From Bacteroidota bacterium (GTDB lineage Bacteria; Bacteroidota; Ignavibacteria; Kryptoniales; JAKASW01): 64,000 nucleotides of DNA. The notes under the pieces are model-generated. The model was not told the origin of the DNA. It ran no database searches and worked only from the letters and a program-made list of their open reading frames with translations. Below, in pieces: positions 1 through 64,000 of this stretch; positions within the stretch are counted from its first letter, which is position 1, and each line of letters opens with the position of its first letter. The stretch is taken from contig JAJYIT010000017.1 of NCBI GenBank assembly GCA_021789975.1, forward strand, positions 1 through 64,000, read 5' to 3'. The position numbers and the translations under genes are program-made.

Positions 1-2
1 GA

Positions 3-305
3 AAAATCCGTTGTGTCCCGATCTTTTCTCGCCAATCCAGCGTCTATCGCTATATCAATCACTTAACGGATCCTCTCATCTTTTTATCCGTCAATATTTA
101 TGCCCCTATCGCGGATTTAAGGCTACCTGCGTTTCTTGAATTTGTTTCGTATGTGGGATATATTTATGCCGTTATTTTTAGATTGGCTGACCCTCCAATA
201 GAAGCGGAGGAGTTGCCGTCTTTTGACCGGTTCCGATTTGTTATGGTCTTTGAAACGAAAAGAATATTGATTTGCTTAGGTAAACATTGTCTGAGAGTAT
301 ACTAG
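3..305 (+). other. Left-edge open frame, unassigned
   Basis: The frame is open from the window edge for about 100 codons to a TAG, so any gene here would have begun outside the window. The translation is hydrophobic in its middle (around IYAPIADLRLPAFLEFV) and follows a YRYINHLTDPL stretch that faintly recalls YggT-family membrane proteins. Codon use is richer in TTT and ATT than in neighbouring genes. Chance openness cannot be excluded and I assign no function. Confidence 0.22.
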
Positions 306-1003
<698 letters not shown>

Positions 1004-1027
1004 AGTTCGAGGAAAATTCGGAATGAT

Positions 1028-1057
1028 AGGTCGGGTGTCATAGCCCGACCTTTTTTT
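1028..1057 (+). terminator. Rho-independent terminator after the ferredoxin gene
   Basis: A perfect 8-bp stem AGGTCGGG/CCCGACCT with an 8-base loop is followed at once by a run of seven T. It lies 25 bases after the ferredoxin stop codon. Confidence 0.9.
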
Positions 1058-1160
1058 GTCTTTAGCAGAGCAACATCCGTCCTGAAAACTTTGAGATGTA
1101 AGTAGTTGTTCCATATATAGATGTTTAGATTCAGAAGGCGGCCTGGATGAGAGTTGGTAA

Positions 1161-1361
1161 ATATACGATCTTCCCTTCATAATGGCGTACGATAATAATC
1201 CGTTGCTGACCCTCGAAGAAAAGAAGAGTGTCCTGCGACGCGCGGTCGAGAGGAATTGGGTGGTGTTTTTTGGGCACGACGCAAAACTCGCTGGAGCAAG
1301 AGTGTTAAGGACAGACAGGGGATTCAAAGCCGGAGAGGCTATTGGCATAAATGGCTGCTGA
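1161..1361 (+). pseudogene. C-terminal remnant of an MBL-fold metallo-hydrolase
   Basis: A short open frame after an in-frame TAA (1158-1160) reads like the last 60 or so residues of a metallo-beta-lactamase-fold hydrolase. It has LPFIMAYDNNPLLTLEEKK, then a WVVFFGHD segment, then a GFKAGEAI tail. In the family, a P-[WY]-I-M-G-Y-D strand and a late FFEHD element sit at the C-terminus. No part of the N-terminal HxHxDH metal site is found upstream, so the gene appears decayed by deletion. Its stop codon lies 11 bases inside the next gene, so any residual translation could be coupled to the Rieske gene. An ATG at 1182 would give a 59-residue peptide. Assignment is by recalled family pattern. Confidence 0.5.
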
Positions 1362-1773
1362 TGGAATGAAGCTGGAAGAATCGGCAGCGAGTTCGGACGG
1401 ATTCATAAGGGTCACCGCGTTGTCTGAATTGAAAGAAGGGAAAGGAAAGGTCTTCATCCTTGGCGACGACGAAATAGCAGTAATAAAGTTGACCGAGGCA
1501 TTTACTTCCATCGATGGGACTTCTGGGCAATTAAATTCAAGACTTTATGCCTTTGTAAATGTTTGCCCACACCAGCACACTCCACTGGTAGATAGTTGCG
1601 GCGGCCAGGTGTCCGGCCAGAACCTGACTTGCCCAATGCATGGGTGGACTTATGACCTTAAAACAGGCGGATGCATCAATGGCAACGGGAAGTTGAAGAT
1701 GCTGGAAATAAGAGTGCAGGATGGCGGTGTATTTGTGAAGAAGAGAAAATCTAACGGAACTTGTTGGCGGTAA
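1351..1773 (+). CDS. Rieske [2Fe-2S] domain protein
   Basis: A 140-residue soluble protein with one Rieske fold. The cluster ligands are visible as C72-P-H74 and C94-P-M-H97, followed by the usual GW-x-YD element (GWTYDLKTG). There is no signal peptide or membrane anchor, so it resembles stand-alone NirD/bphF-like ferredoxins rather than a bc-complex subunit. It could pass electrons to a partner oxygenase or reductase, none of which is adjacent. The queG gene follows after 7 bases, and an iron-sulfur electron donor beside an iron-sulfur/cobalamin reductase is suggestive but unproven. The start overlaps the end of an MBL-fold remnant. Confidence 0.9.
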   Translation: MAADGMKLEESAASSDGFIRVTALSELKEGKGKVFILGDDEIAVIKLTEAFTSIDGTSGQLNSRLYAFVNVCPHQHTPLVDSCGGQVSGQNLTCPMHGWTYDLKTGGCINGNGKLKMLEIRVQDGGVFVKKRKSNGTCWR

Positions 1774-1780
1774 CCGGGAT

Positions 1781-2740
1781 ATGGATGCCCTTAGCGACAA
1801 TGCCGGGTATCTTAAGAGGACGGCTCACGAACAAGGGTTCGACCTCGTAGGAGTATCCGAAGCACAATTTCTCAATGACGCATCCAGAAATCTTGGCGAA
1901 TGGCTCTCGCGCGGCTATCATGCAGGCATGGAATGGATCAGGAGAAATCCTGAAAGGCGGACCGATCCGCGGCTGGTTCTCGAAGGCGCAAGAGCTGTCA
2001 TTTCATTGGGCAAAAACTATTACGTACCCGTCGAGCGCGATGATGCAAGCCTTAGGATCTCGCGATATGCATGGGGCGAAGATTACCACGTATTGATCGG
2101 CAAAATGTTGGACGGCTACATCGAAAAGCTGCAGTCGGAATTTCCTGTGAATCATTTTAAGTGTTACTGTGATACCGGGCCGGTGATGGAAAAAGCATGG
2201 GCGGAGCGCGCAGGGTTGGGCTGGATTGGAAAACACACGAACCTTATCAACCGACAAATCGGCTCGTGGTTCTTCCTCGCGGAAGTGATAACAGATTTAG
2301 ATTGCAGGTATGACGGTCAAGGGATGGATCATTGCGGCACATGCAAGGCATGCATTGATGCATGTCCGACGGGTGCAATTGTGGAGCCTTACGTTCTCGA
2401 TTCGAACAGGTGTATTTCGTATCTAACAATCGAGAATAGGGATTCGCTCATACCTGAAGAGTTAGCTTCGAAGCTTGGAAATTGGGTTTACGGTTGTGAT
2501 ATTTGCCAGGATGTCTGTCCATGGAATAAGAAGTTTCAGATGCCTTCGGAGGAGAACGCGTTCATTCCACGCGTTGAAAATCTGAATCTGAAACAGGAAG
2601 AAGTTCATCTAATGACTAGAGAGGAATTTTCGGTAAGGTTCCACCAAAGCCCGGTGAAGAGGGCGCGGTTCGAAGGATTCATGAGAAATGTGCGAGCTGC
2701 TCGTGAATTACCAAACACTCGAGAACAAACGGGAGATTAA
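1781..2740 (+). CDS. queG: Epoxyqueuosine reductase QueG
   Basis: QueG performs the last step of queuosine synthesis on tRNA, reducing epoxyqueuosine to queuosine with cobalamin and two [4Fe-4S] clusters. The 319 residues contain the family core. The first ferredoxin-type motif is C185-x2-C188-x2-C191-x3-CP and the second is C239-DI-C242-QDV-CPWN. Upstream is the conserved AERAGLGWIGKHTNLI segment. The protein ends soon after the iron-sulfur domain and lacks the C-terminal HEAT repeats found in longer QueG proteins. queF and a queuosine-precursor transporter lie 59 kb away in the same window, so the organism probably makes queuosine. Confidence 0.95.
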   Translation: MDALSDNAGYLKRTAHEQGFDLVGVSEAQFLNDASRNLGEWLSRGYHAGMEWIRRNPERRTDPRLVLEGARAVISLGKNYYVPVERDDASLRISRYAWGEDYHVLIGKMLDGYIEKLQSEFPVNHFKCYCDTGPVMEKAWAERAGLGWIGKHTNLINRQIGSWFFLAEVITDLDCRYDGQGMDHCGTCKACIDACPTGAIVEPYVLDSNRCISYLTIENRDSLIPEELASKLGNWVYGCDICQDVCPWNKKFQMPSEENAFIPRVENLNLKQEEVHLMTREEFSVRFHQSPVKRARFEGFMRNVRAARELPNTREQTGD

Positions 2741-3415
2741 TTGTACAAAGGTTTCATTTTTGATTTGGACGGTGTTCTTGTGGATAGTTCCAGGATACAC
2801 CACCTTGGTTGGCAAAAAGTGCTTCGGAAATTTGGTAAAGATCTCGACTATCAAAGGTTTAAGCGCGAGATGTTCGGAAGGCGCGGCACAGAGACTCTGG
2901 AGATGATTTTTGGTAAAGGGAGATTCACTCCGGAAGAGGCAAAAGAAATTTCCGATAGCGTAGATGGCAGTTTTGTCAGCCTGGTAGCAGAGTTGGGGCA
3001 TCCTATTCCTGGTTCACTTGAGTTCGTCAGAGCGCTTCATAACTCAGGCAGGAAGATCGCGCTGGCTACCTCAGCACCGCGGCCTAATGTAGATTCGTTT
3101 CTCGATGCATTTTCACTCCGAGGTGTATTCAATTCGGAAGTCAGCGGAGACGATGTTGTTCGCGGGAAACCGGACCCGGAGGTCTTTCTCAAGGCTGCAT
3201 CCATGCTGGCCGCCGAGCCGAAAAACTGCATAGTCTTTGAGGACTCCATACCGGGAGTCGCTGCTGCAAAAGCAGCAGGTACCGTGTGCGTGGCGCTGCT
3301 TACAACCACCACTGCTCAGTATCTCAGACAGGCAGATTATTTTATCAACAATTTCCTTGATGAGTCTCTGCCGGATCTAATCAGCGGCAGCCATCGTCCG
3401 GGAAACAGTAACTAA
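2741..3415 (+). CDS. HAD-superfamily phosphatase / beta-phosphoglucomutase-like
   Basis: A 224-residue haloacid dehalogenase hydrolase. Motif I is DLDGVLVDS near the N-terminus with the nucleophile Asp, motif II is in LATSAPR, motif III is the Lys of GKPDPEVF, and motif IV is the ED of VFEDSIPG. An alpha-helical cap sits between motifs I and II. This arrangement matches the beta-phosphoglucomutase/phosphoglycolate phosphatase subfamily, and the exact sugar phosphate cannot be read from sequence. The start is a TTG directly after the queG stop codon, with no better start nearby. It is followed closely by trxB. Confidence 0.88.
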
Positions 3416-3425
3416 GGGAGAAGTA

Positions 3426-4388
3426 ATGAGCGATCCGAAGGATCAAATGCACAGAAAAGTCATCATCGTCGGCTCAGGACCGGCAGGTCTTACAGCCGCA
3501 ATTTACACCGGTCGGGCAAATCTTGAACCGCTGATTTTCGAAGGGAGTCAGCCGGGCGGTCAGCTTACTATCACAACGGAAGTAGAGAACTATCCGGGTT
3601 TTCCTGAGGGAGTAATGGGACCGGAGTTAATGGATATCATGAAGAAGCAGGCGGAGAAGTTCGGCGCAAAGATGCTTTTTAAAGACGTCTCGGAGATCGA
3701 TCTGTCGCGGCGTCCGTTTGTTCTGAAGAGCGGGAATGAGACTTACACTGCAGACTCGGTCATAATATCCACGGGAGCGTCAGCAAAACTCCTGGGGATT
3801 GAATCCGAGAAAGCGCTGATGGGCTACGGAGTTTCCGCTTGCGCTACATGCGACGGGTTCTTCTTCAGGGACCAGGAAGTTATAGTCGTTGGCGGAGGCG
3901 ACACTGCACTGGAAGAAGCTACGTTCCTAACGAAGTTCGCGAGTAAGGTTACCATTGTCCATCGCCGCAATGCTCTCCGCGGATCAAAGATAATGCAGGA
4001 AAGGGCTTTCAAGAACCCAAAGATAAAATTCATCTGGAATTCCGTTATCAATGAAGTTCTCGGCGTTGCAGAAAAAAGAGTGAAGGGAGTGACTCTGAAA
4101 AATGTCGTGACGGGCCAGACGACAGAGGTGAAGTGCGACGGCGTTTTTGTGGCGATCGGCCATCAACCCAACGTGTCGATATTCAAAGGCCAATTGGAGA
4201 TGGATAGCGTCGGCTACATAGTCACCAGGAATGGTTCCACTGAAACAAGTGTCCCAGGTGTGTTTGCCGCCGGTGATGTCGCAGACAAAAAGTACAGACA
4301 GGCGGTAACCGCTGCGGGCACCGGCTGCATGGCCGCAATAGACGCGGAGAAATACCTGGAAGCGCTGCACCAAAAGTCGGGTGACTGA
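3426..4388 (+). CDS. trxB: Thioredoxin-disulfide reductase
   Basis: An NADPH-dependent flavoenzyme of 320 residues that keeps thioredoxin reduced. The FAD site is [10 protein letters not shown] near the N-terminus, the redox pair is in ACATCDG around residues 138-142, the NADPH site is GGGDTALEE followed by HRRN, and the final FAD motif is GVFAAGDV. Length and order match low-molecular-weight bacterial TrxB. A GGAGAAGT ribosome binding site precedes the ATG. Likely substrates include the thioredoxin and related proteins encoded at 29.6-32.8 kb. Confidence 0.96.
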
Positions 4389-4745
4389 CAGGGTTCCGGT
4401 CGATTCCCTGTCGCGTGTCCGGCCAAATCGCCGCTTCACTGTGATTCCTCGGGGGATCTTTGCAAAGGAAGGTGCAGGAATCCTGCCAGAGACCCGAGCG
4501 TATGTCGCGAATGTTGTGCGTGATGTACTTTTCGGGTAGAACGCCCTGCCGTGTGATCACAAGGTCGATTGTAAATTTTACCGGCATCGGGAAATATTTC
4601 CGGCGATTTTTCCGCAATCCGTTTTACGCGATCCGGTCAGTATCTTTCTAATAACTTGATTGATAATGTGTTAGATCGGTGCTGATGCCGACGGCAGTGG
4701 TAGGAAAAAGTGGCATTGTTTTGGAGAGTCTATCATTAGACGATC
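4389..4745. other. Intergenic region after trxB
   Basis: I see no gene that can be supported. Open frames on both strands here show no recognisable motif and begin or end inside trxB. No T-tract terminator is obvious. Confidence 0.5.
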
Positions 4746-5099
4746 ATGAACAATGCAAAGAATACAACGCTTTTTCTGATGACGCTTGGATTCTTGTCCT
4801 GTACAGGGATGGGATCAGCTCAAGTCATGGGCGCTGCCTCTGTATCTGTACAGGTTGTTCAAGCACCGGGGATCCAATTCCAATCGATCCCAACAAGTAA
4901 TTTGTCCGCCGCTCGTAGGGGGTCCGGAGCAAAGATTAGCGCAGGAATTTCACTCTTGAGTAAGAGCTACGTTGCTGTTGAGATAAAATCCGTGCAAGAT
5001 CCTGAGACAATATATCTAAAGAATGGGGAAGCGAAAGTGCTGAGCGTTGCAGACTTGCGAAGCGTTGAGCAGGTTAGGATTACATATCTCGGTAGTTGA
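4746..5099 (+). CDS. Small secreted hypothetical protein
   Basis: A 117-residue protein whose first 26 residues look like a signal peptide: a short polar start, a hydrophobic run LFLMTLGFL, and a likely cleavage after GSAQ. The mature part is mostly beta-type sequence without cysteines and ends in a VRITYLGS strand. No family is recognised. No clear ribosome binding site is visible before the ATG, so the gene is plausible rather than certain. It stands alone between trxB and a convergent lipoprotein gene. Confidence 0.45.
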   Translation: MNNAKNTTLFLMTLGFLSCTGMGSAQVMGAASVSVQVVQAPGIQFQSIPTSNLSAARRGSGAKISAGISLLSKSYVAVEIKSVQDPETIYLKNGEAKVLSVADLRSVEQVRITYLGS

Positions 5100-5197
5100 C
5101 TACCCCACTTTGTTGTCGTTAATGTACGGATCAAGTCTTCGGAAAGAATTTTGGTTCACCGTATACCGGTGCGCCGAGAGAATATAACTCAGTTTTC

Positions 5198-6607
5198 TCA
5201 AGGGCTGTTTAGGGTACCCTCCATGTTGGTCATAATCAAGACCGCCGCAATTGCGTTCCCCTCTGGTCCGGGGACTGAGGTCAACTTTGAAGAGACTTGC
5301 TCCTTAATTGAATCAAAGAATGCGGCGTACGCTTGAACCAGATCGACTGAGGAAAGGTGAAGAGAGACAACGTTGAAAAGGGTTGCCCTGATTCCTCCAG
5401 GCGAGTTGACGGTTGAATCTATGGCCGCTATTTCTGATGCTAAAGGGTGACCAACTACTTCTTCTGTAAGTCTGACGATTACATCATGGTACACGTTGAA
5501 TGCGGCGCCGGGGCCCGTTAGTGTTTGCCTCGCGGCAATATTGTCGATGAGACTTGCTGCGGCGGTGTCTGCGGAGTCAAGGAGAGCCTGATTTGGAAAG
5601 AAAGATTTCAACGCTTTATGCACAGCGCTCTTCATGGAAAATGCAGTGACAATAGACATCTGATCGAGAAGGGAAGTAGTCAATTGCAGATCAGCTTGTG
5701 AGAGTGAATTGATTTCAGCTCGCGAGCATATGGCTGTAATTTCAGCAACAGATTCCACGTTCACTCCTTCGATAATATACGCGTTCTCATTATCCTGTAT
5801 GTAGTTTTCAAATGCCGCCGACGCAAGTGACTGATTCTCCCCTGCTTTGTTAAGTGCTGCATCGAATTCCTGTTGTGCACTCCCTCTCGTTAGTTTTACG
5901 ACGCCCAGTGTGCTCAGGCTTGCATTTCCCACGGAAGAATTGAGCATAGCTGCCACCCACGCATCCTCTCCCGCGGTTATAGCTTCAGCCAAGTCGTAAA
6001 CATCCGCGCTGTTGGATTCAACCGCGCCTGCCACGCGTTTGCTTACCGACATGACAATGTCAGCGTAAGTCACATCAGATGTTAGGGAGTTCCCCGCAAG
6101 CAACTTGTACACTTCTGCCTGAACTGTACTCTGGTCATTAAGCGGCTGACAATACTCCGTACCCCCAAGGTTCAATGTGGCTCCTACTACTGCTTCCCAT
6201 GTCTTTCCTCCCTTTGTAGCGGACACAATAGCATTCTTTATGTCAGTAACGTCGCAGGTGAGAGAGAACTCACCCGTGCTGTCCGTCACGATTGTATTCG
6301 ATATCGATTCCGTCGGCATTCCTGGCTGGACCCACAATGCCGACACAGAGGCACCTTGAACGACCGATCCCGACCCATTTACTTTCGACAGCGTGGCATT
6401 TCCACCGGAGAAATAGCTGCCGGAATCGTCCGTAACCATACCGGTGATGATCGAGTATTGTGACGGGACGCCGGTCCCGTTTTCATCTGCGCATCCGGCA
6501 AACACTACAGTTGTTGTAATGAGGAAGATTACGAAGCAATTCGTACACAGCTTCGCTTTTGAGTTGTTCGGACTATCGCCGGCCAGCGTGGTTCGTTCAC
6601 ATCCCAT
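5198..6607 (-). CDS. Large lipoprotein of unknown function
   Basis: A 469-residue protein with an unusually long N-region, then a hydrophobic stretch ending in a lipobox-like VFAGC, so it is probably a lipoprotein. After it comes a segment with TGMVTDDSGSYFSGG and a DSTGEFSLTCDV turn that resembles a carboxypeptidase-regulatory or Big-type beta domain. The rest is rich in Ala, Ser and helices with no recognised family. The start has an AGG eleven bases upstream. It is divergent from the C45-like hydrolase gene and convergent with the small secreted protein. Confidence 0.75.
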   Translation of the reverse strand: MGCERTTLAGDSPNNSKAKLCTNCFVIFLITTTVVFAGCADENGTGVPSQYSIITGMVTDDSGSYFSGGNATLSKVNGSGSVVQGASVSALWVQPGMPTESISNTIVTDSTGEFSLTCDVTDIKNAIVSATKGGKTWEAVVGATLNLGGTEYCQPLNDQSTVQAEVYKLLAGNSLTSDVTYADIVMSVSKRVAGAVESNSADVYDLAEAITAGEDAWVAAMLNSSVGNASLSTLGVVKLTRGSAQQEFDAALNKAGENQSLASAAFENYIQDNENAYIIEGVNVESVAEITAICSRAEINSLSQADLQLTTSLLDQMSIVTAFSMKSAVHKALKSFFPNQALLDSADTAAASLIDNIAARQTLTGPGAAFNVYHDVIVRLTEEVVGHPLASEIAAIDSTVNSPGGIRATLFNVVSLHLSSVDLVQAYAAFFDSIKEQVSSKLTSVPGPEGNAIAAVLIMTNMEGTLNSP

Positions 6608-6885
6608 TTTTTCTACCTAAATTTAACTCAAAGAGATGATCTGTTGTTCCTGTTTTGGAGCCGGAAAGAATGTGAATAGGTTGCGAGTCCAAATGCTGAA
6701 AAGTGTCGTAGCTGCCTCTAAGCTTGACTTTTCAAAACAATTTGGTTAGTCTTTCCTATTGAAATGATGCAATTTAGGTTCCAGGACCGGAATCTCGATG
6801 CAATTCTGGAAGGCAGTTACAATACTCACGGAGTACAGCGAGAGGGTCGACGGTCAGATACTTCAAACTTTCCCTGGAGGTTGAA

Positions 6886-8334
6886 ATGAAGAGATTTCTT
6901 ACTGTTTCGGTATCCATTCTCCTATTGTTTTCGGCAAACCTGTTCGCTCAAGGACACTCGGGCCTAACCCAGCAGCAGAAAGCGTGGCTTGCTAAGGGAT
7001 ACACGTTCAACAAGGCGGGTTGGATTTACTTGCATATCGAAGGATCGCCGGAAGAAATGGGATTCCAGCACGGTTATCTTCTCGCCCCCGAAATAAAGGA
7101 ATCGCTTAGAGTCCTGAGGAAAAGATGGGATTACCTGAGCGGTATGGATTGGGCCTACTTTGTGAGAACTGCCGGAAGAATACTTACGCCGAAAGTATAT
7201 CCGGAGAACCTCGCGGAGATCGATGGAATAGTCGAGGGAATGGATGCTGCAGGAGACTCGGTTACTGAGAATGAGATCGTCGGACTAAACGGTTACATGG
7301 AGCTCATCGACTACTGGTGGCCGAAGATTGCCGACTCTCTCAGGATAAGTACACCAAAGCCGAGACAGGAGTCATGCAGCTCCTTCATCGCCACGGGGAG
7401 CATGACGGCCGACGGGAAGATCGTGCTTGGGCACAATACCATGGGCGGCTATGAAGAACCGTTTTGCAATGTCATCATCGATATCAAGCCGGACAGCGGA
7501 TACCGGATCTTGATGCAAACATTTCCCGGATTCATACATAGTGGTACAGATTTCTTCATTACAAGTGCGGGCCTGGTCGGGTCAGAAACAACCATCGGAT
7601 CCTTCTCGGGCTTTGACCCTGCCGGTGTTCCGGAGTTTTCTAGAATGAGACATGCAACCCAGTACGCTGGTTCCATCCAGGAATGGTGCAAGATGATGGA
7701 AAAGGGAAACAACGGCGGTTATGCCAATGCCTGGCTGTTGGGTGACATCAAGACCAATGAGATTGCGAGACTTGAGCTCGGATTGAAGTACGTCGGATTT
7801 CAGATAAAGAAGAATGGGTATTTCGTCGGATCGAACGTCGCGAAGAATTTGAAGATACTCCGGTTTGAGACGACTGAGGATGAAACGAACATCAAATACT
7901 CTTCCGTCGCACGCGACGTAAGGTGGCATCAGTTGATGAAGAAGTACGCCGGCAAGATCAACATAGCTCTCGCTGAGAAATTCGAATCGGACCACTATGA
8001 CACTTATCTGAATAAGATTAATCCTGACCAGAGGACTTTGGATGGACATTCGGAACTTGACGCAAGAATGGACGGCGGGCCCGGCAAACCATATTCTCCG
8101 TGGGGGACTCTCGACGGCAAGGTTGTTGATGCGAAGATGGCCAAGAACATGTCGTTCTATGCCAGATGGGGGGACGCCTCAGGAATGCCGTTTTCTGCAA
8201 AGAGGTTTCTTGCTTCACATCCGCAATATCGTTGGATGACAGGCCTGATGAAAGACAGGCCTACCGAGCCGTGGGTGAAATTTACTGCCGGTAAGAGACC
8301 GAAATCAACAGAAAAAACTGCGTCAATCAACTAG
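6886..8334 (+). CDS. Secreted C45-like Ntn hydrolase (acyltransferase/phospholipase B-like)
   Basis: A 482-residue exported protein whose signal peptide ends at LFAQ. The mature part starts with a domain seen in acyl-CoA:6-APA acyltransferase (peptidase C45) and phospholipase B-like proteins, including GSPEEMGFQHG. The likely N-terminal nucleophile after self-cleavage is C164 in ESCSSFIATG, followed by KIVLGHNTMGG. Such enzymes cut or transfer amide or ester bonds of acylated substrates; the substrate here is unknown. A GGAGG site precedes the ATG. The gene appears monocistronic. Confidence 0.8.
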   Translation: MKRFLTVSVSILLLFSANLFAQGHSGLTQQQKAWLAKGYTFNKAGWIYLHIEGSPEEMGFQHGYLLAPEIKESLRVLRKRWDYLSGMDWAYFVRTAGRILTPKVYPENLAEIDGIVEGMDAAGDSVTENEIVGLNGYMELIDYWWPKIADSLRISTPKPRQESCSSFIATGSMTADGKIVLGHNTMGGYEEPFCNVIIDIKPDSGYRILMQTFPGFIHSGTDFFITSAGLVGSETTIGSFSGFDPAGVPEFSRMRHATQYAGSIQEWCKMMEKGNNGGYANAWLLGDIKTNEIARLELGLKYVGFQIKKNGYFVGSNVAKNLKILRFETTEDETNIKYSSVARDVRWHQLMKKYAGKINIALAEKFESDHYDTYLNKINPDQRTLDGHSELDARMDGGPGKPYSPWGTLDGKVVDAKMAKNMSFYARWGDASGMPFSAKRFLASHPQYRWMTGLMKDRPTEPWVKFTAGKRPKSTEKTASIN

Positions 8335-8623
8335 GGTATGGACGGACATCGCGGGTAGCTTTACCCGAAAGTGGCGTTGAACGGTATTCTTGATGCGGGA
8401 TTGCACATGTCGCTCAGCACGCTAGCTCACAGTCATTCACCAATCGACTCTTGAGCTTGCGATCTAGCCTGTGCGTAGGGTGGGCATCAACCTTACGGGT
8501 TATTTTCGCGAGTAGATGTTCGTCCGCATTATTAGTAAGAGGGCGCGGCTCTCGGAGCCAGGCGAGAAACCCTTGATTTTGCTTCCCCTCAATGATAAAC
8601 TACCGTAGCAGAGTAGAAGGTGA

Positions 8624-9622
8624 ATGAGGAGATCAAGAGCGGTTTTGTTTATGTTAGGTTTCTTGGGTCTGGCGTTTGGCGCTTGTGCCCCTGATGCACC
8701 GCATAGTAATCCGGTCGATCCAAAATCCCCAAGCTACAACCCTGATGGCGTGCTCTCGGGGCAGGTTCTGCCTCTCGGTGCACCCTACATCGGTATACCT
8801 AACGCTCTCGTAGTTATCCTTCAGGATAGCGCCGCACAGCTTACCGCACCAGACGGAAGTTTTCTTTTCCAGAACGCTCCAGTCGGCAATATTACAGTAG
8901 TGATCTCGAAGCAGTCTTACGCTACCGACACGATGCAAGTAACATTGCAAGCGCATAAGTCGCTCGATACCGTCGCCCATCTTGACGCGCTGCCGCAAGT
9001 CAGCGGGGCTCAGGTTGTCACTAGTAAAATCGATCAGTGGTACTATGGCCCGGTTTATTCGGCCCTTGTGACCGCGGCAATCAATGATCCCGACGGAATT
9101 GGCGACATAAATCCTGATTCGGTTTACGTACATATTGATACGCTTGCCGTGCAGATGGCGTATTCCATAACTGACAAAAATTGGCAGGCTACAATACCGG
9201 AGTCTATTGTGCCGAACGGCGACATTCAATGGCTTATCGGGAGAGCGTTTCAGGTTACGGCTGCTGACCGCGAGAACAACATCGGGTCGAGCCAGCCCTT
9301 TTATACCACAAGGATCATTGAAGCGGAGCCGGGTCCGATCTATCCGGTCTATCCTGATACGACGACACCCTACCCACAGCTGAGTTGGAATTCTCCATTC
9401 CCGTCTGTGTCGTTCGACTATTCATATATTATCCAGGTCTTTCTAAATACTTCCGGCGCCGCTACGCAGGTTGGGAATTCAATCGCATTAAGCTCAAATG
9501 CGATCGCCTACAATCTCACCGATTCGCTCCCTGATGGCCAATACTTCTGGACGATCGCGATCATCGACAGTTTCGGCAACAGCTCCACTTCGAGGGAAGC
9601 GGCTTTCACGGTGGTGCATTAA
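8624..9622 (+). CDS. Lipoprotein with carboxypeptidase-regulatory-like domain
   Basis: A 332-residue protein beginning with a lipoprotein signal that ends at FGAC, followed by NPVDPKSP, a common start of surface lipoproteins in this phylum. Residues around 40-115 form a carboxypeptidase D regulatory-like beta domain (LSGQVL...PDGSFLFQNAPVG). Later segments resemble fibronectin/Ig repeats (DGQYFWTIAIID). The next gene, a sigma-54 activator, begins 11 bases later behind a strong AGAGGAGG site that overlaps the stop region, so it heads the signalling operon and may act at its cell-surface end. That role is inference. Confidence 0.82.
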   Translation: MRRSRAVLFMLGFLGLAFGACAPDAPHSNPVDPKSPSYNPDGVLSGQVLPLGAPYIGIPNALVVILQDSAAQLTAPDGSFLFQNAPVGNITVVISKQSYATDTMQVTLQAHKSLDTVAHLDALPQVSGAQVVTSKIDQWYYGPVYSALVTAAINDPDGIGDINPDSVYVHIDTLAVQMAYSITDKNWQATIPESIVPNGDIQWLIGRAFQVTAADRENNIGSSQPFYTTRIIEAEPGPIYPVYPDTTTPYPQLSWNSPFPSVSFDYSYIIQVFLNTSGAATQVGNSIALSSNAIAYNLTDSLPDGQYFWTIAIIDSFGNSSTSREAAFTVVH

Positions 9623-9632
9623 GAGGAGGCAG

Positions 9633-11129
9633 ATGGCTGAGGAATCCAAAGACGATTTTACTGTCCTATACGAAATAACGCAGAAGATAAACTCTATTCT
9701 GGATGAACAAGATCTGCTTGAAAAGGTTCTTGAGATCGCGATGGCTCATCTCGATGCCGAGCGCGGCTATGTACTAACGTCGGATGAATCCAGTCCCGGC
9801 GGATTTGCCGTTGTCGTGTTCAAGAATTTCAACGCTCGAAAAGATGCGACAGAATATGCTGCTTCTTCTTCCGTCATAAAGAAAGTGCTGGATAGTGGCG
9901 AACCGGTATTGGCATTCGATGCCTTGAGCGATGAAAGATTCGAGGCATCGAGGAGCATCCTCGCGCAGCGCATACTCTCGGTTATCTGCGTGCCGATGCG
10001 TCTGCAGGAGAAAATTACGGGCGCGATCTACCTGGACAGCACGCGCTCACGGGGGAAATTCAACACAGAGACTATGAAATTTCTTTCGGTCTTCGGCAGC
10101 CTTGCTGCTGTCGCACTTGAGAATGCGAAGGAGTACGGCCACCTGAGGAACGAGAATACCAGGCTCAAGAACGAAATAAGCAGCGTGCGTCTCTTCCCCG
10201 GCATAATCGGCAGGAGCAAGGCATGGAAGATGGCACTCGACCTGGTACAGCGGGTGATTGACACCGATGTATCGGTCCTTATCACTGGAGAGAGTGGAAC
10301 GGGGAAGGAGCTAATCGCCAGGGCAATACACGGTCAGGGACGGCGAAAGGACAGGGCATTCATGGCGATTAATTGCTCCGCTATACCGGAACAGCTCCTC
10401 GAAAGCGAGCTATTCGGCTACAAGCGAGGAGCATTTACGGGAGCGAACGTCGATAAAAAGGGATTGATCGAATATGCCGAAGGAGGCACTCTTTTCCTGG
10501 ATGAAGTGGGTGACTTGCCGGTCTCGCTGCAGGCAAAGCTGCTCAGAGTCCTCCAGGAAAGAGAAATAAGACGCCTTGGCGATGGAGAGAGCAAGAAAGT
10601 TGACATGAGGGTTATATCGGCCACGAACAAAGATCTTCGAGAAGAAATCAAAAATGGACGATTCAGGGAAGATCTGTACTTCAGGCTTAATATCGTCGAG
10701 ATACATCTCCCGCCGCTTCGCGATAGAGTGGAGGACATCACGGTTTTAATCGACTACTTCATGAAGAAGGCATGCGAAGTACACGGTAGACAGGCGAAGA
10801 AAATTTCAGCGGATGCAATGTCCCGACTATTAAAACATCCATGGTACGGAAACGTGCGCGAACTCCAGAACAGCGTCGAGCGTGCAGTCGTCCTCTCTCG
10901 CGGTGAGGAGCTTACTGAGGCTGACTTGAAACTGCAGGAGTACTCTGAGGAAGAGCTCCTCCAAAGCGGACTCACCCTGGAAGCTTTTGAACGAAAACTT
11001 GTCGAAAAGACTTTGGCCGAGACCGGAAGCAACAGGACACGGACCGCTGAGAAACTTGGAGTGTCGCTCAGGTGGCTCCAGTACCGGCTGAAGGAATGGG
11101 GCTCTCAGAAGGACCAGCAGGATGGGTGA
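9633..11129 (+). CDS. GAF-domain sigma-54-dependent transcriptional activator
   Basis: An enhancer-binding protein that uses ATP hydrolysis to open promoters bound by sigma-54 RNA polymerase. The 498 residues contain an N-terminal GAF sensor (about 15-165), an AAA+ domain with Walker A GESGTGKE, the sigma-54 contact motif GAFTGA and Walker B TLFLDEVGDLP, then a Fis-type helix-turn-helix at the C-terminus (NRTRTAEKLGVSLRWLQYRL). There is no receiver domain, so it likely senses a small molecule or partner through GAF. The start chosen is the ATG after AGAGGAGG; an earlier in-frame start would overlap the upstream gene. Its 3' end overlaps the kinase gene by 8 bases. Confidence 0.95.
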   Translation: MAEESKDDFTVLYEITQKINSILDEQDLLEKVLEIAMAHLDAERGYVLTSDESSPGGFAVVVFKNFNARKDATEYAASSSVIKKVLDSGEPVLAFDALSDERFEASRSILAQRILSVICVPMRLQEKITGAIYLDSTRSRGKFNTETMKFLSVFGSLAAVALENAKEYGHLRNENTRLKNEISSVRLFPGIIGRSKAWKMALDLVQRVIDTDVSVLITGESGTGKELIARAIHGQGRRKDRAFMAINCSAIPEQLLESELFGYKRGAFTGANVDKKGLIEYAEGGTLFLDEVGDLPVSLQAKLLRVLQEREIRRLGDGESKKVDMRVISATNKDLREEIKNGRFREDLYFRLNIVEIHLPPLRDRVEDITVLIDYFMKKACEVHGRQAKKISADAMSRLLKHPWYGNVRELQNSVERAVVLSRGEELTEADLKLQEYSEEELLQSGLTLEAFERKLVEKTLAETGSNRTRTAEKLGVSLRWLQYRLKEWGSQKDQQDG

Positions 11130-12714
11130 GGAAAGTTTTACAGTATTAGAGCTTATAAGCCAGAGTCCTACGACGAGCGTTTACAAGGCACACCAAAACG
11201 CGCTGGGCCGAACCGTTTTGCTCAAAATTCTCCACAAGCACCTTCTGCGAGACAAAGAACTCGTTGCACGGTTTTCCCGAGAAGCAAAAGCCTGTGCCAT
11301 GTTGCATTCAGAGAACATCGTCCAGGTATATGACTTGACGGAGATCGACGGCTCTCTTGCAATAGTGATGGAATATATCGAAGGACACACTCTCGATGAT
11401 ATGCTGTCCACCGGCATTGAAGGTTCCGAGGAGTTCCTCAGGAAGGTGGCGACTTCGGTTCTTATGGCTCTCTCTTATGCGCACGAACACGGGGTGACCC
11501 ACCGGGATATAAAACCGAGCAATATTCTCATCTCGGAGGACGGCGTCGTTAAGGTGACCGATTTCGGTCTGGCATCCGTATCCGATACTCCTTCCCTGAC
11601 TATCGAGGGCAGCCTCATAGGTACTCCGGCGTATATGTCACCTGAACAGGCGAGAGGAGAAGTCGTCGATTTTCGCACGGATTTGTTTTCCCTCGGAGTC
11701 ACTCTTGTTGAAATCGTTTCTGGTGAAAAGATATTTGCCGGCAGGTCTTACACCGAGTGTATTGGGAAGATACAAAATTTCACACTTGATCGCATTGACG
11801 AATTAGCCAATAAGTGTTCGCCGGAATTTTTCGAATTCCTGAAGAAGCTTCTCGCACCAGGAAGGGGAGATAGATATGAGTCAGCGAGAAAGGCATTGGA
11901 TGACCTGGGATCAAATACGCACGTTCTTTCCACTTCAATGAAGGCAACCGTGCGAAAGGGGAGGAAGACTCCGTTTCTTTTGGCCATCGGGGGCGCAGGT
12001 CTCATTCTAATTGTCGCTCTGCTAATATTCTCGGTTCTCCAGAAACCGATTGAGAGGACGGGCCTCGACTCCCTCGGAACTACATCATCAGTCCAGCGTA
12101 CCACCTCTCCGGATCAGATAGCCATGAAGTCCGGAAAAACCGGGGGCGCTGTGAGTAAATCGGTGAATGAAAGTCAAAAAGGTGTAATGGATTCCACACC
12201 AGGCAGTAGTGCTAAAGAAGCGAGTAGCCCGATGCCACTGTCCGGAACCAGATTGACTGCCGCCCCTGTCTTGAACGCCGATTCGGGTTTCATTGCAGTG
12301 TCTTCAACTCCGTGGGCTCACGTTTACATCGATAGCGAATTTGCAGGGACTACACCGATCGGAGGCTCGATAGAGGTACCCGTCGGCATTCATACTGTGA
12401 TGTTTAGTAACCCTGTTTTTGCTCCCATCATAAGGCAGGTCAAGGTAAAGCCGCATCGACTCTCAAGTGTTGATGGAAATTTTTACAGGAATTCCGGTTA
12501 CCTGTTTGTGAATGTTATTCCCTGGGGGAAGGTTTATGTTGACGACCAATTCCGTCAGACGACTCCTTCAGATTCGCCGATCGTAGTGTCAGCGGGAACG
12601 AGGAGATTGAGGATCGATAACCCGCACTATTCGAGTATAGCCAAGACGCTGGCGGTCAAGCGTGGTGATACCTTGAAGTTGCATTTCGACTTTACCAAGG
12701 ATGAGCCAAAATGA
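11122..12714 (+). CDS. Membrane Ser/Thr protein kinase with two PEGA domains
   Basis: A PknB-type kinase of 530 residues. The cytoplasmic kinase domain (about 8-265) has catalytic HRDIKPSN, metal-binding DFG and SPE motifs and the VLLK lysine. However, the glycine-rich loop reads ISQSPTTSVY and lacks its glycines. A single transmembrane helix follows at about 283-305. Outside the membrane, after a Ser/Thr-rich linker, are two PEGA domains (from about 388 and 456), which bind surface ligands or cell wall in related proteins. The ATG lies within the end of the activator gene, implying translational coupling and a shared pathway. Confidence 0.92.
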   Translation: MGEESFTVLELISQSPTTSVYKAHQNALGRTVLLKILHKHLLRDKELVARFSREAKACAMLHSENIVQVYDLTEIDGSLAIVMEYIEGHTLDDMLSTGIEGSEEFLRKVATSVLMALSYAHEHGVTHRDIKPSNILISEDGVVKVTDFGLASVSDTPSLTIEGSLIGTPAYMSPEQARGEVVDFRTDLFSLGVTLVEIVSGEKIFAGRSYTECIGKIQNFTLDRIDELANKCSPEFFEFLKKLLAPGRGDRYESARKALDDLGSNTHVLSTSMKATVRKGRKTPFLLAIGGAGLILIVALLIFSVLQKPIERTGLDSLGTTSSVQRTTSPDQIAMKSGKTGGAVSKSVNESQKGVMDSTPGSSAKEASSPMPLSGTRLTAAPVLNADSGFIAVSSTPWAHVYIDSEFAGTTPIGGSIEVPVGIHTVMFSNPVFAPIIRQVKVKPHRLSSVDGNFYRNSGYLFVNVIPWGKVYVDDQFRQTTPSDSPIVVSAGTRRLRIDNPHYSSIAKTLAVKRGDTLKLHFDFTKDEPK

Positions 12715-12750
12715 TCGGCACGTCGCTTGCAACATCTGGAATGTATTGAT

Positions 12751-14109
12751 ATGGTTTGGTACAAGAAAAATAGATTGACTGTCATCCTGCTTGCGGGCTT
12801 ATCGCTCTTAATTTGCACACAAGATGGCGCTTTTGCTCAGAATTCGACTGATTTCCAAATGCCGGAGCCTCGCTTCGGAATGTGTTCGGCAAGACTTGGA
12901 GACAGGCTATTTCTCATCGGGGGTGCACAACGTGCGCAGAGTCTGCAGGGTATCTCTCAGGGCATAAAAGGGGTTACAGATATCGTCAGCGTCTACGATT
13001 TCAAAAACGGACAATGGAGCACTGCTGCTTCTCTCGAAACGCCGAGGGTGTTTGCTACCGCCGTTACTCTTAACGATTCTATATATGTGATGGGCGGTAT
13101 GGACGACGAAGGAAATCCCCTTAGAAGCACAGAAGTATACGATCCGACGAATAATGAATGGCACGAATCTGCCCCGATGCTGAAATATAGAGTCGGTGCG
13201 GCCTCCGTCGTTTATGGAGATTCGATCCTTGTCTTCGGGGGTGGTGGAACCAATAGTCCAATGCTAATGGGGGGTAGCACAGCCGGGCGTCTTGGTGAAT
13301 TGCACCGACTTGTGGAAGCGTATTCTCCTTCAACAGGGAATTGGATAGCCTTGCCGGATTCGATTTACCTCGGAAGAGCTTTTCACAAGGTGGTAAAGAT
13401 AGGAAGCTCAATCTATATCCTCGGCGGTCTGGGCGCGACTTTCGGTCCTTTGAGTCTCATAGAAAGGTATATACCCGGCCGCGGTACTGTTGACAAGAGG
13501 TTTACGCTTTCTAACGGACGGTACTTCTTCGAGCTTGTGGTGTTGCGAGACTCTGTGTACGCAATATCTGGACTGAGCGGTGGTCAGTACTACCTGCAGA
13601 GCTTCTACCCCGGGGTGAGTGCAATGAGTTTGGGCTCCGATGGAGAAGAGTCTGAGCCTGAAGATAGATCTCAACTCGTGCACGCCAGGGCCAGCTTCGT
13701 CGCAGCGGTGGGACCCGATAGCAGCATCTACTTGTTTGGGGGGCTTTCTCCAACTTACAATAGCGGCCAAGTGCCGGACCCAACTGTCTCGAGGATTTCT
13801 GTATTACCCACTACAGCTATTGAAATGCCGAGTGCAATTCCCCTGACATTTGACCTTAAGCAGAATTATCCAAATCCGTTCAATCCGACCACTACAATCC
13901 AGTTTGAAGTACCTGCACCCGGTATGAAACTGAATTTGATAGTTTATAACCTCTTGGGTGAAAGAGTTGCAACTCTTGTCAGCGGATATTACCCGCCGGG
14001 GCTACATTCTGCGGTTTTCAATGGTGCGAATTTCCCAAGTGGTGTTTATATTTATATGCTATCGAACGAGAACGGAAGTGTTTACAGGAAAATGGTTCTA
14101 ATCAAGTAA
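12751..14109 (+). CDS. Kelch-repeat protein with type IX sorting domain
   Basis: A secreted beta-propeller protein of 452 residues. The signal peptide ends near GAFAQ. Kelch blades follow, each with a GG pair and spaced Tyr/Trp, for example FLIGGAQ, IYVMGGMDDEG, ILVFGGGG, IYILGGLG and IYLFGGLSP. The last 85 residues are a Por/T9SS sorting domain with QNYPNPFNPTTTI and a terminal GVYIYML...MVLIK pattern. I chose the ATG at 12751 because it gives a clean signal peptide; an upstream TTG would add eight residues. It sits in the kinase operon and shares one base with the next start codon. Confidence 0.88.
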   Translation: MVWYKKNRLTVILLAGLSLLICTQDGAFAQNSTDFQMPEPRFGMCSARLGDRLFLIGGAQRAQSLQGISQGIKGVTDIVSVYDFKNGQWSTAASLETPRVFATAVTLNDSIYVMGGMDDEGNPLRSTEVYDPTNNEWHESAPMLKYRVGAASVVYGDSILVFGGGGTNSPMLMGGSTAGRLGELHRLVEAYSPSTGNWIALPDSIYLGRAFHKVVKIGSSIYILGGLGATFGPLSLIERYIPGRGTVDKRFTLSNGRYFFELVVLRDSVYAISGLSGGQYYLQSFYPGVSAMSLGSDGEESEPEDRSQLVHARASFVAAVGPDSSIYLFGGLSPTYNSGQVPDPTVSRISVLPTTAIEMPSAIPLTFDLKQNYPNPFNPTTTIQFEVPAPGMKLNLIVYNLLGERVATLVSGYYPPGLHSAVFNGANFPSGVYIYMLSNENGSVYRKMVLIK

Positions 14110-14957
14110 TGGAGAATGGCGCCGACCCGTTCTCACCGGATTGGCGTCGTCGCTCCAGACTAGCTCAGGCGTGTGTTCTTGTCCTGTTTTTGCTGCTGCT
14201 TCTGAATCCATCCCAATCCCGATCTCAAACGTTTGTTTCGCGCGATTCCACTCTGTCAGGGATAAAGTCTCTCTACGACGGGGGATCGTATATCGAAGCT
14301 GAGCTTCAGGCGAGGAGGCAACTCGAAGATCGAACCGTCAGCGATTCTGCGAGGATTCAGCTTGAGAAGTACCTTGCTTTCTCCCTGGTGGCACAAGGGA
14401 AGAATCATGCGGCGGCAGATCACTTCATAAAGGCACTGAGAATTGATTCGGGATTCACGCTTGACCCGGTCCTCACTTCTCCAAAGATATTGACTGTTTT
14501 TGAGGCTGCCAGATCAGAATTTGCAAGCCAGGAAAAAAAGAATCTTTCCAAAGAGGAGAGTAATCGACCAACTGAGCGATCTCTTCAACAGGTTGAGGGT
14601 CCGACATTTCGTGCAATACTTTTCCCTGGTTGGGACCAATTATACAGGGGAAGGCAGACGAAAGGATTGATTCTCCTTACCGCCGGTGCTTTGACCGCTG
14701 TCTCTGCCATTTCTTTTAGCTATCTTAGGACCAGGGCAGAAGAAAAATATCTCAGTGCAACGACGCCGGCTCTTGCCACGAGCAGGTATGCAGACTACAA
14801 TTTCTTCTACAAGGCGCAGGTGTATTCAATAAGCGCATTCGTTCTTGTCTATCTCTATTCCGAGGTGGATTCCTTCGTCCACCTCCCTCCATATTTCAGA
14901 GTAAACTATCAACCCCAAAGCGGGGGCGGGTCACTCAGCCTACATTTTTCCTTCTGA
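14109..14957 (+). CDS. TPR/DUF5683-like membrane protein
   Basis: A 282-residue exported protein. A hydrophobic segment, VLVLFLLLLLNP, forms the signal or anchor. Residues about 50-125 are helical and TPR-like (GSYIEAELQARRQL, ALRIDSGFTLDP). A PGWDQLYRGRQTKGLILL segment with two hydrophobic stretches follows, as in DUF5683-type proteins. The start ATG overlaps the Kelch stop codon by one base (TAATG), so it is translationally coupled and closes the five-gene operon. Its exact role is unknown. Confidence 0.75.
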   Translation: MENGADPFSPDWRRRSRLAQACVLVLFLLLLLNPSQSRSQTFVSRDSTLSGIKSLYDGGSYIEAELQARRQLEDRTVSDSARIQLEKYLAFSLVAQGKNHAAADHFIKALRIDSGFTLDPVLTSPKILTVFEAARSEFASQEKKNLSKEESNRPTERSLQQVEGPTFRAILFPGWDQLYRGRQTKGLILLTAGALTAVSAISFSYLRTRAEEKYLSATTPALATSRYADYNFFYKAQVYSISAFVLVYLYSEVDSFVHLPPYFRVNYQPQSGGGSLSLHFSF

Positions 14958-15082
14958 CAGGTAACCTATTCCGAGTGCATAGATTGCAGAGTCAAATGCA
15001 GTCGGTGCACAAGCCAACCGTTGGCTAGGTCTATTACGCAAGAAAACTTCCCCTTTAGTGTTTAGGAGTCCATCTCTGGTCC

Positions 15083-15098
15083 CGGCACGCTGGTTGAA
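15083..15098 (+). promoter_or_regulatory. Candidate sigma-54 promoter
   Basis: The sequence CGGCACGCTGGTTGAA matches the -24 half of the sigma-54 consensus (TGGCACG-N4-TTGCW) at GGCACG and has the right spacing, but the -12 element is TTGA instead of TTGC. It lies 29 bases before an ATG with a GGAGG site. The gene it would drive directly follows an operon encoding a sigma-54 activator. The match is imperfect, so this is a suggestion only. Confidence 0.35.
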
Positions 15099-15127
15099 CT
15101 AATAATTAGAAAAAACTGGAGGATTAC

Positions 15128-17491
15128 ATGACTCGAAAATTGGCTACACTGTCGCTCATGGCAATAGTAGCTGCCTTTATGACCGTTGGTACTGCCAGGG
15201 CACAGATGACGGGGGACAACTTAGATTTAAAAGCGACTCTCGAAAATGGAACTGTGAACCTGGATTGGTCAACACCTGATTTTTCCGCCGAATACTATCT
15301 GGTTTACCGGGCGACGGTCAGCTCAACTCAGCCGATGCCGGGATCATTCAGTTTTGGTACGATTGACTCTACCACCAGCAATCAGTACGTTGATTCAACG
15401 GTGCCGCCGCCATTCACGATTGCAGTCTACCTCGTCAAAGCATTTACTTCGACGGGGCAATATGCAAGGAGCAACTTTGCCATGGTTTATGGGGGAAGAC
15501 AAAATGGCGGCATGGACCGTGTCACGATATTGTCGACCCCTCCGCGGTACGCTACCGTTGATTCCCTATACCAATATCAGGTAAAAGCAGTCTCTTCAGA
15601 CACGGGCGCAGTGCTCAGTTATAGTCTGGGCGAGCATCCGATGTTGATGGCAATAGATTCATCCTCAGGGATAATCGATTGGATCCCACAGGCAAGAGGA
15701 TGGTACGAAGTTGAAGTCAATGTAACTTCGAGCCTCGGCGGTCATGCTGAGCAGGAGTATGCGATCAGAGTGTCAAAGTATGATGCAACCATTTCAGGAA
15801 CGGTAACCGATTCGACGGGCGCGATGCCGCTGGCGCACGTAATTGTCAGGCTGTACCAGTTTCCGGGAATTATGATGAACGTGGGTGAAATGCCGGACAG
15901 TCCACCTTTTACTTATTATGCGGTTACAGACTCGACTGGCCATTACAGTATCAATCACGTCGACCAGGGCTCATATTTCATCCACGCGACTCCAACAAAC
16001 GCCAACTATGCAGCCGAGTGGTTTGACAACGTCCAGAGTGTGAGAGATGCGACCCCCATCAAAGTGACGAGTGACAGCACGTATACTGCAGACTTCATGC
16101 TCCCCAACCGTTTTGCCGTTCTGCCGAAGTATACGATCTCTGGCAAAGTTACAGACACCACGGGAGTTCCGATTGGCGGCGCTACTGTGCTTTTCGCAAG
16201 AGTGGGATTTGTTCTAAATGCCACACTTGATGGTGATCCGCAGGAAAGCGAAGGTGAAGGAGTATCCTTCAACTTCCGCGACTATTTCCAGAATCTGTCC
16301 GCACAGATGAATGTCAATCATGATTTTGATCTGACTCACCCAGGCCCATTCGTTTACACAACCATGACCGACAGCAATGGTGTCTACCAGGATACATTAC
16401 CTGAAGGACATTATATACTTTTAGCCCAGGCCAAGGGATATTACAGAACATTCTACAATGACGCACACAATTTACTGACGGCAGATGTCTTAGACCTCGT
16501 CAGCGATACGACGGGCATTGATTTTGCCCTTACCTCAATTCCGCCTATAGCTCTCGGCTCGATCAGCGGGACGGTTGCGGATTCTTCAACAGGTACGGGT
16601 TTGCCTGCACGACTGATCGCTTTCAGAGACATATGGGATCACCATGATACACTGAGGATGCACGTCGACGGGAGTTATTTTGCGGAAGCCGATAGTACAG
16701 GCGCATATACATTCTCCAATTTGCCTCCAGGTTACTATAAGGTTCTCGCAATACCGCTCGGTAATTATGCTCCTTCTTTCTACAGCACAACTGGGCCCAC
16801 TGTAAGGTGGAAGGATGCTACGGCGATTTCGGTCGATGGAAATGACGTGAGCGGGATTGACATCAATGTCATACCGTTGCCTGATTCGATGTCGGGTTAC
16901 ACTTCCATAACCGGTGTCGTGACTTCATCCGGTTCATACAACGGTGGAGTGGGCGGAGCGCTCGTTTATGCCACCGACGCTAATATGAACGTCGTGGGTT
17001 ATGGCATAACCGACGCGAGCGGCGACTACTCCATTGGTGGACTCGCACCCGCAACTTACACTGTTTTTGTCGATGCAGTCGGATACACTTCGTCCGGAAC
17101 GTATACGTCTTCGCCGAGTTATTCAACGACCGGAAGCCCGACTCCAACAACCGCTGATCTGACAGTCACGCCCGAAACTCCTTTAGCGATAACGGAGAAA
17201 CCGGTTCAACCGACTGGGTATTCGCTTGACCAGAACTATCCGAATCCGTTCAACCCGACTACACAGATCGCGTTCAGCCTCCCTGCGTCGATGCACGTCT
17301 CCGTCGCTATCTTCAATATTCTCGGTGAACGCGTCGCGACTTTAGTGAACGCGAACATGAGCGCGGGATCCCATATAGTGACGTGGAATGCGCGCAACCA
17401 AAGCGGTGAAATGATGCCGAGTGGTGTTTACTTCTACAGGCTGTCTACACCGTCTTTCACGGCAGTGAAAAAAATGCTTTTGCTGAAGTAA
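15128..17491 (+). CDS. Large T9SS protein with carboxypeptidase-regulatory repeats
   Basis: A secreted 787-residue protein. The signal peptide ends at ARAQ. A fibronectin-like domain (about 20-115) and a putative Ig/cadherin-like domain (about 130-215) come first, then four carboxypeptidase-regulatory/Cna-B-like beta repeats marked by ISGTVTDSTG, ISGKVTDTTG, ISGTVADSST and ITGVVTSSGS. The C-terminal 85 residues carry the sorting motif QNYPNPFNPTTQI and end in KKMLLLK. It is likely anchored or released at the cell surface as a structural or adhesive protein. A possible sigma-54 promoter precedes it and a strong terminator follows. Confidence 0.9.
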   Translation: MTRKLATLSLMAIVAAFMTVGTARAQMTGDNLDLKATLENGTVNLDWSTPDFSAEYYLVYRATVSSTQPMPGSFSFGTIDSTTSNQYVDSTVPPPFTIAVYLVKAFTSTGQYARSNFAMVYGGRQNGGMDRVTILSTPPRYATVDSLYQYQVKAVSSDTGAVLSYSLGEHPMLMAIDSSSGIIDWIPQARGWYEVEVNVTSSLGGHAEQEYAIRVSKYDATISGTVTDSTGAMPLAHVIVRLYQFPGIMMNVGEMPDSPPFTYYAVTDSTGHYSINHVDQGSYFIHATPTNANYAAEWFDNVQSVRDATPIKVTSDSTYTADFMLPNRFAVLPKYTISGKVTDTTGVPIGGATVLFARVGFVLNATLDGDPQESEGEGVSFNFRDYFQNLSAQMNVNHDFDLTHPGPFVYTTMTDSNGVYQDTLPEGHYILLAQAKGYYRTFYNDAHNLLTADVLDLVSDTTGIDFALTSIPPIALGSISGTVADSSTGTGLPARLIAFRDIWDHHDTLRMHVDGSYFAEADSTGAYTFSNLPPGYYKVLAIPLGNYAPSFYSTTGPTVRWKDATAISVDGNDVSGIDINVIPLPDSMSGYTSITGVVTSSGSYNGGVGGALVYATDANMNVVGYGITDASGDYSIGGLAPATYTVFVDAVGYTSSGTYTSSPSYSTTGSPTPTTADLTVTPETPLAITEKPVQPTGYSLDQNYPNPFNPTTQIAFSLPASMHVSVAIFNILGERVATLVNANMSAGSHIVTWNARNQSGEMMPSGVYFYRLSTPSFTAVKKMLLLK

Positions 17492-17518
17492 GGTCGTCCC
17501 TATCGACCCTTCTACTGG

Positions 17519-17553
17519 AGGCGGACGGAGAGATTCGTCCGCCTTCTTTTTTT
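17519..17553 (+). terminator. Rho-independent terminator
   Basis: A 9-bp stem AGGCGGACG/CGTCCGCCT with an 8-base loop is followed by TC and then eight T. It lies 28 bases after the stop of the 787-residue T9SS protein. Confidence 0.9.
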
Positions 17554-17718
17554 CGATCTTGTCGGGCTTTGTTTTTTTCTTCTCGAAGGCTATATTTCTA
17601 GCCGCTATCGACGCACAGAATAGCGCAAAACCAATAAGTCGTGCGTCTTTATTCTTTACAAAATTTGGCAACCGGGGAGTTAGCAAAAACCCGCCCGGAA
17701 AAGCAGCACTCGATTCTT

Positions 17719-17790
<72 letters not shown>

Positions 17791-18184
17791 CAAATCAGAT
17801 TAAGATTTGGCCAAGGCGCAGGAGTCCTCGACTGTAGCTGCGATTCGTGGCTTCCCCCTCACGACGCTGAGAGACTCGCGAGGGAGCCCTTCGCGAGAGT
17901 CTTGTCGCCCCAAGCAGAATTAAATGGCCTATTGAGCACTAAGCCACAGTATCAGGGCAGCAGGACTGATTCTTCTTAACACCGAAGCCTGGCGAAACCG
18001 CGGCTTGGCATTCGGGAGCGGTAAAGTGCAAGTTTGGATTTATCGGAAGATCTTAAGATCTGCCGAACATTGTTTTTTGTCTTTTCGTTAACTGATACCA
18101 TGCAACAAGGTTTCCCTTTAAAGGGTTATCCACATCCACCTCCTCGGAGGATCCTTGTTTAAAGGTAAGAACTAACAACGCCTG
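17791..18184. other. Intergenic region between tRNA-Gln and prs
   Basis: No gene is supported. The stretch holds several inverted repeats: an imperfect hairpin at about 17870-17903, one around 17983-18018 (CCGAAGCC pairing with GGCTT and TTCGG), and CCCTTTAAAGGG plus CCTCCTCGGAGG just before prs at 18112-18152. These could shape the prs leader, but no known riboswitch fold is recognised. Confidence 0.45.
17889..17930 (+). repeat. Degenerate copy of the tRNA-Gln 3' end and flank
   Basis: The segment GAGTCTTGTCGCCCCA followed by AGCAGAATTAAATGGCC resembles the tRNA-Gln 3' end GAGTCCTGCCGCCCCA and its flank at about 17773-17812. Fourteen of the 16 bases in the core match. Such 3'-end copies are typical scars of integration at a tRNA gene, but chance or simple local duplication is also possible. 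Confidence 0.4.
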
Positions 18185-19117
18185 ATGGACGGAATAAAAA
18201 TATTCTCAGGGAGGAGTAACCTCCCGTTAGCGGAGAAGATCGCCAGTGAAATTGGCGAGCCTCTCGGTGAAAGAGAGATAGTAAATTTCAGTGATGGAGA
18301 AATCTGGGCAAAGTACTCGGATAATATTCGAGGATCGGATGTTTTCATAATCCAGAGCACATTCCCTCCTGCTGAAAATCTCATGGAACTCCTGATCATG
18401 ATAGATGCGGCCAAACGGGCCTCTGCGTCTCGAGTTACCGCGGTCATACCGTATTTCGGGTATGCCAGGCAGGATAGAAAAGACCAGCCGAGGGTGGCAA
18501 TATCCTCGAAGCTCGTAGCTAATCTTCTCACGAAGGCCGGGGCTGAGCGCGTGCTGACGATGGACCTTCACGCCGCACAGATCCAGGGCTTTTTTGATAT
18601 CCCTGTGGACCATTTGTATTCATCGGCGGTCTTTGTAAGACAGGTAAAAGAGTTGAAGATTCCGAATCTTGTAGTGGTTTCCCCGGATGTTGGAGGAATA
18701 AAGTTCGCAAGGGCGTATGCGACACGTCTTGATGCTGATCTTGTTTTGATCGACAAGCGCCGTCCGAAAGCGAACGTTGCCGAAGTCGTCAACATAATCG
18801 GGGATGTAAAGGGGAAGAACGCACTGATCGTGGATGACCTTGTAGATACTGCAGGAACTTTCGTCGCGGCTGTCAACGCCCTGAGAGCTGCAGGAGTCAA
18901 CGATGTATACGGTGCCTGCACTCACCCGATCTTCAGCGGAGACGCGCTGGCAAGAATTGAAAATACCCCCTTGAAAAAACTGATAGTCAGTGATACCGTG
19001 CCGTTAAGACGGGAGTCACCAAAGATACAGGTGATGTCCGTTTCGAGACTTTTTGCCGAGGCTATCAGGAGAACTTATCAGAATGAGTCGATTAGCTCGT
19101 TATTCGAAATCAAATAA
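18185..19117 (+). CDS. prs: Ribose-phosphate pyrophosphokinase
   Basis: Makes PRPP from ribose 5-phosphate and ATP for nucleotide, His and Trp synthesis. The 310 residues match class I enzymes: SDGEIWAKYSDNIRGSDVFIIQS for the N-terminal fold, YFGYARQDRK in the flexible ATP region, MDLHAAQIQGFF, and the PRPP-binding loop VDDLVDTAGT. No clear ribosome binding site is close to the ATG. It is followed after 27 bases by the L25 gene, an arrangement also common in other bacteria. Confidence 0.96.
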   Translation: MDGIKIFSGRSNLPLAEKIASEIGEPLGEREIVNFSDGEIWAKYSDNIRGSDVFIIQSTFPPAENLMELLIMIDAAKRASASRVTAVIPYFGYARQDRKDQPRVAISSKLVANLLTKAGAERVLTMDLHAAQIQGFFDIPVDHLYSSAVFVRQVKELKIPNLVVVSPDVGGIKFARAYATRLDADLVLIDKRRPKANVAEVVNIIGDVKGKNALIVDDLVDTAGTFVAAVNALRAAGVNDVYGACTHPIFSGDALARIENTPLKKLIVSDTVPLRRESPKIQVMSVSRLFAEAIRRTYQNESISSLFEIK

Positions 19118-19144
19118 TCCGAAGTAGAACCTTCGGGAGAGGTG

Positions 19145-19831
19145 ATGATGGAAGAAGTCGTATTGAATGTTGAGAACAGGAACTTGATGGGCAAGAAAGC
19201 GAAGAAGCTTTTTGCGGAGAAGAAAATCCCGGGAATATTTTACCTGGGCAAGGAAAATGTATCGTTGCAAGCAGATGAGCGACGAGTACGTTCGTTAGTC
19301 TCATCCCACGCAACTCATGTCATCAAGGTCAAGTTTCAAGACGGTACAGAACGTAGAGCAATCATAAATGAGGTCCAGGTCGATCCGGTTCATGGAGGCA
19401 TCAGACATTTCGATCTCTATGGGATACGAGAAGGGCAGAAGATTGCATTGCAGATTCCCGTACTTCTCGTCGGCTCTCCAAAAGGAGTGAAGGACGGCGG
19501 GATACTCCAGCATTCAATCCATAGGATTAGAATTCAGTGCGATCCGGATTCAGTGCCCGAACATATCGAAGTAAACGTTGCTGAGCTCGGAATTACAGAC
19601 TCTATCCATATCAAGGACCTCAAGCTCGAAGGTGTCAAGGTACTCGACAATCCTGAATCCGCCATAGTCACTGTTGTGCCGCCGCCTACAATCAAGGAAG
19701 AGACGCCTGAGGCTGCAGCTGCGGCTGAACAGCCGGCAGAGCCTGAAGTGATAGGCAAAACTAAGAAGGCTGAAGAAGCGGCCGAGACGGAAGAATCAAC
19801 CGAAAAGGGAAAAGAGAAGAAGAAAGAATAA
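19145..19831 (+). CDS. rplY: 50S ribosomal protein L25 / general stress protein Ctc
   Basis: Binds 5S rRNA in the large subunit. The 228-residue protein is the long Ctc/TL5 form. An N-terminal 5S-binding beta domain (about 1-95, with the KKIPGIFYLGKEN and VQVDPVHGGIRHFDLY segments) is followed by a second beta domain to about 185. The tail is rich in Glu, Lys and Ala and probably disordered. A GGAGAGG site precedes two tandem ATG codons and an in-frame GTG; the first ATG is used here. The gene sits between prs and pth, the usual order. Confidence 0.93.
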   Translation: MMEEVVLNVENRNLMGKKAKKLFAEKKIPGIFYLGKENVSLQADERRVRSLVSSHATHVIKVKFQDGTERRAIINEVQVDPVHGGIRHFDLYGIREGQKIALQIPVLLVGSPKGVKDGGILQHSIHRIRIQCDPDSVPEHIEVNVAELGITDSIHIKDLKLEGVKVLDNPESAIVTVVPPPTIKEETPEAAAAAEQPAEPEVIGKTKKAEEAAETEESTEKGKEKKKE

Positions 19832-19873
19832 TTCGTTGCATCTGGTTTTTATCTGTCCGAAGGATAATGTGCG

Positions 19874-20461
19874 TTGGGCGGAAAGATGATAGTCGGGCTG
19901 GGGAATATCGGTCGTGATTATGGAACGACGCGCCACAACGTTGGCTTCATGGTCGCAGATGAAATTGCCCTCAGGTTTAAGAAAAAGTTCACACCTGGAA
20001 AAGGTGAGTATTACGCCGCGGAAGCGTCGCTGGCCGGGGAAAAGGTGGTCGTTCTCAAACCAACCACCTTCGTGAACAACAGCGGCATTGCCGTCAAAGC
20101 AGCGATGGAAAAATATGAGATGGCTGTGGATGATCTTCTCGTGGTGTGCGACGACTTCAATCTACCGATAGGCCGACTCAGATTGAGGAAGAGTGGTAGC
20201 GATGGCGGACACAACGGCCTCTACTCGGTTATATATCAATTGAATAATGACTGTTTCCCGAGATTGCGGTGCGGAATAGCCCAAGCTGTCCCCGGTAGTG
20301 TTGCCTCGCCTCCACGCGGCGAAGTTAAAGCTGATTTTGTTTTATCAACCTTTGAAGCGGATGAGATCCCCGCAGTAGAGAAAATGATAAGGACTGCTGC
20401 AGATGCGACCTTCTCTTTCATCACGGAAGGGATCGAAAATGCAATGAACAAATTTAATTGA
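19874..20461 (+). CDS. pth: Peptidyl-tRNA hydrolase
   Basis: Recycles tRNA from peptidyl-tRNA that has dropped off the ribosome. The 195-residue protein has the family landmarks MIVGLGNIG, the catalytic His in TRHNVGF, the FVNNSG loop, the Asp in VVCDDFNLP and GSDGGHNGL. A TTG at 19874 has a GAAGGA site nine bases upstream and is chosen. An in-frame ATG at 19886 would start exactly at the conserved MIVGLGN and is equally possible. It is followed at close spacing by the S6 gene. Confidence 0.95.
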   Translation: MGGKMIVGLGNIGRDYGTTRHNVGFMVADEIALRFKKKFTPGKGEYYAAEASLAGEKVVVLKPTTFVNNSGIAVKAAMEKYEMAVDDLLVVCDDFNLPIGRLRLRKSGSDGGHNGLYSVIYQLNNDCFPRLRCGIAQAVPGSVASPPRGEVKADFVLSTFEADEIPAVEKMIRTAADATFSFITEGIENAMNKFN

Positions 20462-20480
20462 CTAAAGGAGGTGAAGTATA

Positions 20481-20894
20481 CTGAGTACCGAGCAACGTGA
20501 ATACGAGACAACGTTCATAATCAATTCCAACTTAGAAGACGGCCAGGTCGAGGCCGTAATAACACGCTACCAGGAATTAATCACTGGAAACGGCGGCCAG
20601 GTAGCAAATGTGGACCGTTGGGGAAGAAGACGGCTTGCCTATTCGATCAGGAAAAAGAACGCCGGGTTCTACGTCCAGGTGTTTCATAAATCTCCGACAG
20701 ACATCGTATCTAAGCTTGAACAGACATTCAAATTGGACGAAGATGTTATCCGTCATCTAACGGTTGTAGTTGATAAGAACATGCAAAAGAGCCGCGCAGG
20801 TGTTAAGAAACACCCACGACGTCGTACATCGAAAAGTGAGTCGGCGGATGTAGCCGCCGCCATGGTTGGGAAAGATCATGATGAAAAGCAGTAA
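20481..20894 (+). CDS. rpsF: 30S ribosomal protein S6, non-standard start codon
   Basis: Component of the small subunit that pairs with S18. The reading frame codes for a full S6: REYETTFIINS strand, a helix, VDRWGRRRLAYSI, FYVQVFHKSP, and a basic tail from about residue 100. The frame opens only after a TGA at 20472-20474, and the codons from there to the conserved region contain no ATG, GTG or TTG. A consensus AAAGGAGGTG at 20464-20473 lies just upstream, so translation probably starts at CTG 20481 (9-base spacing) or ATA 20478 (6-base spacing). Starting at the first GTG (20610) would delete the first third of the protein. A sequencing or assembly indel is the alternative. Confidence 0.88.
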   Translation: MSTEQREYETTFIINSNLEDGQVEAVITRYQELITGNGGQVANVDRWGRRRLAYSIRKKNAGFYVQVFHKSPTDIVSKLEQTFKLDEDVIRHLTVVVDKNMQKSRAGVKKHPRRRTSKSESADVAAAMVGKDHDEKQ

Positions 20895-20943
20895 GTGAAA
20901 GTCGTGAAACAGATCAGACTGCAAAATTATCGATGGAGGATTT

Positions 20944-21435
20944 ATGGCTGACTTGAAGATGCCCGAGATGAATTCTGTAATCATCGCCGGTAACTTGACA
21001 AAGGATCCGATATTTCGCCAGACTACCAATGGAACACCGGTAGTTAATTTCACCGTTGCTTCCAACAGGAAGTTTCGAGACAGCGAAAACCGGTGGCAGG
21101 AGGATGTATGTTATGTCGGAATCGTGGCATGGAACAAGCTCGCCGACAGTTGCCGCGACAGGTTGAAAAGAGGCAGCGCCGTTCTCGTTGACGGCGAATT
21201 GCAGAGCCGCAACTGGAAGACCGATGATGGTCACAACCGCTCGATTGTTGAGATCAAAGCAAGGCGAGTTCAGTTCCTCAACAAACGCGGCCGTCTGACA
21301 GATCTCTCGGTATCCGATAGCAATCACTCGGATGAACCAGTCCCCGAGGACGAGCCTTCGACGTTCACTGATGAGTCATTTGACAGATTCCTTACAGATG
21401 AAGAGTCTGACTTACTGAAAAACAACGGACACTAG
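20944..21435 (+). CDS. ssb: Single-stranded DNA-binding protein
   Basis: Coats single-stranded DNA in replication and repair. The OB fold spans about residues 8-118 with [30 protein letters not shown] and [12 protein letters not shown]. An acidic, Ser-rich tail follows. The usual C-terminal DDDIPF-type tip is not present in that form; the tail ends [12 protein letters not shown], so the partner-binding tip may differ. It lies between the S6 and S18 genes, the classic rpsF-ssb-rpsR-rplI order. The ATG has a GGAGGATTT site. Confidence 0.95.
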
Positions 21436-21452
21436 ATCGGAGAAAAAATAAA

Positions 21453-21689
21453 TTGGTTCCAGTAAAAGAAATTAAAAAAAGAAAAATCTGCAGGTTCTGC
21501 GAAAACGGCGACGTCTACATCGATTATAAAGACGACAAGCGGTTGATCAAGTTTACGTCGGAGCAGGGAAAGATTATCCCGCGCCGGGTCACCGGAACTT
21601 GCGCGAAGCATCAGAGGCAACTCGCCCTGGCGATCAAGAGAGCCAGGCATCTCGCAATGCTGCCGTTTGTGTCGGACATTATCAGATAG
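21453..21689 (+). CDS. rpsR: 30S ribosomal protein S18
   Basis: Small basic subunit protein of 78 residues, the partner of S6. It shows the usual [11 protein letters not shown] start, [17 protein letters not shown] and the rRNA-binding [23 protein letters not shown]. The CRFC pair plus the later C and H retain a possible zinc-binding arrangement (C+ form). The start is a TTG with a GGAG site about ten bases upstream; no ATG is available. Confidence 0.95.
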
Positions 21690-21698
21690 AAAACACTG

Positions 21699-21760
21699 GG
21701 TAGTAGGTAGTAGTTAGTAGGGAGTAGGTAGCGGTGCTTTCCACCTACCACCTATGACCG
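21699..21760. repeat. Degenerate TAGTAGG-type tandem repeat with inverted half
   Basis: Between the S18 and L9 genes the sequence is built from variants of a 7-8 base unit (GTAGTAG, TTAGTAG, GGAGTAG, GTAG). It is followed by a partly complementary stretch CACCTACCACCTATGACC. The two halves can pair over GTAGGT/ACCTAC. It splits an otherwise tight ribosomal operon. No coding potential is seen. Confidence 0.6.
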
Positions 21761-21789
21761 ATGACCTATTTCCGTAACATGGAGTTTGT

Positions 21790-22239
21790 ATGAAAGTCAT
21801 ACTTAGAAAAGATTATAAAGGCCTCGGCGAGATCGGCAAAGTCATCGATGTGAAAGACGGCTATGCAAGAAATTTCCTTATTCCGCAAAAGGTGGCGTAT
21901 CCTTATGCTGCAGGCTATTTGAAGCTAATAGAAAACGAGAAGAGGTCATACGAAGCCAAAGTGAATCGTGAGATTCATGACGCTGAAACACTTGCTCAAA
22001 AGCTGAATGGAGTAGAGGTTGTTGTGGAAGTGCAGGCGGGGGAAGAAGACAAACTGTTTGGCTCAGTGACTTCGCAGATGATCGCCGATAAGCTTGCCGA
22101 AAAAGGATTCGAGGTGGACAGACGCAGAATTGAACTTGCAGAACCGATAAAAACAATCGGCTCCTACAAGGTTCCCGTGAGACTCCACCAACAAGTCTCG
22201 ACTGAAGTATCCGTCTCTGTTGTCAAACAGGCGGAGTGA
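21790..22239 (+). CDS. rplI: 50S ribosomal protein L9
   Basis: Large-subunit protein of 149 residues that binds 23S rRNA. The N-terminal domain is canonical (MKVILRKDYKGLGEIGKV, VKDGYARNFLIPQ). A long connecting helix follows (about 40-75), then the C-terminal domain with DKLFGSVTSQMIADKL. It ends the rpsF-ssb-rpsR-rplI cluster. A GGAG site seven bases upstream of the ATG supports the start. Confidence 0.96.
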   Translation: MKVILRKDYKGLGEIGKVIDVKDGYARNFLIPQKVAYPYAAGYLKLIENEKRSYEAKVNREIHDAETLAQKLNGVEVVVEVQAGEEDKLFGSVTSQMIADKLAEKGFEVDRRRIELAEPIKTIGSYKVPVRLHQQVSTEVSVSVVKQAE

Positions 22240-22796
22240 TTTGACACACAGGACCGAGGAGGTTTCAGGAGGCTTCAAGCTTCCTGATAGCTCTTCTGAC
22301 ACCGTCGCTGTTCGCAACAATGGTGTCGCCTGTTCATTTGGTCGCTTCAACAGAATTCTACTTCGATTCCCTCCCGCCTCCAGGCTATTCCGGTGCGGGC
22401 CCCGATTTGACCGGAAGCGCGATCATCCATTCTACCGGTCATCTCAATGATCATCCTTCCGGTACCGTTCATCTTATCAATATTTTAGTCTATCATGTCA
22501 GGGTACAATCCAACTCTGAAGTTGCGATCTCCATCTTACAAATGCCGGTTTTATTTCCGCAGACCTCCTCCCTTCATTCGCTGCTGCTGGTTCAACGAGA
22601 GGGTAGCCATTGTTCAAATCTGCCAATAACCCGGGAGGTGATAAGGGTGAATATGCCCCAGGCGGGGGAGTCGGGATTGATTTTGCGGTGAAGAATTTGC
22701 CCTTTGAGAGAGCGCCGTTCGGCACGATTTTTACAGGCAGTGGTTGCGGCCCTACCTTGTTTGAAGGGCTAGCCTGAACTAATTTATAAATAGTTT
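22240..22796. other. Intergenic region between rplI and ccdA
   Basis: About 560 bases without a supported gene. Short open frames exist on both strands (for example 22320-22691 plus and 22498-22725 minus), but none has a recognisable motif. An inverted repeat TCAGGA/TCCTGA lies at about 22264-22286. Just before ccdA, TTTG at about 22760 and TATAAATAG near 22784-22792 loosely resemble the Bacteroidetes promoter pattern; this is weak. Confidence 0.45.
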
Positions 22797-23528
22797 ATGA
22801 ACGAAAACGTAAACATACTAACTGCTTTTTTGTTCGGGATTATATCCTTTGCATCGCCTTGCGTCCTTCCGATAGTCCCGGGATACTTATCATTCATCAG
22901 CGGGTACAGCTTCGACGAGATGGTGAACAGTTCACGCCAGGAGCTGTTCAAGAAGGTGACGCTAAACTCGGTCCTGTTCATCATCGGGTTCTCATTGATT
23001 TTCATCGCCCTCGGTGCGTCAGCAACCGCGATAGGGAAGTTCCTGGTTGAACGGCTGGAATTGTTTGCGAAGATTGCCGGTGTTATCATCGTGCTTTTCG
23101 GCCTGCACATGATCGGAGTTTTCAAGATTAAGTTTTTGAATTATGAAAAGAAATTTCATACCGATAAGAAGATAGGTCCCCTGGGATCATTTGTTGCCGG
23201 ACTGGCATTCGCGTTCGGATGGACACCATGTATCGGGCCTGTGTTGGCGGCTATACTGACAATAGCTGCACAACAAGATACAATTGGAAAAGGTATCGCA
23301 CTTCTTGCCGTTTATTCTCTTGGGCTGGGAATCCCTTTCCTTGTGACGAGTCTCAGCATAAATGCTTTTCTGGCTTTCTTCAGAAAGTTCAGCAAGTACA
23401 TCAGGTGGGTCGAGGTAACGGGCGGAGTTTTGCTGGTAATCGTGGGGATACTCATAGCTACGAACAATCTAACTGTGCTTTCCAGTTATTTTGCCAGATG
23501 GTTCCCATTCTTGAATCAACTTTCGTGA
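22797..23528 (+). CDS. ccdA: CcdA-type thiol-disulfide membrane transporter
   Basis: Carries reducing power from cytoplasmic thioredoxin across the inner membrane for cytochrome c maturation and periplasmic thiol reduction. The 243-residue protein has about six membrane helices. The redox cysteines sit in the two inverted-repeat motifs FASPCVLPIVPGY and GWTPCIGP. Its likely clients include the TlpA-like and membrane-anchored thioredoxins at 31.4-32.8 kb. No ribosome binding site is obvious ahead of the ATG. It lies 25 bases upstream of korA, although the functions differ. Confidence 0.92.
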   Translation: MNENVNILTAFLFGIISFASPCVLPIVPGYLSFISGYSFDEMVNSSRQELFKKVTLNSVLFIIGFSLIFIALGASATAIGKFLVERLELFAKIAGVIIVLFGLHMIGVFKIKFLNYEKKFHTDKKIGPLGSFVAGLAFAFGWTPCIGPVLAAILTIAAQQDTIGKGIALLAVYSLGLGIPFLVTSLSINAFLAFFRKFSKYIRWVEVTGGVLLVIVGILIATNNLTVLSSYFARWFPFLNQLS

Positions 23529-23553
23529 AAGCGAATAATCTAAGGAATTGTGA

Positions 23554-25407
23554 ATGAGCAAGACTATTGAAACAGTGGATGACGTTGTGATAAGGTTCGC
23601 CGGGGATTCGGGCGACGGCATGCAGCTGACGGGCACCCAGTTTACAAACACTACTGCTCTTGTCGGCAACGATCTGAGCACTCTGCCTGACTATCCCGCA
23701 GAGATAAGAGCACCTGCCGGAACGCTCTTCGGAGTCTCGAGCTTTCAGCTGCGATTTTCGAGCTGGGACATCCTGACTCCCGGTGATCAGCCGGACGTTC
23801 TGGTAGCGATGAATCCTGCGGCGCTTAAAGTCCATTTGAAAGATTTGAAGAAGAGCGGGCTGATACTTGCGAATACGGATTCGTTTGACGACAAGAATCT
23901 CGCTCTTGCGGGGTTCCCGGAAAACCCGTTGGTCGACGACTCGCTGCATGAGTACCAGGTCATCGAGGTCCCTATCACAAAGCTGACTTTGAATGCCCTT
24001 CAGGGAATCGGGCTGAGCCAGAAAGAGATGGTGCGCTGCAAGAATTTCTTTGCGCTTGGTTTGATGTACTGGATGTACTCGCGTCCGATGGAGCCGACTG
24101 AAAGTTGGATCAAGCAGAAATTCGGAAGTGAGCCGAAGATCGCTGAGGCGAATGACAAAGCGCTGAAGGCAGGGTACTACTACGGAGAGAGCACGGAAGT
24201 GTTCGCTTCGAGGTTCGAAGTGAAGCCAGCACAGCTTAACCCCGGGCTTTACAGGAATATCACCGGAAACGAAGCGACTGCACTTGGCGTCGTCGCCGCG
24301 GCTAAGAAGGCAGGTATCCCTCTTTTCTATGCGAGTTACCCCATTACCCCGGCCAGCGACATACTTCATAATTTGTCCGGGTACAAGAATTACGGCGTAA
24401 AGACCTTTCAGGCGGAAGATGAAATCGCAGCTGCTGGTGTGGCAGTCGGTGCTGCCTATGCCGGCAACCTGGCGGTCACCGGTACAAGCGGACCCGGTGC
24501 GGCACTGAAATCTGAGACGATAAGCCTCGGAGTGATGCTCGAGCTGCCTCTGGTCATCGTTGATGTCCAACGCGGCGGGCCGTCGACTGGTTTGCCTACA
24601 AAGACAGAACAATCCGATCTCCTGTTTGTAATGTACGGCCGTGACGGTGAAGCACCCGCACCTGTTATAGCTGCAGCAACACCGGCGGATTGTTTCCACA
24701 TGGCTTATGAGGCAGCACGGATTGCCGTCAAATACATGACACCGGTCTACTTGCTGACCGACGGTTATTTAGGCAACGGAAGCGAGCCATGGCTTGTTCC
24801 TGATTCAAAGGATCTTCCGGCGATACCGGTGACTTTCAGAACGGATCCCGAGAATTTCCATCCTTATGCGCGGAACGAGAACAACGTGCGCCCGTGGGCA
24901 CTTCCCGGAACACCCGGGCTTGAACATCGAATCGGTGGTCTTGAAAAGGCAAACATAACAGGAAACGTCAGCTACGACCCGGACAACCATGATTTCATGG
25001 TACACTTGAGAGCGGAGAAAGTTGCCGGCATCGCAAAGGATATTCCGCTGCAAGAAGTCTACGGTGAACAAAACGGCGAGCTCCTCGTCGTAAGCTGGGG
25101 CGGAACGTTCGGAGCAGTGAGATCGACTGTTGATAAAATGCGCAAGAAGGGATACAAGCTTTCCCATGCCCACCTTCGATACCTGAATCCGTTCCCGCGA
25201 AATCTCGGCGAAATTCTCAAGAGCTTTGAAAAGATATTTGTCCCTGAAATCAATCTGGGTCAGCTTGCCCAGCTCTTGAGAAGTGAGTATCTGATCGATG
25301 TCGTTCAGTTCAACAAGGTAAGGGGACTTCCGCTCAGGTCTATGGAACTAGAGCAGGCGATAGTGAAAACATTAGAAGCAAATCCTGCACAAGGGAAAAG
25401 GAGTTAG
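23554..25407 (+). CDS. korA: 2-oxoglutarate (2-oxoacid):ferredoxin oxidoreductase, fused gamma-alpha subunit
   Basis: Together with the next gene it interconverts 2-oxoglutarate plus CoA and succinyl-CoA plus CO2 with ferredoxin, in the oxidative or reductive TCA cycle. The 617 residues start with the gamma domain (about 10-190, with [17 protein letters not shown]). The alpha pyrimidine-binding domain follows, with [11 protein letters not shown] and [10 protein letters not shown], and then a C-terminal transketolase-like domain. This gamma-alpha fusion is the usual two-subunit KorAB form. 2-Oxoglutarate is the likeliest substrate by family, but other 2-oxoacids are possible. Confidence 0.93.
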
Positions 25408-25410
25408 ACG

Positions 25411-26472
25411 ATGGCAGGCACAAATGGCAACGGCGAGGCCGTCAAGCAGTCTCCCGCGCAGCCGAAGAAATATACAGCAAAAGATTTTGCTTCCGACCAG
25501 GATGTGAGATGGTGTCCGGGCTGCGGCGATTACTCAGTACTTGCGCAGGTCCAAAGGATTCTTCCCGACCTGGATGTGCCGAAAGAGAAGCAAATTTTTA
25601 TCTCCGGCATCGGCTGTTCCAGCAGATTTCCGTATTACATGAATGCGTACGGTGTTCACGGCATTCATGGGCGCGCGCCAGCGATTGCCAGCGGCGTGAA
25701 GTCTGCCAACCCTGATTTAACTGTGTGGGTTGCAACAGGCGACGGCGACGCTTTGTCGATTGGTGGCAACCATTTCATCCATGCGATGAGACGAAACATC
25801 GGCCTCAAGATTCTCATGTTCAATAACCGGATATACGGTCTAACGAAGGGTCAGTACTCGCCTACTTCCGAACTCGGGAAGAAATCGAAGTCCTCCCCGT
25901 TCGGTAGTATTGATTATCCGTTCAACCCGGTGCAACTGTCTTTAGGTGCCGAAGGTACTTTCGTGGCCCGCTCGATGGATCGTGACCCGAAGCATCTTCA
26001 GCAAGTCCTTTTGCGCGCAGGGAAACATGATGGTACAGCTTTTGTCGAGATATTCCAGAACTGCAACGTGTTCAATGACGGCGCATACCTCTTGTATACC
26101 GAAAAGGAGACAAGATCGGACAATGTGCTTTTCATCGAACACGGTAAACCACTGGTCTTCGGCAAGGATAACGACAAAGGAATCAAGCTCGAAGGTTTCA
26201 CCCCGAAGGTTGTGTCGCTCAAGGACGGGAAACACAGCATTAGTGATCTTCTGGTCTATGATGAAACCGCATACGAGCTCGCGGTCTTAGTCGCGACTTT
26301 CGGCGACAGACCGGGTTTCCCTGTACCCATCGGAGTCTTCTTTCAGATTCACCGCGAAAGCTATGAGAAGATGATGACAGATCAAATTGAGGCTGTCACC
26401 AAGAAACGCGGCAACGGAGACCTGGACAAGCTGCTGAAGTCAGGCAACACCTGGGTCGTAACTGCGAACTGA
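25411..26472 (+). CDS. korB: 2-oxoglutarate (2-oxoacid):ferredoxin oxidoreductase, beta subunit
   Basis: Thiamine diphosphate-binding subunit of 353 residues. The WCPGCGDYSVL segment and the later GIGCSSR give cysteines for the [4Fe-4S] cluster. The TPP/Mg motif is GDGDALSIGGNH...NNRIYGLTKGQ. The N-terminal 30 residues are a variable extension. It starts 3 bases after korA and is followed by a clear terminator, so korAB form one unit, possibly with ccdA. Electrons would go to a ferredoxin such as the one at 665-1003. Confidence 0.94.
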   Translation: MAGTNGNGEAVKQSPAQPKKYTAKDFASDQDVRWCPGCGDYSVLAQVQRILPDLDVPKEKQIFISGIGCSSRFPYYMNAYGVHGIHGRAPAIASGVKSANPDLTVWVATGDGDALSIGGNHFIHAMRRNIGLKILMFNNRIYGLTKGQYSPTSELGKKSKSSPFGSIDYPFNPVQLSLGAEGTFVARSMDRDPKHLQQVLLRAGKHDGTAFVEIFQNCNVFNDGAYLLYTEKETRSDNVLFIEHGKPLVFGKDNDKGIKLEGFTPKVVSLKDGKHSISDLLVYDETAYELAVLVATFGDRPGFPVPIGVFFQIHRESYEKMMTDQIEAVTKKRGNGDLDKLLKSGNTWVVTAN

Positions 26473-26507
26473 CTCGATTCTGACAAACAGTCAAAATACA
26501 AATCGAG

Positions 26508-26536
26508 AAGGGCGGTCTGAGTGCCGCCCTTTTTTA
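26508..26536 (+). terminator. Rho-independent terminator after korB
   Basis: A stem AAGGGCGG/CCGCCCTT with an 8-base loop runs straight into six T. It lies about 35 bases after the korB stop codon. Confidence 0.9.
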
Positions 26537-26638
26537 TAGACGATGGAATCCGTGGACCAGCTTTTTTGTTATCATATAATTATTTTGAGTCGGAAACTAA
26601 GTCTCCTCGAACAAAAAAAACCGAAGATCGGAAAATAA

Positions 26639-27658
26639 ATGGCCCAGCTCACGCTGCCGGTGAACAGTAATCTCGCCGAAACGTTCTGCCGATTGGTAAG
26701 AGAAAACCAGAAGTTCGTTCTGACAACACATGTTAATCCCGACGGCGACGGCCTGGGATCTGAGTTGGCACTCCACCGCTTCCTGACGAAGTTGAAAAAG
26801 GATTCCCAAATCCTGAATTACAGCGATACACCGGCTAACCATGCCTTTCTCGATAAGAAGAAGGAAATAAAAAGGTTTGATGCGACAAAAGATCGAGAAC
26901 TGCTCTTGAATGCAGATGTACTCCTGGCTCTCGACATGAACAACTCATCACGTCTCAGAACTATGGAGAAATTCTTCCTGGAGAGCAAAGCAGAGAAGGC
27001 CATCATAGACCACCACCTGGAGGCGGAGAATTTTGTCGACCATCAGCTTGTAGATGTCAATTCACCTGCGACGGGGGAGATCGTCTACCAATTTCTTCTG
27101 ACATATGACGCCGCCCTGATTGACAAGGATATTGCCGAAGCTCTCTATGCCGCAATTATGACCGATACCGGCTCGTTCAGGTTCCCAAGAACGGACGGAG
27201 ACACATATAGAATTGCCGCACATCTGGTCGATCTGGGAGTCGATCCCAATTACGTGTATCATAATCTATACGAAGAGAATTCCATCGGGAGGACGAGACT
27301 TCTTGGAGAAATGCTCTCGAACGTCCAACTTGCTTACGAAGGCCGAGTATCGTATGCCGCCTTGACGCTTGAGCAACTTGAAAGGAATCATGTTATCCCG
27401 GATGACGTAGACAATTTTGTCAACCAGGCGAGCGCGATTTCCGGAGTCGTCGTTACTCTCTTCTTTCTTGAGATGCAGAATGGAGTGAAGATAAGCTTCA
27501 GGTCAAAAGGTGAAGTCCCTGTAAATATACTCGCAAAAAAATTCGGCGGCGGCGGCCACAAGAATGCTTCGGGAGCAAGGCTCCAGGAAGTGAAGCTTGA
27601 TAAGGCGGTCGCAGATGTTCTTAAGGAAGCCGCGACGATATTGCCTGACCACATCTGA
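26639..27658 (+). CDS. nrnA: DHH-family phosphoesterase (NrnA-like nanoRNase/pAp phosphatase)
   Basis: Likely degrades 2-5 nt RNAs and/or dephosphorylates 3'-phosphoadenosine 5'-phosphate. The 339 residues hold the DHH domain, with THVNPDGDGLGSE, LALDMNNSSR, the signature IDHHLEA and MTDTGSFRF, then a DHHA1 domain ending in the substrate motif FGGGGHKNASG. Size and order match NrnA. The ATG lies one base after the previous line of weak sequence and has little ribosome binding site. It forms a pair with pepA 20 bases downstream. Confidence 0.9.
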   Translation: MAQLTLPVNSNLAETFCRLVRENQKFVLTTHVNPDGDGLGSELALHRFLTKLKKDSQILNYSDTPANHAFLDKKKEIKRFDATKDRELLLNADVLLALDMNNSSRLRTMEKFFLESKAEKAIIDHHLEAENFVDHQLVDVNSPATGEIVYQFLLTYDAALIDKDIAEALYAAIMTDTGSFRFPRTDGDTYRIAAHLVDLGVDPNYVYHNLYEENSIGRTRLLGEMLSNVQLAYEGRVSYAALTLEQLERNHVIPDDVDNFVNQASAISGVVVTLFFLEMQNGVKISFRSKGEVPVNILAKKFGGGGHKNASGARLQEVKLDKAVADVLKEAATILPDHI

Positions 27659-27678
27659 AACTTTCACAAGGAGACAAA

Positions 27679-29187
27679 ATGAAAGTTGAGTTTGTAGAGA
27701 AAAATTTTACTGAGGTGAAGTCCGATGTGCTGATTCTGGCGTTGACTACTGAAGATGCAGAACCGGCAAGCAAGAAGGACCCGACGCCGAAATTCGTATC
27801 ACTCTTCCGTGATTCTGCGGGAGAACTCAAGCGGGCATTAAGCGGTTCAAACTTCACGGGGGATAAAGGCCAACAAGTTACATTATATCCTGAAGGGAGG
27901 CACCGCGTCGCACACCTGATCGGCCTTGGTCAAAGATCTCAGGTTACAGTGGAAAAGCTAAGGAGGGCTGCTGCGGCGGGCATTAAAGCTCCCAGAGCCG
28001 GCAATGTGTCTTCAGTCCTCCTGAGCGTTCTCGGTCCGACAGTAGAGCAGATCAGTGATTACGACACCGTGCATTCGATCCTGGAGGGGGCGATACTTGC
28101 GGCGTACAAGTTCGACAAGTATCTCACTCAAAACAGGAAGAAGGCTTCGCTAAGCAAATTCACCGTAGCACTCAAAGGAGTCAAGGGAGATATAGGCAGG
28201 AAAGCTGCCAGAGATGCCGCATCCGTATGTGAGTCGGTCTATCTGACACGCGATCTCTGCAATGCGCCTGCTAACGATATGTATCCGGAAGTCCTCGCTG
28301 GTATTGCGCTAAAGATAGCCAAGAAATACCGCCTGCATGCGAGGATATTCGACGAACGTGAAATTCGAAGGTTGAAGATGGGTGGTCTCCTTGCAGTTAA
28401 TTCCGGCAGTAAAAGGCCGCCGAGATTCATTACTCTTGAATACCGAGGCAAGCCCACCAGTAAAGACTGGTACGCAATCGTCGGGAAAGGAATCACTTTC
28501 GACAGCGGCGGTATATCCCTGAAGCCTGCGGCGAACATGGGTGAGATGAAGATGGATATGTCGGGAGCTGCGGCCGTCCTGGGTACAATCCAGAATCTTG
28601 CTTCACTGAAAATTCCTGTCAATGTCGTGGGGATTGCGCCGTCTGCGGAAAATCTACCCGGCGGATCGGCCTACAAACCCGGCGATGTACTTACCACCAT
28701 GTCTGGAATCACGATTGAAGTAGATAACACCGATGCTGAAGGTCGAATCATTCTTTCTGATGCGCTTCACTACGCTCAGAGATACCGACCTAAGGCCATC
28801 ATAGATCTTGCTACTCTTACCGGAGCGTGTGTCGTCGCACTGGGTCAACATGCGACCGGCATGTTCGGCACAGGAGAGGACGTGATGGCTCAATTAAAAG
28901 AAGCGGGCGAGAAGACGTTCGAGCGGGTCTGGCAGATGCCGATCTACGAGGAGTACGAAAAGCAAATAAAGAGTGACATTGCCGATGTGAAGAATGTCGG
29001 GGGAAGGTGGGCGGGGGCAATCACCGCTGCGTTGTTCCTCAAGAGATTTGTCGGTGACTATCCATGGGTCCATCTTGACATAGCGGGCACTGCCATGCTT
29101 GAGGAAGAAACTGATTATGCGCCCAAGGGTGGGTCTGGAGTCGGAGTGAGACTCCTGACGCAATTTTTCAAGCAGATTTCATCCTAA
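27679..29187 (+). CDS. pepA: Leucyl aminopeptidase (M17)
   Basis: Cytosolic metallopeptidase removing N-terminal residues from peptides. The 502 residues have the variable N-terminal domain (1-165) and the catalytic domain with the metal-site motifs VGKGITFDSGGISLKP, KMDMSGAA and the signature NTDAEGRIILSDAL. The GARW-type end motif is VGGRWAGAITAALFLKRF. An AAGGAGA site supports the ATG. It probably shares a transcript with the upstream DHH gene. Confidence 0.96.
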   Translation: MKVEFVEKNFTEVKSDVLILALTTEDAEPASKKDPTPKFVSLFRDSAGELKRALSGSNFTGDKGQQVTLYPEGRHRVAHLIGLGQRSQVTVEKLRRAAAAGIKAPRAGNVSSVLLSVLGPTVEQISDYDTVHSILEGAILAAYKFDKYLTQNRKKASLSKFTVALKGVKGDIGRKAARDAASVCESVYLTRDLCNAPANDMYPEVLAGIALKIAKKYRLHARIFDEREIRRLKMGGLLAVNSGSKRPPRFITLEYRGKPTSKDWYAIVGKGITFDSGGISLKPAANMGEMKMDMSGAAAVLGTIQNLASLKIPVNVVGIAPSAENLPGGSAYKPGDVLTTMSGITIEVDNTDAEGRIILSDALHYAQRYRPKAIIDLATLTGACVVALGQHATGMFGTGEDVMAQLKEAGEKTFERVWQMPIYEEYEKQIKSDIADVKNVGGRWAGAITAALFLKRFVGDYPWVHLDIAGTAMLEEETDYAPKGGSGVGVRLLTQFFKQISS

Positions 29188-29598
29188 AACCCACAGGGAA
29201 GAAAACTTAGCCGTTAAGATACTGTGCTAAAAGTCAAGTCATCACCAGATCGCATGTTGATGAAGTCTTTTGTTCAAGAGATAGTTCGGATCATATTGAG
29301 AGTTGTTTTTCCAAAGAGTAAAGATAAGGAGAAGAAGTTTTCTCCTGTCAAGAACTTGTGGTGGACTGAGGAAGGCGCTGGATAGCAAAGCTTAGAGATC
29401 GGATTCTGGTCTCACTACAAACTCGGGAATGCTTGGCTTCCCGGTAAGAAGGTCTCGGCACGTCTCTATCTCTCTGTCGGGCATTTTATCGGCGCTCCTG
29501 CAAATCGCTCGTAAAACGAACTCTCGCCCGAGTTTGTTATATTTCTGAACCTTTACATGCTTTTCATCATCTAAGTAACTGAAAGGAAGGAATCAGAG
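29188..29598. other. Intergenic region before the redox cassette
   Basis: No gene is well supported. A 53-codon frame at 29224-29385 (GTG start, or ATG at 29254) has a basic helical stretch but no recognisable family. The last 100 bases before trxA are the likely promoter region of the nine-gene redox cassette. The start of trxA has a GGAAGGAA site. Confidence 0.4.
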
Positions 29599-29931
29599 AT
29601 GGCAAATATCAAGGAAGCAACAACGTCGACCTTCGAAAATGAAGTTCTGAAATCTGGCGAACCGGTTTTAATAGATTTTTGGGCCCCCTGGTGCGGTCCG
29701 TGCAGAATGGTAGCGCCGGTGGTGGAAGAGATTGCAAAAGAGTACGATGGTAAAGTTAAGGTCATGAAACTAAACACTGACGAGAATATGGACATAGCCA
29801 TAAAGTACAACATTCTCAGCATCCCGACGCTTGGCTTCTTTCACGGCGGTCAGATGGTGGACAGGATTATCGGAGCGGTACCGAAAAAGGTGATAGTGGA
29901 AAAGATTTCCAAGACCTTTCAAACGAACTAA
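29599..29931 (+). CDS. trxA: Thioredoxin
   Basis: General protein disulfide reductase of 110 residues. The active site is WC32-G-P-C35 inside [21 protein letters not shown], with the usual cis-Pro in [11 protein letters not shown]. It is first in a closely packed run of nine genes of thiol and sulfur chemistry. It is likely reduced by TrxB encoded at 3.4 kb. The ATG is preceded by GGAAGGAATCAGAG. Confidence 0.96.
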
Positions 29932-29942
29932 GGAATCTCAAA

Positions 29943-30584
29943 GTGTCATTCATCCAGGAAGAGGATAAGGCTGAAATAAGGGAACAAGTCGGAGATCTGT
30001 CTAACGATGTCAGGGTTTTAGTGTTTACGAAGAGTGAAAACTGTCAATACTGCGGTGAAGTAGAAAACATTCTCACAGAATTCGCGTCGATCTTTGATAG
30101 AGTCAGGTTGGAGAAGTACGATATAGAAAAAGATTCCGAGGTGGCAAGGAAATACGATGTCAAGCGGGCGCCCGGGATTGCGATAGTCGGCACAAAGGAT
30201 TACGGGATCAGGTATTATGGCCTACCGGCAGGCTATGAGTTCGTGGCACTAATGAATGCCGTCAGGATGGTAGGTCTGAACGATGCTGATCTCGCTCCCG
30301 AGACGATCGAGCAACTTTCGAAAATAACAAAGCCCGTTCATATTCAAGTGTTCGTTACTCCATCGTGTCCGTACTGCCCGAATGCGGTGACGCTTTCACA
30401 TCAATTTGCCATGGCAAATGATCTGGTAACCGCGGATGCGGTTGAGGCAACGGAGTTTCCCGAGCTTGCCATGCAATACAATGTTCGAGGAGTTCCGAGG
30501 ATCGTCGTTAATGAGGAGCATCATTTCGAAGGCGCGATGCCTGAAAATTGGTTTGTAGAAGAAGTTGTAAAGGCGGTGAACTGA
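29943..30584 (+). CDS. Protein disulfide oxidoreductase with two thioredoxin folds
   Basis: A 213-residue glutaredoxin-like PDO. Each half is a thioredoxin fold with its own redox pair: C34-Q-Y-C37 in the first and C142-P-Y-C145 in the second, and cis-Pro loops VKRAPGIAI and VRGVPRIVV. The CPYC site matches the more reducing/oxidising active half in archaeal and thermophile PDOs. It probably shuffles disulfides in the cytoplasm and may couple to TrxB. The GTG start is 11 bases after trxA. Confidence 0.92.
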   Translation: MSFIQEEDKAEIREQVGDLSNDVRVLVFTKSENCQYCGEVENILTEFASIFDRVRLEKYDIEKDSEVARKYDVKRAPGIAIVGTKDYGIRYYGLPAGYEFVALMNAVRMVGLNDADLAPETIEQLSKITKPVHIQVFVTPSCPYCPNAVTLSHQFAMANDLVTADAVEATEFPELAMQYNVRGVPRIVVNEEHHFEGAMPENWFVEEVVKAVN

Positions 30585-30587
30585 AAA

Positions 30588-31157
30588 ATGCCGGGACATA
30601 GATTTGAAGCTAAACATCACAAGAAGCTTGAGTCCTCTTATCGGAAGAAGATTCTTCCTCCTGCGGCAACTTTGAAGAAGTTCGGCCTTAAGAAGGGGAT
30701 GAACGTCGCAGATATCGGTGCCGGTTCAGGGTACTTTCTAATACCAGCAGCGCGCATGATAGGCCAGGAGGCGACTGCGTTCGGTGTTGACGCCTCGACC
30801 GAAATGCTCGAAATAATCAGGAGGAGACGTCATCCGTCAAATGTGGAATTGGTCCATACGAAAGATGGGTACACCGTCAAGATTGGCTCCGGCTCCATCG
30901 ATTATGTCGTAGTTAGTTCTGTCCTCCACGAGAGTCATCCCCTGCGTTTGTTGAGAGAGATTAGAAGAATTATGAGGTCTGGGGCGACGCTTCTGATAAT
31001 AGACTGGCGAAAAGACTCTCTTCGTGCGGGCCCACCCGTGGAAGAGAGATTGTCACCCGAGCAGGTTCGCCAACTGTGCGGCAAAAGCAAATTGAAATCT
31101 GTCAGGACTACGATACTCAATTCGAGATATTACGCCGTGGTGGCGAAGAAGGCGTGA
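30588..31157 (+). CDS. Class I SAM-dependent methyltransferase
   Basis: A 189-residue methyltransferase of the UbiE/Methyltransf_11/25 type. The SAM-binding loop is VADIGAGSGYFLIPAA, followed by GVDASTEMLEI (ribose-binding Asp), the acidic/Asp loop SIDYVVVSSVLHE, and LLIIDWRKD. The substrate is unknown. Its place among thiol/sulfur genes suggests a small thiol, metalloid or quinone, but that is inference. It starts 3 bases after the PDO stop and overlaps the next gene by one base. Confidence 0.88.
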   Translation: MPGHRFEAKHHKKLESSYRKKILPPAATLKKFGLKKGMNVADIGAGSGYFLIPAARMIGQEATAFGVDASTEMLEIIRRRRHPSNVELVHTKDGYTVKIGSGSIDYVVVSSVLHESHPLRLLREIRRIMRSGATLLIIDWRKDSLRAGPPVEERLSPEQVRQLCGKSKLKSVRTTILNSRYYAVVAKKA

Positions 31158-31363
31158 TGGAAAAGTTGAGAATTCGAGAGTTGGCAGGCAAGAAAAACCT
31201 GACGAAGCTTGCCTTCATAGCCGTAGGAGGAGCACTAGGTTACGCGTATTACCATTTCATTGGATGCGCATCTGGAACCTGCCCGATCACCGGGAACCCT
31301 TATGCCAGCACCTTGTACGGAGGATTGGTTGGCTTCGCCCTGTGGATGATTAAAGAGGACTGA
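31157..31363 (+). CDS. DUF6132-like small membrane protein
   Basis: A 68-residue protein with two hydrophobic helices (about 18-35 and 52-64) joined by a Cys-containing loop IGCASGTCPITGNPY. The paired cysteines and the CPIT-NPY pattern match the DUF6132 family as I recall it, often found next to thioredoxin-like and sulfur genes. The ATG overlaps the methyltransferase stop by one base, which decides the start. The two cysteines may exchange with the adjacent thioredoxins, but this is inference. Confidence 0.8.
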   Translation: MEKLRIRELAGKKNLTKLAFIAVGGALGYAYYHFIGCASGTCPITGNPYASTLYGGLVGFALWMIKED

Positions 31364-31366
31364 GGA

Positions 31367-31756
31367 ATGTTAATTCTGGTTTATATTCTGGTCGGAATCT
31401 TTTTTGCCTTCATGGCGATGCAATATCTGATGATTCTTAGAAGCAAGAAGAATAAAGGCAAGAGAATCGATCCGCTCGGCGGGCGACTCGGCAAGATGAT
31501 GGCGGCGGGGGAGAGAGCCATGGTGTATTTTTATTCACCCACCTGCCGCGCCTGCAAATATCAGACGCCGATCATTGATCGGTTGATTTCGGACGGACAT
31601 AGAATACAAAAGGTAGATATATCAAGAGATCTTTCGGTAGCAAGAAAATTCGGGGTGATGGCCACTCCCACGACAGTTGTCTTGAAAGGAAACGAAATAG
31701 TTGAGTTCATGGTAGGTGCAAAAACGGAAGACAAGTTAAGGAGCTATTTGAGTTGA
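31367..31756 (+). CDS. Membrane-anchored thioredoxin-like protein
   Basis: A 129-residue protein: an N-terminal membrane helix (about 2-22), then a basic linker (RSKKNKGKR) and a thioredoxin fold with the redox pair C60-R-A-C63 in FYSPTCRACKYQTP and the cis-Pro in VMATPTTVVL. The basic residues after the helix suggest the thioredoxin domain faces the cytoplasm. Start is 3 bases after the DUF6132 gene. It shares one base with the DUF302 start. Confidence 0.88.
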   Translation: MLILVYILVGIFFAFMAMQYLMILRSKKNKGKRIDPLGGRLGKMMAAGERAMVYFYSPTCRACKYQTPIIDRLISDGHRIQKVDISRDLSVARKFGVMATPTTVVLKGNEIVEFMVGAKTEDKLRSYLS

Positions 31757-32169
31757 TGGTCGGTAATGCGAAGCAATCGACGTCCGCCCAACTGGCTTAC
31801 ACTGTCGAGAGTAATAGAAGATTTGAGGAGATCGTCTCCGATGTGGAGAAGAAGATCCAGGAGAACGGTTTCAGAGTTCTGTATGTGCATGATGTTCAGA
31901 AGACGATGCAGGATAAAGGCTTTGAATTTTCAAGGTACAAGATAATCGAGATGTGCAACGCAAAGCTCGCTCATGACATACTCCTCGCGGAGATGGAGAT
32001 CGGGCTGATGATACCCTGTAAGATAAACGTGTACGAAAAGGGAGGGAAGAGATATGTCTCGGGTATGCTGCCGACTCTTATTTCCGATTTATATCCGAAA
32101 GTCGATCTCGGTTCCGCTCCTGATGAAGTCGAAACAATCATAAAGAAAATTATCGATGAGGTCAAGTAA
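31756..32169 (+). CDS. DUF302 family protein
   Basis: A 137-residue cytosolic protein whose core (about 14-135) matches DUF302: YTVESNRRFEEIVSDVEKKI, then FRVLYVHDVQKTMQDKG and IIEMCNAKLAHDIL, and a late MIPCKINVYEKGG strand. DUF302 proteins often occur with sulfur-oxidation or thiol genes; the activity is unknown. The ATG overlaps the previous stop (TGATG), preferred over an in-frame TTG three bases earlier. It contains two Cys in positions common in the family. Confidence 0.85.
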   Translation: MVGNAKQSTSAQLAYTVESNRRFEEIVSDVEKKIQENGFRVLYVHDVQKTMQDKGFEFSRYKIIEMCNAKLAHDILLAEMEIGLMIPCKINVYEKGGKRYVSGMLPTLISDLYPKVDLGSAPDEVETIIKKIIDEVK

Positions 32170-32170
32170 G

Positions 32171-32773
32171 ATGGCACACAAACAAAAACAAAAGGGATTT
32201 TTAGAGAAGAATCTTCATCTTATCGTCATCGCCGTCGTGGCACTCCTCGTAGTGGGAGTTTATTTAATGAAATCTAACAACAACTCTGCGGAGGCGAGTC
32301 AGGCTTCGATGGCAGGCGTGCCCGCTCAGTCAGATCCAACAGAGACGCCGGGCGGCGGGACCGTAGCACCGGACTTCACGCTAACGTCGACAGAAGGGAA
32401 GACCATAAAGCTTTCCGATTATCGGGGAAAAGTCGTCATCGTCGATTTTTGGGCTACGTGGTGTCCCCCATGTAAGGCAGAAATACCCGATTTCATCAAG
32501 CTGTATTCAAAGTATAAGACTGATGATTTCCAGATGCTCGGGATTTCTCTCGATCAAGGGGGGCTGCATGACGTCGTTCCGTTTATGAAAAACTACGGAA
32601 TCAATTATCCGATAATGCTCGGCACCGAGCAAGTAGTCGATGAGTACGGCGGCATCAGGGGAATTCCGACGACGTTTGTGATCGACAAGAAGGGGAACAT
32701 TGCCGCCGCCTTCGAAGGGTATCGACCGGCCTCCGTCTTTGAGAAACTTGTGCAGAAGCTGGTGAAAGAGTAG
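32171..32773 (+). CDS. TlpA/ResA-like periplasmic thioredoxin
   Basis: A 200-residue thiol reductase. Basic N-terminus, one membrane helix (about 16-36), a Ser/Ala/Gly linker, then a redoxin domain with the pair C98-P-P-C101 in DFWATWCPPCKAEIP and the cis-Pro in IRGIPTTFVIDKKG. It should lie on the periplasmic side and reduce cytochrome c apoprotein or other exported thiols, with electrons from CcdA (22.8 kb). It shares one base with the next start codon. Confidence 0.92.
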   Translation: MAHKQKQKGFLEKNLHLIVIAVVALLVVGVYLMKSNNNSAEASQASMAGVPAQSDPTETPGGGTVAPDFTLTSTEGKTIKLSDYRGKVVIVDFWATWCPPCKAEIPDFIKLYSKYKTDDFQMLGISLDQGGLHDVVPFMKNYGINYPIMLGTEQVVDEYGGIRGIPTTFVIDKKGNIAAAFEGYRPASVFEKLVQKLVKE

Positions 32774-33201
32774 TGAAGAGGCTCCTGATCCCGGCAGCGC
32801 TCCTCATCGTTTTTAGTTTGTCAGCGCCGCTCCGCGCTCAATCGAAAGAAAGCTTGAAGATCATCTTTCACGTCGATTCTCCGGATGTGCGTGAGCTTGA
32901 GATGGCTTTTCACAACGCTCACAGCGTCGAGATGCACGCTGGGAAGGGAGATGTTCGGATGGTCGTCGTGGTGAATGGGCCTGCGGTTAAGTTTCTCTTG
33001 AAAGGGAATAACTCAGGAATAGATAGGCAGGTCCACAGGCTGGTCTCAACCGGAGAGGTAAGCTTCCACGTTTGTGAAACTAGTCTGAAGGCTTTTCACT
33101 ACAAGACGACTGATGTCCTGGGCGATTGTGTGATCGTTCCTGCCGGAGTGATCGACATTGCCGATCTGGAAGCATCGGGGTATGCTTACATAAAGCCGTG
33201 A
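32773..33201 (+). CDS. Exported DsrE-family protein
   Basis: A 142-residue protein with a signal peptide ending at LRAQ. The mature part is a DsrE/DsrF-like fold (KIIFHVDSPD, VRMVVVVNGPAVKFLL). Two cysteines are visible, C101 (FHVCETS) and C119 (GDCVIV), in the positions where DsrE relatives bind sulfane sulfur. An exported DsrE-like protein beside TlpA and OsmC suggests periplasmic sulfur handling. The GTG start shares its first base with the TlpA stop. Confidence 0.85.
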   Translation: MKRLLIPAALLIVFSLSAPLRAQSKESLKIIFHVDSPDVRELEMAFHNAHSVEMHAGKGDVRMVVVVNGPAVKFLLKGNNSGIDRQVHRLVSTGEVSFHVCETSLKAFHYKTTDVLGDCVIVPAGVIDIADLEASGYAYIKP

Positions 33202-33238
33202 GACTAAGTCTGATTAAGATTATATCGGTGGAGAAATA

Positions 33239-33649
33239 ATGAGAATTGAGCTGAAGCAAGTCCAGGGAAATACTTATGTCGGCAAGGCGGATTCGAATCA
33301 TTGGGTTCCGATTGACACATCTGCGAAAGACGATGGCAGCGGTGCAGGCACCGGGCCGATGGAGATGGTGCTGATCGCGTTGGCGGGATGTACCGCGATG
33401 GATGTTGAATCGATCCTGAAGAAGAAGCGGGCAGATATGCGGAAGCTCGAGTTGGAAATCACGGCCGAGCGGGCCAGCGAACATCCGAAGGTCTTCACGA
33501 AAATACACTTAGTTTACATTATCCACGGGAACGTGAGGCAGGTTGATGCAGAACATGCGGTCTCTCTGTCGCGCGAGAAGTACTGCTCCGTGTCGGCGAT
33601 GCTTAAATCAACCGCAGAAATAGATCATGAAGTCAGAATTGTGGAATGA
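33239..33649 (+). CDS. OsmC family peroxiredoxin-like protein
   Basis: A 136-residue OsmC/Ohr-fold protein. The two reactive cysteines are C51 in LAGCTAMDVE and C116 in KYCSVSAM. The family detoxifies organic peroxides or handles sulfur, and this short form is closest to OsmC/YhfA. Last gene of the redox cassette, 37 bases after the DsrE gene, with a GGAG site before the ATG. It runs convergently towards surE. Confidence 0.92.
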   Translation: MRIELKQVQGNTYVGKADSNHWVPIDTSAKDDGSGAGTGPMEMVLIALAGCTAMDVESILKKKRADMRKLELEITAERASEHPKVFTKIHLVYIIHGNVRQVDAEHAVSLSREKYCSVSAMLKSTAEIDHEVRIVE

Positions 33650-33714
33650 GTACCTATTCCGAGACCGGTAATCCGGGCATCTGAAAGCCCCCGGATAGCC
33701 GTCTTAGCCGGCGC

Positions 33715-34500
33715 TTACAGTTTGAACTTCAATTTCCCTTCCCATTCTCTTCTCATCTTCTCAAGGAAATCACGGTGTGTCAGGTCGAAGTGGATCGGTG
33801 TGACCGAGATGAATCCGTCCTTTAGGGCAATTTGATCGACGTCGCCATCATGATCGAGAATGCGCATGTTGCCAGCTAACCAGTAATAATTTCTGTTCTT
33901 CGGATCTTTTCGTTGGTAAAACTTGTCGTCCCACCTGGATCGACCCTGACGTGTGAACCTTACTCCCTTAATCTTTCCTGCCGGTATTGCGGGAACGTTG
34001 ATGTTTAGTATGGTGTCTTTGGGTAATCCATTTCTACAGACAAACCTCGCCATCGTTGCTGCCACCTTAGCCGCCGGTTCGAAGTCGGGGTGCTGGGTGT
34101 ATTCGAGTGATACAGCTATCGCCGGGATGCCGAGGATAGTTCCTTCCGTCGCCGCGCTGACTGTTCCCGAATAGATTACGTTCACTGCGGTATTGAGACC
34201 GTCGTTTATTCCGGATACCACAAGATCAGGCTTTGATTTTAGAATCGATCTTATACCGAGTTTAACGCTGTCGGCAGGTGTCCCGTCCACGGCGTACCCG
34301 AATACTTCTCCGTCCCGCCTGAACTCGTGAGCCCTGAGAGGAGTACGAACGGTGATGGCGTGGCCCACTGCACTTTGTTGAATGCTCGGCGCCACCACTT
34401 TCACCTCTGCGAATTTCTTCAATGCTTTTGCGAGAACATACAATCCCGGAGCATCAATGCCATCGTCATTTGAGACAAGTATAAGAGGTTTCTTTTGCAT
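33715..34500 (-). CDS. surE: 5'/3'-nucleotidase SurE
   Basis: Survival protein that dephosphorylates nucleoside mono-phosphates. The 261 residues carry the family metal-site SNDDGIDAPG, the HAITVRTPLR loop, GYAVDGTPADSVKLG, and VSGINDGLNTAVNVIYSGTVSAA with the catalytic Asn. It is convergent with the redox cassette and oriented like the hybrid kinase gene upstream of it. Confidence 0.96.
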   Translation of the reverse strand: MQKKPLILVSNDDGIDAPGLYVLAKALKKFAEVKVVAPSIQQSAVGHAITVRTPLRAHEFRRDGEVFGYAVDGTPADSVKLGIRSILKSKPDLVVSGINDGLNTAVNVIYSGTVSAATEGTILGIPAIAVSLEYTQHPDFEPAAKVAATMARFVCRNGLPKDTILNINVPAIPAGKIKGVRFTRQGRSRWDDKFYQRKDPKNRNYYWLAGNMRILDHDGDVDQIALKDGFISVTPIHFDLTHRDFLEKMRREWEGKLKFKL

Positions 34501-34788
34501 GCCATAAGTTAAGTCCTTGACTCGATAGTTTTAAGGGAGAAGTGAGGACCCTGGACCAGCTATCATGGCTATAGCACCTTTCGCGGCTATGAGTCATATC
34601 CACCGTAGACTCTTTGAAAATTATCACAGCCAACTTCTTACGAAAGAGATCAGCATTTCTGAACGACGGAAGGCGGACGCAGCGGACGACCAAATAGCCG
34701 GGACGTCGAGTCGTGATTCCCGCCTGTCTCTAAGCGCTTCTACTTTCCCGGCTCTTTTCTGGGCTACTTACTTGATTGCGATACTTAT

Positions 34789-37700
34789 TTATCGTGGATC
34801 CAAATTGCCGAGAACGTTCGTGATTGTCTCCAGCAGCATTTTCGCGGTGTAGGGTTTCTTGAGTAAAGCGTTGATTGTACTTACGAGATCATACTGCCTG
34901 ATGCTCTCTGAATATCCTGTCGCGGCGATTATCTTGAGATCCGGTCTTATCTTCCTTAATGCTCTAATGGTGGCTGCTCCATCCATGACAGGCATCGCCA
35001 TGTCCGTAATAACGAGCGCGATCTCGTCCTTGTGTTGCGCGAAAAGAGCAACTGCTTCGCTACCATCACTCGCCAGATGAACGGCGTAACCGTACGCTTC
35101 GAGGGTGGATTTTGTAATATCTCTGATGGCTGCCTCGTCGTCGACGACAAGAATCGTTTCCCCGTGAGCCTGGCGAGGCTTTTCCTCCGCCTCCGGTTGA
35201 GGCGCCAAATCTTCACCCTTAAAAAGTGGTAAATAGATTTTGAAAGTACTTCCCTTTGTCAGTTCCGATTCTACTTCAATGAATCCATTGTGTGCATCGA
35301 CTATTTCTTGGACGATTGAAAGGCCAAGTCCGGTCCTCTTGCCAGCTCCCTTTGTAGTGAAAAACGGTTCAAAGAGCCTGTCCATATGTTCTCTCTTTAT
35401 ACCCACTCCCGTATCAGTCACTTCGATAAGAACGTAACTCCCAGGTCTGGCTGAAGGACTCATTTCAGCGTATTGCTCGTCGATCATGACATCCCTGGCA
35501 ATCAACGTCAACTTGCCGCCCTTAGGCATGGCATCTTTCGCGTTAATGCAAAGATTCATAATCACCTGGTGGATTTGGGTTTTGTCGGCGAGAATCCGTC
35601 GGATATCTTCCGCAACCATGATGTCAAGTGTAACCGATTTCGGGAACTTCTCCTCTATAATTCGTTTCATGTCACCCATAATAGTCCGGGGATCGAGTAC
35701 CTCCTTCTTGGGCTCGTTTCCTCTTGCAAATGCCAGTATCTGTTTAACAGCTCCGGTGCCTCTGTTAACCGTGGATTCGAGTGTCGCAAGGAGCTTTACT
35801 GTTTTCTCATCGTCTGAGTATTTTCTATGCAGGATCTCCAGTGCCAGTACAATCGGCGTAAGTACATTGTTGAGGTCGTGGGCGATAGCACTGGCAAGTG
35901 TCCCAAGCATTTCCATCCGCTGCGACCTTCTAAACTGTACTTCAAGTGCCTTCTGGGAGGTTATATCAGTACTTATTATGAGAATTGATTTTGGGCCTCC
36001 CAGTTTATCTCTTAAGAGCGTCCACCGACTTAGCACGGTAATTACTTTTCCGAATCTCGTTTTCTGGTTTAGCTCGCCCTCCCAATGCCCGGAGGCAAGC
36101 GTGGAACTGATAGCTTCTCTGTTGACTTCACCGACGAAGGAGAAATCGGCAGACCCAGAATTGAGCCTTTCATTTTCGACCTTTTCATCTCCGCCCTCAC
36201 CTTCCACAGAGAGGCCGATCTTGTTCTTTCCGCATACCTCCTCGGCGCTCCAGCCGTACAATTCTTCGGCACCTCTGCTCCAGAAGACGACGCGGCTGCT
36301 AAGATCCAAAACGGAGATCGCATCGTGCGACTCATCCAGCAACGCGGCTTGTTCGCGAATCCTTTCTATTGACTTGTAACGCTCGGTTACATCCAACGCC
36401 GCCCCGACCGTGTGAGTGACTTTCCCTTTGCTATCGACCATAACGCCAATACCTGATTCAACGGTCCGGATTTTCCCGTCGGGAAGCTTCACCTCAAATT
36501 CCAGCGTTTGCGGCTCTCTCGTAACAATTGCGCGCTGCAGCACGTCATTGGTTTTCTTAATATCCTCCGGTGAGAGGAGACGTTCCCAATCCTCCAGCGA
36601 TATTGTCTTCGGCTCACAGAACCCGAGTATCTCAGACATCTTCCTGTCGCAGACTGCGGAGAAAGTTTCCAGATCAAGGTCCCAAATTCCGACCTGTGCC
36701 AGCTCAGTTGCAAGAGAAATCCGCTGAGTCAATTCCCTTGCAGTTTCATCCGCCTGTTTCCTCTCGCTCACGTCCTGCTTGACCGCTATATAGTTTTTTA
36801 TTTTTCCGTTGGCGTCGATGATGGGAGTGATGGTCATCTCTTCGGTGTAGGTCGCCCCATCCTTTTTGCGATTGACAAGTTCGTTATGCCAGACATTTCC
36901 AGTCGTTATCGACTCCCACAAGTCTCGGTAGATAATCTCCGGCTGAAATCCGGACCTGAGAAATCTTGGGTTTCGTCCGATCGCCTCTTCTGCGGTATAG
37001 CCTGTCATTTTTGCGAATGCCGGATTGACCCATTTTATGATTCCATCAGGATCGGTTATGATGATACTATTGGCTGCTGCTTCCAGCGCGGATGCCTGCA
37101 GTCTCAGGTTCCCTTCGATTCTTTTCCGATCCGATATGTCAAGGATTGCTGCCACTCTGATTTCTTTCCCGTTCAGTTCCATTGTCCGCGCTTTGGTTTC
37201 AAAAGAGAATTTTGTCCCGTCTTTCTTAATCCCGATTGCTTCGTAAGTACCAAGGAAGCCATTTGCGATATGATCGGCCACAAGTTTCAGCGACTCTGGA
37301 GCAATTACAAGGGAGACGATGTCTTTCCCGAGAAGTTCTTCCGGCTCGTAGCCGAATAAATTGAAATACTGATTGTTAGCTCTAATCAGCATGCCTTTGT
37401 CATGGAACGCGATTGCTTCGTATGCAGCCTCTGAGAGAAGGCGAAACATTTCCTCACTCTTTCTGAGATCCACGAGAGCCTTCGCTTTTTCAAGTCTTAA
37501 GTCTCTTTCTCGAAGCTCCTTTTCAATTGAAGCAACGAGTCTATTGGGGTCGATTTTTAGAATGTAATCGTTAGCCCCATTTTTCAGAGTGCCGACAGCT
37601 CTATCCTCACCTATAGTTCCGGAGACAAAAATGAAGGGTATAAATTCGTCTTTTGCTCTGACGATCTTTAGCGCCTCGGTTCCTGTTAGACTCGGCATTG

Positions 37701-37875
37701 TGAAGTCACTGAGGATCAAATCCCACCCGTTTGAAGAGAGTGCGGACTCCACCTCGTCTTTTGTTTCGACTCTTCTGAATTCGACATCGTAGCCGGCGCG
37801 CTCAATCTGCCTAATCTCCAGCAGCGTATCGTTCTCAGAGTCTTCAACTACCAGTATCTTCAAATGCTTTTTCAT
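34789..37875 (-). CDS. Hybrid histidine kinase: REC-PAS(x4)-kinase-REC
   Basis: A cytosolic two-component protein of 1028 residues without membrane segments. Order: receiver domain (about 5-120, with the phospho-Asp in LILSDFTMPS), four PAS/PAC domains (about 145-255, 265-380, 395-505, 515-640), HisKA with H666 in AIAHDLNNVL, HATPase domain (NLCINAKDAMPKGG, DTGVGIKREHM, GKRTGLGLSIV), and a C-terminal receiver (about 905-1020, ALVITDMAMPV). It probably integrates several internal signals. The N-terminal receiver shows that it can also receive input from another kinase. It has no adjacent response regulator gene. Confidence 0.93.
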   Translation of the reverse strand: MKKHLKILVVEDSENDTLLEIRQIERAGYDVEFRRVETKDEVESALSSNGWDLILSDFTMPSLTGTEALKIVRAKDEFIPFIFVSGTIGEDRAVGTLKNGANDYILKIDPNRLVASIEKELRERDLRLEKAKALVDLRKSEEMFRLLSEAAYEAIAFHDKGMLIRANNQYFNLFGYEPEELLGKDIVSLVIAPESLKLVADHIANGFLGTYEAIGIKKDGTKFSFETKARTMELNGKEIRVAAILDISDRKRIEGNLRLQASALEAAANSIIITDPDGIIKWVNPAFAKMTGYTAEEAIGRNPRFLRSGFQPEIIYRDLWESITTGNVWHNELVNRKKDGATYTEEMTITPIIDANGKIKNYIAVKQDVSERKQADETARELTQRISLATELAQVGIWDLDLETFSAVCDRKMSEILGFCEPKTISLEDWERLLSPEDIKKTNDVLQRAIVTREPQTLEFEVKLPDGKIRTVESGIGVMVDSKGKVTHTVGAALDVTERYKSIERIREQAALLDESHDAISVLDLSSRVVFWSRGAEELYGWSAEEVCGKNKIGLSVEGEGGDEKVENERLNSGSADFSFVGEVNREAISSTLASGHWEGELNQKTRFGKVITVLSRWTLLRDKLGGPKSILIISTDITSQKALEVQFRRSQRMEMLGTLASAIAHDLNNVLTPIVLALEILHRKYSDDEKTVKLLATLESTVNRGTGAVKQILAFARGNEPKKEVLDPRTIMGDMKRIIEEKFPKSVTLDIMVAEDIRRILADKTQIHQVIMNLCINAKDAMPKGGKLTLIARDVMIDEQYAEMSPSARPGSYVLIEVTDTGVGIKREHMDRLFEPFFTTKGAGKRTGLGLSIVQEIVDAHNGFIEVESELTKGSTFKIYLPLFKGEDLAPQPEAEEKPRQAHGETILVVDDEAAIRDITKSTLEAYGYAVHLASDGSEAVALFAQHKDEIALVITDMAMPVMDGAATIRALRKIRPDLKIIAATGYSESIRQYDLVSTINALLKKPYTAKMLLETITNVLGNLDPR

Positions 37876-38637
37876 CGAGCAGCTCCTAATTCCCTAACTT
37901 CTGGTTTAGCGATAGCTATTGAATTCAAGTGGTTCTCAACGCCTCGGCAAACTCAAGTGAGTCGCCAGGGCCGCGAATGAAACTATTCACTCAGTACTTA
38001 CTCCTGTCTACAAGGTCAGACTCTTCCTCAGAAGAAAGAAGGACCACTGCCACGAACAACGACAACCTCATCTAAAATGCCGCTCCTTTTCAATGACCCT
38101 TGGATCTATTCGTTTTCGTTTTGGACATTTTCCACCGAATAAACCTTCCCGATTTTAATGTTGTTTGCGATCCTTTCACGGTAAACTGGAAAGAGCATCG
38201 CAAAACCTGCGATCAGTTCGAGTCTATCGATTTCCTTAAAGCAGATCTCACCTGTCCCTCTTTATCACTTATCCTTTCATCATGAGTCAGAGAAACTGCA
38301 CACTCACGAGACTCTGCCGGTAAAGCGCCTAATAATAGAAAGCCACATTTGGTGTCCCGATTGGGAATGATCGGAATTTGGTTTAGCGAAAGGTGCTTTC
38401 TGAAGTGCTATGTGCTTATTGAAATCCGGAGGGACTTTATGAACCCAACAAGAAAACTTAATTGTCGCGTATCGTATTGTCAAGGGGTCATGGTACACCA
38501 AATGACCGCCGTTTTGCCGGGCGGCCATTATGCTGCAGAGAGTGCCCTTGGGCGGATAAATCTCATCTGAATGGTTGATCTCTTCAGCCTTACTCGCTAA
38601 TTTAAAGAAATTCTATCGCTGTAGGGAGGACTGAGGT
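37876..38637. other. Long intergenic region between the hybrid kinase and an outer-membrane-type gene
   Basis: About 760 bases with no supported gene. It would hold divergent promoters for the kinase and the gene at 38638. A 43-codon frame at 38439-38570 has a GGAGGG site but no family; other frames are short. No tandem repeats or tRNA-like folds were seen. Confidence 0.45.
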
Positions 38638-39720
38638 ATGCTTAGGCCGGTAATACTTTTGGTGTTCGCCTTTTTCACACGATCGGTATATGCTCAAGGC
38701 ATCGGGGCTCCTGTCAGGTTAAACAGTGTCTTGGGAGATACGCTAACTCCCGAGATAAATGCGCGCTTCCAACTCCTGCCGCAAATCGCGGGGTTCAAAT
38801 GGGCGGTATTTTTTCTAGAAGATGATTCCCTTCTTAATGCCAAAGTGGAATGGAATAATGATCGTGGACAGTCTCAGGATACTGTTATTACGCCCTACGG
38901 AACACTCCAGTCCGTCTCCAAGAAAATGGAAACAGGATCCGACGTTTCCTTTGACTCTGCTAAAGTGGAATTAAAAGACGGTACCGTTCTCTTGGGTAAG
39001 GTCCTCGGCGAGACAGAGAAGGAAGTGATGTTTCAAACGTCGAGATTTGGTTTCCAGAAAATCGAGCGCGGTCAGATTGAGAAGATCAAGTACCAGGCTG
39101 TTAGGAGAATGCCTGACTCCAATGGTACCGTTTCAGATCCTAATCAGACCAGGGCATTTCTGATGCCTACCGCCACCACATTGCCTGGCGGCACAGGTTA
39201 CGTAGGGGACTACGAACTTCTTTTCTTCAATGCGGCATATGGCGTAGCGGATTGGCTGATGATAAATGGTGGAACGGTTCTCTTTCCCCTTCCAGCAGAC
39301 GAAATGATATTTGATTACGGCGCAAAAATACGGCTCCTTGAGATTCCTAATGAGTTTGCCCTCGCAACAGGTGTACAGATTTTGGGCGGAGGTCTGATCA
39401 AGGATGCTTCGGGGATGGCCTACGCGGTTGGTAGTGTAGGGGATGCGGACAGAAAACTGAATCTGGCAATTGGAGATGCCTTTTCAGGACCAGGTGGCGC
39501 GTTCATTTGGGGTGTGAGCGGGGACGCGAGAGTGAGCAGCACTATCAAGATAATGGCAGAGCTTTGGGTGTTCCCCCATTCTTCATATACACCATTGATA
39601 GTTGGAGTGAGATTTTTCGGAACCAAACTTGCGGGAGATCTGGGACTTCTCTATCCTATCGGTGTAACACTGGGATCACCTATCGGTATACCTGTAGCGA
39701 GCATTACCTATGTTTTCTAA
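38638..39720 (+). CDS. Secreted/outer-membrane-like protein, unassigned
   Basis: A 360-residue protein with a signal peptide ending at SVYAQG. The first half holds a short beta domain that reads KVELKDGTVLLGKVLGE...RGQIEKIK, like an SH3-type segment that recurs in proteins of this phylum. The second half is rich in alternating hydrophobic strands with Gly/Tyr/Phe and ends in ASITYVF, consistent with an outer-membrane beta-barrel whose last residue is Phe. The ATG follows GGGAGG at a plausible distance. Function unknown. Confidence 0.78.
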   Translation: MLRPVILLVFAFFTRSVYAQGIGAPVRLNSVLGDTLTPEINARFQLLPQIAGFKWAVFFLEDDSLLNAKVEWNNDRGQSQDTVITPYGTLQSVSKKMETGSDVSFDSAKVELKDGTVLLGKVLGETEKEVMFQTSRFGFQKIERGQIEKIKYQAVRRMPDSNGTVSDPNQTRAFLMPTATTLPGGTGYVGDYELLFFNAAYGVADWLMINGGTVLFPLPADEMIFDYGAKIRLLEIPNEFALATGVQILGGGLIKDASGMAYAVGSVGDADRKLNLAIGDAFSGPGGAFIWGVSGDARVSSTIKIMAELWVFPHSSYTPLIVGVRFFGTKLAGDLGLLYPIGVTLGSPIGIPVASITYVF

Positions 39721-39820
39721 CGCAGGTGCCAGACGCGGACGGGTCTTCGACGGAAATCGGTGACTGATTGTTATATTATTGAAGAGATAAGTTTACTCAG
39801 TAACAATCAGGAGATGCATA

Positions 39821-40834
39821 ATGCGCAATGCGGCAGTCTCGAAAAGGGAATTGTGGTATAACGCCTTTCGGGGATTTTACAGGAAGGAGCTACCTATCGA
39901 ACAACTTGATCCCGTTTCGAGGTGGCTTTACGCGTCGCGGAGTATCATACTCGTAATCTCGGCTCAAGCAGCTATCATAGCCGGGCTGCTGGCTATCAAG
40001 GCAGGTTCGTTCAACGCCCTCAATTTTTTCCTCCTTCTCATAGGCCTGGTGGTTGCACATGCAATAAGCAACCTCTCCAACGACTACTTCGGTTTTCACA
40101 GGGGACATGATACGCCTGAATCTCCAAGGATGAGGTACACTCTCCATCCCCTGGCGAGTAACATGATGAGTGCAAGTTCGTTGAAGAGAGGAATCTGGAT
40201 GCTTCTCGCAGTCGGCATTCTCGTGTCGATATACTTTATTGTGGTGAGAGGGCCGATTGCGGCACTTTTCGCTCTGTTAGGTCTCGGGATACTTTATTGG
40301 TATGACGGTGCGCCGCGTGATCTTAAGAGCATCGGATTCGGTGAACTGGCAACGCTTATAGTCTGGGGCCCGCTGATGATAGGCGGCGGGTACTTCTGCA
40401 TGACGGGAAAATTGTCGATGCCCGCTTTTCTCGCATCGATCCCTTATGGCCTCGGCGTGATGTCGATACTGGTCGGCAAGCACATCGATCAGATGGAGTT
40501 TGACCAAACTCAGAGGCAGAGGACTCTTCCGATCGTTCTCGGTGAGAAACGCGCAAGATTATTCAATCAAACCGCGATCCTGCTCATGTACCTTGTCGTA
40601 GTAGTCCTGGTCATTACAAGGGATATCTCGCCTTTTGCACTCATCGTGTTTTTGAATTTTCCACGTGCGTGGAAAGCGATGGGAGTTTTCTCGAAACCGA
40701 GACCGGAGACTCCCCCGGAAGGCTACGTGGGCTGGCCGTTGTGGTACCACAGGTTCAGCCTGATTCAGAACAAACGGTTCGGATGGTTGTACATTCTGGG
40801 ACTCGCAGCGGGCGCCATTGTCGCGATGGTGTGA
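39821..40834 (+). CDS. UbiA-family prenyltransferase
   Basis: Multi-pass inner-membrane enzyme of 337 residues that joins a polyprenyl group to an aromatic acceptor, most likely in menaquinone synthesis. About eight helices. The first Asp-rich motif is NDYFGFHRGHD, where the usual third-position D of NDxxD is G. The second is KHIDQMEFDQTQRQRTLP, with the D-x3/4-D pattern and the conserved R-TLP. The GAPRDLKSIGFGEL region matches MenA-like proteins. The changed residue could alter metal binding. A GGAG site precedes the ATG. Confidence 0.87.
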   Translation: MRNAAVSKRELWYNAFRGFYRKELPIEQLDPVSRWLYASRSIILVISAQAAIIAGLLAIKAGSFNALNFFLLLIGLVVAHAISNLSNDYFGFHRGHDTPESPRMRYTLHPLASNMMSASSLKRGIWMLLAVGILVSIYFIVVRGPIAALFALLGLGILYWYDGAPRDLKSIGFGELATLIVWGPLMIGGGYFCMTGKLSMPAFLASIPYGLGVMSILVGKHIDQMEFDQTQRQRTLPIVLGEKRARLFNQTAILLMYLVVVVLVITRDISPFALIVFLNFPRAWKAMGVFSKPRPETPPEGYVGWPLWYHRFSLIQNKRFGWLYILGLAAGAIVAMV

Positions 40835-40941
40835 TACTTTCTTCCGGAAGGCAGCGCGAAAACTCCGTGACTGGTGTGAAAAGAGATTCCGTTTAAAATT
40901 CAGTGTCGCGGTAGTAAATTCTCTGAAAGTTGGAGGGTCGT

Positions 40942-42384
40942 ATGAAGTCGTGCAAGCCCCTTTTATTGTTGCTACTCGTTGCCAGGATCTCATCGGCGCA
41001 GGGATTTCAGCATTTTCTTGACAGAATAAATTCGCTACCGGATTCGTCTCGGCAGGAAGTTGCAGACAGCCTCGTCGCATCGGCTGCGGCAATCCCAATC
41101 GTTGAGCAGGATAGCGTGGTCCATTTCATCTACACCGGTAATGCGAATACTGTTTCGATGGCCGGTGATGTGAACAATTGGCAGACAAATGTGTCCAATC
41201 TTACCAGAATCTATGGTACGAAACTCTGGTATTTCACGCAGACATATGAACCCGACGCGCGATTGGAATATAAGATCGTCATAAACGGAACGAACTGGAT
41301 CCTCGATCCACGCAATCCAAACCAGATAATGGAAGGATTTGGACCAAATTCAGAACTACGAATGCCTAAATACGTCCCCCCAGTTGAGGTAAATTACTTC
41401 TCTAATATTCCGCACGGATCGGTGTTTGATACGTCGTGGACAAGCGTAAACCTCGGGAATTCGCGGAAGATTGAAGTTTATCTTCCGCCGGGATACCCTG
41501 CCTCCGCCGACAGTTTCCCCGTGATGTATTTTCAGGACGGTACGGAATCGGTCGCGCTCGGGAAGTATGAGAACATCATTGACTATCTGACCGCAAACAA
41601 ACTGATCCGTCCTTTGATTGCTGTATTCGTTTCATATGTAAACCGCACACCTGAATATGCAGGGAACCAGGTGACTGCCTACATGAAATATTTCACCGAA
41701 GAACTGGTACCTTTTGTTGATTCAAGATTCCGTACCATAAAGGATCCGAAAGGGAGGGGAGTGGCGGGGGCGTCATACGGAGGCAACATCTCTCTCTGGC
41801 TCGCTTACACTTATCCGCACTTGTTCGGGAATGTATCTGCCCAGTCGAGCTATGTGGACCCAACGCTGTCGTCTGGATTTCAGAATGGGACCAAACTTGA
41901 CATCAGGACATACATGGATATAGGGACGTACGACATTCCGAGCCTGGTGCCAATGGTTCACAACATGGTGCAGATCCTTCAGAGTCGGGGGTACGATTAT
42001 GAATTTCGCCAATACGACGAGGGACACGCGTGGGGAAATTGGCGGGCGCATATAGGAAACGCGCTTTTGGAATTCTTCCCGCCTGTTCCATCGAATGTAA
42101 AGAATGACGGGTCGGGGCCGCAGGGTTTTCAACTCAATCAGAACTATCCCAACCCGTTCAATCCGAGGACGATAATAACTTACCGGCTTTCATCTCCAGG
42201 GTATATCAGCCTGAAAGTGTACGATGTTTTGGGGAGAGAGGTGACGACACTCGTTGCCGGAGTACAAAGCGCTGGCGACCATTCAGCGACATTCAATGCC
42301 CTCGGCTTTTCGAGCGGAATTTACTTTTACAGACTTGAGACGGGCGGTCTCAACCAAGTTAAGAAACTGACACTTTTGCAGTAG
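40942..42384 (+). CDS. Esterase with CBM48-like N-domain and T9SS sorting signal
   Basis: A secreted 480-residue protein. The signal peptide ends at SSAQG. Residues about 50-135 form an early-set/CBM48-like beta domain (NANTVSMAGDVNNWQ...LEYKIVINGTNW). Residues about 155-385 form an alpha/beta hydrolase of the enterochelin-esterase/esterase D group with nucleophile S278 in GASYGG and the late EGHAWGNWR holding the catalytic His. The final 80 residues are the Por sorting domain (QNYPNPFNPRTII). It probably removes acyl groups from extracellular sugars or esters. The chosen ATG has a GGAGGG site. Confidence 0.9.
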   Translation: MKSCKPLLLLLLVARISSAQGFQHFLDRINSLPDSSRQEVADSLVASAAAIPIVEQDSVVHFIYTGNANTVSMAGDVNNWQTNVSNLTRIYGTKLWYFTQTYEPDARLEYKIVINGTNWILDPRNPNQIMEGFGPNSELRMPKYVPPVEVNYFSNIPHGSVFDTSWTSVNLGNSRKIEVYLPPGYPASADSFPVMYFQDGTESVALGKYENIIDYLTANKLIRPLIAVFVSYVNRTPEYAGNQVTAYMKYFTEELVPFVDSRFRTIKDPKGRGVAGASYGGNISLWLAYTYPHLFGNVSAQSSYVDPTLSSGFQNGTKLDIRTYMDIGTYDIPSLVPMVHNMVQILQSRGYDYEFRQYDEGHAWGNWRAHIGNALLEFFPPVPSNVKNDGSGPQGFQLNQNYPNPFNPRTIITYRLSSPGYISLKVYDVLGREVTTLVAGVQSAGDHSATFNALGFSSGIYFYRLETGGLNQVKKLTLLQ

Positions 42385-42444
42385 ACTTGATTGAGAATTA
42401 AGGAGCAAGCTGATATTCTTCGGTGACGGGCGTTAGGAGGCAAT

Positions 42445-42576
42445 ATGAGATTAAACGAAGGCGTTATACCAAAGCATGGCGGTCATCAGGGTCTCAAAGC
42501 ATTTCGAACGGCGGAAATGAATTATGACGCGACTTTGAACGGGCACTCTCTCTTCTTGAATGTCCTGACCAGGTAG
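42445..42576 (+). pseudogene. Truncated four-helix-bundle (S23-like suffix-domain) protein
   Basis: A 43-codon frame after AGGAGG reads VIPKHGGHQGLKAFRTAEMNY then DAT, which matches the start of small four-helix-bundle proteins (pattern IP-HGGY-LK-F--AEI-YDAT) known from Bacteroidetes-type genomes. After YDAT the sequence diverges and the frame soon stops. The last 55 bases run into the antisense end of the APC permease gene. So only the first 35 or so residues remain. Assignment rests on a recalled family pattern. Confidence 0.5.
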
Positions 42577-43967
42577 ACAACCAATCCTGCTATGAATATC
42601 ACTGCAGCGTAACGTATCTCGACTGTGAAGTTCTTCCGGGAGAAGAGAATGAACAGGAATCCTGCAAGTGAGACTAAAGCAGGTAACGGGTAGAGCCACA
42701 TCCTGAATGGCCGGGGTGATTTTGGGGCCTTGGCTCTCCACACCAACAATCCGACTGTTTGTGCGATGAACTGTATTATCAGGCGGATCACCACCAATGC
42801 GGCGATAACCTCCGTGAGACTGAGGAAGCAAAACAGGATTCCGAAGAATCCCAGGCTCAAAAGGGAGACATAGGGGATTTTGTAACGCGGGTGGACTCGT
42901 CCAAATACCCTGAAGAAATTGCCGTCCTGTGCTGCCGCATATGGCACGCGCGAGTAACCAAGCAAGATCGAGAAAATGGACCCGAACGCCGTCCACATGA
43001 TCAAGATCGTCGCGAGCGAGCCGGCCCAACCACCGTACAATTTCTGCATCATCAGTGAAATCACGTAGTGGCTTTCGGGTGTATCCACTCCCTTGACGAG
43101 CGAGCGCCAGGGTATCACGCCGATAATACTCAGGTTCATCGCCAGGTAGATTATCGCGACTATTGCCACCGAGATTATGATGGCACGCGGAGCGTTCTTC
43201 GCCGGCTCCTTAATCTCATCACCGAGAAAGCAGACGTTGTAGTATCCGAGATAATCATAGAGTGACAAAAGCATCGCCGACCCGAGCCCAAGGAAGAAAG
43301 ACGAGTCGAATGAAAATGCATTCTTGGGGAAGTCAAACGCTATCGATGGATTGAAATGTGCTACGCCAGTAAAAATAATCCAGGCGATGTCGGCCACAAC
43401 CACCGCGAGGATTACTTTCGTCAAACGGTTGACTATCGTTATTCCCCTGTATTGTAGAAACATTGCCAGCACACACGCAAAGATTGCTACAAATGTAAAC
43501 CCGTTTACATTGAGTGAAGAATGAAAACTCCCGGTGAGTGGAATAGCAATCGAGAAGAACGTGTGATTAAGAGATGGGAAAAAGTAGGTCGAATATTCTG
43601 CTAAACCGATACAGCCTGAGGCCAGCGAAAGGGGTGCACTAAAGATGAGTTGCCAGATAAATAGAAATGACATAAGTTTGCCAAGCTTTTGCCTGCCATA
43701 CATCTCGCCGAGATACCTGTATGTTCCTCCCGATCCTGGAATTGCCCCACCGAGTTCAGCCCACACCATCCCGTCGCTCATAGCGATGATCGCTCCGAAA
43801 ATCCATCCGAGCATCGCCTGCGGGCCCCCCATTGCTGAGACAATAAGCGGAATAGTAATAAAGGGTCCGACCCCGATCATGTCGGTCATATTGACGGCAA
43901 CCGCACCCGATAGCGTCAGCCCTCTGACTAGCTGTGCAGCCTCTGCGTTACTCTCAGTCTCTTTCAA
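42522..43967 (-). CDS. APC-superfamily amino acid permease
   Basis: A 481-residue transporter with about 12 membrane helices. The first helix has the family glycine-rich pattern MIGVGPFITIPL, and the AELGGAIPGSGGTYRYL loop is the common second-helix signature of APC permeases. Likely takes up amino acids or related cations. Substrate not readable. It is the only gene of its strand between the T9SS esterase and the PIG-L gene; a plus-strand remnant overlaps its 3' end. Confidence 0.93.
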   Translation of the reverse strand: MKETESNAEAAQLVRGLTLSGAVAVNMTDMIGVGPFITIPLIVSAMGGPQAMLGWIFGAIIAMSDGMVWAELGGAIPGSGGTYRYLGEMYGRQKLGKLMSFLFIWQLIFSAPLSLASGCIGLAEYSTYFFPSLNHTFFSIAIPLTGSFHSSLNVNGFTFVAIFACVLAMFLQYRGITIVNRLTKVILAVVVADIAWIIFTGVAHFNPSIAFDFPKNAFSFDSSFFLGLGSAMLLSLYDYLGYYNVCFLGDEIKEPAKNAPRAIIISVAIVAIIYLAMNLSIIGVIPWRSLVKGVDTPESHYVISLMMQKLYGGWAGSLATILIMWTAFGSIFSILLGYSRVPYAAAQDGNFFRVFGRVHPRYKIPYVSLLSLGFFGILFCFLSLTEVIAALVVIRLIIQFIAQTVGLLVWRAKAPKSPRPFRMWLYPLPALVSLAGFLFILFSRKNFTVEIRYAAVIFIAGLVVYLVRTFKKRECPFKVAS

Positions 43968-44083
43968 ATCGAATAAAATTTAGTCATTCCGAGAATAGAT
44001 TGAGATCGAAATATTCCTCACTTCTCTATTGATACGTTTTTCCAATCTTGCACGGTTCCATCACTCCACTGTTTCATGACTCG

Positions 44084-46006
44084 CTATTGTTCCCTCGGCT
44101 GCGATATCAAATTGAACAGCAGCTTCACTCCGCCGTTGTTAAGTGCCTTCACCTGTCGGTAAAGCGCCAGCGAAGTGTAGATGTAAGTACCTTTGCCGTA
44201 GTGTGCCCAAAGGAGAGATGTCGAGGGCTCGTGCTGATCTTCATCGCTCATCGCGAGCAGACGATGGTAATTGCTCGAAGTCAAAGCAGTGTCTCCGCTT
44301 GGAAGATAAATGTTTCGTTCCTGCACCCAGCCATTCCAATCGGTAGGGATAATCTCGTTCGGATAATGGAACAGTGGGTTGTCAGGCTGAAGGATGGTAA
44401 CCGGCTGAGTTTCTTCAGTAACTCGATGATTGGTGATGTAGATTGGATATGGCGCATAGCTGTGGCCGTTCCATTCAGGTGGCCTGTTGTAGAAACAAAC
44501 GACGTTCCCACCATGCTTTATATAACTGAGGATCCGATCGTTGTATTTCACCAGGTCGTGCCTGTATAGGTACCCGCGAATGTCGAGGACGATAGTGGTG
44601 AACTTATCCAGACTGCCGGAAGCGAGTTGAGATGAATCCAGCACCTGATACCTTACTCCGAATTCATCAAACGTCTGTTCAAGAGTGTTGTCATAAGTCG
44701 TGACGAGCCCGATGTAATCTCTCTTGTCAAACTTCGCTGTCACCTCTCTTAAGTATGCCGCATCGCCGGACGGTCCCATGCCAGGCATCTTTCGCGCCTC
44801 ATGCGGGAGTGCTTTGAATACAAGCGAATCCTGGAGTGCATCGATCTGTGGGACGTTGACCGACAGTCTGAGGAAGTCTCTTATCTTCTTTCCGAGTACC
44901 TCATGTTGGATCAATAGCCGTTGCTTGCCTAGAGTCACGATGACACTCATGTGGATAGGACTCCCGGTATGGTTGAAGGTGTCCATCGTGTATTTAAATT
45001 TATGTGTACCTTCAGTGTTTCTCAGGAGAGAGTATTTCGGGTGGACGAAAACGGAAAATGGTTTCAGGGCTACTGCATATCTCTCGGGCAACTTCACTCC
45101 CGGCCTTACAGATGGTTCTATTCCTGAAAACAGATCGTGCGGACCATACGGGTATTTCTTGTCACTTAATATGAGTTTATAGACCGGATGCCTGAAGACT
45201 TCCGGGATATGGTGGAAATTTAGTTTGTTCATTCCCTGGGTGCGGTGTTCCTTGAGTGCATCCCAAGCGATCTGTCGAATTGTCTGGCCACGGTATTTCT
45301 CACCGACAGGTATGGATACCAACGAGTCCTGATTCAGCTCCGACTTACGAAGGATGCGGAAGTAGAGCTTCTTGATCTGCCACGGAGCGACGCCGTTCCC
45401 GAATTGTTCCGGATGATAGCTGGGATCGGCAGCCGCTTTGAAGGCTTCGTAGATTGTTATCCCGACAACCTGGTGATTACCGTGCTGGCGATATGGAAGC
45501 GTCGTGATCGTGTCATGGTTTGTAATGACGATGTCTGGTTTGAGTGCGCGTATCATGTACACGATTCTCCTCAAGACCTTGTCATTCCCGCCCCACATTC
45601 TAAAAGTTTCTTTTGCCGTCTTGGAATATCCGAAATCGAGAAAGCCCAGGAAATACACTTTTGTCCAGAGAATCTTTGAAGCTGCAAGAGTCTCCTCCGT
45701 TCGCATTTCACCCAGCTCTTTGTAAAGCTCAGGCCCAATTACATTTTGACCGCCTTCACCTCTCGTGTAGAAGATGCTGTACGCCTTGATATGCTTGATG
45801 TGTGTGTAGTACGCGAGGGTTGCTCCGTCTTCATCGTCAGGATGCGCAGAGACACACATCAGGACAACGCCCGGATTCTTATAAGCTGGAGCTCTTTGCG
45901 CTGCTGCGGGAAGTATTCCGATGAAATATGAAGAGAGGAAGATTGCCAGCAACGAAATGAGTAAGTGGTTCTTCGTCGGGTCTGAGGTTGTGAAGTTGGT
46001 TGACAT
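44084..46006 (-). CDS. Exported PIG-L/LmbE-family deacetylase
   Basis: A 640-residue protein with a membrane/signal segment (about 14-35) and a PIG-L fold. Zinc-site residues are visible in A54-HPDDE59 and the later RQHGNHQVVG. The catalytic domain runs to about 230. The C-terminal half has Ig-like strands and a GATase-like end domain (YIKHGGNVVCFYNRPPEW, LLWAHYGKGTYIYTSLALY), an architecture known in secreted PIG-L proteins. It probably removes N-acetyl groups from sugars outside the cytoplasm. It is divergent from a GT9-type gene. Confidence 0.9.
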   Translation of the reverse strand: MSTNFTTSDPTKNHLLISLLAIFLSSYFIGILPAAAQRAPAYKNPGVVLMCVSAHPDDEDGATLAYYTHIKHIKAYSIFYTRGEGGQNVIGPELYKELGEMRTEETLAASKILWTKVYFLGFLDFGYSKTAKETFRMWGGNDKVLRRIVYMIRALKPDIVITNHDTITTLPYRQHGNHQVVGITIYEAFKAAADPSYHPEQFGNGVAPWQIKKLYFRILRKSELNQDSLVSIPVGEKYRGQTIRQIAWDALKEHRTQGMNKLNFHHIPEVFRHPVYKLILSDKKYPYGPHDLFSGIEPSVRPGVKLPERYAVALKPFSVFVHPKYSLLRNTEGTHKFKYTMDTFNHTGSPIHMSVIVTLGKQRLLIQHEVLGKKIRDFLRLSVNVPQIDALQDSLVFKALPHEARKMPGMGPSGDAAYLREVTAKFDKRDYIGLVTTYDNTLEQTFDEFGVRYQVLDSSQLASGSLDKFTTIVLDIRGYLYRHDLVKYNDRILSYIKHGGNVVCFYNRPPEWNGHSYAPYPIYITNHRVTEETQPVTILQPDNPLFHYPNEIIPTDWNGWVQERNIYLPSGDTALTSSNYHRLLAMSDEDQHEPSTSLLWAHYGKGTYIYTSLALYRQVKALNNGGVKLLFNLISQPREQ

Positions 46007-46118
46007 CTAATCACTCCTTGGGCGTCGTCTGAATCGTGCCTTTCGTTTCTAACATGCCGAACAGGTGAAAAGTTTGTCTATCTTTTGCGACATTCGATTA
46101 TATTCCAGTCAATCTAAT

Positions 46119-47750
46119 ATGGGACAAAAAAGAATCCTATGGGTCAGGCTCGATGCAATCGGGGATAACCTCCTCGCTTCTTCTATGCTTCCGCACATAT
46201 ATGAGAAGTACGAGAAGCCGCAGATTACGGTGGTCTGCCAGAAGCATATTGCGGAACTCTATGAGGCGAATCCTTTCGTAGCGAGAGTCATCGGGGTCGA
46301 GAAAATGAGACTGTTCCTGGATCCGGTCTACAGAGGCAGTGTGCTCCAGGGTCTGCGCGATTCGCATTTCGATGTTGCTTTGGACAGCTCCTCCTCCTGG
46401 GAGCAGCTTGCCGATTTGTTTGTTGTCGGAAGTCTGGCAAAAGAGAAGATCGCATTCGGGAACTCAAATGCAATCCCGGGGAACGTCGCAAAAAAGAGGG
46501 GCGGAGTTTACACATCGCTTATAAGGTTTAGAGACATGTACGAGCCTGAGATGGAACGACACCGTGACTTTCTTCGGGGCATAGGAGTTCAGGCGCCTCC
46601 TTTGAAGGCGGCTGTTTGGACTACGAAGGAAGATGATGAGTTTGCCGACCAGGTTTTCGAGGCGAACCGGCTAGCGCCGGAAAAGACTTTGGGGTTGTTT
46701 GCATTCGGAAGATCACACCTCCGAACGTATCCGCTATATAGTGAAGCTCTCTCTGAGATCTGCAAAGAAAATGATTTCTCGGTGATGGCAATTGGAGACG
46801 GCGCAGCATACGGATTCAACCAGGTCTGCTTGAACGAACTCGGTGTTCACTCCGTGAATCTCAGCGGCAAGACAACACTGCGGCAGACTGCGGCGCTTCT
46901 CAAGAGGTGTCGTCTCGCTGTAGGTGCTGAGACCGGTACCGCACATATGGCGTGTGCTGTCGATACACCGAACGTTGTGGTTATGGGCGGCGGCCACTTC
47001 TGGCGATTCATGCCGTACTCTGTCAGGACTTCACTCGTCGCACTTCCCATTGACTGCTATTTTTGCGACTGGCTCTGCAAACATGAATACTCTCACTGTG
47101 TAATCGATCTGGATCCTGGAGTGCTGGAGTTTGCGGTGCGCGAAACGTTGCGGACCGAGTCCGAGAAACCGCGGCTTTTTCTTCAACCCGCCGACTGGTG
47201 GAAGACACCACCCGGCGGCCCTCGGTGGAAGTATCCCGACAAGATTAATCTTGAAAATAGTGTGCAGGTGATCCCTGTTGCCCAGACAAGGAAGTTTGAG
47301 CATCGAAGACTGACGAAATCCGACCTTGAAAAGACGCATAGCATGTTCAAGCCGAAAGAACTTCCACAGGAAGTAGTCGATGCAGCGAGCGCCTCTAAGG
47401 AATTACGGAAAGCCGGCAAGATCGAAGAGGCATTGAAGAGAGTCGAGAAGGCAATGGAAGATAATCCTGGCTTCCCTGATCTGATGAATCTTAAGGGTGA
47501 GATTGAGATTGAGCTCGGCCAACTGGATCGCGCGCGCGCGACTCTGTTCGGAATCATAACTCTATTTCCATTTCATACCGACACTATGAACAACATCGCG
47601 GTGATCGAAATTCTTCAGAAACGTTACGACTCGGCGATTGGTGTACTCAAGAGGCTTTTGGAAGTCGATCCCAAAAATGAGACCGCGCTGTCCAACTTGC
47701 TTTTCATCGAGCGAGAATTAACGGCGCAGAAGAAGCCTGCCGTCGGTTGA
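46119..47750 (+). CDS. Glycosyltransferase family 9 (heptosyltransferase-like) with C-terminal TPRs
   Basis: A cytoplasmic 543-residue glycosyltransferase. The GT9 fold (about 1-350) has ILWVRLDAIGDNLLASSMLP, the second domain GLFAFGRSH, and the sugar-binding VGAETGTAHMACAVD. A Cys cluster (CYFCDWLCKHEYSHC) follows, seen in other GT9 proteins. From about 415 come TPR-like helices (AGKIEEALKRVEKAMEDNPG, RYDSAIGVLKRLLEVDPKN). It likely adds heptose or a related sugar to an envelope glycan. The start chosen gives the normal family start; a TTG at 46065 would add 18 residues. Confidence 0.88.
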   Translation: MGQKRILWVRLDAIGDNLLASSMLPHIYEKYEKPQITVVCQKHIAELYEANPFVARVIGVEKMRLFLDPVYRGSVLQGLRDSHFDVALDSSSSWEQLADLFVVGSLAKEKIAFGNSNAIPGNVAKKRGGVYTSLIRFRDMYEPEMERHRDFLRGIGVQAPPLKAAVWTTKEDDEFADQVFEANRLAPEKTLGLFAFGRSHLRTYPLYSEALSEICKENDFSVMAIGDGAAYGFNQVCLNELGVHSVNLSGKTTLRQTAALLKRCRLAVGAETGTAHMACAVDTPNVVVMGGGHFWRFMPYSVRTSLVALPIDCYFCDWLCKHEYSHCVIDLDPGVLEFAVRETLRTESEKPRLFLQPADWWKTPPGGPRWKYPDKINLENSVQVIPVAQTRKFEHRRLTKSDLEKTHSMFKPKELPQEVVDAASASKELRKAGKIEEALKRVEKAMEDNPGFPDLMNLKGEIEIELGQLDRARATLFGIITLFPFHTDTMNNIAVIEILQKRYDSAIGVLKRLLEVDPKNETALSNLLFIERELTAQKKPAVG

Positions 47751-47787
47751 ACTGCCGACCATTAATAACGAAAAATGCGAGTCAATC

Positions 47788-50565
47788 TTGACCCTTAAAA
47801 AAGTTTTGCCTGCCAATTACTTGTTGCTAATCCTGATGACTTTGTCGCTCTCGGCGAATGCCCAGACATCTCTCGGCGATTTTACTTCCTATTCCGTTCA
47901 AGGCAAGTCCGTTACAGTATATGCGGGCGAATCTGCGTTAAGGTTCGTTTTCTATAGACCCAACCTGGTCCGCGTGGACTTGATGCCGACACTTACAACA
48001 TTGTTCGACAGCTCGCTAGTGGTTGTTCAGGATACTACCACACCGGTCACATTCTCCATATCGGATAGCGATTCTTCGCTTTCGATCACAACGACATCGC
48101 TAAAAATCGTGTGCAATAAATATCCGGTCAGAGTTGCCTACTTTGCCCTAGGTGATCAATTGCTCTTGAAGGAGCCTGCGGCGGCCGGATTTGCGCATTA
48201 TCTAAACCAGAGAATCGCCAACTTCCAGATTCAACCGGATGAACATTTCTACGGGACAGGCGAGAGAGGAATGAGTCTCGACCTGCGCGGTCAATCGTTC
48301 GATAGCTTCAACGAGCAGCACGGCGGTTATCCACAGTACGGAGGAATTCCCGCTACAATGAACGTCAATGTTCCTTTTATTATGTCAACGAATCATTACG
48401 GCATTTATTTCGAAGATACTTACAGCGGACATTTCGACATCGGGAGCTTCAACCCTTCTATCCTTTCTTACATTGCCGACGGCGGCGAGCTTTCATACTA
48501 TTTCATCTACGACCCATCGATGACGAGGGTATTGTCGGATTACACCTGGCTGACGGGAAGGGCAGCGCTCCTTCCTAAATGGGCTTACGGTTACATCCAA
48601 TCCAAGTTTGGGTACCATGATGTCTCGCAGGCTCAAGCCATGCTCGACACGATGCGTGCAAACCGGCTTCCATGCGACGCGATAGTCCTCGATCTGTATT
48701 GGTTCAAGAACATGGGCGACCTATCCTGGAATACGGGCGATTGGCCAAATCCCGACCAGATTACGTCGGACTTCCTATCCAGAGGTTTCAACACAGTAGT
48801 TATTACCGAGCCGTACGTAACGCAGCCCTCTCTGAACTATTCCTACGCGAGCGGGAACGGATACCTGGCGAAGACTGCGTCGGGCCAGACTTACGTGCTT
48901 CCGAATTGGTGGTCGTGTCAATGTAATGCAGGGCTATTGGACATCACCAATCCTGCTGCCCGTAGTTGGTGGTGGAGCAAGTATCAGCAGATATTCTCGA
49001 CTGGAGTCGACGGCTTGTGGATTGATCTTGGTGAACCCGAACGAGATTCGCCTGACATGCAATTCTTCATGGGACCCGACCTGAAAGTACACAACATATA
49101 TGATTTCTTGTGGGCAGAGACTCTGTTCCATGGATTCAGTCAATCCTATCCTGACCGAAGACTTTTCAACTTAACTCGTTCCGGCTACGCCGGCATCCAG
49201 CGGTTTGGGGTCGTCACATGGTCGGGAGACGTTTCGAAGACCTTCCCCGGACTCGCGGTTTAACTACCGTTGCTATTGAACATGGGAATGTCGGGATTAG
49301 CCTATCACAATTCGGACATAGGTGGATTTACAAGCAGCAACAACACGCCGACTACTCCTGAGCTTTACACACGCTGGATGGAATTTGGTGCGTTCTGCCC
49401 GGTGATGAGGGCGCACGGCTATGACGCCCTCGGCGGCACGGAGCCGTGGGTATTTGGGGTATCCACCGAAAACATCGTCCGGAAAATAATCGACCTGCGA
49501 TATTCTCTCTTGCCTTACAATTATACGATGGCACACGAGACTTATGAATCGGGAATTCCGCTGGCAAGACCGCTGGTGTTGGAGTTTTCCGATGACCAAA
49601 ACCTTTACAACGAGAGCTCTGCCTACATGTGGGGTGATGATTTTCTCGTCGCGCCGGTTGTCCAGTCGGGTCAGACATCGAAGAGTTTCTACTTGCCGCA
49701 GGGGAAGTGGATCGATTTTTGGAACGATCTCGTCTACGCCGGCGGGCAGACGATTACCGTGCCGGCCCCCCTCGGCGAGGTGCCGCTTTTCGTCAAAGCC
49801 GGTAGCATAATCCCCATGCAACCGGTGGAACAATACACGGATGAATTTCCCGCCGACACAATTCTGCTCGCCATCTACCCTGGTCAGAATACGACGGACA
49901 ATTTCAACCTCTATGAAGATGACGGCACAACGCTCGACTATCAGAAAGGGGCATTCGCGACAACAAACTTGGCGACTTCAGTCATTGACGACGGAAGCGA
50001 GAACGATATGACTCTTTCAATCGGCCCGTCGGTTGGGGGCTACACCGGGAAGCCGCAACATCGGGTCTATGTGTGCTCGATACATGAAATTTCTTTTTCT
50101 CCAGCGAGTGTCTCTTCGGGGAATTTACCCATTCCGAATCTGCAATCTGAAGATGGACTTGCGACTAACAGCACAGGATACTTTTTTGACTCAACTGCAC
50201 ACATCCTACATGTGAAGATTCAGACTGTGCCAGACAGTTCTTATCAGATCAAAATCGACAGCACGCAAATAAGCAGCATTGACAAGAGTCTGCCGATTCC
50301 GTCCGGCTACCAGCTTGAGCAGAACTATCCGAATCCCTTCAATCCCACCACAACAATTACCTACACGTTGTCATCCAGGCAGAGAGTGACCGTAAGCATC
50401 TACGATGTTCTCGGAAGAAATGTCAGGACTCTTTTCAACGGGGAAGCCACGGCCGGGAAGCATCGTGTCGTATTTGATGGGAGAGGGCTGCCGAGCGGAG
50501 TATATATTTACAGGCTTACCGCAAGACCTTTCGACAAATCTAAAGTCATGGCGCTTGTCAAATAA
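47788..50565 (+). pseudogene. GH31 alpha-glucosidase with T9SS domain, interrupted by in-frame TAA
   Basis: A secreted glycosidase whose two halves lie in one frame, split by a TAA at 49261-49263. Part one (491 residues, TTG start, signal peptide ending at NAQ) has the N-terminal beta domain, the nucleophile segment GLWIDLGEPE and the acid/base segment VTWSGDVSKTFPGLAV. After TAA, LPLLLNMGMSG continues without shift, then the rest of the barrel, DIGGF, the C-terminal beta domains and a sorting domain with QNYPNPFNPTTTI. Homologues have Gln at the stop position, so a single C-to-T change (CAA to TAA) explains the break. The truncated product would lack the last barrel strands and could not be sorted. 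A sequence error or read-through is possible. Confidence 0.9.
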
Positions 50566-50785
50566 CCCAGATGCTTGGGCGTGTTTCAGCCTGGATCACG
50601 TTTCAGGACGGAGATTTACGACTCGGATCATCCAGGACGCAAATCCACTATTTCGAAAATTGGAATTCCCCGGCAATCCTTGCGACTTTTGCGGTCGGAG
50701 AAAGGCTCACGAGGATCAATCGAGCTTTAAGCTTCGACTTCACCCGATGCTTGGAAATATCTATCCTTAATTTTAATATTAACTC
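50566..50785. other. Intergenic region between GH31 and tsaD
   Basis: No gene supported. Several short frames are open, but none shows a recognisable motif; the AT-rich 25 bases before tsaD (TTAATTTTAATATTAACTC) may hold promoter elements. Confidence 0.4.
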
Positions 50786-51829
50786 ATGAATCTACTTGCG
50801 ATAGAGACGTCATGTGATGAGTGTTCGGCGGCGGTTCTCCAGGATGGATCGCTTAAATCGATAGTCATTTCATCGCAGCTCATACACACCGAATACGGCG
50901 GTGTTGTGCCGGAACTTGCCTCTCGTGCTCACATGGAATTGATCGTTCCTGTTGTCGAAGAGGCGCTGATAAAATCAAGTGTAGACAAGGATAATATCGA
51001 AGCAGTCGCAGTGACTTACGGTCCCGGATTGGCGGGATCGTTAATCGTCGGGCTGAGTTTCGCGAAGGCGTTCGCGGCGGCAAGAGGAATCCCTGTCATC
51101 GGCATAAATCACATGGAGGGGCATCTGTACTCCACTTTCCTCGAAGATGACAAGCCGGAGTTCCCGTTTGTTGCTTTAATCGTAAGCGGCGGTCACACGA
51201 TGTTAATACATGTTAGAGAACCGTACTCGCATGAATTAGTTGGACAGACGAGGGACGATGCCGCAGGCGAGGCTTTCGACAAAGTAGCAAAGCTCCTGGG
51301 ACTCGGTTATCCCGGAGGACCGATAATTGACAAGCTTGCAAAAGAGGGAAATGCCCGGGCATTCAGTTTCCCGAAGGCGTTTCTATCAAGGAGTTCCACG
51401 CCTGAGAATGGAGAGACATTTGAATTCAGCTTCTCCGGACTGAAGACCAGCGTGCTTTATCTACTGAGAGATTTGAAATACAATGCCGATGTCCGCGACG
51501 AAAAACTCGTCAGAGACATTTGTGCCTCCTTCCAACGTGCTGTGGTCGATGTCCTGGTTGAGAAGGCAGCAAGGGCTGCTGAGAGATTCTCAGTCAGATC
51601 GATTTCAGTCGCAGGCGGCGTTGCTGCAAACCGTGAATTGCGCGAGACCATCCAGGCGCGTGCCTCTTCCATCGGCGCAAAGGCTCACTTCCCAAGACCT
51701 CTCTACTGTACCGACAATGCCGCGATGATTGGGATGGCAGCTCATTTCAAGATCCTGAAGTATGGGATGGTATCGGATTTGTCATTGAAACCTGTGCCGA
51801 ACCTCCCCCTCATCGCAGAGCCGGCTTAG
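50786..51829 (+). CDS. tsaD: tRNA N6-adenosine threonylcarbamoyltransferase
   Basis: Places the threonylcarbamoyl group on A37 of ANN-decoding tRNAs. The 347-residue protein shows the ASKHA-fold pattern: AIETSCDECSAAV, metal-site HMEGHLYS, VSGGHTMLI, GQTRDDAAGEAFDKVAKLLGLGYPGG, SGLKTSVLY, and AGGVAANRELR. Length and order match TsaD. It is followed after 22 bases by trpA; the two are not normally linked in function. Confidence 0.97.
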   Translation: MNLLAIETSCDECSAAVLQDGSLKSIVISSQLIHTEYGGVVPELASRAHMELIVPVVEEALIKSSVDKDNIEAVAVTYGPGLAGSLIVGLSFAKAFAAARGIPVIGINHMEGHLYSTFLEDDKPEFPFVALIVSGGHTMLIHVREPYSHELVGQTRDDAAGEAFDKVAKLLGLGYPGGPIIDKLAKEGNARAFSFPKAFLSRSSTPENGETFEFSFSGLKTSVLYLLRDLKYNADVRDEKLVRDICASFQRAVVDVLVEKAARAAERFSVRSISVAGGVAANRELRETIQARASSIGAKAHFPRPLYCTDNAAMIGMAAHFKILKYGMVSDLSLKPVPNLPLIAEPA

Positions 51830-51851
51830 AACTAAAGGGAAAACACACACA

Positions 51852-52664
51852 TTGAACGGAATTCATCTTTTATTTGAAGGGCCGCGCAAAAGCGCGCCGC
51901 GACAAAAGAAATTATTGAGCGCGTATCTGATGCCGGGTTTCCCGCACACCGAATCGACAGTGAAACTTCTCGAAGCCGCCGAAAGTGCGGGCGTCGATTT
52001 TGTAGAATTGGGTGTCCCGTTCAGCGACCCGCTGGCAGATGGCCCTGTTATTCAGAACGCATCACAGATCGCTATCGGAAACGGCATTACTCCAGCAAAA
52101 GTCCTTGAGGCCGTTCGTGATTTTAGAAAGAGATCTCGTCTCCCGATAATTCTTATGGGGTATATGAACTCTTTTCTAAATGGGATGGGTGATGATACTT
52201 TCTTGAGGCTCAGCGAGTCTGGGGTTGACGGCGTCATAATTCCTGATTTGTCTCTCGAAGAATCTGCTGCCATGAAGGAAAAGATTGAAGAAGCAGATAT
52301 CAGCCTGGTCCTTCTCATAGCTCCTACTTCTGGCGATGAACGGATTCAACGGATTGACAATTTCACATCTGACTTCAGCTACTGTGTCTCGGTCACCGGT
52401 GTGACAGGCGCGAGGAAAAATTTAGTCAGCGATGAAGTGGTCGGCTTTCTCGGAAAGGTTAGAAAACTTGCCCGGAAACCCTACGTGGTCGGCTTCGGGA
52501 TTTCAACGCCGGATGCCGCGAGAGATATTTCGAAATACGCGGATGGCATAGTGGTGGGATCTGCTTTGCTGCAGCAAATTGCGGGCGAGCAGCCGGGAAA
52601 AGAAGCCGAAGCAGCCCGTGCTTTCCTTAAATCCCTCAGAGATTCCGTCGACACCGACCGATAA
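51852..52664 (+). CDS. trpA: Tryptophan synthase alpha subunit
   Basis: Cleaves indole-3-glycerol phosphate to indole and glyceraldehyde 3-phosphate. The 270 residues have the catalytic Glu in VDFVELGVPFSDPLADGPVIQ, the catalytic Asp in GVDGVIIPDLSLEE, and the phosphate site GVTGAR...VVGFGISTPDAA. It stands apart from other trp genes and sits between tsaD and the chorismate mutase-MltG gene. The TTG start has an AAGGGA site at a long spacing. Confidence 0.96.
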   Translation: MNGIHLLFEGPRKSAPRQKKLLSAYLMPGFPHTESTVKLLEAAESAGVDFVELGVPFSDPLADGPVIQNASQIAIGNGITPAKVLEAVRDFRKRSRLPIILMGYMNSFLNGMGDDTFLRLSESGVDGVIIPDLSLEESAAMKEKIEEADISLVLLIAPTSGDERIQRIDNFTSDFSYCVSVTGVTGARKNLVSDEVVGFLGKVRKLARKPYVVGFGISTPDAARDISKYADGIVVGSALLQQIAGEQPGKEAEAARAFLKSLRDSVDTDR

Positions 52665-52674
52665 GGTGGCAGCC

Positions 52675-54024
52675 TTGCATGACAATATGAAATGGCTGAG
52701 GAAGCGGATAGACCGCCTCGACAAGCGGATCGTCAAGCTTCTTAACCAGCGAGCTGGCTATGCAGACGAGATAGGAAAGATCAAAGAGAAGCTAGGTATT
52801 GAGGTATATTCGCCTGAGCGAGAGAAACAGGTAATTGAGAATGTAAGCAAGAACAACCCGGGGCCCCTGACCGACGAAGCCGTCCAGCGACTCTACGAGA
52901 GAATCATAGACGAGTCGAGACGTCTGGAGCATGAGAGTTCCGAAGAGCGGAGGTCTTCTTTCGCTGACTATGCCCGCAAACTAAAATTCAAGGATATTCT
53001 TCGCTTGGCTAACCCATTAACCATGGACAAGAAAAACTTGAAGAGGTTTATTGTCGGGATAATCATCTTTATAGTCTTAGTTTCGTTAATCGCCTTTTTT
53101 GTCCCGTACCACTACGCATCGGGAACAGGGACTGTACTTACCATTGACCGTGGAACACCCGCAGACGTCGTGTATTCGGATATCGCTCGCCGGCGTCTGA
53201 TATCGGATGGATTCCTCTTTAAAATACTTGCAAAAACATTTGGAGTGGATCATCGGATCCAGGCAGGCAAATACCTCTTCGAAGGGCTTTATTCGGACTA
53301 CGATGTTCTGCGTACAATTTCTTCCGGGAAAAGCAACCTTCTGGTACCTGTTACGATTCCACCGGGTCTGACGGTGCGCCAGATTGCGGGGATTTATCAC
53401 CGGAAACTAGGCGTTGACTCCGTAGAATTCACCCGTGAGGCTCTTGGTGATTCTTTGGCAGCCTTGCTAAGCATACCGTCGACTAACCTCGAAGGGTATT
53501 TGTTTCCGCAGACATATGATTTCTACTACGGCACCGATGCCGGTGAGATAATCCGGAGAATGGTCGGGGAGTTCAATGGTTTCTTTAACGATTCACTGAA
53601 ATTACGTGCGCATGAAACAGGGTATTCGATCAACGAAATTATGGAGATGGCATCGATAGTTGAGGCCGAGGCAAGGGTAGATTCCGAGAGGGCCACGATT
53701 GCCAGCGTCTACTACAACAGGTTGCGATTAGGGATGCCGCTGGATGCGGACCCGACCATTGAATACGCTCTAAACGAACACAGGCGATTGTATTTCAAGG
53801 ATTTGAAGATCGAATCGCCCTTCAATACATATACTCATGCGGGTTTGCCCCCGACGCCAATCTGCAATCCCAGTGGGAAATCAATCCTCGCTGCACTGTA
53901 CCCCGATACCACGCGATACCTGTACTTCGTCGCCAACGGGAGCGGCGGGCACAGGTTCAGCGTTACCTTTGGCCAGCACAAGCGTGAAATCAGGGAATAC
54001 CGCAGGTCGTTGATGAGAGAATAG
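52675..54024 (+). CDS. mltG: AroQ chorismate mutase fused to MltG-type endolytic murein transglycosylase
   Basis: A 449-residue protein that joins two usually separate enzymes. Residues about 5-90 are an AroQ chorismate mutase, and residues equivalent to the E. coli active site are kept: R9, R26, K37, R49, E50, S81, with E85 in place of Gln88. The equivalent of Asp48 is Ser46. After a charged linker comes one membrane helix (about 123-143), then an MltG/YceG domain that cuts nascent glycan strands in the periplasm: VPVTIPPGLTVRQIA, LEGYLFPQTYDF, the catalytic E330 in ASIVEAEA, NRLRLGMPLDADPTIEYAL, and the AGLPPTPICNPS end motif. The helix polarity leaves the mutase inside. The TTG start lies five bases after AAGGTGG; ATG 52687 is an alternative. 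An internal ATG at 53023 could start MltG alone but has no clear ribosome binding site. Confidence 0.88.
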   Translation: MHDNMKWLRKRIDRLDKRIVKLLNQRAGYADEIGKIKEKLGIEVYSPEREKQVIENVSKNNPGPLTDEAVQRLYERIIDESRRLEHESSEERRSSFADYARKLKFKDILRLANPLTMDKKNLKRFIVGIIIFIVLVSLIAFFVPYHYASGTGTVLTIDRGTPADVVYSDIARRRLISDGFLFKILAKTFGVDHRIQAGKYLFEGLYSDYDVLRTISSGKSNLLVPVTIPPGLTVRQIAGIYHRKLGVDSVEFTREALGDSLAALLSIPSTNLEGYLFPQTYDFYYGTDAGEIIRRMVGEFNGFFNDSLKLRAHETGYSINEIMEMASIVEAEARVDSERATIASVYYNRLRLGMPLDADPTIEYALNEHRRLYFKDLKIESPFNTYTHAGLPPTPICNPSGKSILAALYPDTTRYLYFVANGSGGHRFSVTFGQHKREIREYRRSLMRE

Positions 54025-54031
54025 ATAGAAA

Positions 54032-55474
54032 ATGCTTTTGCTTTTGCTGCTTCAGCTGAGGTTGAGGCAAATGGTTGGCGGGGAGGGGGCGAAGGGTGTA
54101 ATCAAGTTCTTCCTGCCCTACTTGCTTGTCGGATTTTTTCTGGCGCTTACATACAGCGGTCTTAAATGGCCTGACGTGATGCACCAGCTTGAAATTGTCG
54201 GGATCGGCATAGCACTTTTCACTTCGATAGCAGAAACCCGAAAGCTTTTTTACACCGGCGGAGATACGGAAGACTTCTACTTTGTCCAGCCGAATTTCCT
54301 TTTTAGGGCGACGTTTGCGTGCGCAATCTTTGTTCTAAATATTTCTTTGGCAATATCGATATTCCTTCCGGTAATTCTGCTGTCCTCCCCTGTTCTTACA
54401 TCTCCCGGTGAGATTGCGGCAGGGGTCCTCTCTGTGGCATTCCTCTCTTCTTCTGCCTATCTATTTCTGCTGGCTGCGGTTTCAGTCGCTGGAAGAAAGG
54501 TCGCAAACATATCGCTGACGGGCATCCAGATCGCTATGGCGTTGCTTCTGCTTGGATTACTTCCGTTGACAACCGACACGGGCCTCGGGGGCTGGGTGAC
54601 TTCGGATTTGAGGATACCGTTGATAAGCTTCATTGTGATTTCGCTGGTGTTTGTATCCTTCCCCATACCGGAAGCGCTGGTGAGTAAACTTGCATACATA
54701 GATCAGGTTAAGAGTGTCGACCTTGTGAGGGTGGTGAATTCATTAAAGACACCTGCCTTCATCAGGTCATCTGAAGAAGAAGCAGGTTTCGTCTTCGTTC
54801 TATCCGGCATCATAAGAGACCCGGCATTCAGATTGTCTTCCATCGGAGTCGGTGCCACACCTATAATGGTCGCCATCTACTGGTCGCTGCGAAGAATCCC
54901 GGTGATGACTTTCTCCATGCCATACGCGATATTGAGCACCGACTTGGCGGCGCCGTTTGCCTCAATTGTGGTGTCCGGGGTCATCGCTCACTATTTCATT
55001 TCTCAGAATCTTGTAAGTTCTCGGAACCACGAAGCGAAATGGATTCTCGAATCTGCCGGAAATTTTCAGAGAGGAAAGTTTGTTCTGGGTGCACGAAAGG
55101 CGCTTCTCTTAACGATCCACGTCCCGATGACTTTGGGGATCTTCCTGTGCCTGGTATTCACCAGCCCGCTCATTGTCGCCATCGCAGCTACCGCCACTTT
55201 CTATTTCCTCTGCCATGTCGCCGCCAGTTGGTTCTCGGCAATGCAGACGAACCTTCCATTTACTCTCCCCTTTTCGAGGGTCGGTGCGACGGAAATGATC
55301 AATCTTGTATTCATGATGGTTTATTCGGCACTCGTCGTGTTCGCAATTTACTTCTCAATCGGGCAGCCTCTGGAGCTTTTGATGCTTAACGTTTTTGCGG
55401 TTATCTTAATAAGTCTTCTTGAGTTTTATTCATCTTCAATTGTGAGTAAAAGGGCGAGGCTGAGTGCTCGATAG
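54032..55474 (+). CDS. Multi-pass membrane protein, unassigned (ABC-2 permease-like)
   Basis: A 480-residue integral membrane protein with about 11 hydrophobic segments. No catalytic motif is visible. A short cytosolic stretch with TGGDTEDFYFVQPNF and a long central loop (about 225-265) divide it. The pattern recalls permease subunits of ABC-2 type exporters, but there is no adjacent ATPase gene. It starts 7 bases after the MltG fusion gene and overlaps ubiX by 11 bases, so it is part of the same transcription unit. Confidence 0.72.
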   Translation: MLLLLLLQLRLRQMVGGEGAKGVIKFFLPYLLVGFFLALTYSGLKWPDVMHQLEIVGIGIALFTSIAETRKLFYTGGDTEDFYFVQPNFLFRATFACAIFVLNISLAISIFLPVILLSSPVLTSPGEIAAGVLSVAFLSSSAYLFLLAAVSVAGRKVANISLTGIQIAMALLLLGLLPLTTDTGLGGWVTSDLRIPLISFIVISLVFVSFPIPEALVSKLAYIDQVKSVDLVRVVNSLKTPAFIRSSEEEAGFVFVLSGIIRDPAFRLSSIGVGATPIMVAIYWSLRRIPVMTFSMPYAILSTDLAAPFASIVVSGVIAHYFISQNLVSSRNHEAKWILESAGNFQRGKFVLGARKALLLTIHVPMTLGIFLCLVFTSPLIVAIAATATFYFLCHVAASWFSAMQTNLPFTLPFSRVGATEMINLVFMMVYSALVVFAIYFSIGQPLELLMLNVFAVILISLLEFYSSSIVSKRARLSAR

Positions 55475-56075
55475 AACGAAAAGGATAATTATCGGAATAA
55501 CCGGAGCGAGCGGTGCGCTGTATGCCCTTCACACAATAAAAGCACTCCTTTCCAACGGAGTTGAAGTCCATCTTGTCATATCGGAATACGGTGCATACGT
55601 TTTAGAAAATGAGACGGACTTCTCGCTGAAGGGGAAGAATGTTCTCGACAGCTTCCGGGAAAAGTTTGGCGATGAAGTCTCCGGCGGGAATATCGTTAAG
55701 TACAGCAATAAAGATCTTGCCGCGGAAATCTCAAGCGGGTCGTTCAAAACTGATGGTATGGCAATCGTCCCTTGTTCTATGAAGACTCTGGCAGGTGTGG
55801 CGCAGGGATTCGCAGGGAGTTTGATTGAGCGTGCGGCAGATGTCACTTTGAAAGAAGGACGAAAGTTGGTCGTAGTTCCGCGCGAGACCCCGCTGAATAA
55901 AATCCATCTTAAGAACATGCTCGCGGTAGCCGATGCCGGTGCTCATATCCTTCCGGCGATGCCCGCTTTCTACCAAAAACCTGCGACCATAGATGACCTT
56001 GCTGATTTTATGGCAGGCAGGATTCTCTCACTGTTCGATATCGAAGCTGAGCTGTTCGAGCCGTGGCGGAAGTGA
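55464..56075 (+). CDS. ubiX: UbiX-family flavin prenyltransferase
   Basis: Makes prenylated FMN, the cofactor of UbiD-type decarboxylases. The 203 residues keep the FMN site IGITGASGALYA, the MAIVPCSMKTLAGVAQGF segment, and VVVPRETPLNKIHLKNM with the phosphate-binding Arg, plus the C-terminal AFYQKP. The GTG start lies inside the end of the preceding gene, implying coupling. A UbiD partner is not in the window; a role in menaquinone synthesis is plausible given the UbiA-family gene at 39.8 kb. Confidence 0.94.
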   Translation: MLDRTKRIIIGITGASGALYALHTIKALLSNGVEVHLVISEYGAYVLENETDFSLKGKNVLDSFREKFGDEVSGGNIVKYSNKDLAAEISSGSFKTDGMAIVPCSMKTLAGVAQGFAGSLIERAADVTLKEGRKLVVVPRETPLNKIHLKNMLAVADAGAHILPAMPAFYQKPATIDDLADFMAGRILSLFDIEAELFEPWRK

Positions 56076-56079
56076 ACTG

Positions 56080-56262
56080 AGATCAGACCTGAGATACCTG
56101 AAGTGAGAAGTCTGATGCCGGAGATCAGCCACAAGAGGTAAGAAACCGGATGTTAGGAGCAAGAAGTGCGATGCCAGAGGCAAGAGATCAGAGATCGGAA
56201 GTCACAGGGCAGAGGTTTGAGGTCGGAAGTCGGAAAGAAGTCTGCAAGATCCGGTATAACGA
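56080..56262. repeat. Degenerate purine-rich AGATCAG/GGAAGTC-type repeat tract
   Basis: The region after ubiX is built of variants of a short unit such as AGATCAG, GAGAAGTCTG, GGAGATCAG, AGAGATCGGAAGTC and GAGGTCGGAAGTCGGAA. One strand is purine-rich and the other pyrimidine-rich. It runs in front of the lipoprotein gene. Any in-frame reading through it gives low-complexity charged sequence, so I start the next gene after it. Confidence 0.65.
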
Positions 56263-56308
56263 AGCAAGATGTCAAGACTTTTGCCGGGGTCGGTTCCTAA
56301 GATTCCCC

Positions 56309-58003
56309 ATGTATTTGCAGCGCACCATCAAGCCATTATTCCACCGCTCCATCATTCCTATCTTTCTCACCCTGGCTTTCATGCTCGCCGGTTGTGCGGG
56401 CCAAATTCCTCCCTCAGGTGGTCCGGTTGACAAAACCCCACCGACTGTGGTTCTCTCATCGCCAACTCAAAAAGAATTGAACTTCAAAGGGGAAAGGATA
56501 CACCTAAAATTCGACAAGTATATGTCCGAGCGAAGTGTGGAAAGCGCCGTCTATTTTCCTCCCTACACTCCAAGCGAGATGAAATTTCACTGGTCCGGAA
56601 CGGATCTGAGGATCGTTCTTCAAAAGCCGCTCGAACCGAATCGCACTTTCATACTGACAATCGGCACGACGGCTATCGACCTCAGGAATAATTACTTTGC
56701 ACGTGCATACAATCTTGTCTTCTCAACCGGGCCACAGATAGACACTGGAACCGTGACCGGAATGATATACGCGCCGAAGAAACAGCCTTACACGGTTGCC
56801 GCATTCCCGGTGTCCGATGTTATCGATACACTGCGGCCATCGATGGATCTCGCGAAATATGTCACTCAATCGGACGACAGCGGGAGCTATATGCTGCAGG
56901 GCCTTGCACCCGGGAAATACAGATTGATCTGTTTCGACGACCAGATGCACAATTATCTTTATGCTCCGCAAATGGATCTTTATTCTTCTGCTACTCATGA
57001 TGCAAGGGTTTCGAAATCTGCTGAGGAGGTTTCGGATATAGATTTTATACCTTCTCGGGAGGACACATCACTTCCGCAGTTATACACGGCGGAACTTGCG
57101 CAGAGAAATTTTATTGAATTGAAATTCAGCGAGGAAATTGACACCGCGACAATTCTCCCTGCAAATTTCGAGATCACTGATTCCGCCACGCACAGAGAAT
57201 TCCCCGTCGATTTCGCGGCGAGACCGGAGTCGAACAAATTTTCAGTAATCCTGCGCACCGCCCCCGGGCTTCCTTTGAAAAGGAAATATTTCGTGACTGC
57301 GACAGACAGCGTGAAAGATGTATACGGCAATCTGATGTCGCCGAACAACAAAACAGTTGTCATGTTACCGGACAGTGCGATTGCACATATCGATCCGTAC
57401 TACTTCAATTTTCCGGACTCCCTTCGCGACGTGACTTCATACGATACGCTCTTTTGTCAGGTCCTTCCCCTGTGGCCGGAATCCGACACGAGCCGGCCGA
57501 GCATCTCATTAATGGATAGCCTTGGGAACACACTCGTCGGTTCGATTGTACGGACGTCCCAGGACGTCTATATGATAAGGCTGTCCGGACTTTCCTCGAT
57601 GGAATGGTACAGGGTCAGGGTGCAGTTTCCGATTGGATCTGCCAGTTCCAAAGCAGACTCAATTGCGATAAGGTATTTCAGGACTGCCGACTCAACTTCA
57701 CTGGGTGATATTGAAGGAGCTGTGGTGCCAGTTCCAGAAGGACGGAAAGTTGTTGTAGTAGCCCTCGGGTCCGGCGGCAAGGATTTCACAACCTTTGCAG
57801 ACTCTACAGGGAAGTTCAAACTCGACGGGATTCTGGCGGGGACCTATGATGTTCGTGCCTACGCTCAGCACGGACGCAGCATGACTTATTTCAGCGGCAA
57901 AAGCTATCCATACCAGTTTGCGGAACCCTTCGGCGTGTATCCTCAACCGGTTAAAGTCAGAGCGCGCTGGACGACAGAAGGGGTTGGGATAAGATTAAGG
58001 TGA
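56309..58003 (+). CDS. Ig-like domain lipoprotein
   Basis: A 564-residue surface lipoprotein. The lipobox is MLAGCAGQ, followed by IPPSGGPVDKTPP, a typical start of Bacteroidetes Ig-like lipoproteins. A Big_5-type domain (about 45-150, HLKFDKYMSERSVESAV) comes first, then beta segments with a carboxypeptidase-regulatory-like turn (SGSYMLQGLAPGKYRLICF), and a final similar domain (STGKFKLDGILAGTYDVRAY). The start at 56309 gives a normal signal peptide; a longer frame would run through the repeat tract. It overlaps the convergent DUF3108 gene by 9 bases. Confidence 0.85.
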   Translation: MYLQRTIKPLFHRSIIPIFLTLAFMLAGCAGQIPPSGGPVDKTPPTVVLSSPTQKELNFKGERIHLKFDKYMSERSVESAVYFPPYTPSEMKFHWSGTDLRIVLQKPLEPNRTFILTIGTTAIDLRNNYFARAYNLVFSTGPQIDTGTVTGMIYAPKKQPYTVAAFPVSDVIDTLRPSMDLAKYVTQSDDSGSYMLQGLAPGKYRLICFDDQMHNYLYAPQMDLYSSATHDARVSKSAEEVSDIDFIPSREDTSLPQLYTAELAQRNFIELKFSEEIDTATILPANFEITDSATHREFPVDFAARPESNKFSVILRTAPGLPLKRKYFVTATDSVKDVYGNLMSPNNKTVVMLPDSAIAHIDPYYFNFPDSLRDVTSYDTLFCQVLPLWPESDTSRPSISLMDSLGNTLVGSIVRTSQDVYMIRLSGLSSMEWYRVRVQFPIGSASSKADSIAIRYFRTADSTSLGDIEGAVVPVPEGRKVVVVALGSGGKDFTTFADSTGKFKLDGILAGTYDVRAYAQHGRSMTYFSGKSYPYQFAEPFGVYPQPVKVRARWTTEGVGIRLR

Positions 58004-58933
58004 GGAAGGTGAACTCGCCTCGCTTCTTGGCGGAATCCAGCCCTTCCTCTTAATGTCCTTCAGTTGTACCACGATGCTTCCCAGGATGACTTGGAGATTG
58101 CCTTTTAGCGGGACGCTTGATGAATCGGTGCTGATCCAGCCGGTGAAATTTCCTCTGACGCCGAAAGTGCCGGTGAAGTTTATGTGACCTGACATTTTGT
58201 AAGAGTCGATAGCATAGTCATAAGCTTCGACCTTGCACGGTTCGCGGGTTTCGTTCAAGACGAGATCGACCGTGGATATGATGGTGTCCGAAACGATCGG
58301 GATTCGTAGATCTTTTCTGACTCCGCCAGCTTTTTGGCATGCCTCCCTGACAAGATAGTAAAAACCCAGGCCATCGGTATAGGCGGTATCCAGCGGCACT
58401 ACATCGCTCCTTACAAGCTCACCTCCCACTCGCTGACTCCACAAGATCTCCTTCTTAATCAAATCGAAGTCATATCTTGTGACGAGCGTATGTCTCTTCT
58501 CAAGCCTCCTGTTAAAGGTGTAAAGACACATCAAAGTCTTTGCGTCGGCATATGTTTCATAGAACCCGTGGAAATTCACAAATGGTACTCCGGTATATGA
58601 GTCGATACGTGCCACGATCTTGTATGCTGGTATGCCGTTGTATAGCGTTTGTTCTACGAGATGGAATCTCGCCGCCCCGATTTTGAAAAACAGATAGCTG
58701 GCTTCGTAAGTGGTTTCCTCATGTGCCTGGATCACAGAATCTCCCGATGAGATGGACCAACCGTTCTTTTGCATCTCCTTGCTGATTCTTCCATACAATG
58801 AAATTGAATATGCCGATCTAATGACGAAAATGATAAAAAGTAAACTGGCAAATGAGTATAGGACGGTTGCGATGATGGCGGGTATGCTTCTGCCGACTGC
58901 GGCTGGTAGGTCTAATGTATTATTGGTCGCCAT
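57995..58933 (-). CDS. DUF3108 domain protein
   Basis: A 312-residue protein with one N-terminal membrane helix (around AIIATVLYSFASLLFIIFVI) and a long exported part that matches DUF3108: an EASYLFFKIGAARFHLVEQT strand pair, DSYTGVPFVNFHGFYETYADAKTL, then repeating beta strands to the end. Family members are periplasmic and of unknown function. The start is uncertain: an ATG at 58933 is used; a TTG at 58996 and an ATG at 58981 would lengthen the N-terminus by up to 21 residues. The CoA-binding gene lies just upstream. Confidence 0.82.
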   Translation of the reverse strand: MATNNTLDLPAAVGRSIPAIIATVLYSFASLLFIIFVIRSAYSISLYGRISKEMQKNGWSISSGDSVIQAHEETTYEASYLFFKIGAARFHLVEQTLYNGIPAYKIVARIDSYTGVPFVNFHGFYETYADAKTLMCLYTFNRRLEKRHTLVTRYDFDLIKKEILWSQRVGGELVRSDVVPLDTAYTDGLGFYYLVREACQKAGGVRKDLRIPIVSDTIISTVDLVLNETREPCKVEAYDYAIDSYKMSGHINFTGTFGVRGNFTGWISTDSSSVPLKGNLQVILGSIVVQLKDIKRKGWIPPRSEASSPSSP

Positions 58934-59005
58934 CTGTCTAAACGCCGGCAGTGCGACTGTAGGACCGACCAAAGGATACATCAGTGCGCAATTCAAAAAG
59001 GGACA

Positions 59006-59446
59006 CTATAGTCTTCCGGTTACTTTGTTGAAAAGCCTGTGTATTTTATGAATCGAATTTACGGGTCCTGCATACATCAGAATGCATTTTCCCTTCACTA
59101 CGTTAATACCCAGCTTCTCGCCGAGTTCGACCGCCTTTTTGCTTTCGGCTCCCTGCTGCAGCCAGAGGTAGTGTACGCCAATGGACGAGACTTCTCTCAC
59201 CATCGGCTCCACCTGATCCGGTGAAATGCAGGCAATGACTCCATCCACCATCCCTTTCAGGGAAGTCAAGTCCGGATAACACTTCTCCTCTCCGATCTTT
59301 TCCACAGAACGATTCACGCCAAAGACTTCATATCCTTTCGCTTTCAACTCCTTATAGATGGTGTTCCCGAACTTCCTATCGTTGCGGGAAACTCCAACCA
59401 CTGCAAGCCTTCTCAAACCCACGAATTCCTCGATTGCCTGTTCCAA
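59006..59446 (-). CDS. CoA-binding domain protein (YccU-like)
   Basis: A 146-residue protein of the CoA_binding_2 type with a Rossmann fold: LAVVGVSRNDRKFGNTIY, EVFGVNRSVEKIG, and VHYLWLQQGAESKKAVELG. It may bind CoA or another nucleotide; the biological role is unknown. The start is a TTG with a perfect AGGAGG at 59453-59458 and 6-base spacing. An earlier GTG would overlap the upstream GNAT gene by 37 bases and is less likely. Confidence 0.85.
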   Translation of the reverse strand: MEQAIEEFVGLRRLAVVGVSRNDRKFGNTIYKELKAKGYEVFGVNRSVEKIGEEKCYPDLTSLKGMVDGVIACISPDQVEPMVREVSSIGVHYLWLQQGAESKKAVELGEKLGINVVKGKCILMYAGPVNSIHKIHRLFNKVTGRL

Positions 59447-59472
59447 CTTATGCCTCCTGATGTTTGCCGTTT

Positions 59473-60003
59473 TCAAAGCGTTAACTGCCAATAGCCGACG
59501 TCTATCCACTTTCCCATTTTGAATCCGACTTCTTTGAAGTGAGCTACTTTGGTGAAACCAAACTTCTCATTGAGAGCCACGCTTGCGTGATTCGGAAGTG
59601 CAACCCCCGAGATTACGGCATGAAATGCTTGTTCACGAAGCAGTCGAAGCAACTCGGATTTCAATTGGCTTCCGATTCCTCCTCGTAGATGATCTATATG
59701 AACATACGTGCCGGTTTCAATCGAGTGCCGATATGCGATCCGGTCCCTCCATTTTCTACCATAAGTGTACCCGACTACGGCTTCTCCATCCTCATACACG
59801 AGCCATGGCGCTATTTTCGTTGCATCTTCTATCCTTTGTGCCATTTCAGCCGGCTTGACTGGAGTCTCCTCGAAAGTCACACTGGAGTGAAGCACGTATT
59901 CGTTATAGATATCGCATATAGCCTGAGCATCTGACAGCTTCACCTGCCTGATCAAACTTGCATCCTTTCGTGAATGGTTCAAGTTGCACAAATGCCGTGA
60001 CAT
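59473..60003 (-). CDS. GNAT N-acetyltransferase, phosphinothricin/methionine-sulfone acetyltransferase-like
   Basis: A 176-residue acetyltransferase. It starts IRQVKLSDAQAICDIYNEYVLHSSVTFEETP, the signature of the PAT/MnaT branch, which N-acetylates phosphinothricin, methionine sulfoximine or sulfone. The acetyl-CoA loop is in HLRGGIGSQLKSELL, and GFTKVAHFKEVGFKMGKWIDVGYWQ matches the branch. A GAGGAGGG site lies 7 bases before the ATG. It heads a three-gene minus-strand group with the CoA-binding and DUF3108 genes. Confidence 0.9.
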   Translation of the reverse strand: MSRHLCNLNHSRKDASLIRQVKLSDAQAICDIYNEYVLHSSVTFEETPVKPAEMAQRIEDATKIAPWLVYEDGEAVVGYTYGRKWRDRIAYRHSIETGTYVHIDHLRGGIGSQLKSELLRLLREQAFHAVISGVALPNHASVALNEKFGFTKVAHFKEVGFKMGKWIDVGYWQLTL

Positions 60004-60093
60004 TCACAAACCCTCCTCGCTTCTGAGATATCTATCCCTTAATTTTCTAAGTAAAAGAATCAACGGTACAAAGGAGGAAGTCACCATCGGGCG

Positions 60094-60768
60094 ATGATTG
60101 AGAGCGATTATATTATCAGAATGTTCACTCTTCTCGGCAAGGCGCTCGCCAGGGTGGCCTTGCGGAAGGAGACCAAAGAGTACGAAGAAGCTGCGGGAGA
60201 GGTTGATGAATCGTCCAAGGCTCTCCTCGGTCTGAGTGTAGAGATGCTGATACGTTTACCGATACCGGACCTTCATAGACTTTTCGGTTCTGACCCGGCG
60301 ATCGCGAAAACCAGATTCTACATTGCAGGACTGCTGCTCAGACAGACCGGAGAACTCGCCGGATTTGCCGGTAGAGACGACGAGAGCACCGAAATACTGT
60401 TCAAATCGCTTTCCCTTATCTTTGAATACGTTCCGGGAGAAGATGACCTTGAGTCGGATCGGCTTGTTGAAACTGCGGATTTTCTCCTGTTGAAGTTGGA
60501 CGATTATGATCTTCCCGCTGCACTGAAAGAGAAGACGGCCGCTTATTACGAGAATCGCGGGATGTACGCCAAATGTGAAGACGTTATATTCCAACTCATC
60601 GAGGAAAAACCGGACTTTCTCCCGGAAGCAATTTCTTTTTACGAGAGGTTCCTGGCGAAACAAGATGCTGACCTGGAGTCGGGTAACCTGCCGCGCGAAG
60701 AGGTCGAAGCGAGCCTTTCGGAGATCAGATCGAAGCTTGAAAAGATAACGAACGGTAGTCGTTGCTGA
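60094..60768 (+). CDS. DUF6483 family protein
   Basis: A 224-residue all-helical cytosolic protein. It starts IESDYIIRMFTLLGKALARV, the hallmark of DUF6483, with TPR-like helices later (ENRGMYAKCEDVIFQLIEEKPDF). No activity is known. Divergent from the GNAT gene and about 54 bases ahead of queF. Confidence 0.8.
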   Translation: MIESDYIIRMFTLLGKALARVALRKETKEYEEAAGEVDESSKALLGLSVEMLIRLPIPDLHRLFGSDPAIAKTRFYIAGLLLRQTGELAGFAGRDDESTEILFKSLSLIFEYVPGEDDLESDRLVETADFLLLKLDDYDLPAALKEKTAAYYENRGMYAKCEDVIFQLIEEKPDFLPEAISFYERFLAKQDADLESGNLPREEVEASLSEIRSKLEKITNGSRC

Positions 60769-60822
60769 TAAGATTAAACGATGTTACGATAGAGCTCTAA
60801 TTCAAAAAGAAGTGAATCAGAC

Positions 60823-61257
60823 ATGAAGAGATATCCGAAGAGTGAACCAGAGACGAGAATGACCGGGCAATCCGATCTCAACGGGCTTTCATTGCTCGGA
60901 AGAAAGGCCAAGCCTCAGAGGACACTCGAGACGTTCCCGAATCATCATCCCGGTAGAGACTACGTTGTCACACTAACTACCGACGAGTTCACATGTGTTT
61001 GCCCCGCGACGGGTCAGCCGGATTTCGCCAAACTCAAGATTGAGTACATACCGAACAAGAAGATCGTTGAGTCGAAATCACTCAAACTGTATTTGTGGTC
61101 ATTCAGAAATGAAGGCGCGTTCAATGAACATCTTGCAAACGTTATTCTTGATGATCTCGTTGCGGCATTGTCACCGAAATGGTGCAAAGTGACTGCTGAG
61201 TTTGCAGTGAGAGGAGGAATTGCAATCAGTGTGGAGGCAGAAGAGGGAAAGCGGTGA
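60823..61257 (+). CDS. queF: NADPH-dependent 7-cyano-7-deazaguanine reductase QueF
   Basis: Reduces preQ0 to preQ1 in queuosine synthesis. The 144-residue protein is the short unimodular form: catalytic Cys in EFTCVCPATGQPDFA and the substrate motif ESKSLKLYLWSFRNEGAFNEHLAN. It overlaps the transporter gene by four bases (GTGA), so the two are coupled. With queG at 1.8 kb this gives two queuosine-pathway enzymes in the window. Confidence 0.96.
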   Translation: MKRYPKSEPETRMTGQSDLNGLSLLGRKAKPQRTLETFPNHHPGRDYVVTLTTDEFTCVCPATGQPDFAKLKIEYIPNKKIVESKSLKLYLWSFRNEGAFNEHLANVILDDLVAALSPKWCKVTAEFAVRGGIAISVEAEEGKR

Positions 61258-61997
61258 ACCGGGAAAACGAGTCCGGAGAGGATACGATCAAGTCACGGCA
61301 GCGCTGGCTACCGGCTATTGCGGCTATCTTTGTAACTACGTTAGTCATTTCAAATATTGTGGCAGTCAAGTTGTTCTCCATCGGTGCTTTGATTCTTCCA
61401 GCAGGTGTCATCGTTTTTCCAATATCCTACATTTTTGGTGACATTCTGACAGAGGTATATGGGTATGGTCGGGCACGCCAGGTGATCTGGCTTGGCTTTG
61501 CCTGTAACCTCCTCACTATAATCGTGATAGAGATTAGCATCCGTTTACCCCCAGCTTCTGTATGGCACGCGGAAGGGTTGCCGTCGACGTTGTCGGCACA
61601 AGAAGCGTTCGCGTCAATACTCGGATTCGCACCCCGATTGCTCCTGTCATCTTTCGCAGCGTATCTGGCCGGAGAGTTTCTGAACTCGCTCGTCATGGCG
61701 AAGATGAAGATAGCAACTCGAGGCAGGTTTCTTTGGGCCAGAACCATCGGCTCCACCGTCATTGGGCAGTTAGCGGATTCCGGGATATTCATATTCGTCG
61801 CGTTTGTCGGCACAATTCCCGGGGGAGGTTTGGTGGGGCTAATCTTATCTCAGTGGCTAATCAAGTCGGCGTATGAGACGGTAGCGACACCCCTGACTTA
61901 CCTAATTGTGAATTTTCTTAAGCGTAACGAGAACCTCGACTATTTCGACTACGAAACCAATTTCAGCCCTCTCATTTGGACGGATAAACCTCAGTGA
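61254..61997 (+). CDS. yhhQ: Queuosine precursor transporter (YhhQ/QPTR family)
   Basis: Imports queuosine precursors such as preQ0 or preQ1. The 247-residue protein has about six helices. Family landmarks are IFVTTLVISNIVAVKLF, FPISYIFGDILTEVYGYGRARQVIW, and RTIGSTVIGQLADSGIFIFVAF. The GTG start overlaps the queF stop by four bases. It suggests that the cell both salvages and reduces precursors. Confidence 0.94.
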   Translation: MNRENESGEDTIKSRQRWLPAIAAIFVTTLVISNIVAVKLFSIGALILPAGVIVFPISYIFGDILTEVYGYGRARQVIWLGFACNLLTIIVIEISIRLPPASVWHAEGLPSTLSAQEAFASILGFAPRLLLSSFAAYLAGEFLNSLVMAKMKIATRGRFLWARTIGSTVIGQLADSGIFIFVAFVGTIPGGGLVGLILSQWLIKSAYETVATPLTYLIVNFLKRNENLDYFDYETNFSPLIWTDKPQ

Positions 61998-62058
61998 TAA
62001 GTGCAATTGCATTTCAGGGGTCTGACACGTAAATTTCACACAAAATAGAGGTGAAAAT

Positions 62059-62409
62059 TTGTACACTTTCTTTGTGATCTTGGAATTGTTTGTGGCGATA
62101 TTACTGACTGTTGTTGTTTTGATGCAGTCCAGCAAAGGCGGCGGCCTCGCTGGAACTTTCGGAGGAGCGGGAGCGGGTTTTGGCAACATGTTCGGCGTCC
62201 GTAGGACTGCAGACATACTGTCAAGGGCGACTACCGTGCTTGGCACTGTGTTCATTGCTCTCGCGTTTTTGATAGATTTGTTCTTTTTGCCGAGCAGAGT
62301 TACAAGTCAACAGAAGAGCTTTCTTCAAAGTCAGGGTCAACGAAACCTTCCGGCACAGCAGGTTCCACAAGTTCCAATCCAGTCTCCACCAACCCAGCCC
62401 GCGAAGTAA
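62059..62409 (+). CDS. secG: Protein translocase subunit SecG
   Basis: Small subunit of the SecYEG channel. The 116-residue protein has two helices (about 3-22 and 56-75) and the signature VVVLMQSSKGGGLAGTFGGAG between them, then a polar Gln/Pro-rich tail longer than usual. The TTG start is preceded by an AGAGGTGA site with a 6-base gap. Confidence 0.94.
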   Translation: MYTFFVILELFVAILLTVVVLMQSSKGGGLAGTFGGAGAGFGNMFGVRRTADILSRATTVLGTVFIALAFLIDLFFLPSRVTSQQKSFLQSQGQRNLPAQQVPQVPIQSPPTQPAK

Positions 62410-62423
62410 CGGTATCGGGATAG

Positions 62424-63521
62424 ATGGCAGAATCAGCTCTCATATTGCTTGTCGATGACGAGCAAGCCAACCTGGAACTCTTCTCTGCCATACTTCAGGA
62501 AGAGGGTTATCGCACCCTCAGTGCACGTACAGCTGTATACGCTCTCGAACTCCTGGAAGGCAACAAGCCGGACCTCATCATTAGTGATATCTACATGCCC
62601 GAAATGGGCGGTTTCGAGTTTTATGAACGTGTGCAGGCGCTCCCAGCTGCAAGATCAATTCCGTTTATTTTCCTCAGTGCTCTAACCGACCGGGCGCATG
62701 TCCGCGAAGGGAAAGAGCTGGGTGCCGATGACTATCTGACTAAGCCTATCGACATTGATGAGCTGGTAACTACGGTCCGCGGTAAGCTGAAGAAGGCCGC
62801 AGTCGTGCGTAACGCGATGCAGTCGGAATTCAATTCTCTGAAAGAGCAGATATTGTCAACTCTCTCTCACGAGATGAATACCCCCCTCACCTATATCATA
62901 GGTTTCTCCGAGATTATCAGCAATGAGGCCTCGCAAATCACTACGGGTGAGCTTAAGGAGTTCGCCGAACTAATTCAGCACGGTGGTACACGCCTCAAGA
63001 GTCTCGTGGATGATTTTCTTGAGACAATTCAGATTGATTCGGGGCAGACGAGCAAATACTACGACAACGACAGACGCCTTTTCAGTTTGAAGGATGTCGT
63101 CTCCTCGCTGACGTCGGAATACGAGCCCCTCGCTAAGGAGAAAAATCTTCAGCTCCAGGTTACAGCAGATGGGGAACTGAAGATCTTTGCCTCGGAATCT
63201 CTGATGCGTGATCTGATTGGAAGACTGCTGTCAAATGCAATAAAGTTCACGGCTAAAGGGAAGGTGACTCTACGAAGTTTTTCGGCAGACGATCATGCAA
63301 CTGTTGAAGTCGTCGATACTGGAATCGGCATTCCTGATGGAGATCTGCCCCGGATCTATGAGAAGTTCTATCAGATAAACAAGGACAGGCAGCAACAGCA
63401 AGGAGCTGGACTTGGGCTTTACATCGCCAGGAATCTTGCTGTGATCAACCGGTGTGGACTGTCCATCTCGTCCTCGGAAGGCGTCGGTACAAAGGCGGTA
63501 CTCAGTATACCGACACGTTAG
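62424..63521 (+). CDS. Response regulator-histidine kinase hybrid (REC-HisKA-HATPase)
   Basis: A 365-residue signalling protein. An N-terminal receiver (about 5-122, phospho-Asp in LIISDIYMPEMGG, Lys in DDYLTKPID) is followed by HisKA with H149 in LSTLSHEMNTPLTY, then the HATPase domain (LLSNAIKFTAKG, DTGIGIPDGDLPRI, GAGLGLYIARNL). There is no membrane segment. A receiver ahead of a kinase suggests it is controlled by another kinase. It lies 14 bases after secG, and the next gene starts 2 bases after its stop. Confidence 0.93.
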   Translation: MAESALILLVDDEQANLELFSAILQEEGYRTLSARTAVYALELLEGNKPDLIISDIYMPEMGGFEFYERVQALPAARSIPFIFLSALTDRAHVREGKELGADDYLTKPIDIDELVTTVRGKLKKAAVVRNAMQSEFNSLKEQILSTLSHEMNTPLTYIIGFSEIISNEASQITTGELKEFAELIQHGGTRLKSLVDDFLETIQIDSGQTSKYYDNDRRLFSLKDVVSSLTSEYEPLAKEKNLQLQVTADGELKIFASESLMRDLIGRLLSNAIKFTAKGKVTLRSFSADDHATVEVVDTGIGIPDGDLPRIYEKFYQINKDRQQQQGAGLGLYIARNLAVINRCGLSISSSEGVGTKAVLSIPTR

Positions 63522-63523
63522 TC

Positions 63524-64000
63524 ATGGCCCGTCTGGAAACGTGCAGACGGCTCCCGCTCGCCGCTCTTCTCATTCTCCTCTTTTTTGGTCATCCGCTTTT
63601 CGCGGTACAGCCTGCCGTTACAACGTCGAGCGCAGACTCGACCGAATCCTTCATCCTGTCCAGAATAATTCTTGCCGGCAACAAGATCACTAATTCCCAA
63701 ATTATCCTGAGGGAACTCCCGTTCAATGTGGGGGACACTGTCGATTCGAAACAAGTAACGTATGCCAGAGAAAGGATTTATAGTACGGGACTGTTTGCAA
63801 AAGTGACGACAAGCGTTAAGCAGGCGGCCGGCGGTCAAGGAGACCTCTATATAGATGTTGAAGAGAGATGGTACATTTGGCCATATCCCGTTTTTGGTTT
63901 CTGGGACAGGGATATAAAGAAACTCTACCTCGGCGCCGGTATCATAGATTTGAATTTAAGTGGGCTCGACGATCCATTATGGGCATCCTTTGCACTGGGT
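63524..64000 (+). CDS. POTRA/BamA-like outer-membrane protein (partial, right edge)
   Basis: The gene runs off the right edge. The 159 residues seen hold a signal peptide (hydrophobic LPLAALLILLFFG, likely cleavage near LFAVQ) and one POTRA repeat (about 45-115: ILAGNKITNSQIILRELPFNVGD, AREPI-type turn AKVTTSVKQ). The end is typical of Omp85 proteins before the barrel (IDVEERWYIWPYPVFGFWDRD). It probably continues into an outer-membrane barrel of the BamA/TamA type. It starts 2 bases after the hybrid kinase gene. Confidence 0.8.
   Translation, partial: MARLETCRRLPLAALLILLFFGHPLFAVQPAVTTSSADSTESFILSRIILAGNKITNSQIILRELPFNVGDTVDSKQVTYARERIYSTGLFAKVTTSVKQAAGGQGDLYIDVEERWYIWPYPVFGFWDRDIKKLYLGAGIIDLNLSGLDDPLWASFALG

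Follow-up and report, generated by a model that had tools for sequence, protein, structure and literature searches.

In the window, a stretch of 64,000 nucleotides of Bacteroidota DNA, one uninterrupted reading frame encodes both a complete chorismate mutase (CM) of the AroQ type and a complete domain of the endolytic transglycosylase MltG, with a linker and a single transmembrane helix between them. This architecture had been proposed in a first-pass annotation made from the letters alone, and it was borne out by Pfam, which finds both domains in one protein. We consider it fairly probable that the gene encodes a bifunctional protein which arose by the merging of a conserved, co-translated gene pair and which carries an active, membrane-tethered CM; the CM would be dimeric, and its active site would not communicate with that of MltG.

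Architecture of the fused protein

The fused gene, aroQ-mltG, occupies positions 52687-54024 of the forward strand and encodes 445 residues from the ATG at 52687, followed by a stop codon. The first-pass annotation had placed the start at 52675, where the codon is TTG (449 residues, P0001); the true start is unsure, since relatives in the genus keep the Met of ATG 52687 and a GTG at 52666 is possible too. A Pfam search, which had been proposed as a check, matched both PF01817 (CM_2) and PF02618 (YceG). These are the only Pfam domains of the protein, a prephenate dehydratase (PDT), prephenate dehydrogenase (PDH) or DAHP synthase partner domain being absent, and in NCBIfam both CM_P2 and TIGR00247 exceed their cut-offs. 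The AlphaFold2 model of the fusion protein has a mean pLDDT of 92.9 (alignment of 46 rows), and when its halves were compared with solved CM and MltG structures, including E. coli 1ecm and 2r1f, both folds were matched.

The AroQ-type CM domain lies at positions 52696-52932 (+). CM_2 aligns with residues 8-85 over profile positions 1-79 of 80 (E = 1.2e-25; 89.9 bits against a cut-off of 27), and TIGR01807 scores 70.5 on this half against a cut-off of 69.55. In an alignment with PheA and TyrA of E. coli MG1655, all of the residues of the E. coli mutase (EcCM) active site that the first-pass annotation had named are present, R11 corresponding to R9 of the fusion, R28 to R26, K39 to K37, R51 to R49, E52 to E50 and S84 to S81. 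As also noted there, the position of Q88 is occupied by a glutamate (Glu85), and the CM of E. coli TyrA likewise has Glu there. A position that had gone unmentioned, D48 of EcCM, is Ser46 in the fusion and Val in TyrA, and is variable across the family. The modelled half adopts the three-helix AroQ fold (helices 2-36, 43-55 and 63-107) and superimposes on the Thermus CM 2d8d with an rmsd of 0.5-0.7 Å and on 1ecm with 1.3-1.6 Å; 5gmu was matched too, and the nearest solved relatives are the CM domains of DAHP synthase-CM proteins. For pairs of fused genes, pN/pS in the CM half is 0.04-0.10, which indicates that this half is under strong purifying selection. The kept active-site residues and the low pN/pS together led us to reject a degenerate, inactive CM.

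The MltG (YceG) endolytic transglycosylase domain (53137-53994, +) is equally complete: YceG aligns with residues 155-440 over profile positions 1-274 of 275 (E = 1.4e-79), TIGR00247 scores 243 bits against a cut-off of 103.4, and the modelled half matches Acinetobacter baumannii MltG 8yq7 with a TM score of 0.89, normalised by the target, as well as 4iiw and 2r1f. The claim that the catalytic glutamate is kept was upheld, the motif ASIxExE being present as ASIVEAE (E330 and E332) with E332 aligned to the later of the two Glu in the E. coli motif ASIIEKE. The Glu332 codon (53668-53670, +) aligns with residue 218 of E. coli MltG, the catalytic Glu of that enzyme, and Glu332 is invariant in alignment A1. 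The pN/pS of this half is 0.10-0.16 for pairs of fused genes.

A transmembrane helix is predicted at residues 125-143 (53047-53103, +) from a hydropathy of 3.33, a continuous helix in the model and a positive-inside pattern, with six Lys or Arg in the 20 residues before the segment and one after it. This single strong segment and its flanking charges support the topology predicted in the first-pass annotation, in which the CM would be cytoplasmic and MltG periplasmic. Like the E. coli MltG (2r1f) and the MltGs 8yq7 and 4iiw, the window protein thus has a single N-terminal membrane helix, a full YceG domain and the ASIxExE motif; unlike E. coli MltG, which has few residues before the helix, it would carry an enzyme domain in the cytoplasm. 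Between the CM and the helix lies a variable, presumably cytoplasmic linker of about 35 residues (52951-53046, +), which is the site of a later frameshift that splits the gene in relatives. The linker has a pN/pS of 0.28-0.73 for pairs of fused genes, and from these high values beside the low ones of CM and MltG it follows that both enzymes are kept while the linker is merely a spacer.

The chorismate mutase complement of the genome and the order

The genome to which the window belongs is 98% complete and yields a single CM_2 match (E = 2.7e-26), which is the CM half of the fusion. A check for a separate aroQ or pheA-type CM, suggested in the first-pass annotation, found none, nor was an AroH-type CM found in this 98% complete genome, and a redundant second CM is thereby ruled out for it. 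MltG is also single-copy, the fusion giving the only PF02618 match (E = 6.7e-80). One PDT and one PDH are encoded at other places in the genome, and the translations of both are free of any attached CM domain. Across the order, PDT is present in 20 of 20 species, in frames of 278-342 residues save for a second, CM-bearing PheA-type copy in one genome, and 18 of the 19 CM-bearing species have exactly one CM, which is fused to mltG or adjoins it. The genome that departs from this pattern, G017 of the sister family, has a second CM in a 363-residue PheA-like CM-PDT frame (G017:C3:18681-19451) besides its fused CM-MltG; within the order, a redundant CM was seen there alone.

Prephenate is used, as judged by the PDT of all 20 species, but apart from the second CM of G017 it has no visible source other than the CM at mltG. 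A sole detected CM accompanied by separate PDT and PDH genes leads us to conclude that the CM half is probably the housekeeping CM and very probably the source of the cell's prephenate.

Gene neighbourhood, fusion and splitting of the aroQ-mltG pair

The fused gene is part of a packed series that runs from tsaD (50786-51829, +; TIGR03723), a conserved neighbour upstream of the aroQ-mltG pair, through trpA (51852-52664, +; PF00290, E = 7.3e-74), aroQ-mltG and a gene for a multi-pass membrane protein of 480 residues (54032-55474, +) to ubiX, which encodes a UbiX-family flavin prenyltransferase (55464-56075, +; TIGR00421 and NF004685 over cut-off) and overlaps the preceding gene. The membrane protein, which has no Pfam, NCBIfam or PHROG match, is conserved in the genus, where its gene directly follows mltG in loci L003-L014; it was seen in this position once outside the genus (L063). 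The order tsaD-(trpA)-CM-mltG was found in many relatives. The first-pass annotation had seen an aromatic context in the presence of trpA, which does directly precede the fusion, but this argument is weak because trpA is missing from the tsaD-CM-mltG series of most relatives; it intervenes between tsaD and the CM in the window's order and in a few other loci. Upstream of the series, an alpha-glucosidase-like gene (47788-50565, +; GH31-like by reading) with a C-terminal sorting-type domain contains an in-frame TAA at 49261-49263, and its frame continues on both sides of this codon, for which a pseudogene, a sequencing error and readthrough are candidate explanations.

Fifteen of the 20 species of the order, among them every one of the seven in the second family (f2), have intact fused frames. 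Of the other five, four have separate genes that overlap or abut, and in the remaining one a contig ends inside mltG. An open frame in 15 species of two families means that the fusion is neither an assembly error nor a product of chance, and no stop or frameshift separates the domains there. An assembly or frameshift artefact is further ruled out by independent fusions elsewhere, one of them in the single-contig genome G182.

The class sample comprised 217 genomes, and a CM_2 domain is present in 111 of them. At least 55 of these 111 carry aroQ immediately before mltG and in the same orientation, the pair forming one frame in 18 cases (15 in the window's order, and G156, G168 and G182 of family f22) and separate genes in 37. 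The other CMs of the class comprise 57 in other long frames and 10 standalone ones that are not placed at mltG among the matches listed (5 of the 10 not judged). The pair is also found in records of Chlorobiaceae, Chloroherpetonaceae (Chlorobiales), Calditrichota and Rhodothermales, where the genes usually abut or overlap; the adjacency of aroQ and mltG is thus conserved across several lineages of the FCB group. The homologues are not always two proteins, given the fused frame in 15 species of the order, although many of them are separate adjacent genes. The pair is a single in-frame stop short of fusion in many other families, among them f34 (phylum) and f6 (class), where this arrangement is frequent. 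At loci L022-L026 and in f34 the genes abut in this manner with exactly one stop (TAA, TAG or TGA) in dozens of genomes, and are one substitution away from fusion. Readthrough of a leaky stop in f34 and f6 was considered and rejected, the stops being of all three types with no sign of a conserved context.

On a tree built from the CM and MltG domains, with the linker left out, the fused or split state changes at least six times. Fused forms occur in the window's order and on separate branches of the Ignavibacteria (L039/L042; G156; G168/G182), and the pair appears to have fused about four times. In the genus of the window, neither the fused genes (p-AU = 1e-4) nor the four split genes (p-AU = 0.018) form a single clade. 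In three of the latter, which belong to one clade of three species (G003, G010 and G012), the linker is shorter by 4 nt and mltG starts at an ATG overlapping the CM stop or just past it, a solid case of real secondary separation by a small linker frameshift. The split in G006 (L013) is doubtful because of one extra nucleotide at a stretch of eight T, the very point at which the CM frame departs from the MltG frame; it may reflect a sequencing error, or slippage that would restore the fused frame, rather than real fission. As an internal control, we compared reading frames across the locus: one frame is common to CM and mltG in 18 of 45 loci, and a shared frame was not found for tsaD-trpA (0/20), trpA-CM (0/20), tsaD-CM (0/36), tsaD-mltG (0/46) or mltG-membrane protein (0/14), a set of pairs that includes some which are not direct neighbours. 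The splitting of the fused gene inside the genus means that the tether is not essential there, while its repeated fusion suggests that joining may be useful. About four origins, together with the lack of fusion of any other adjacent pair at the locus, hint, as a point against the reading preferred below, that the joining of CM and MltG may be favoured and not neutral.

Explanations of the fusion

In the reading that we prefer, the N-terminal AroQ domain would convert chorismate to prephenate in the cytoplasm, the separate PDT and PDH would carry prephenate on to Phe and Tyr, and the C-terminal MltG would cleave glycan strands on the periplasmic side. Loss of the aroQ stop codon in a conserved, tightly packed aroQ-mltG pair would have given rise to the fusion, and the gain would be 1:1 co-production of the two enzymes and a membrane-anchored CM. 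AroQ CMs are dimers. EcCM consists of two intertwined protomers (PMC10520331), and a fusion that dimerises in this way would pair two MltG chains. Signalling between the two active sites would not be needed to explain the data: since no other CM was found in the genome, plain housekeeping synthesis of prephenate accounts for its conservation. The moonlighting or regulatory coupling suggested in the first-pass annotation did not gain support, given a sole CM, many homologues that are separate adjacent genes, and a gene that was split again inside the genus.

A functional coupling of the two enzymes is the strongest of the other explanations, although we regard it as unlikely. Here the CM would be a sensor or dimerisation switch through which the shikimate state, as bound chorismate or prephenate, tunes glycan release, or its dimer would hold MltG in a working form. 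Such a role would fit a pair that is kept in several phyla and has fused several times independently while other neighbour pairs at the locus never did, and it would also fit the kinship of the CM half with DAHP synthase-CM proteins, in which CM domains act as allosteric sensors. A further point in its favour is that in E. coli MG1655 (L148) another chorismate-branch gene, pabC, ends 2 bp upstream of mltG. PabC (aminodeoxychorismate lyase), however, is a separate and unrelated enzyme of folate synthesis, and the resemblance may be a coincidence; the E. coli MltG structure 2r1f was itself deposited as a 'predicted aminodeoxychorismate lyase'. Moreover, the covalent link was dispensable where the gene split inside the genus, the almost unconstrained linker sequence leaves no conserved signalling helix, and most genomes of the class have, among the matches listed, an mltG without an adjoining CM. 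Control of MltG through shikimate flux is conceivable yet unsupported, and slightly less credence still is due to the specific version in which the CM half serves in the cytoplasm as both sensor and dimeriser, the level of chorismate or prephenate sets strand release in the periplasm, and repeated fusion is the evolutionary trace of this control.

Alternatively, the fusion could be a neutral accident, stops coming and going between two genes that overlap or lie in one frame, with stoichiometry and position irrelevant. The frequent occurrence of the two genes in one frame, a single stop apart, the reversions in both directions on the tree and the freedom of the linker to vary are all in keeping with this. 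We nonetheless judge it improbable, because an unconstrained linker would readily gather stops or indels and yet the fused frame has persisted in the whole of f2 and most of f1, and because the other adjacent pairs never fused. Least credible of all is that one frame yields two proteins, internal initiation or proteolysis freeing MltG and the fusion polypeptide being minor: the linker is exposed and variable, an ATG at residue 117 of the window gene precedes the helix and AGGAG precedes ATG 93 in G007 and G002, but the 15 fused genes have no conserved start position within the linker, and the ATG of the window gene is not preceded by a Shine-Dalgarno-like sequence, on which this group may not rely.

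Fusions of CM with pathway enzymes (PheA, TyrA and DAHP synthase-CM) are well known. As in these bifunctional proteins, an N-terminal AroQ domain is here joined to a second enzyme, and by sequence and fold the window CM is a normal AroQ domain nearest to the DAHP synthase type. Their partners, in contrast, catalyse neighbouring steps of the same pathway, whereas the partner in the window is a cell-wall enzyme placed in the periplasm, so that substrate channelling would be impossible across the membrane. Exported fusions of CM with cyclohexadienyl dehydratase (CM-CDT) were described in 2023 (PMC10520331), and the passages on CM in a systematic survey of fusions list it only with a partner of the pathway-enzyme type. 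A link between the shikimate branch point and glycan-strand release was not known to the first-pass annotation, and none between CM and MltG was described in the open-access literature that we searched; the CM-MltG fusion appears to be undescribed.

The fusion would thus add a new, unrelated partner to those of AroQ, for which plain co-production is at present a sufficient explanation. It also calls for caution, as a Rosetta-stone argument would deduce a link between pathways from a fusion that has been undone at least once. Fused and split forms of the gene, which occur naturally in a single genus, provide material to ask whether the fusion does more than ensure co-production, in an order of bacteria whose apparently sole CM would be placed at the membrane and joined to an enzyme that serves an unrelated process.
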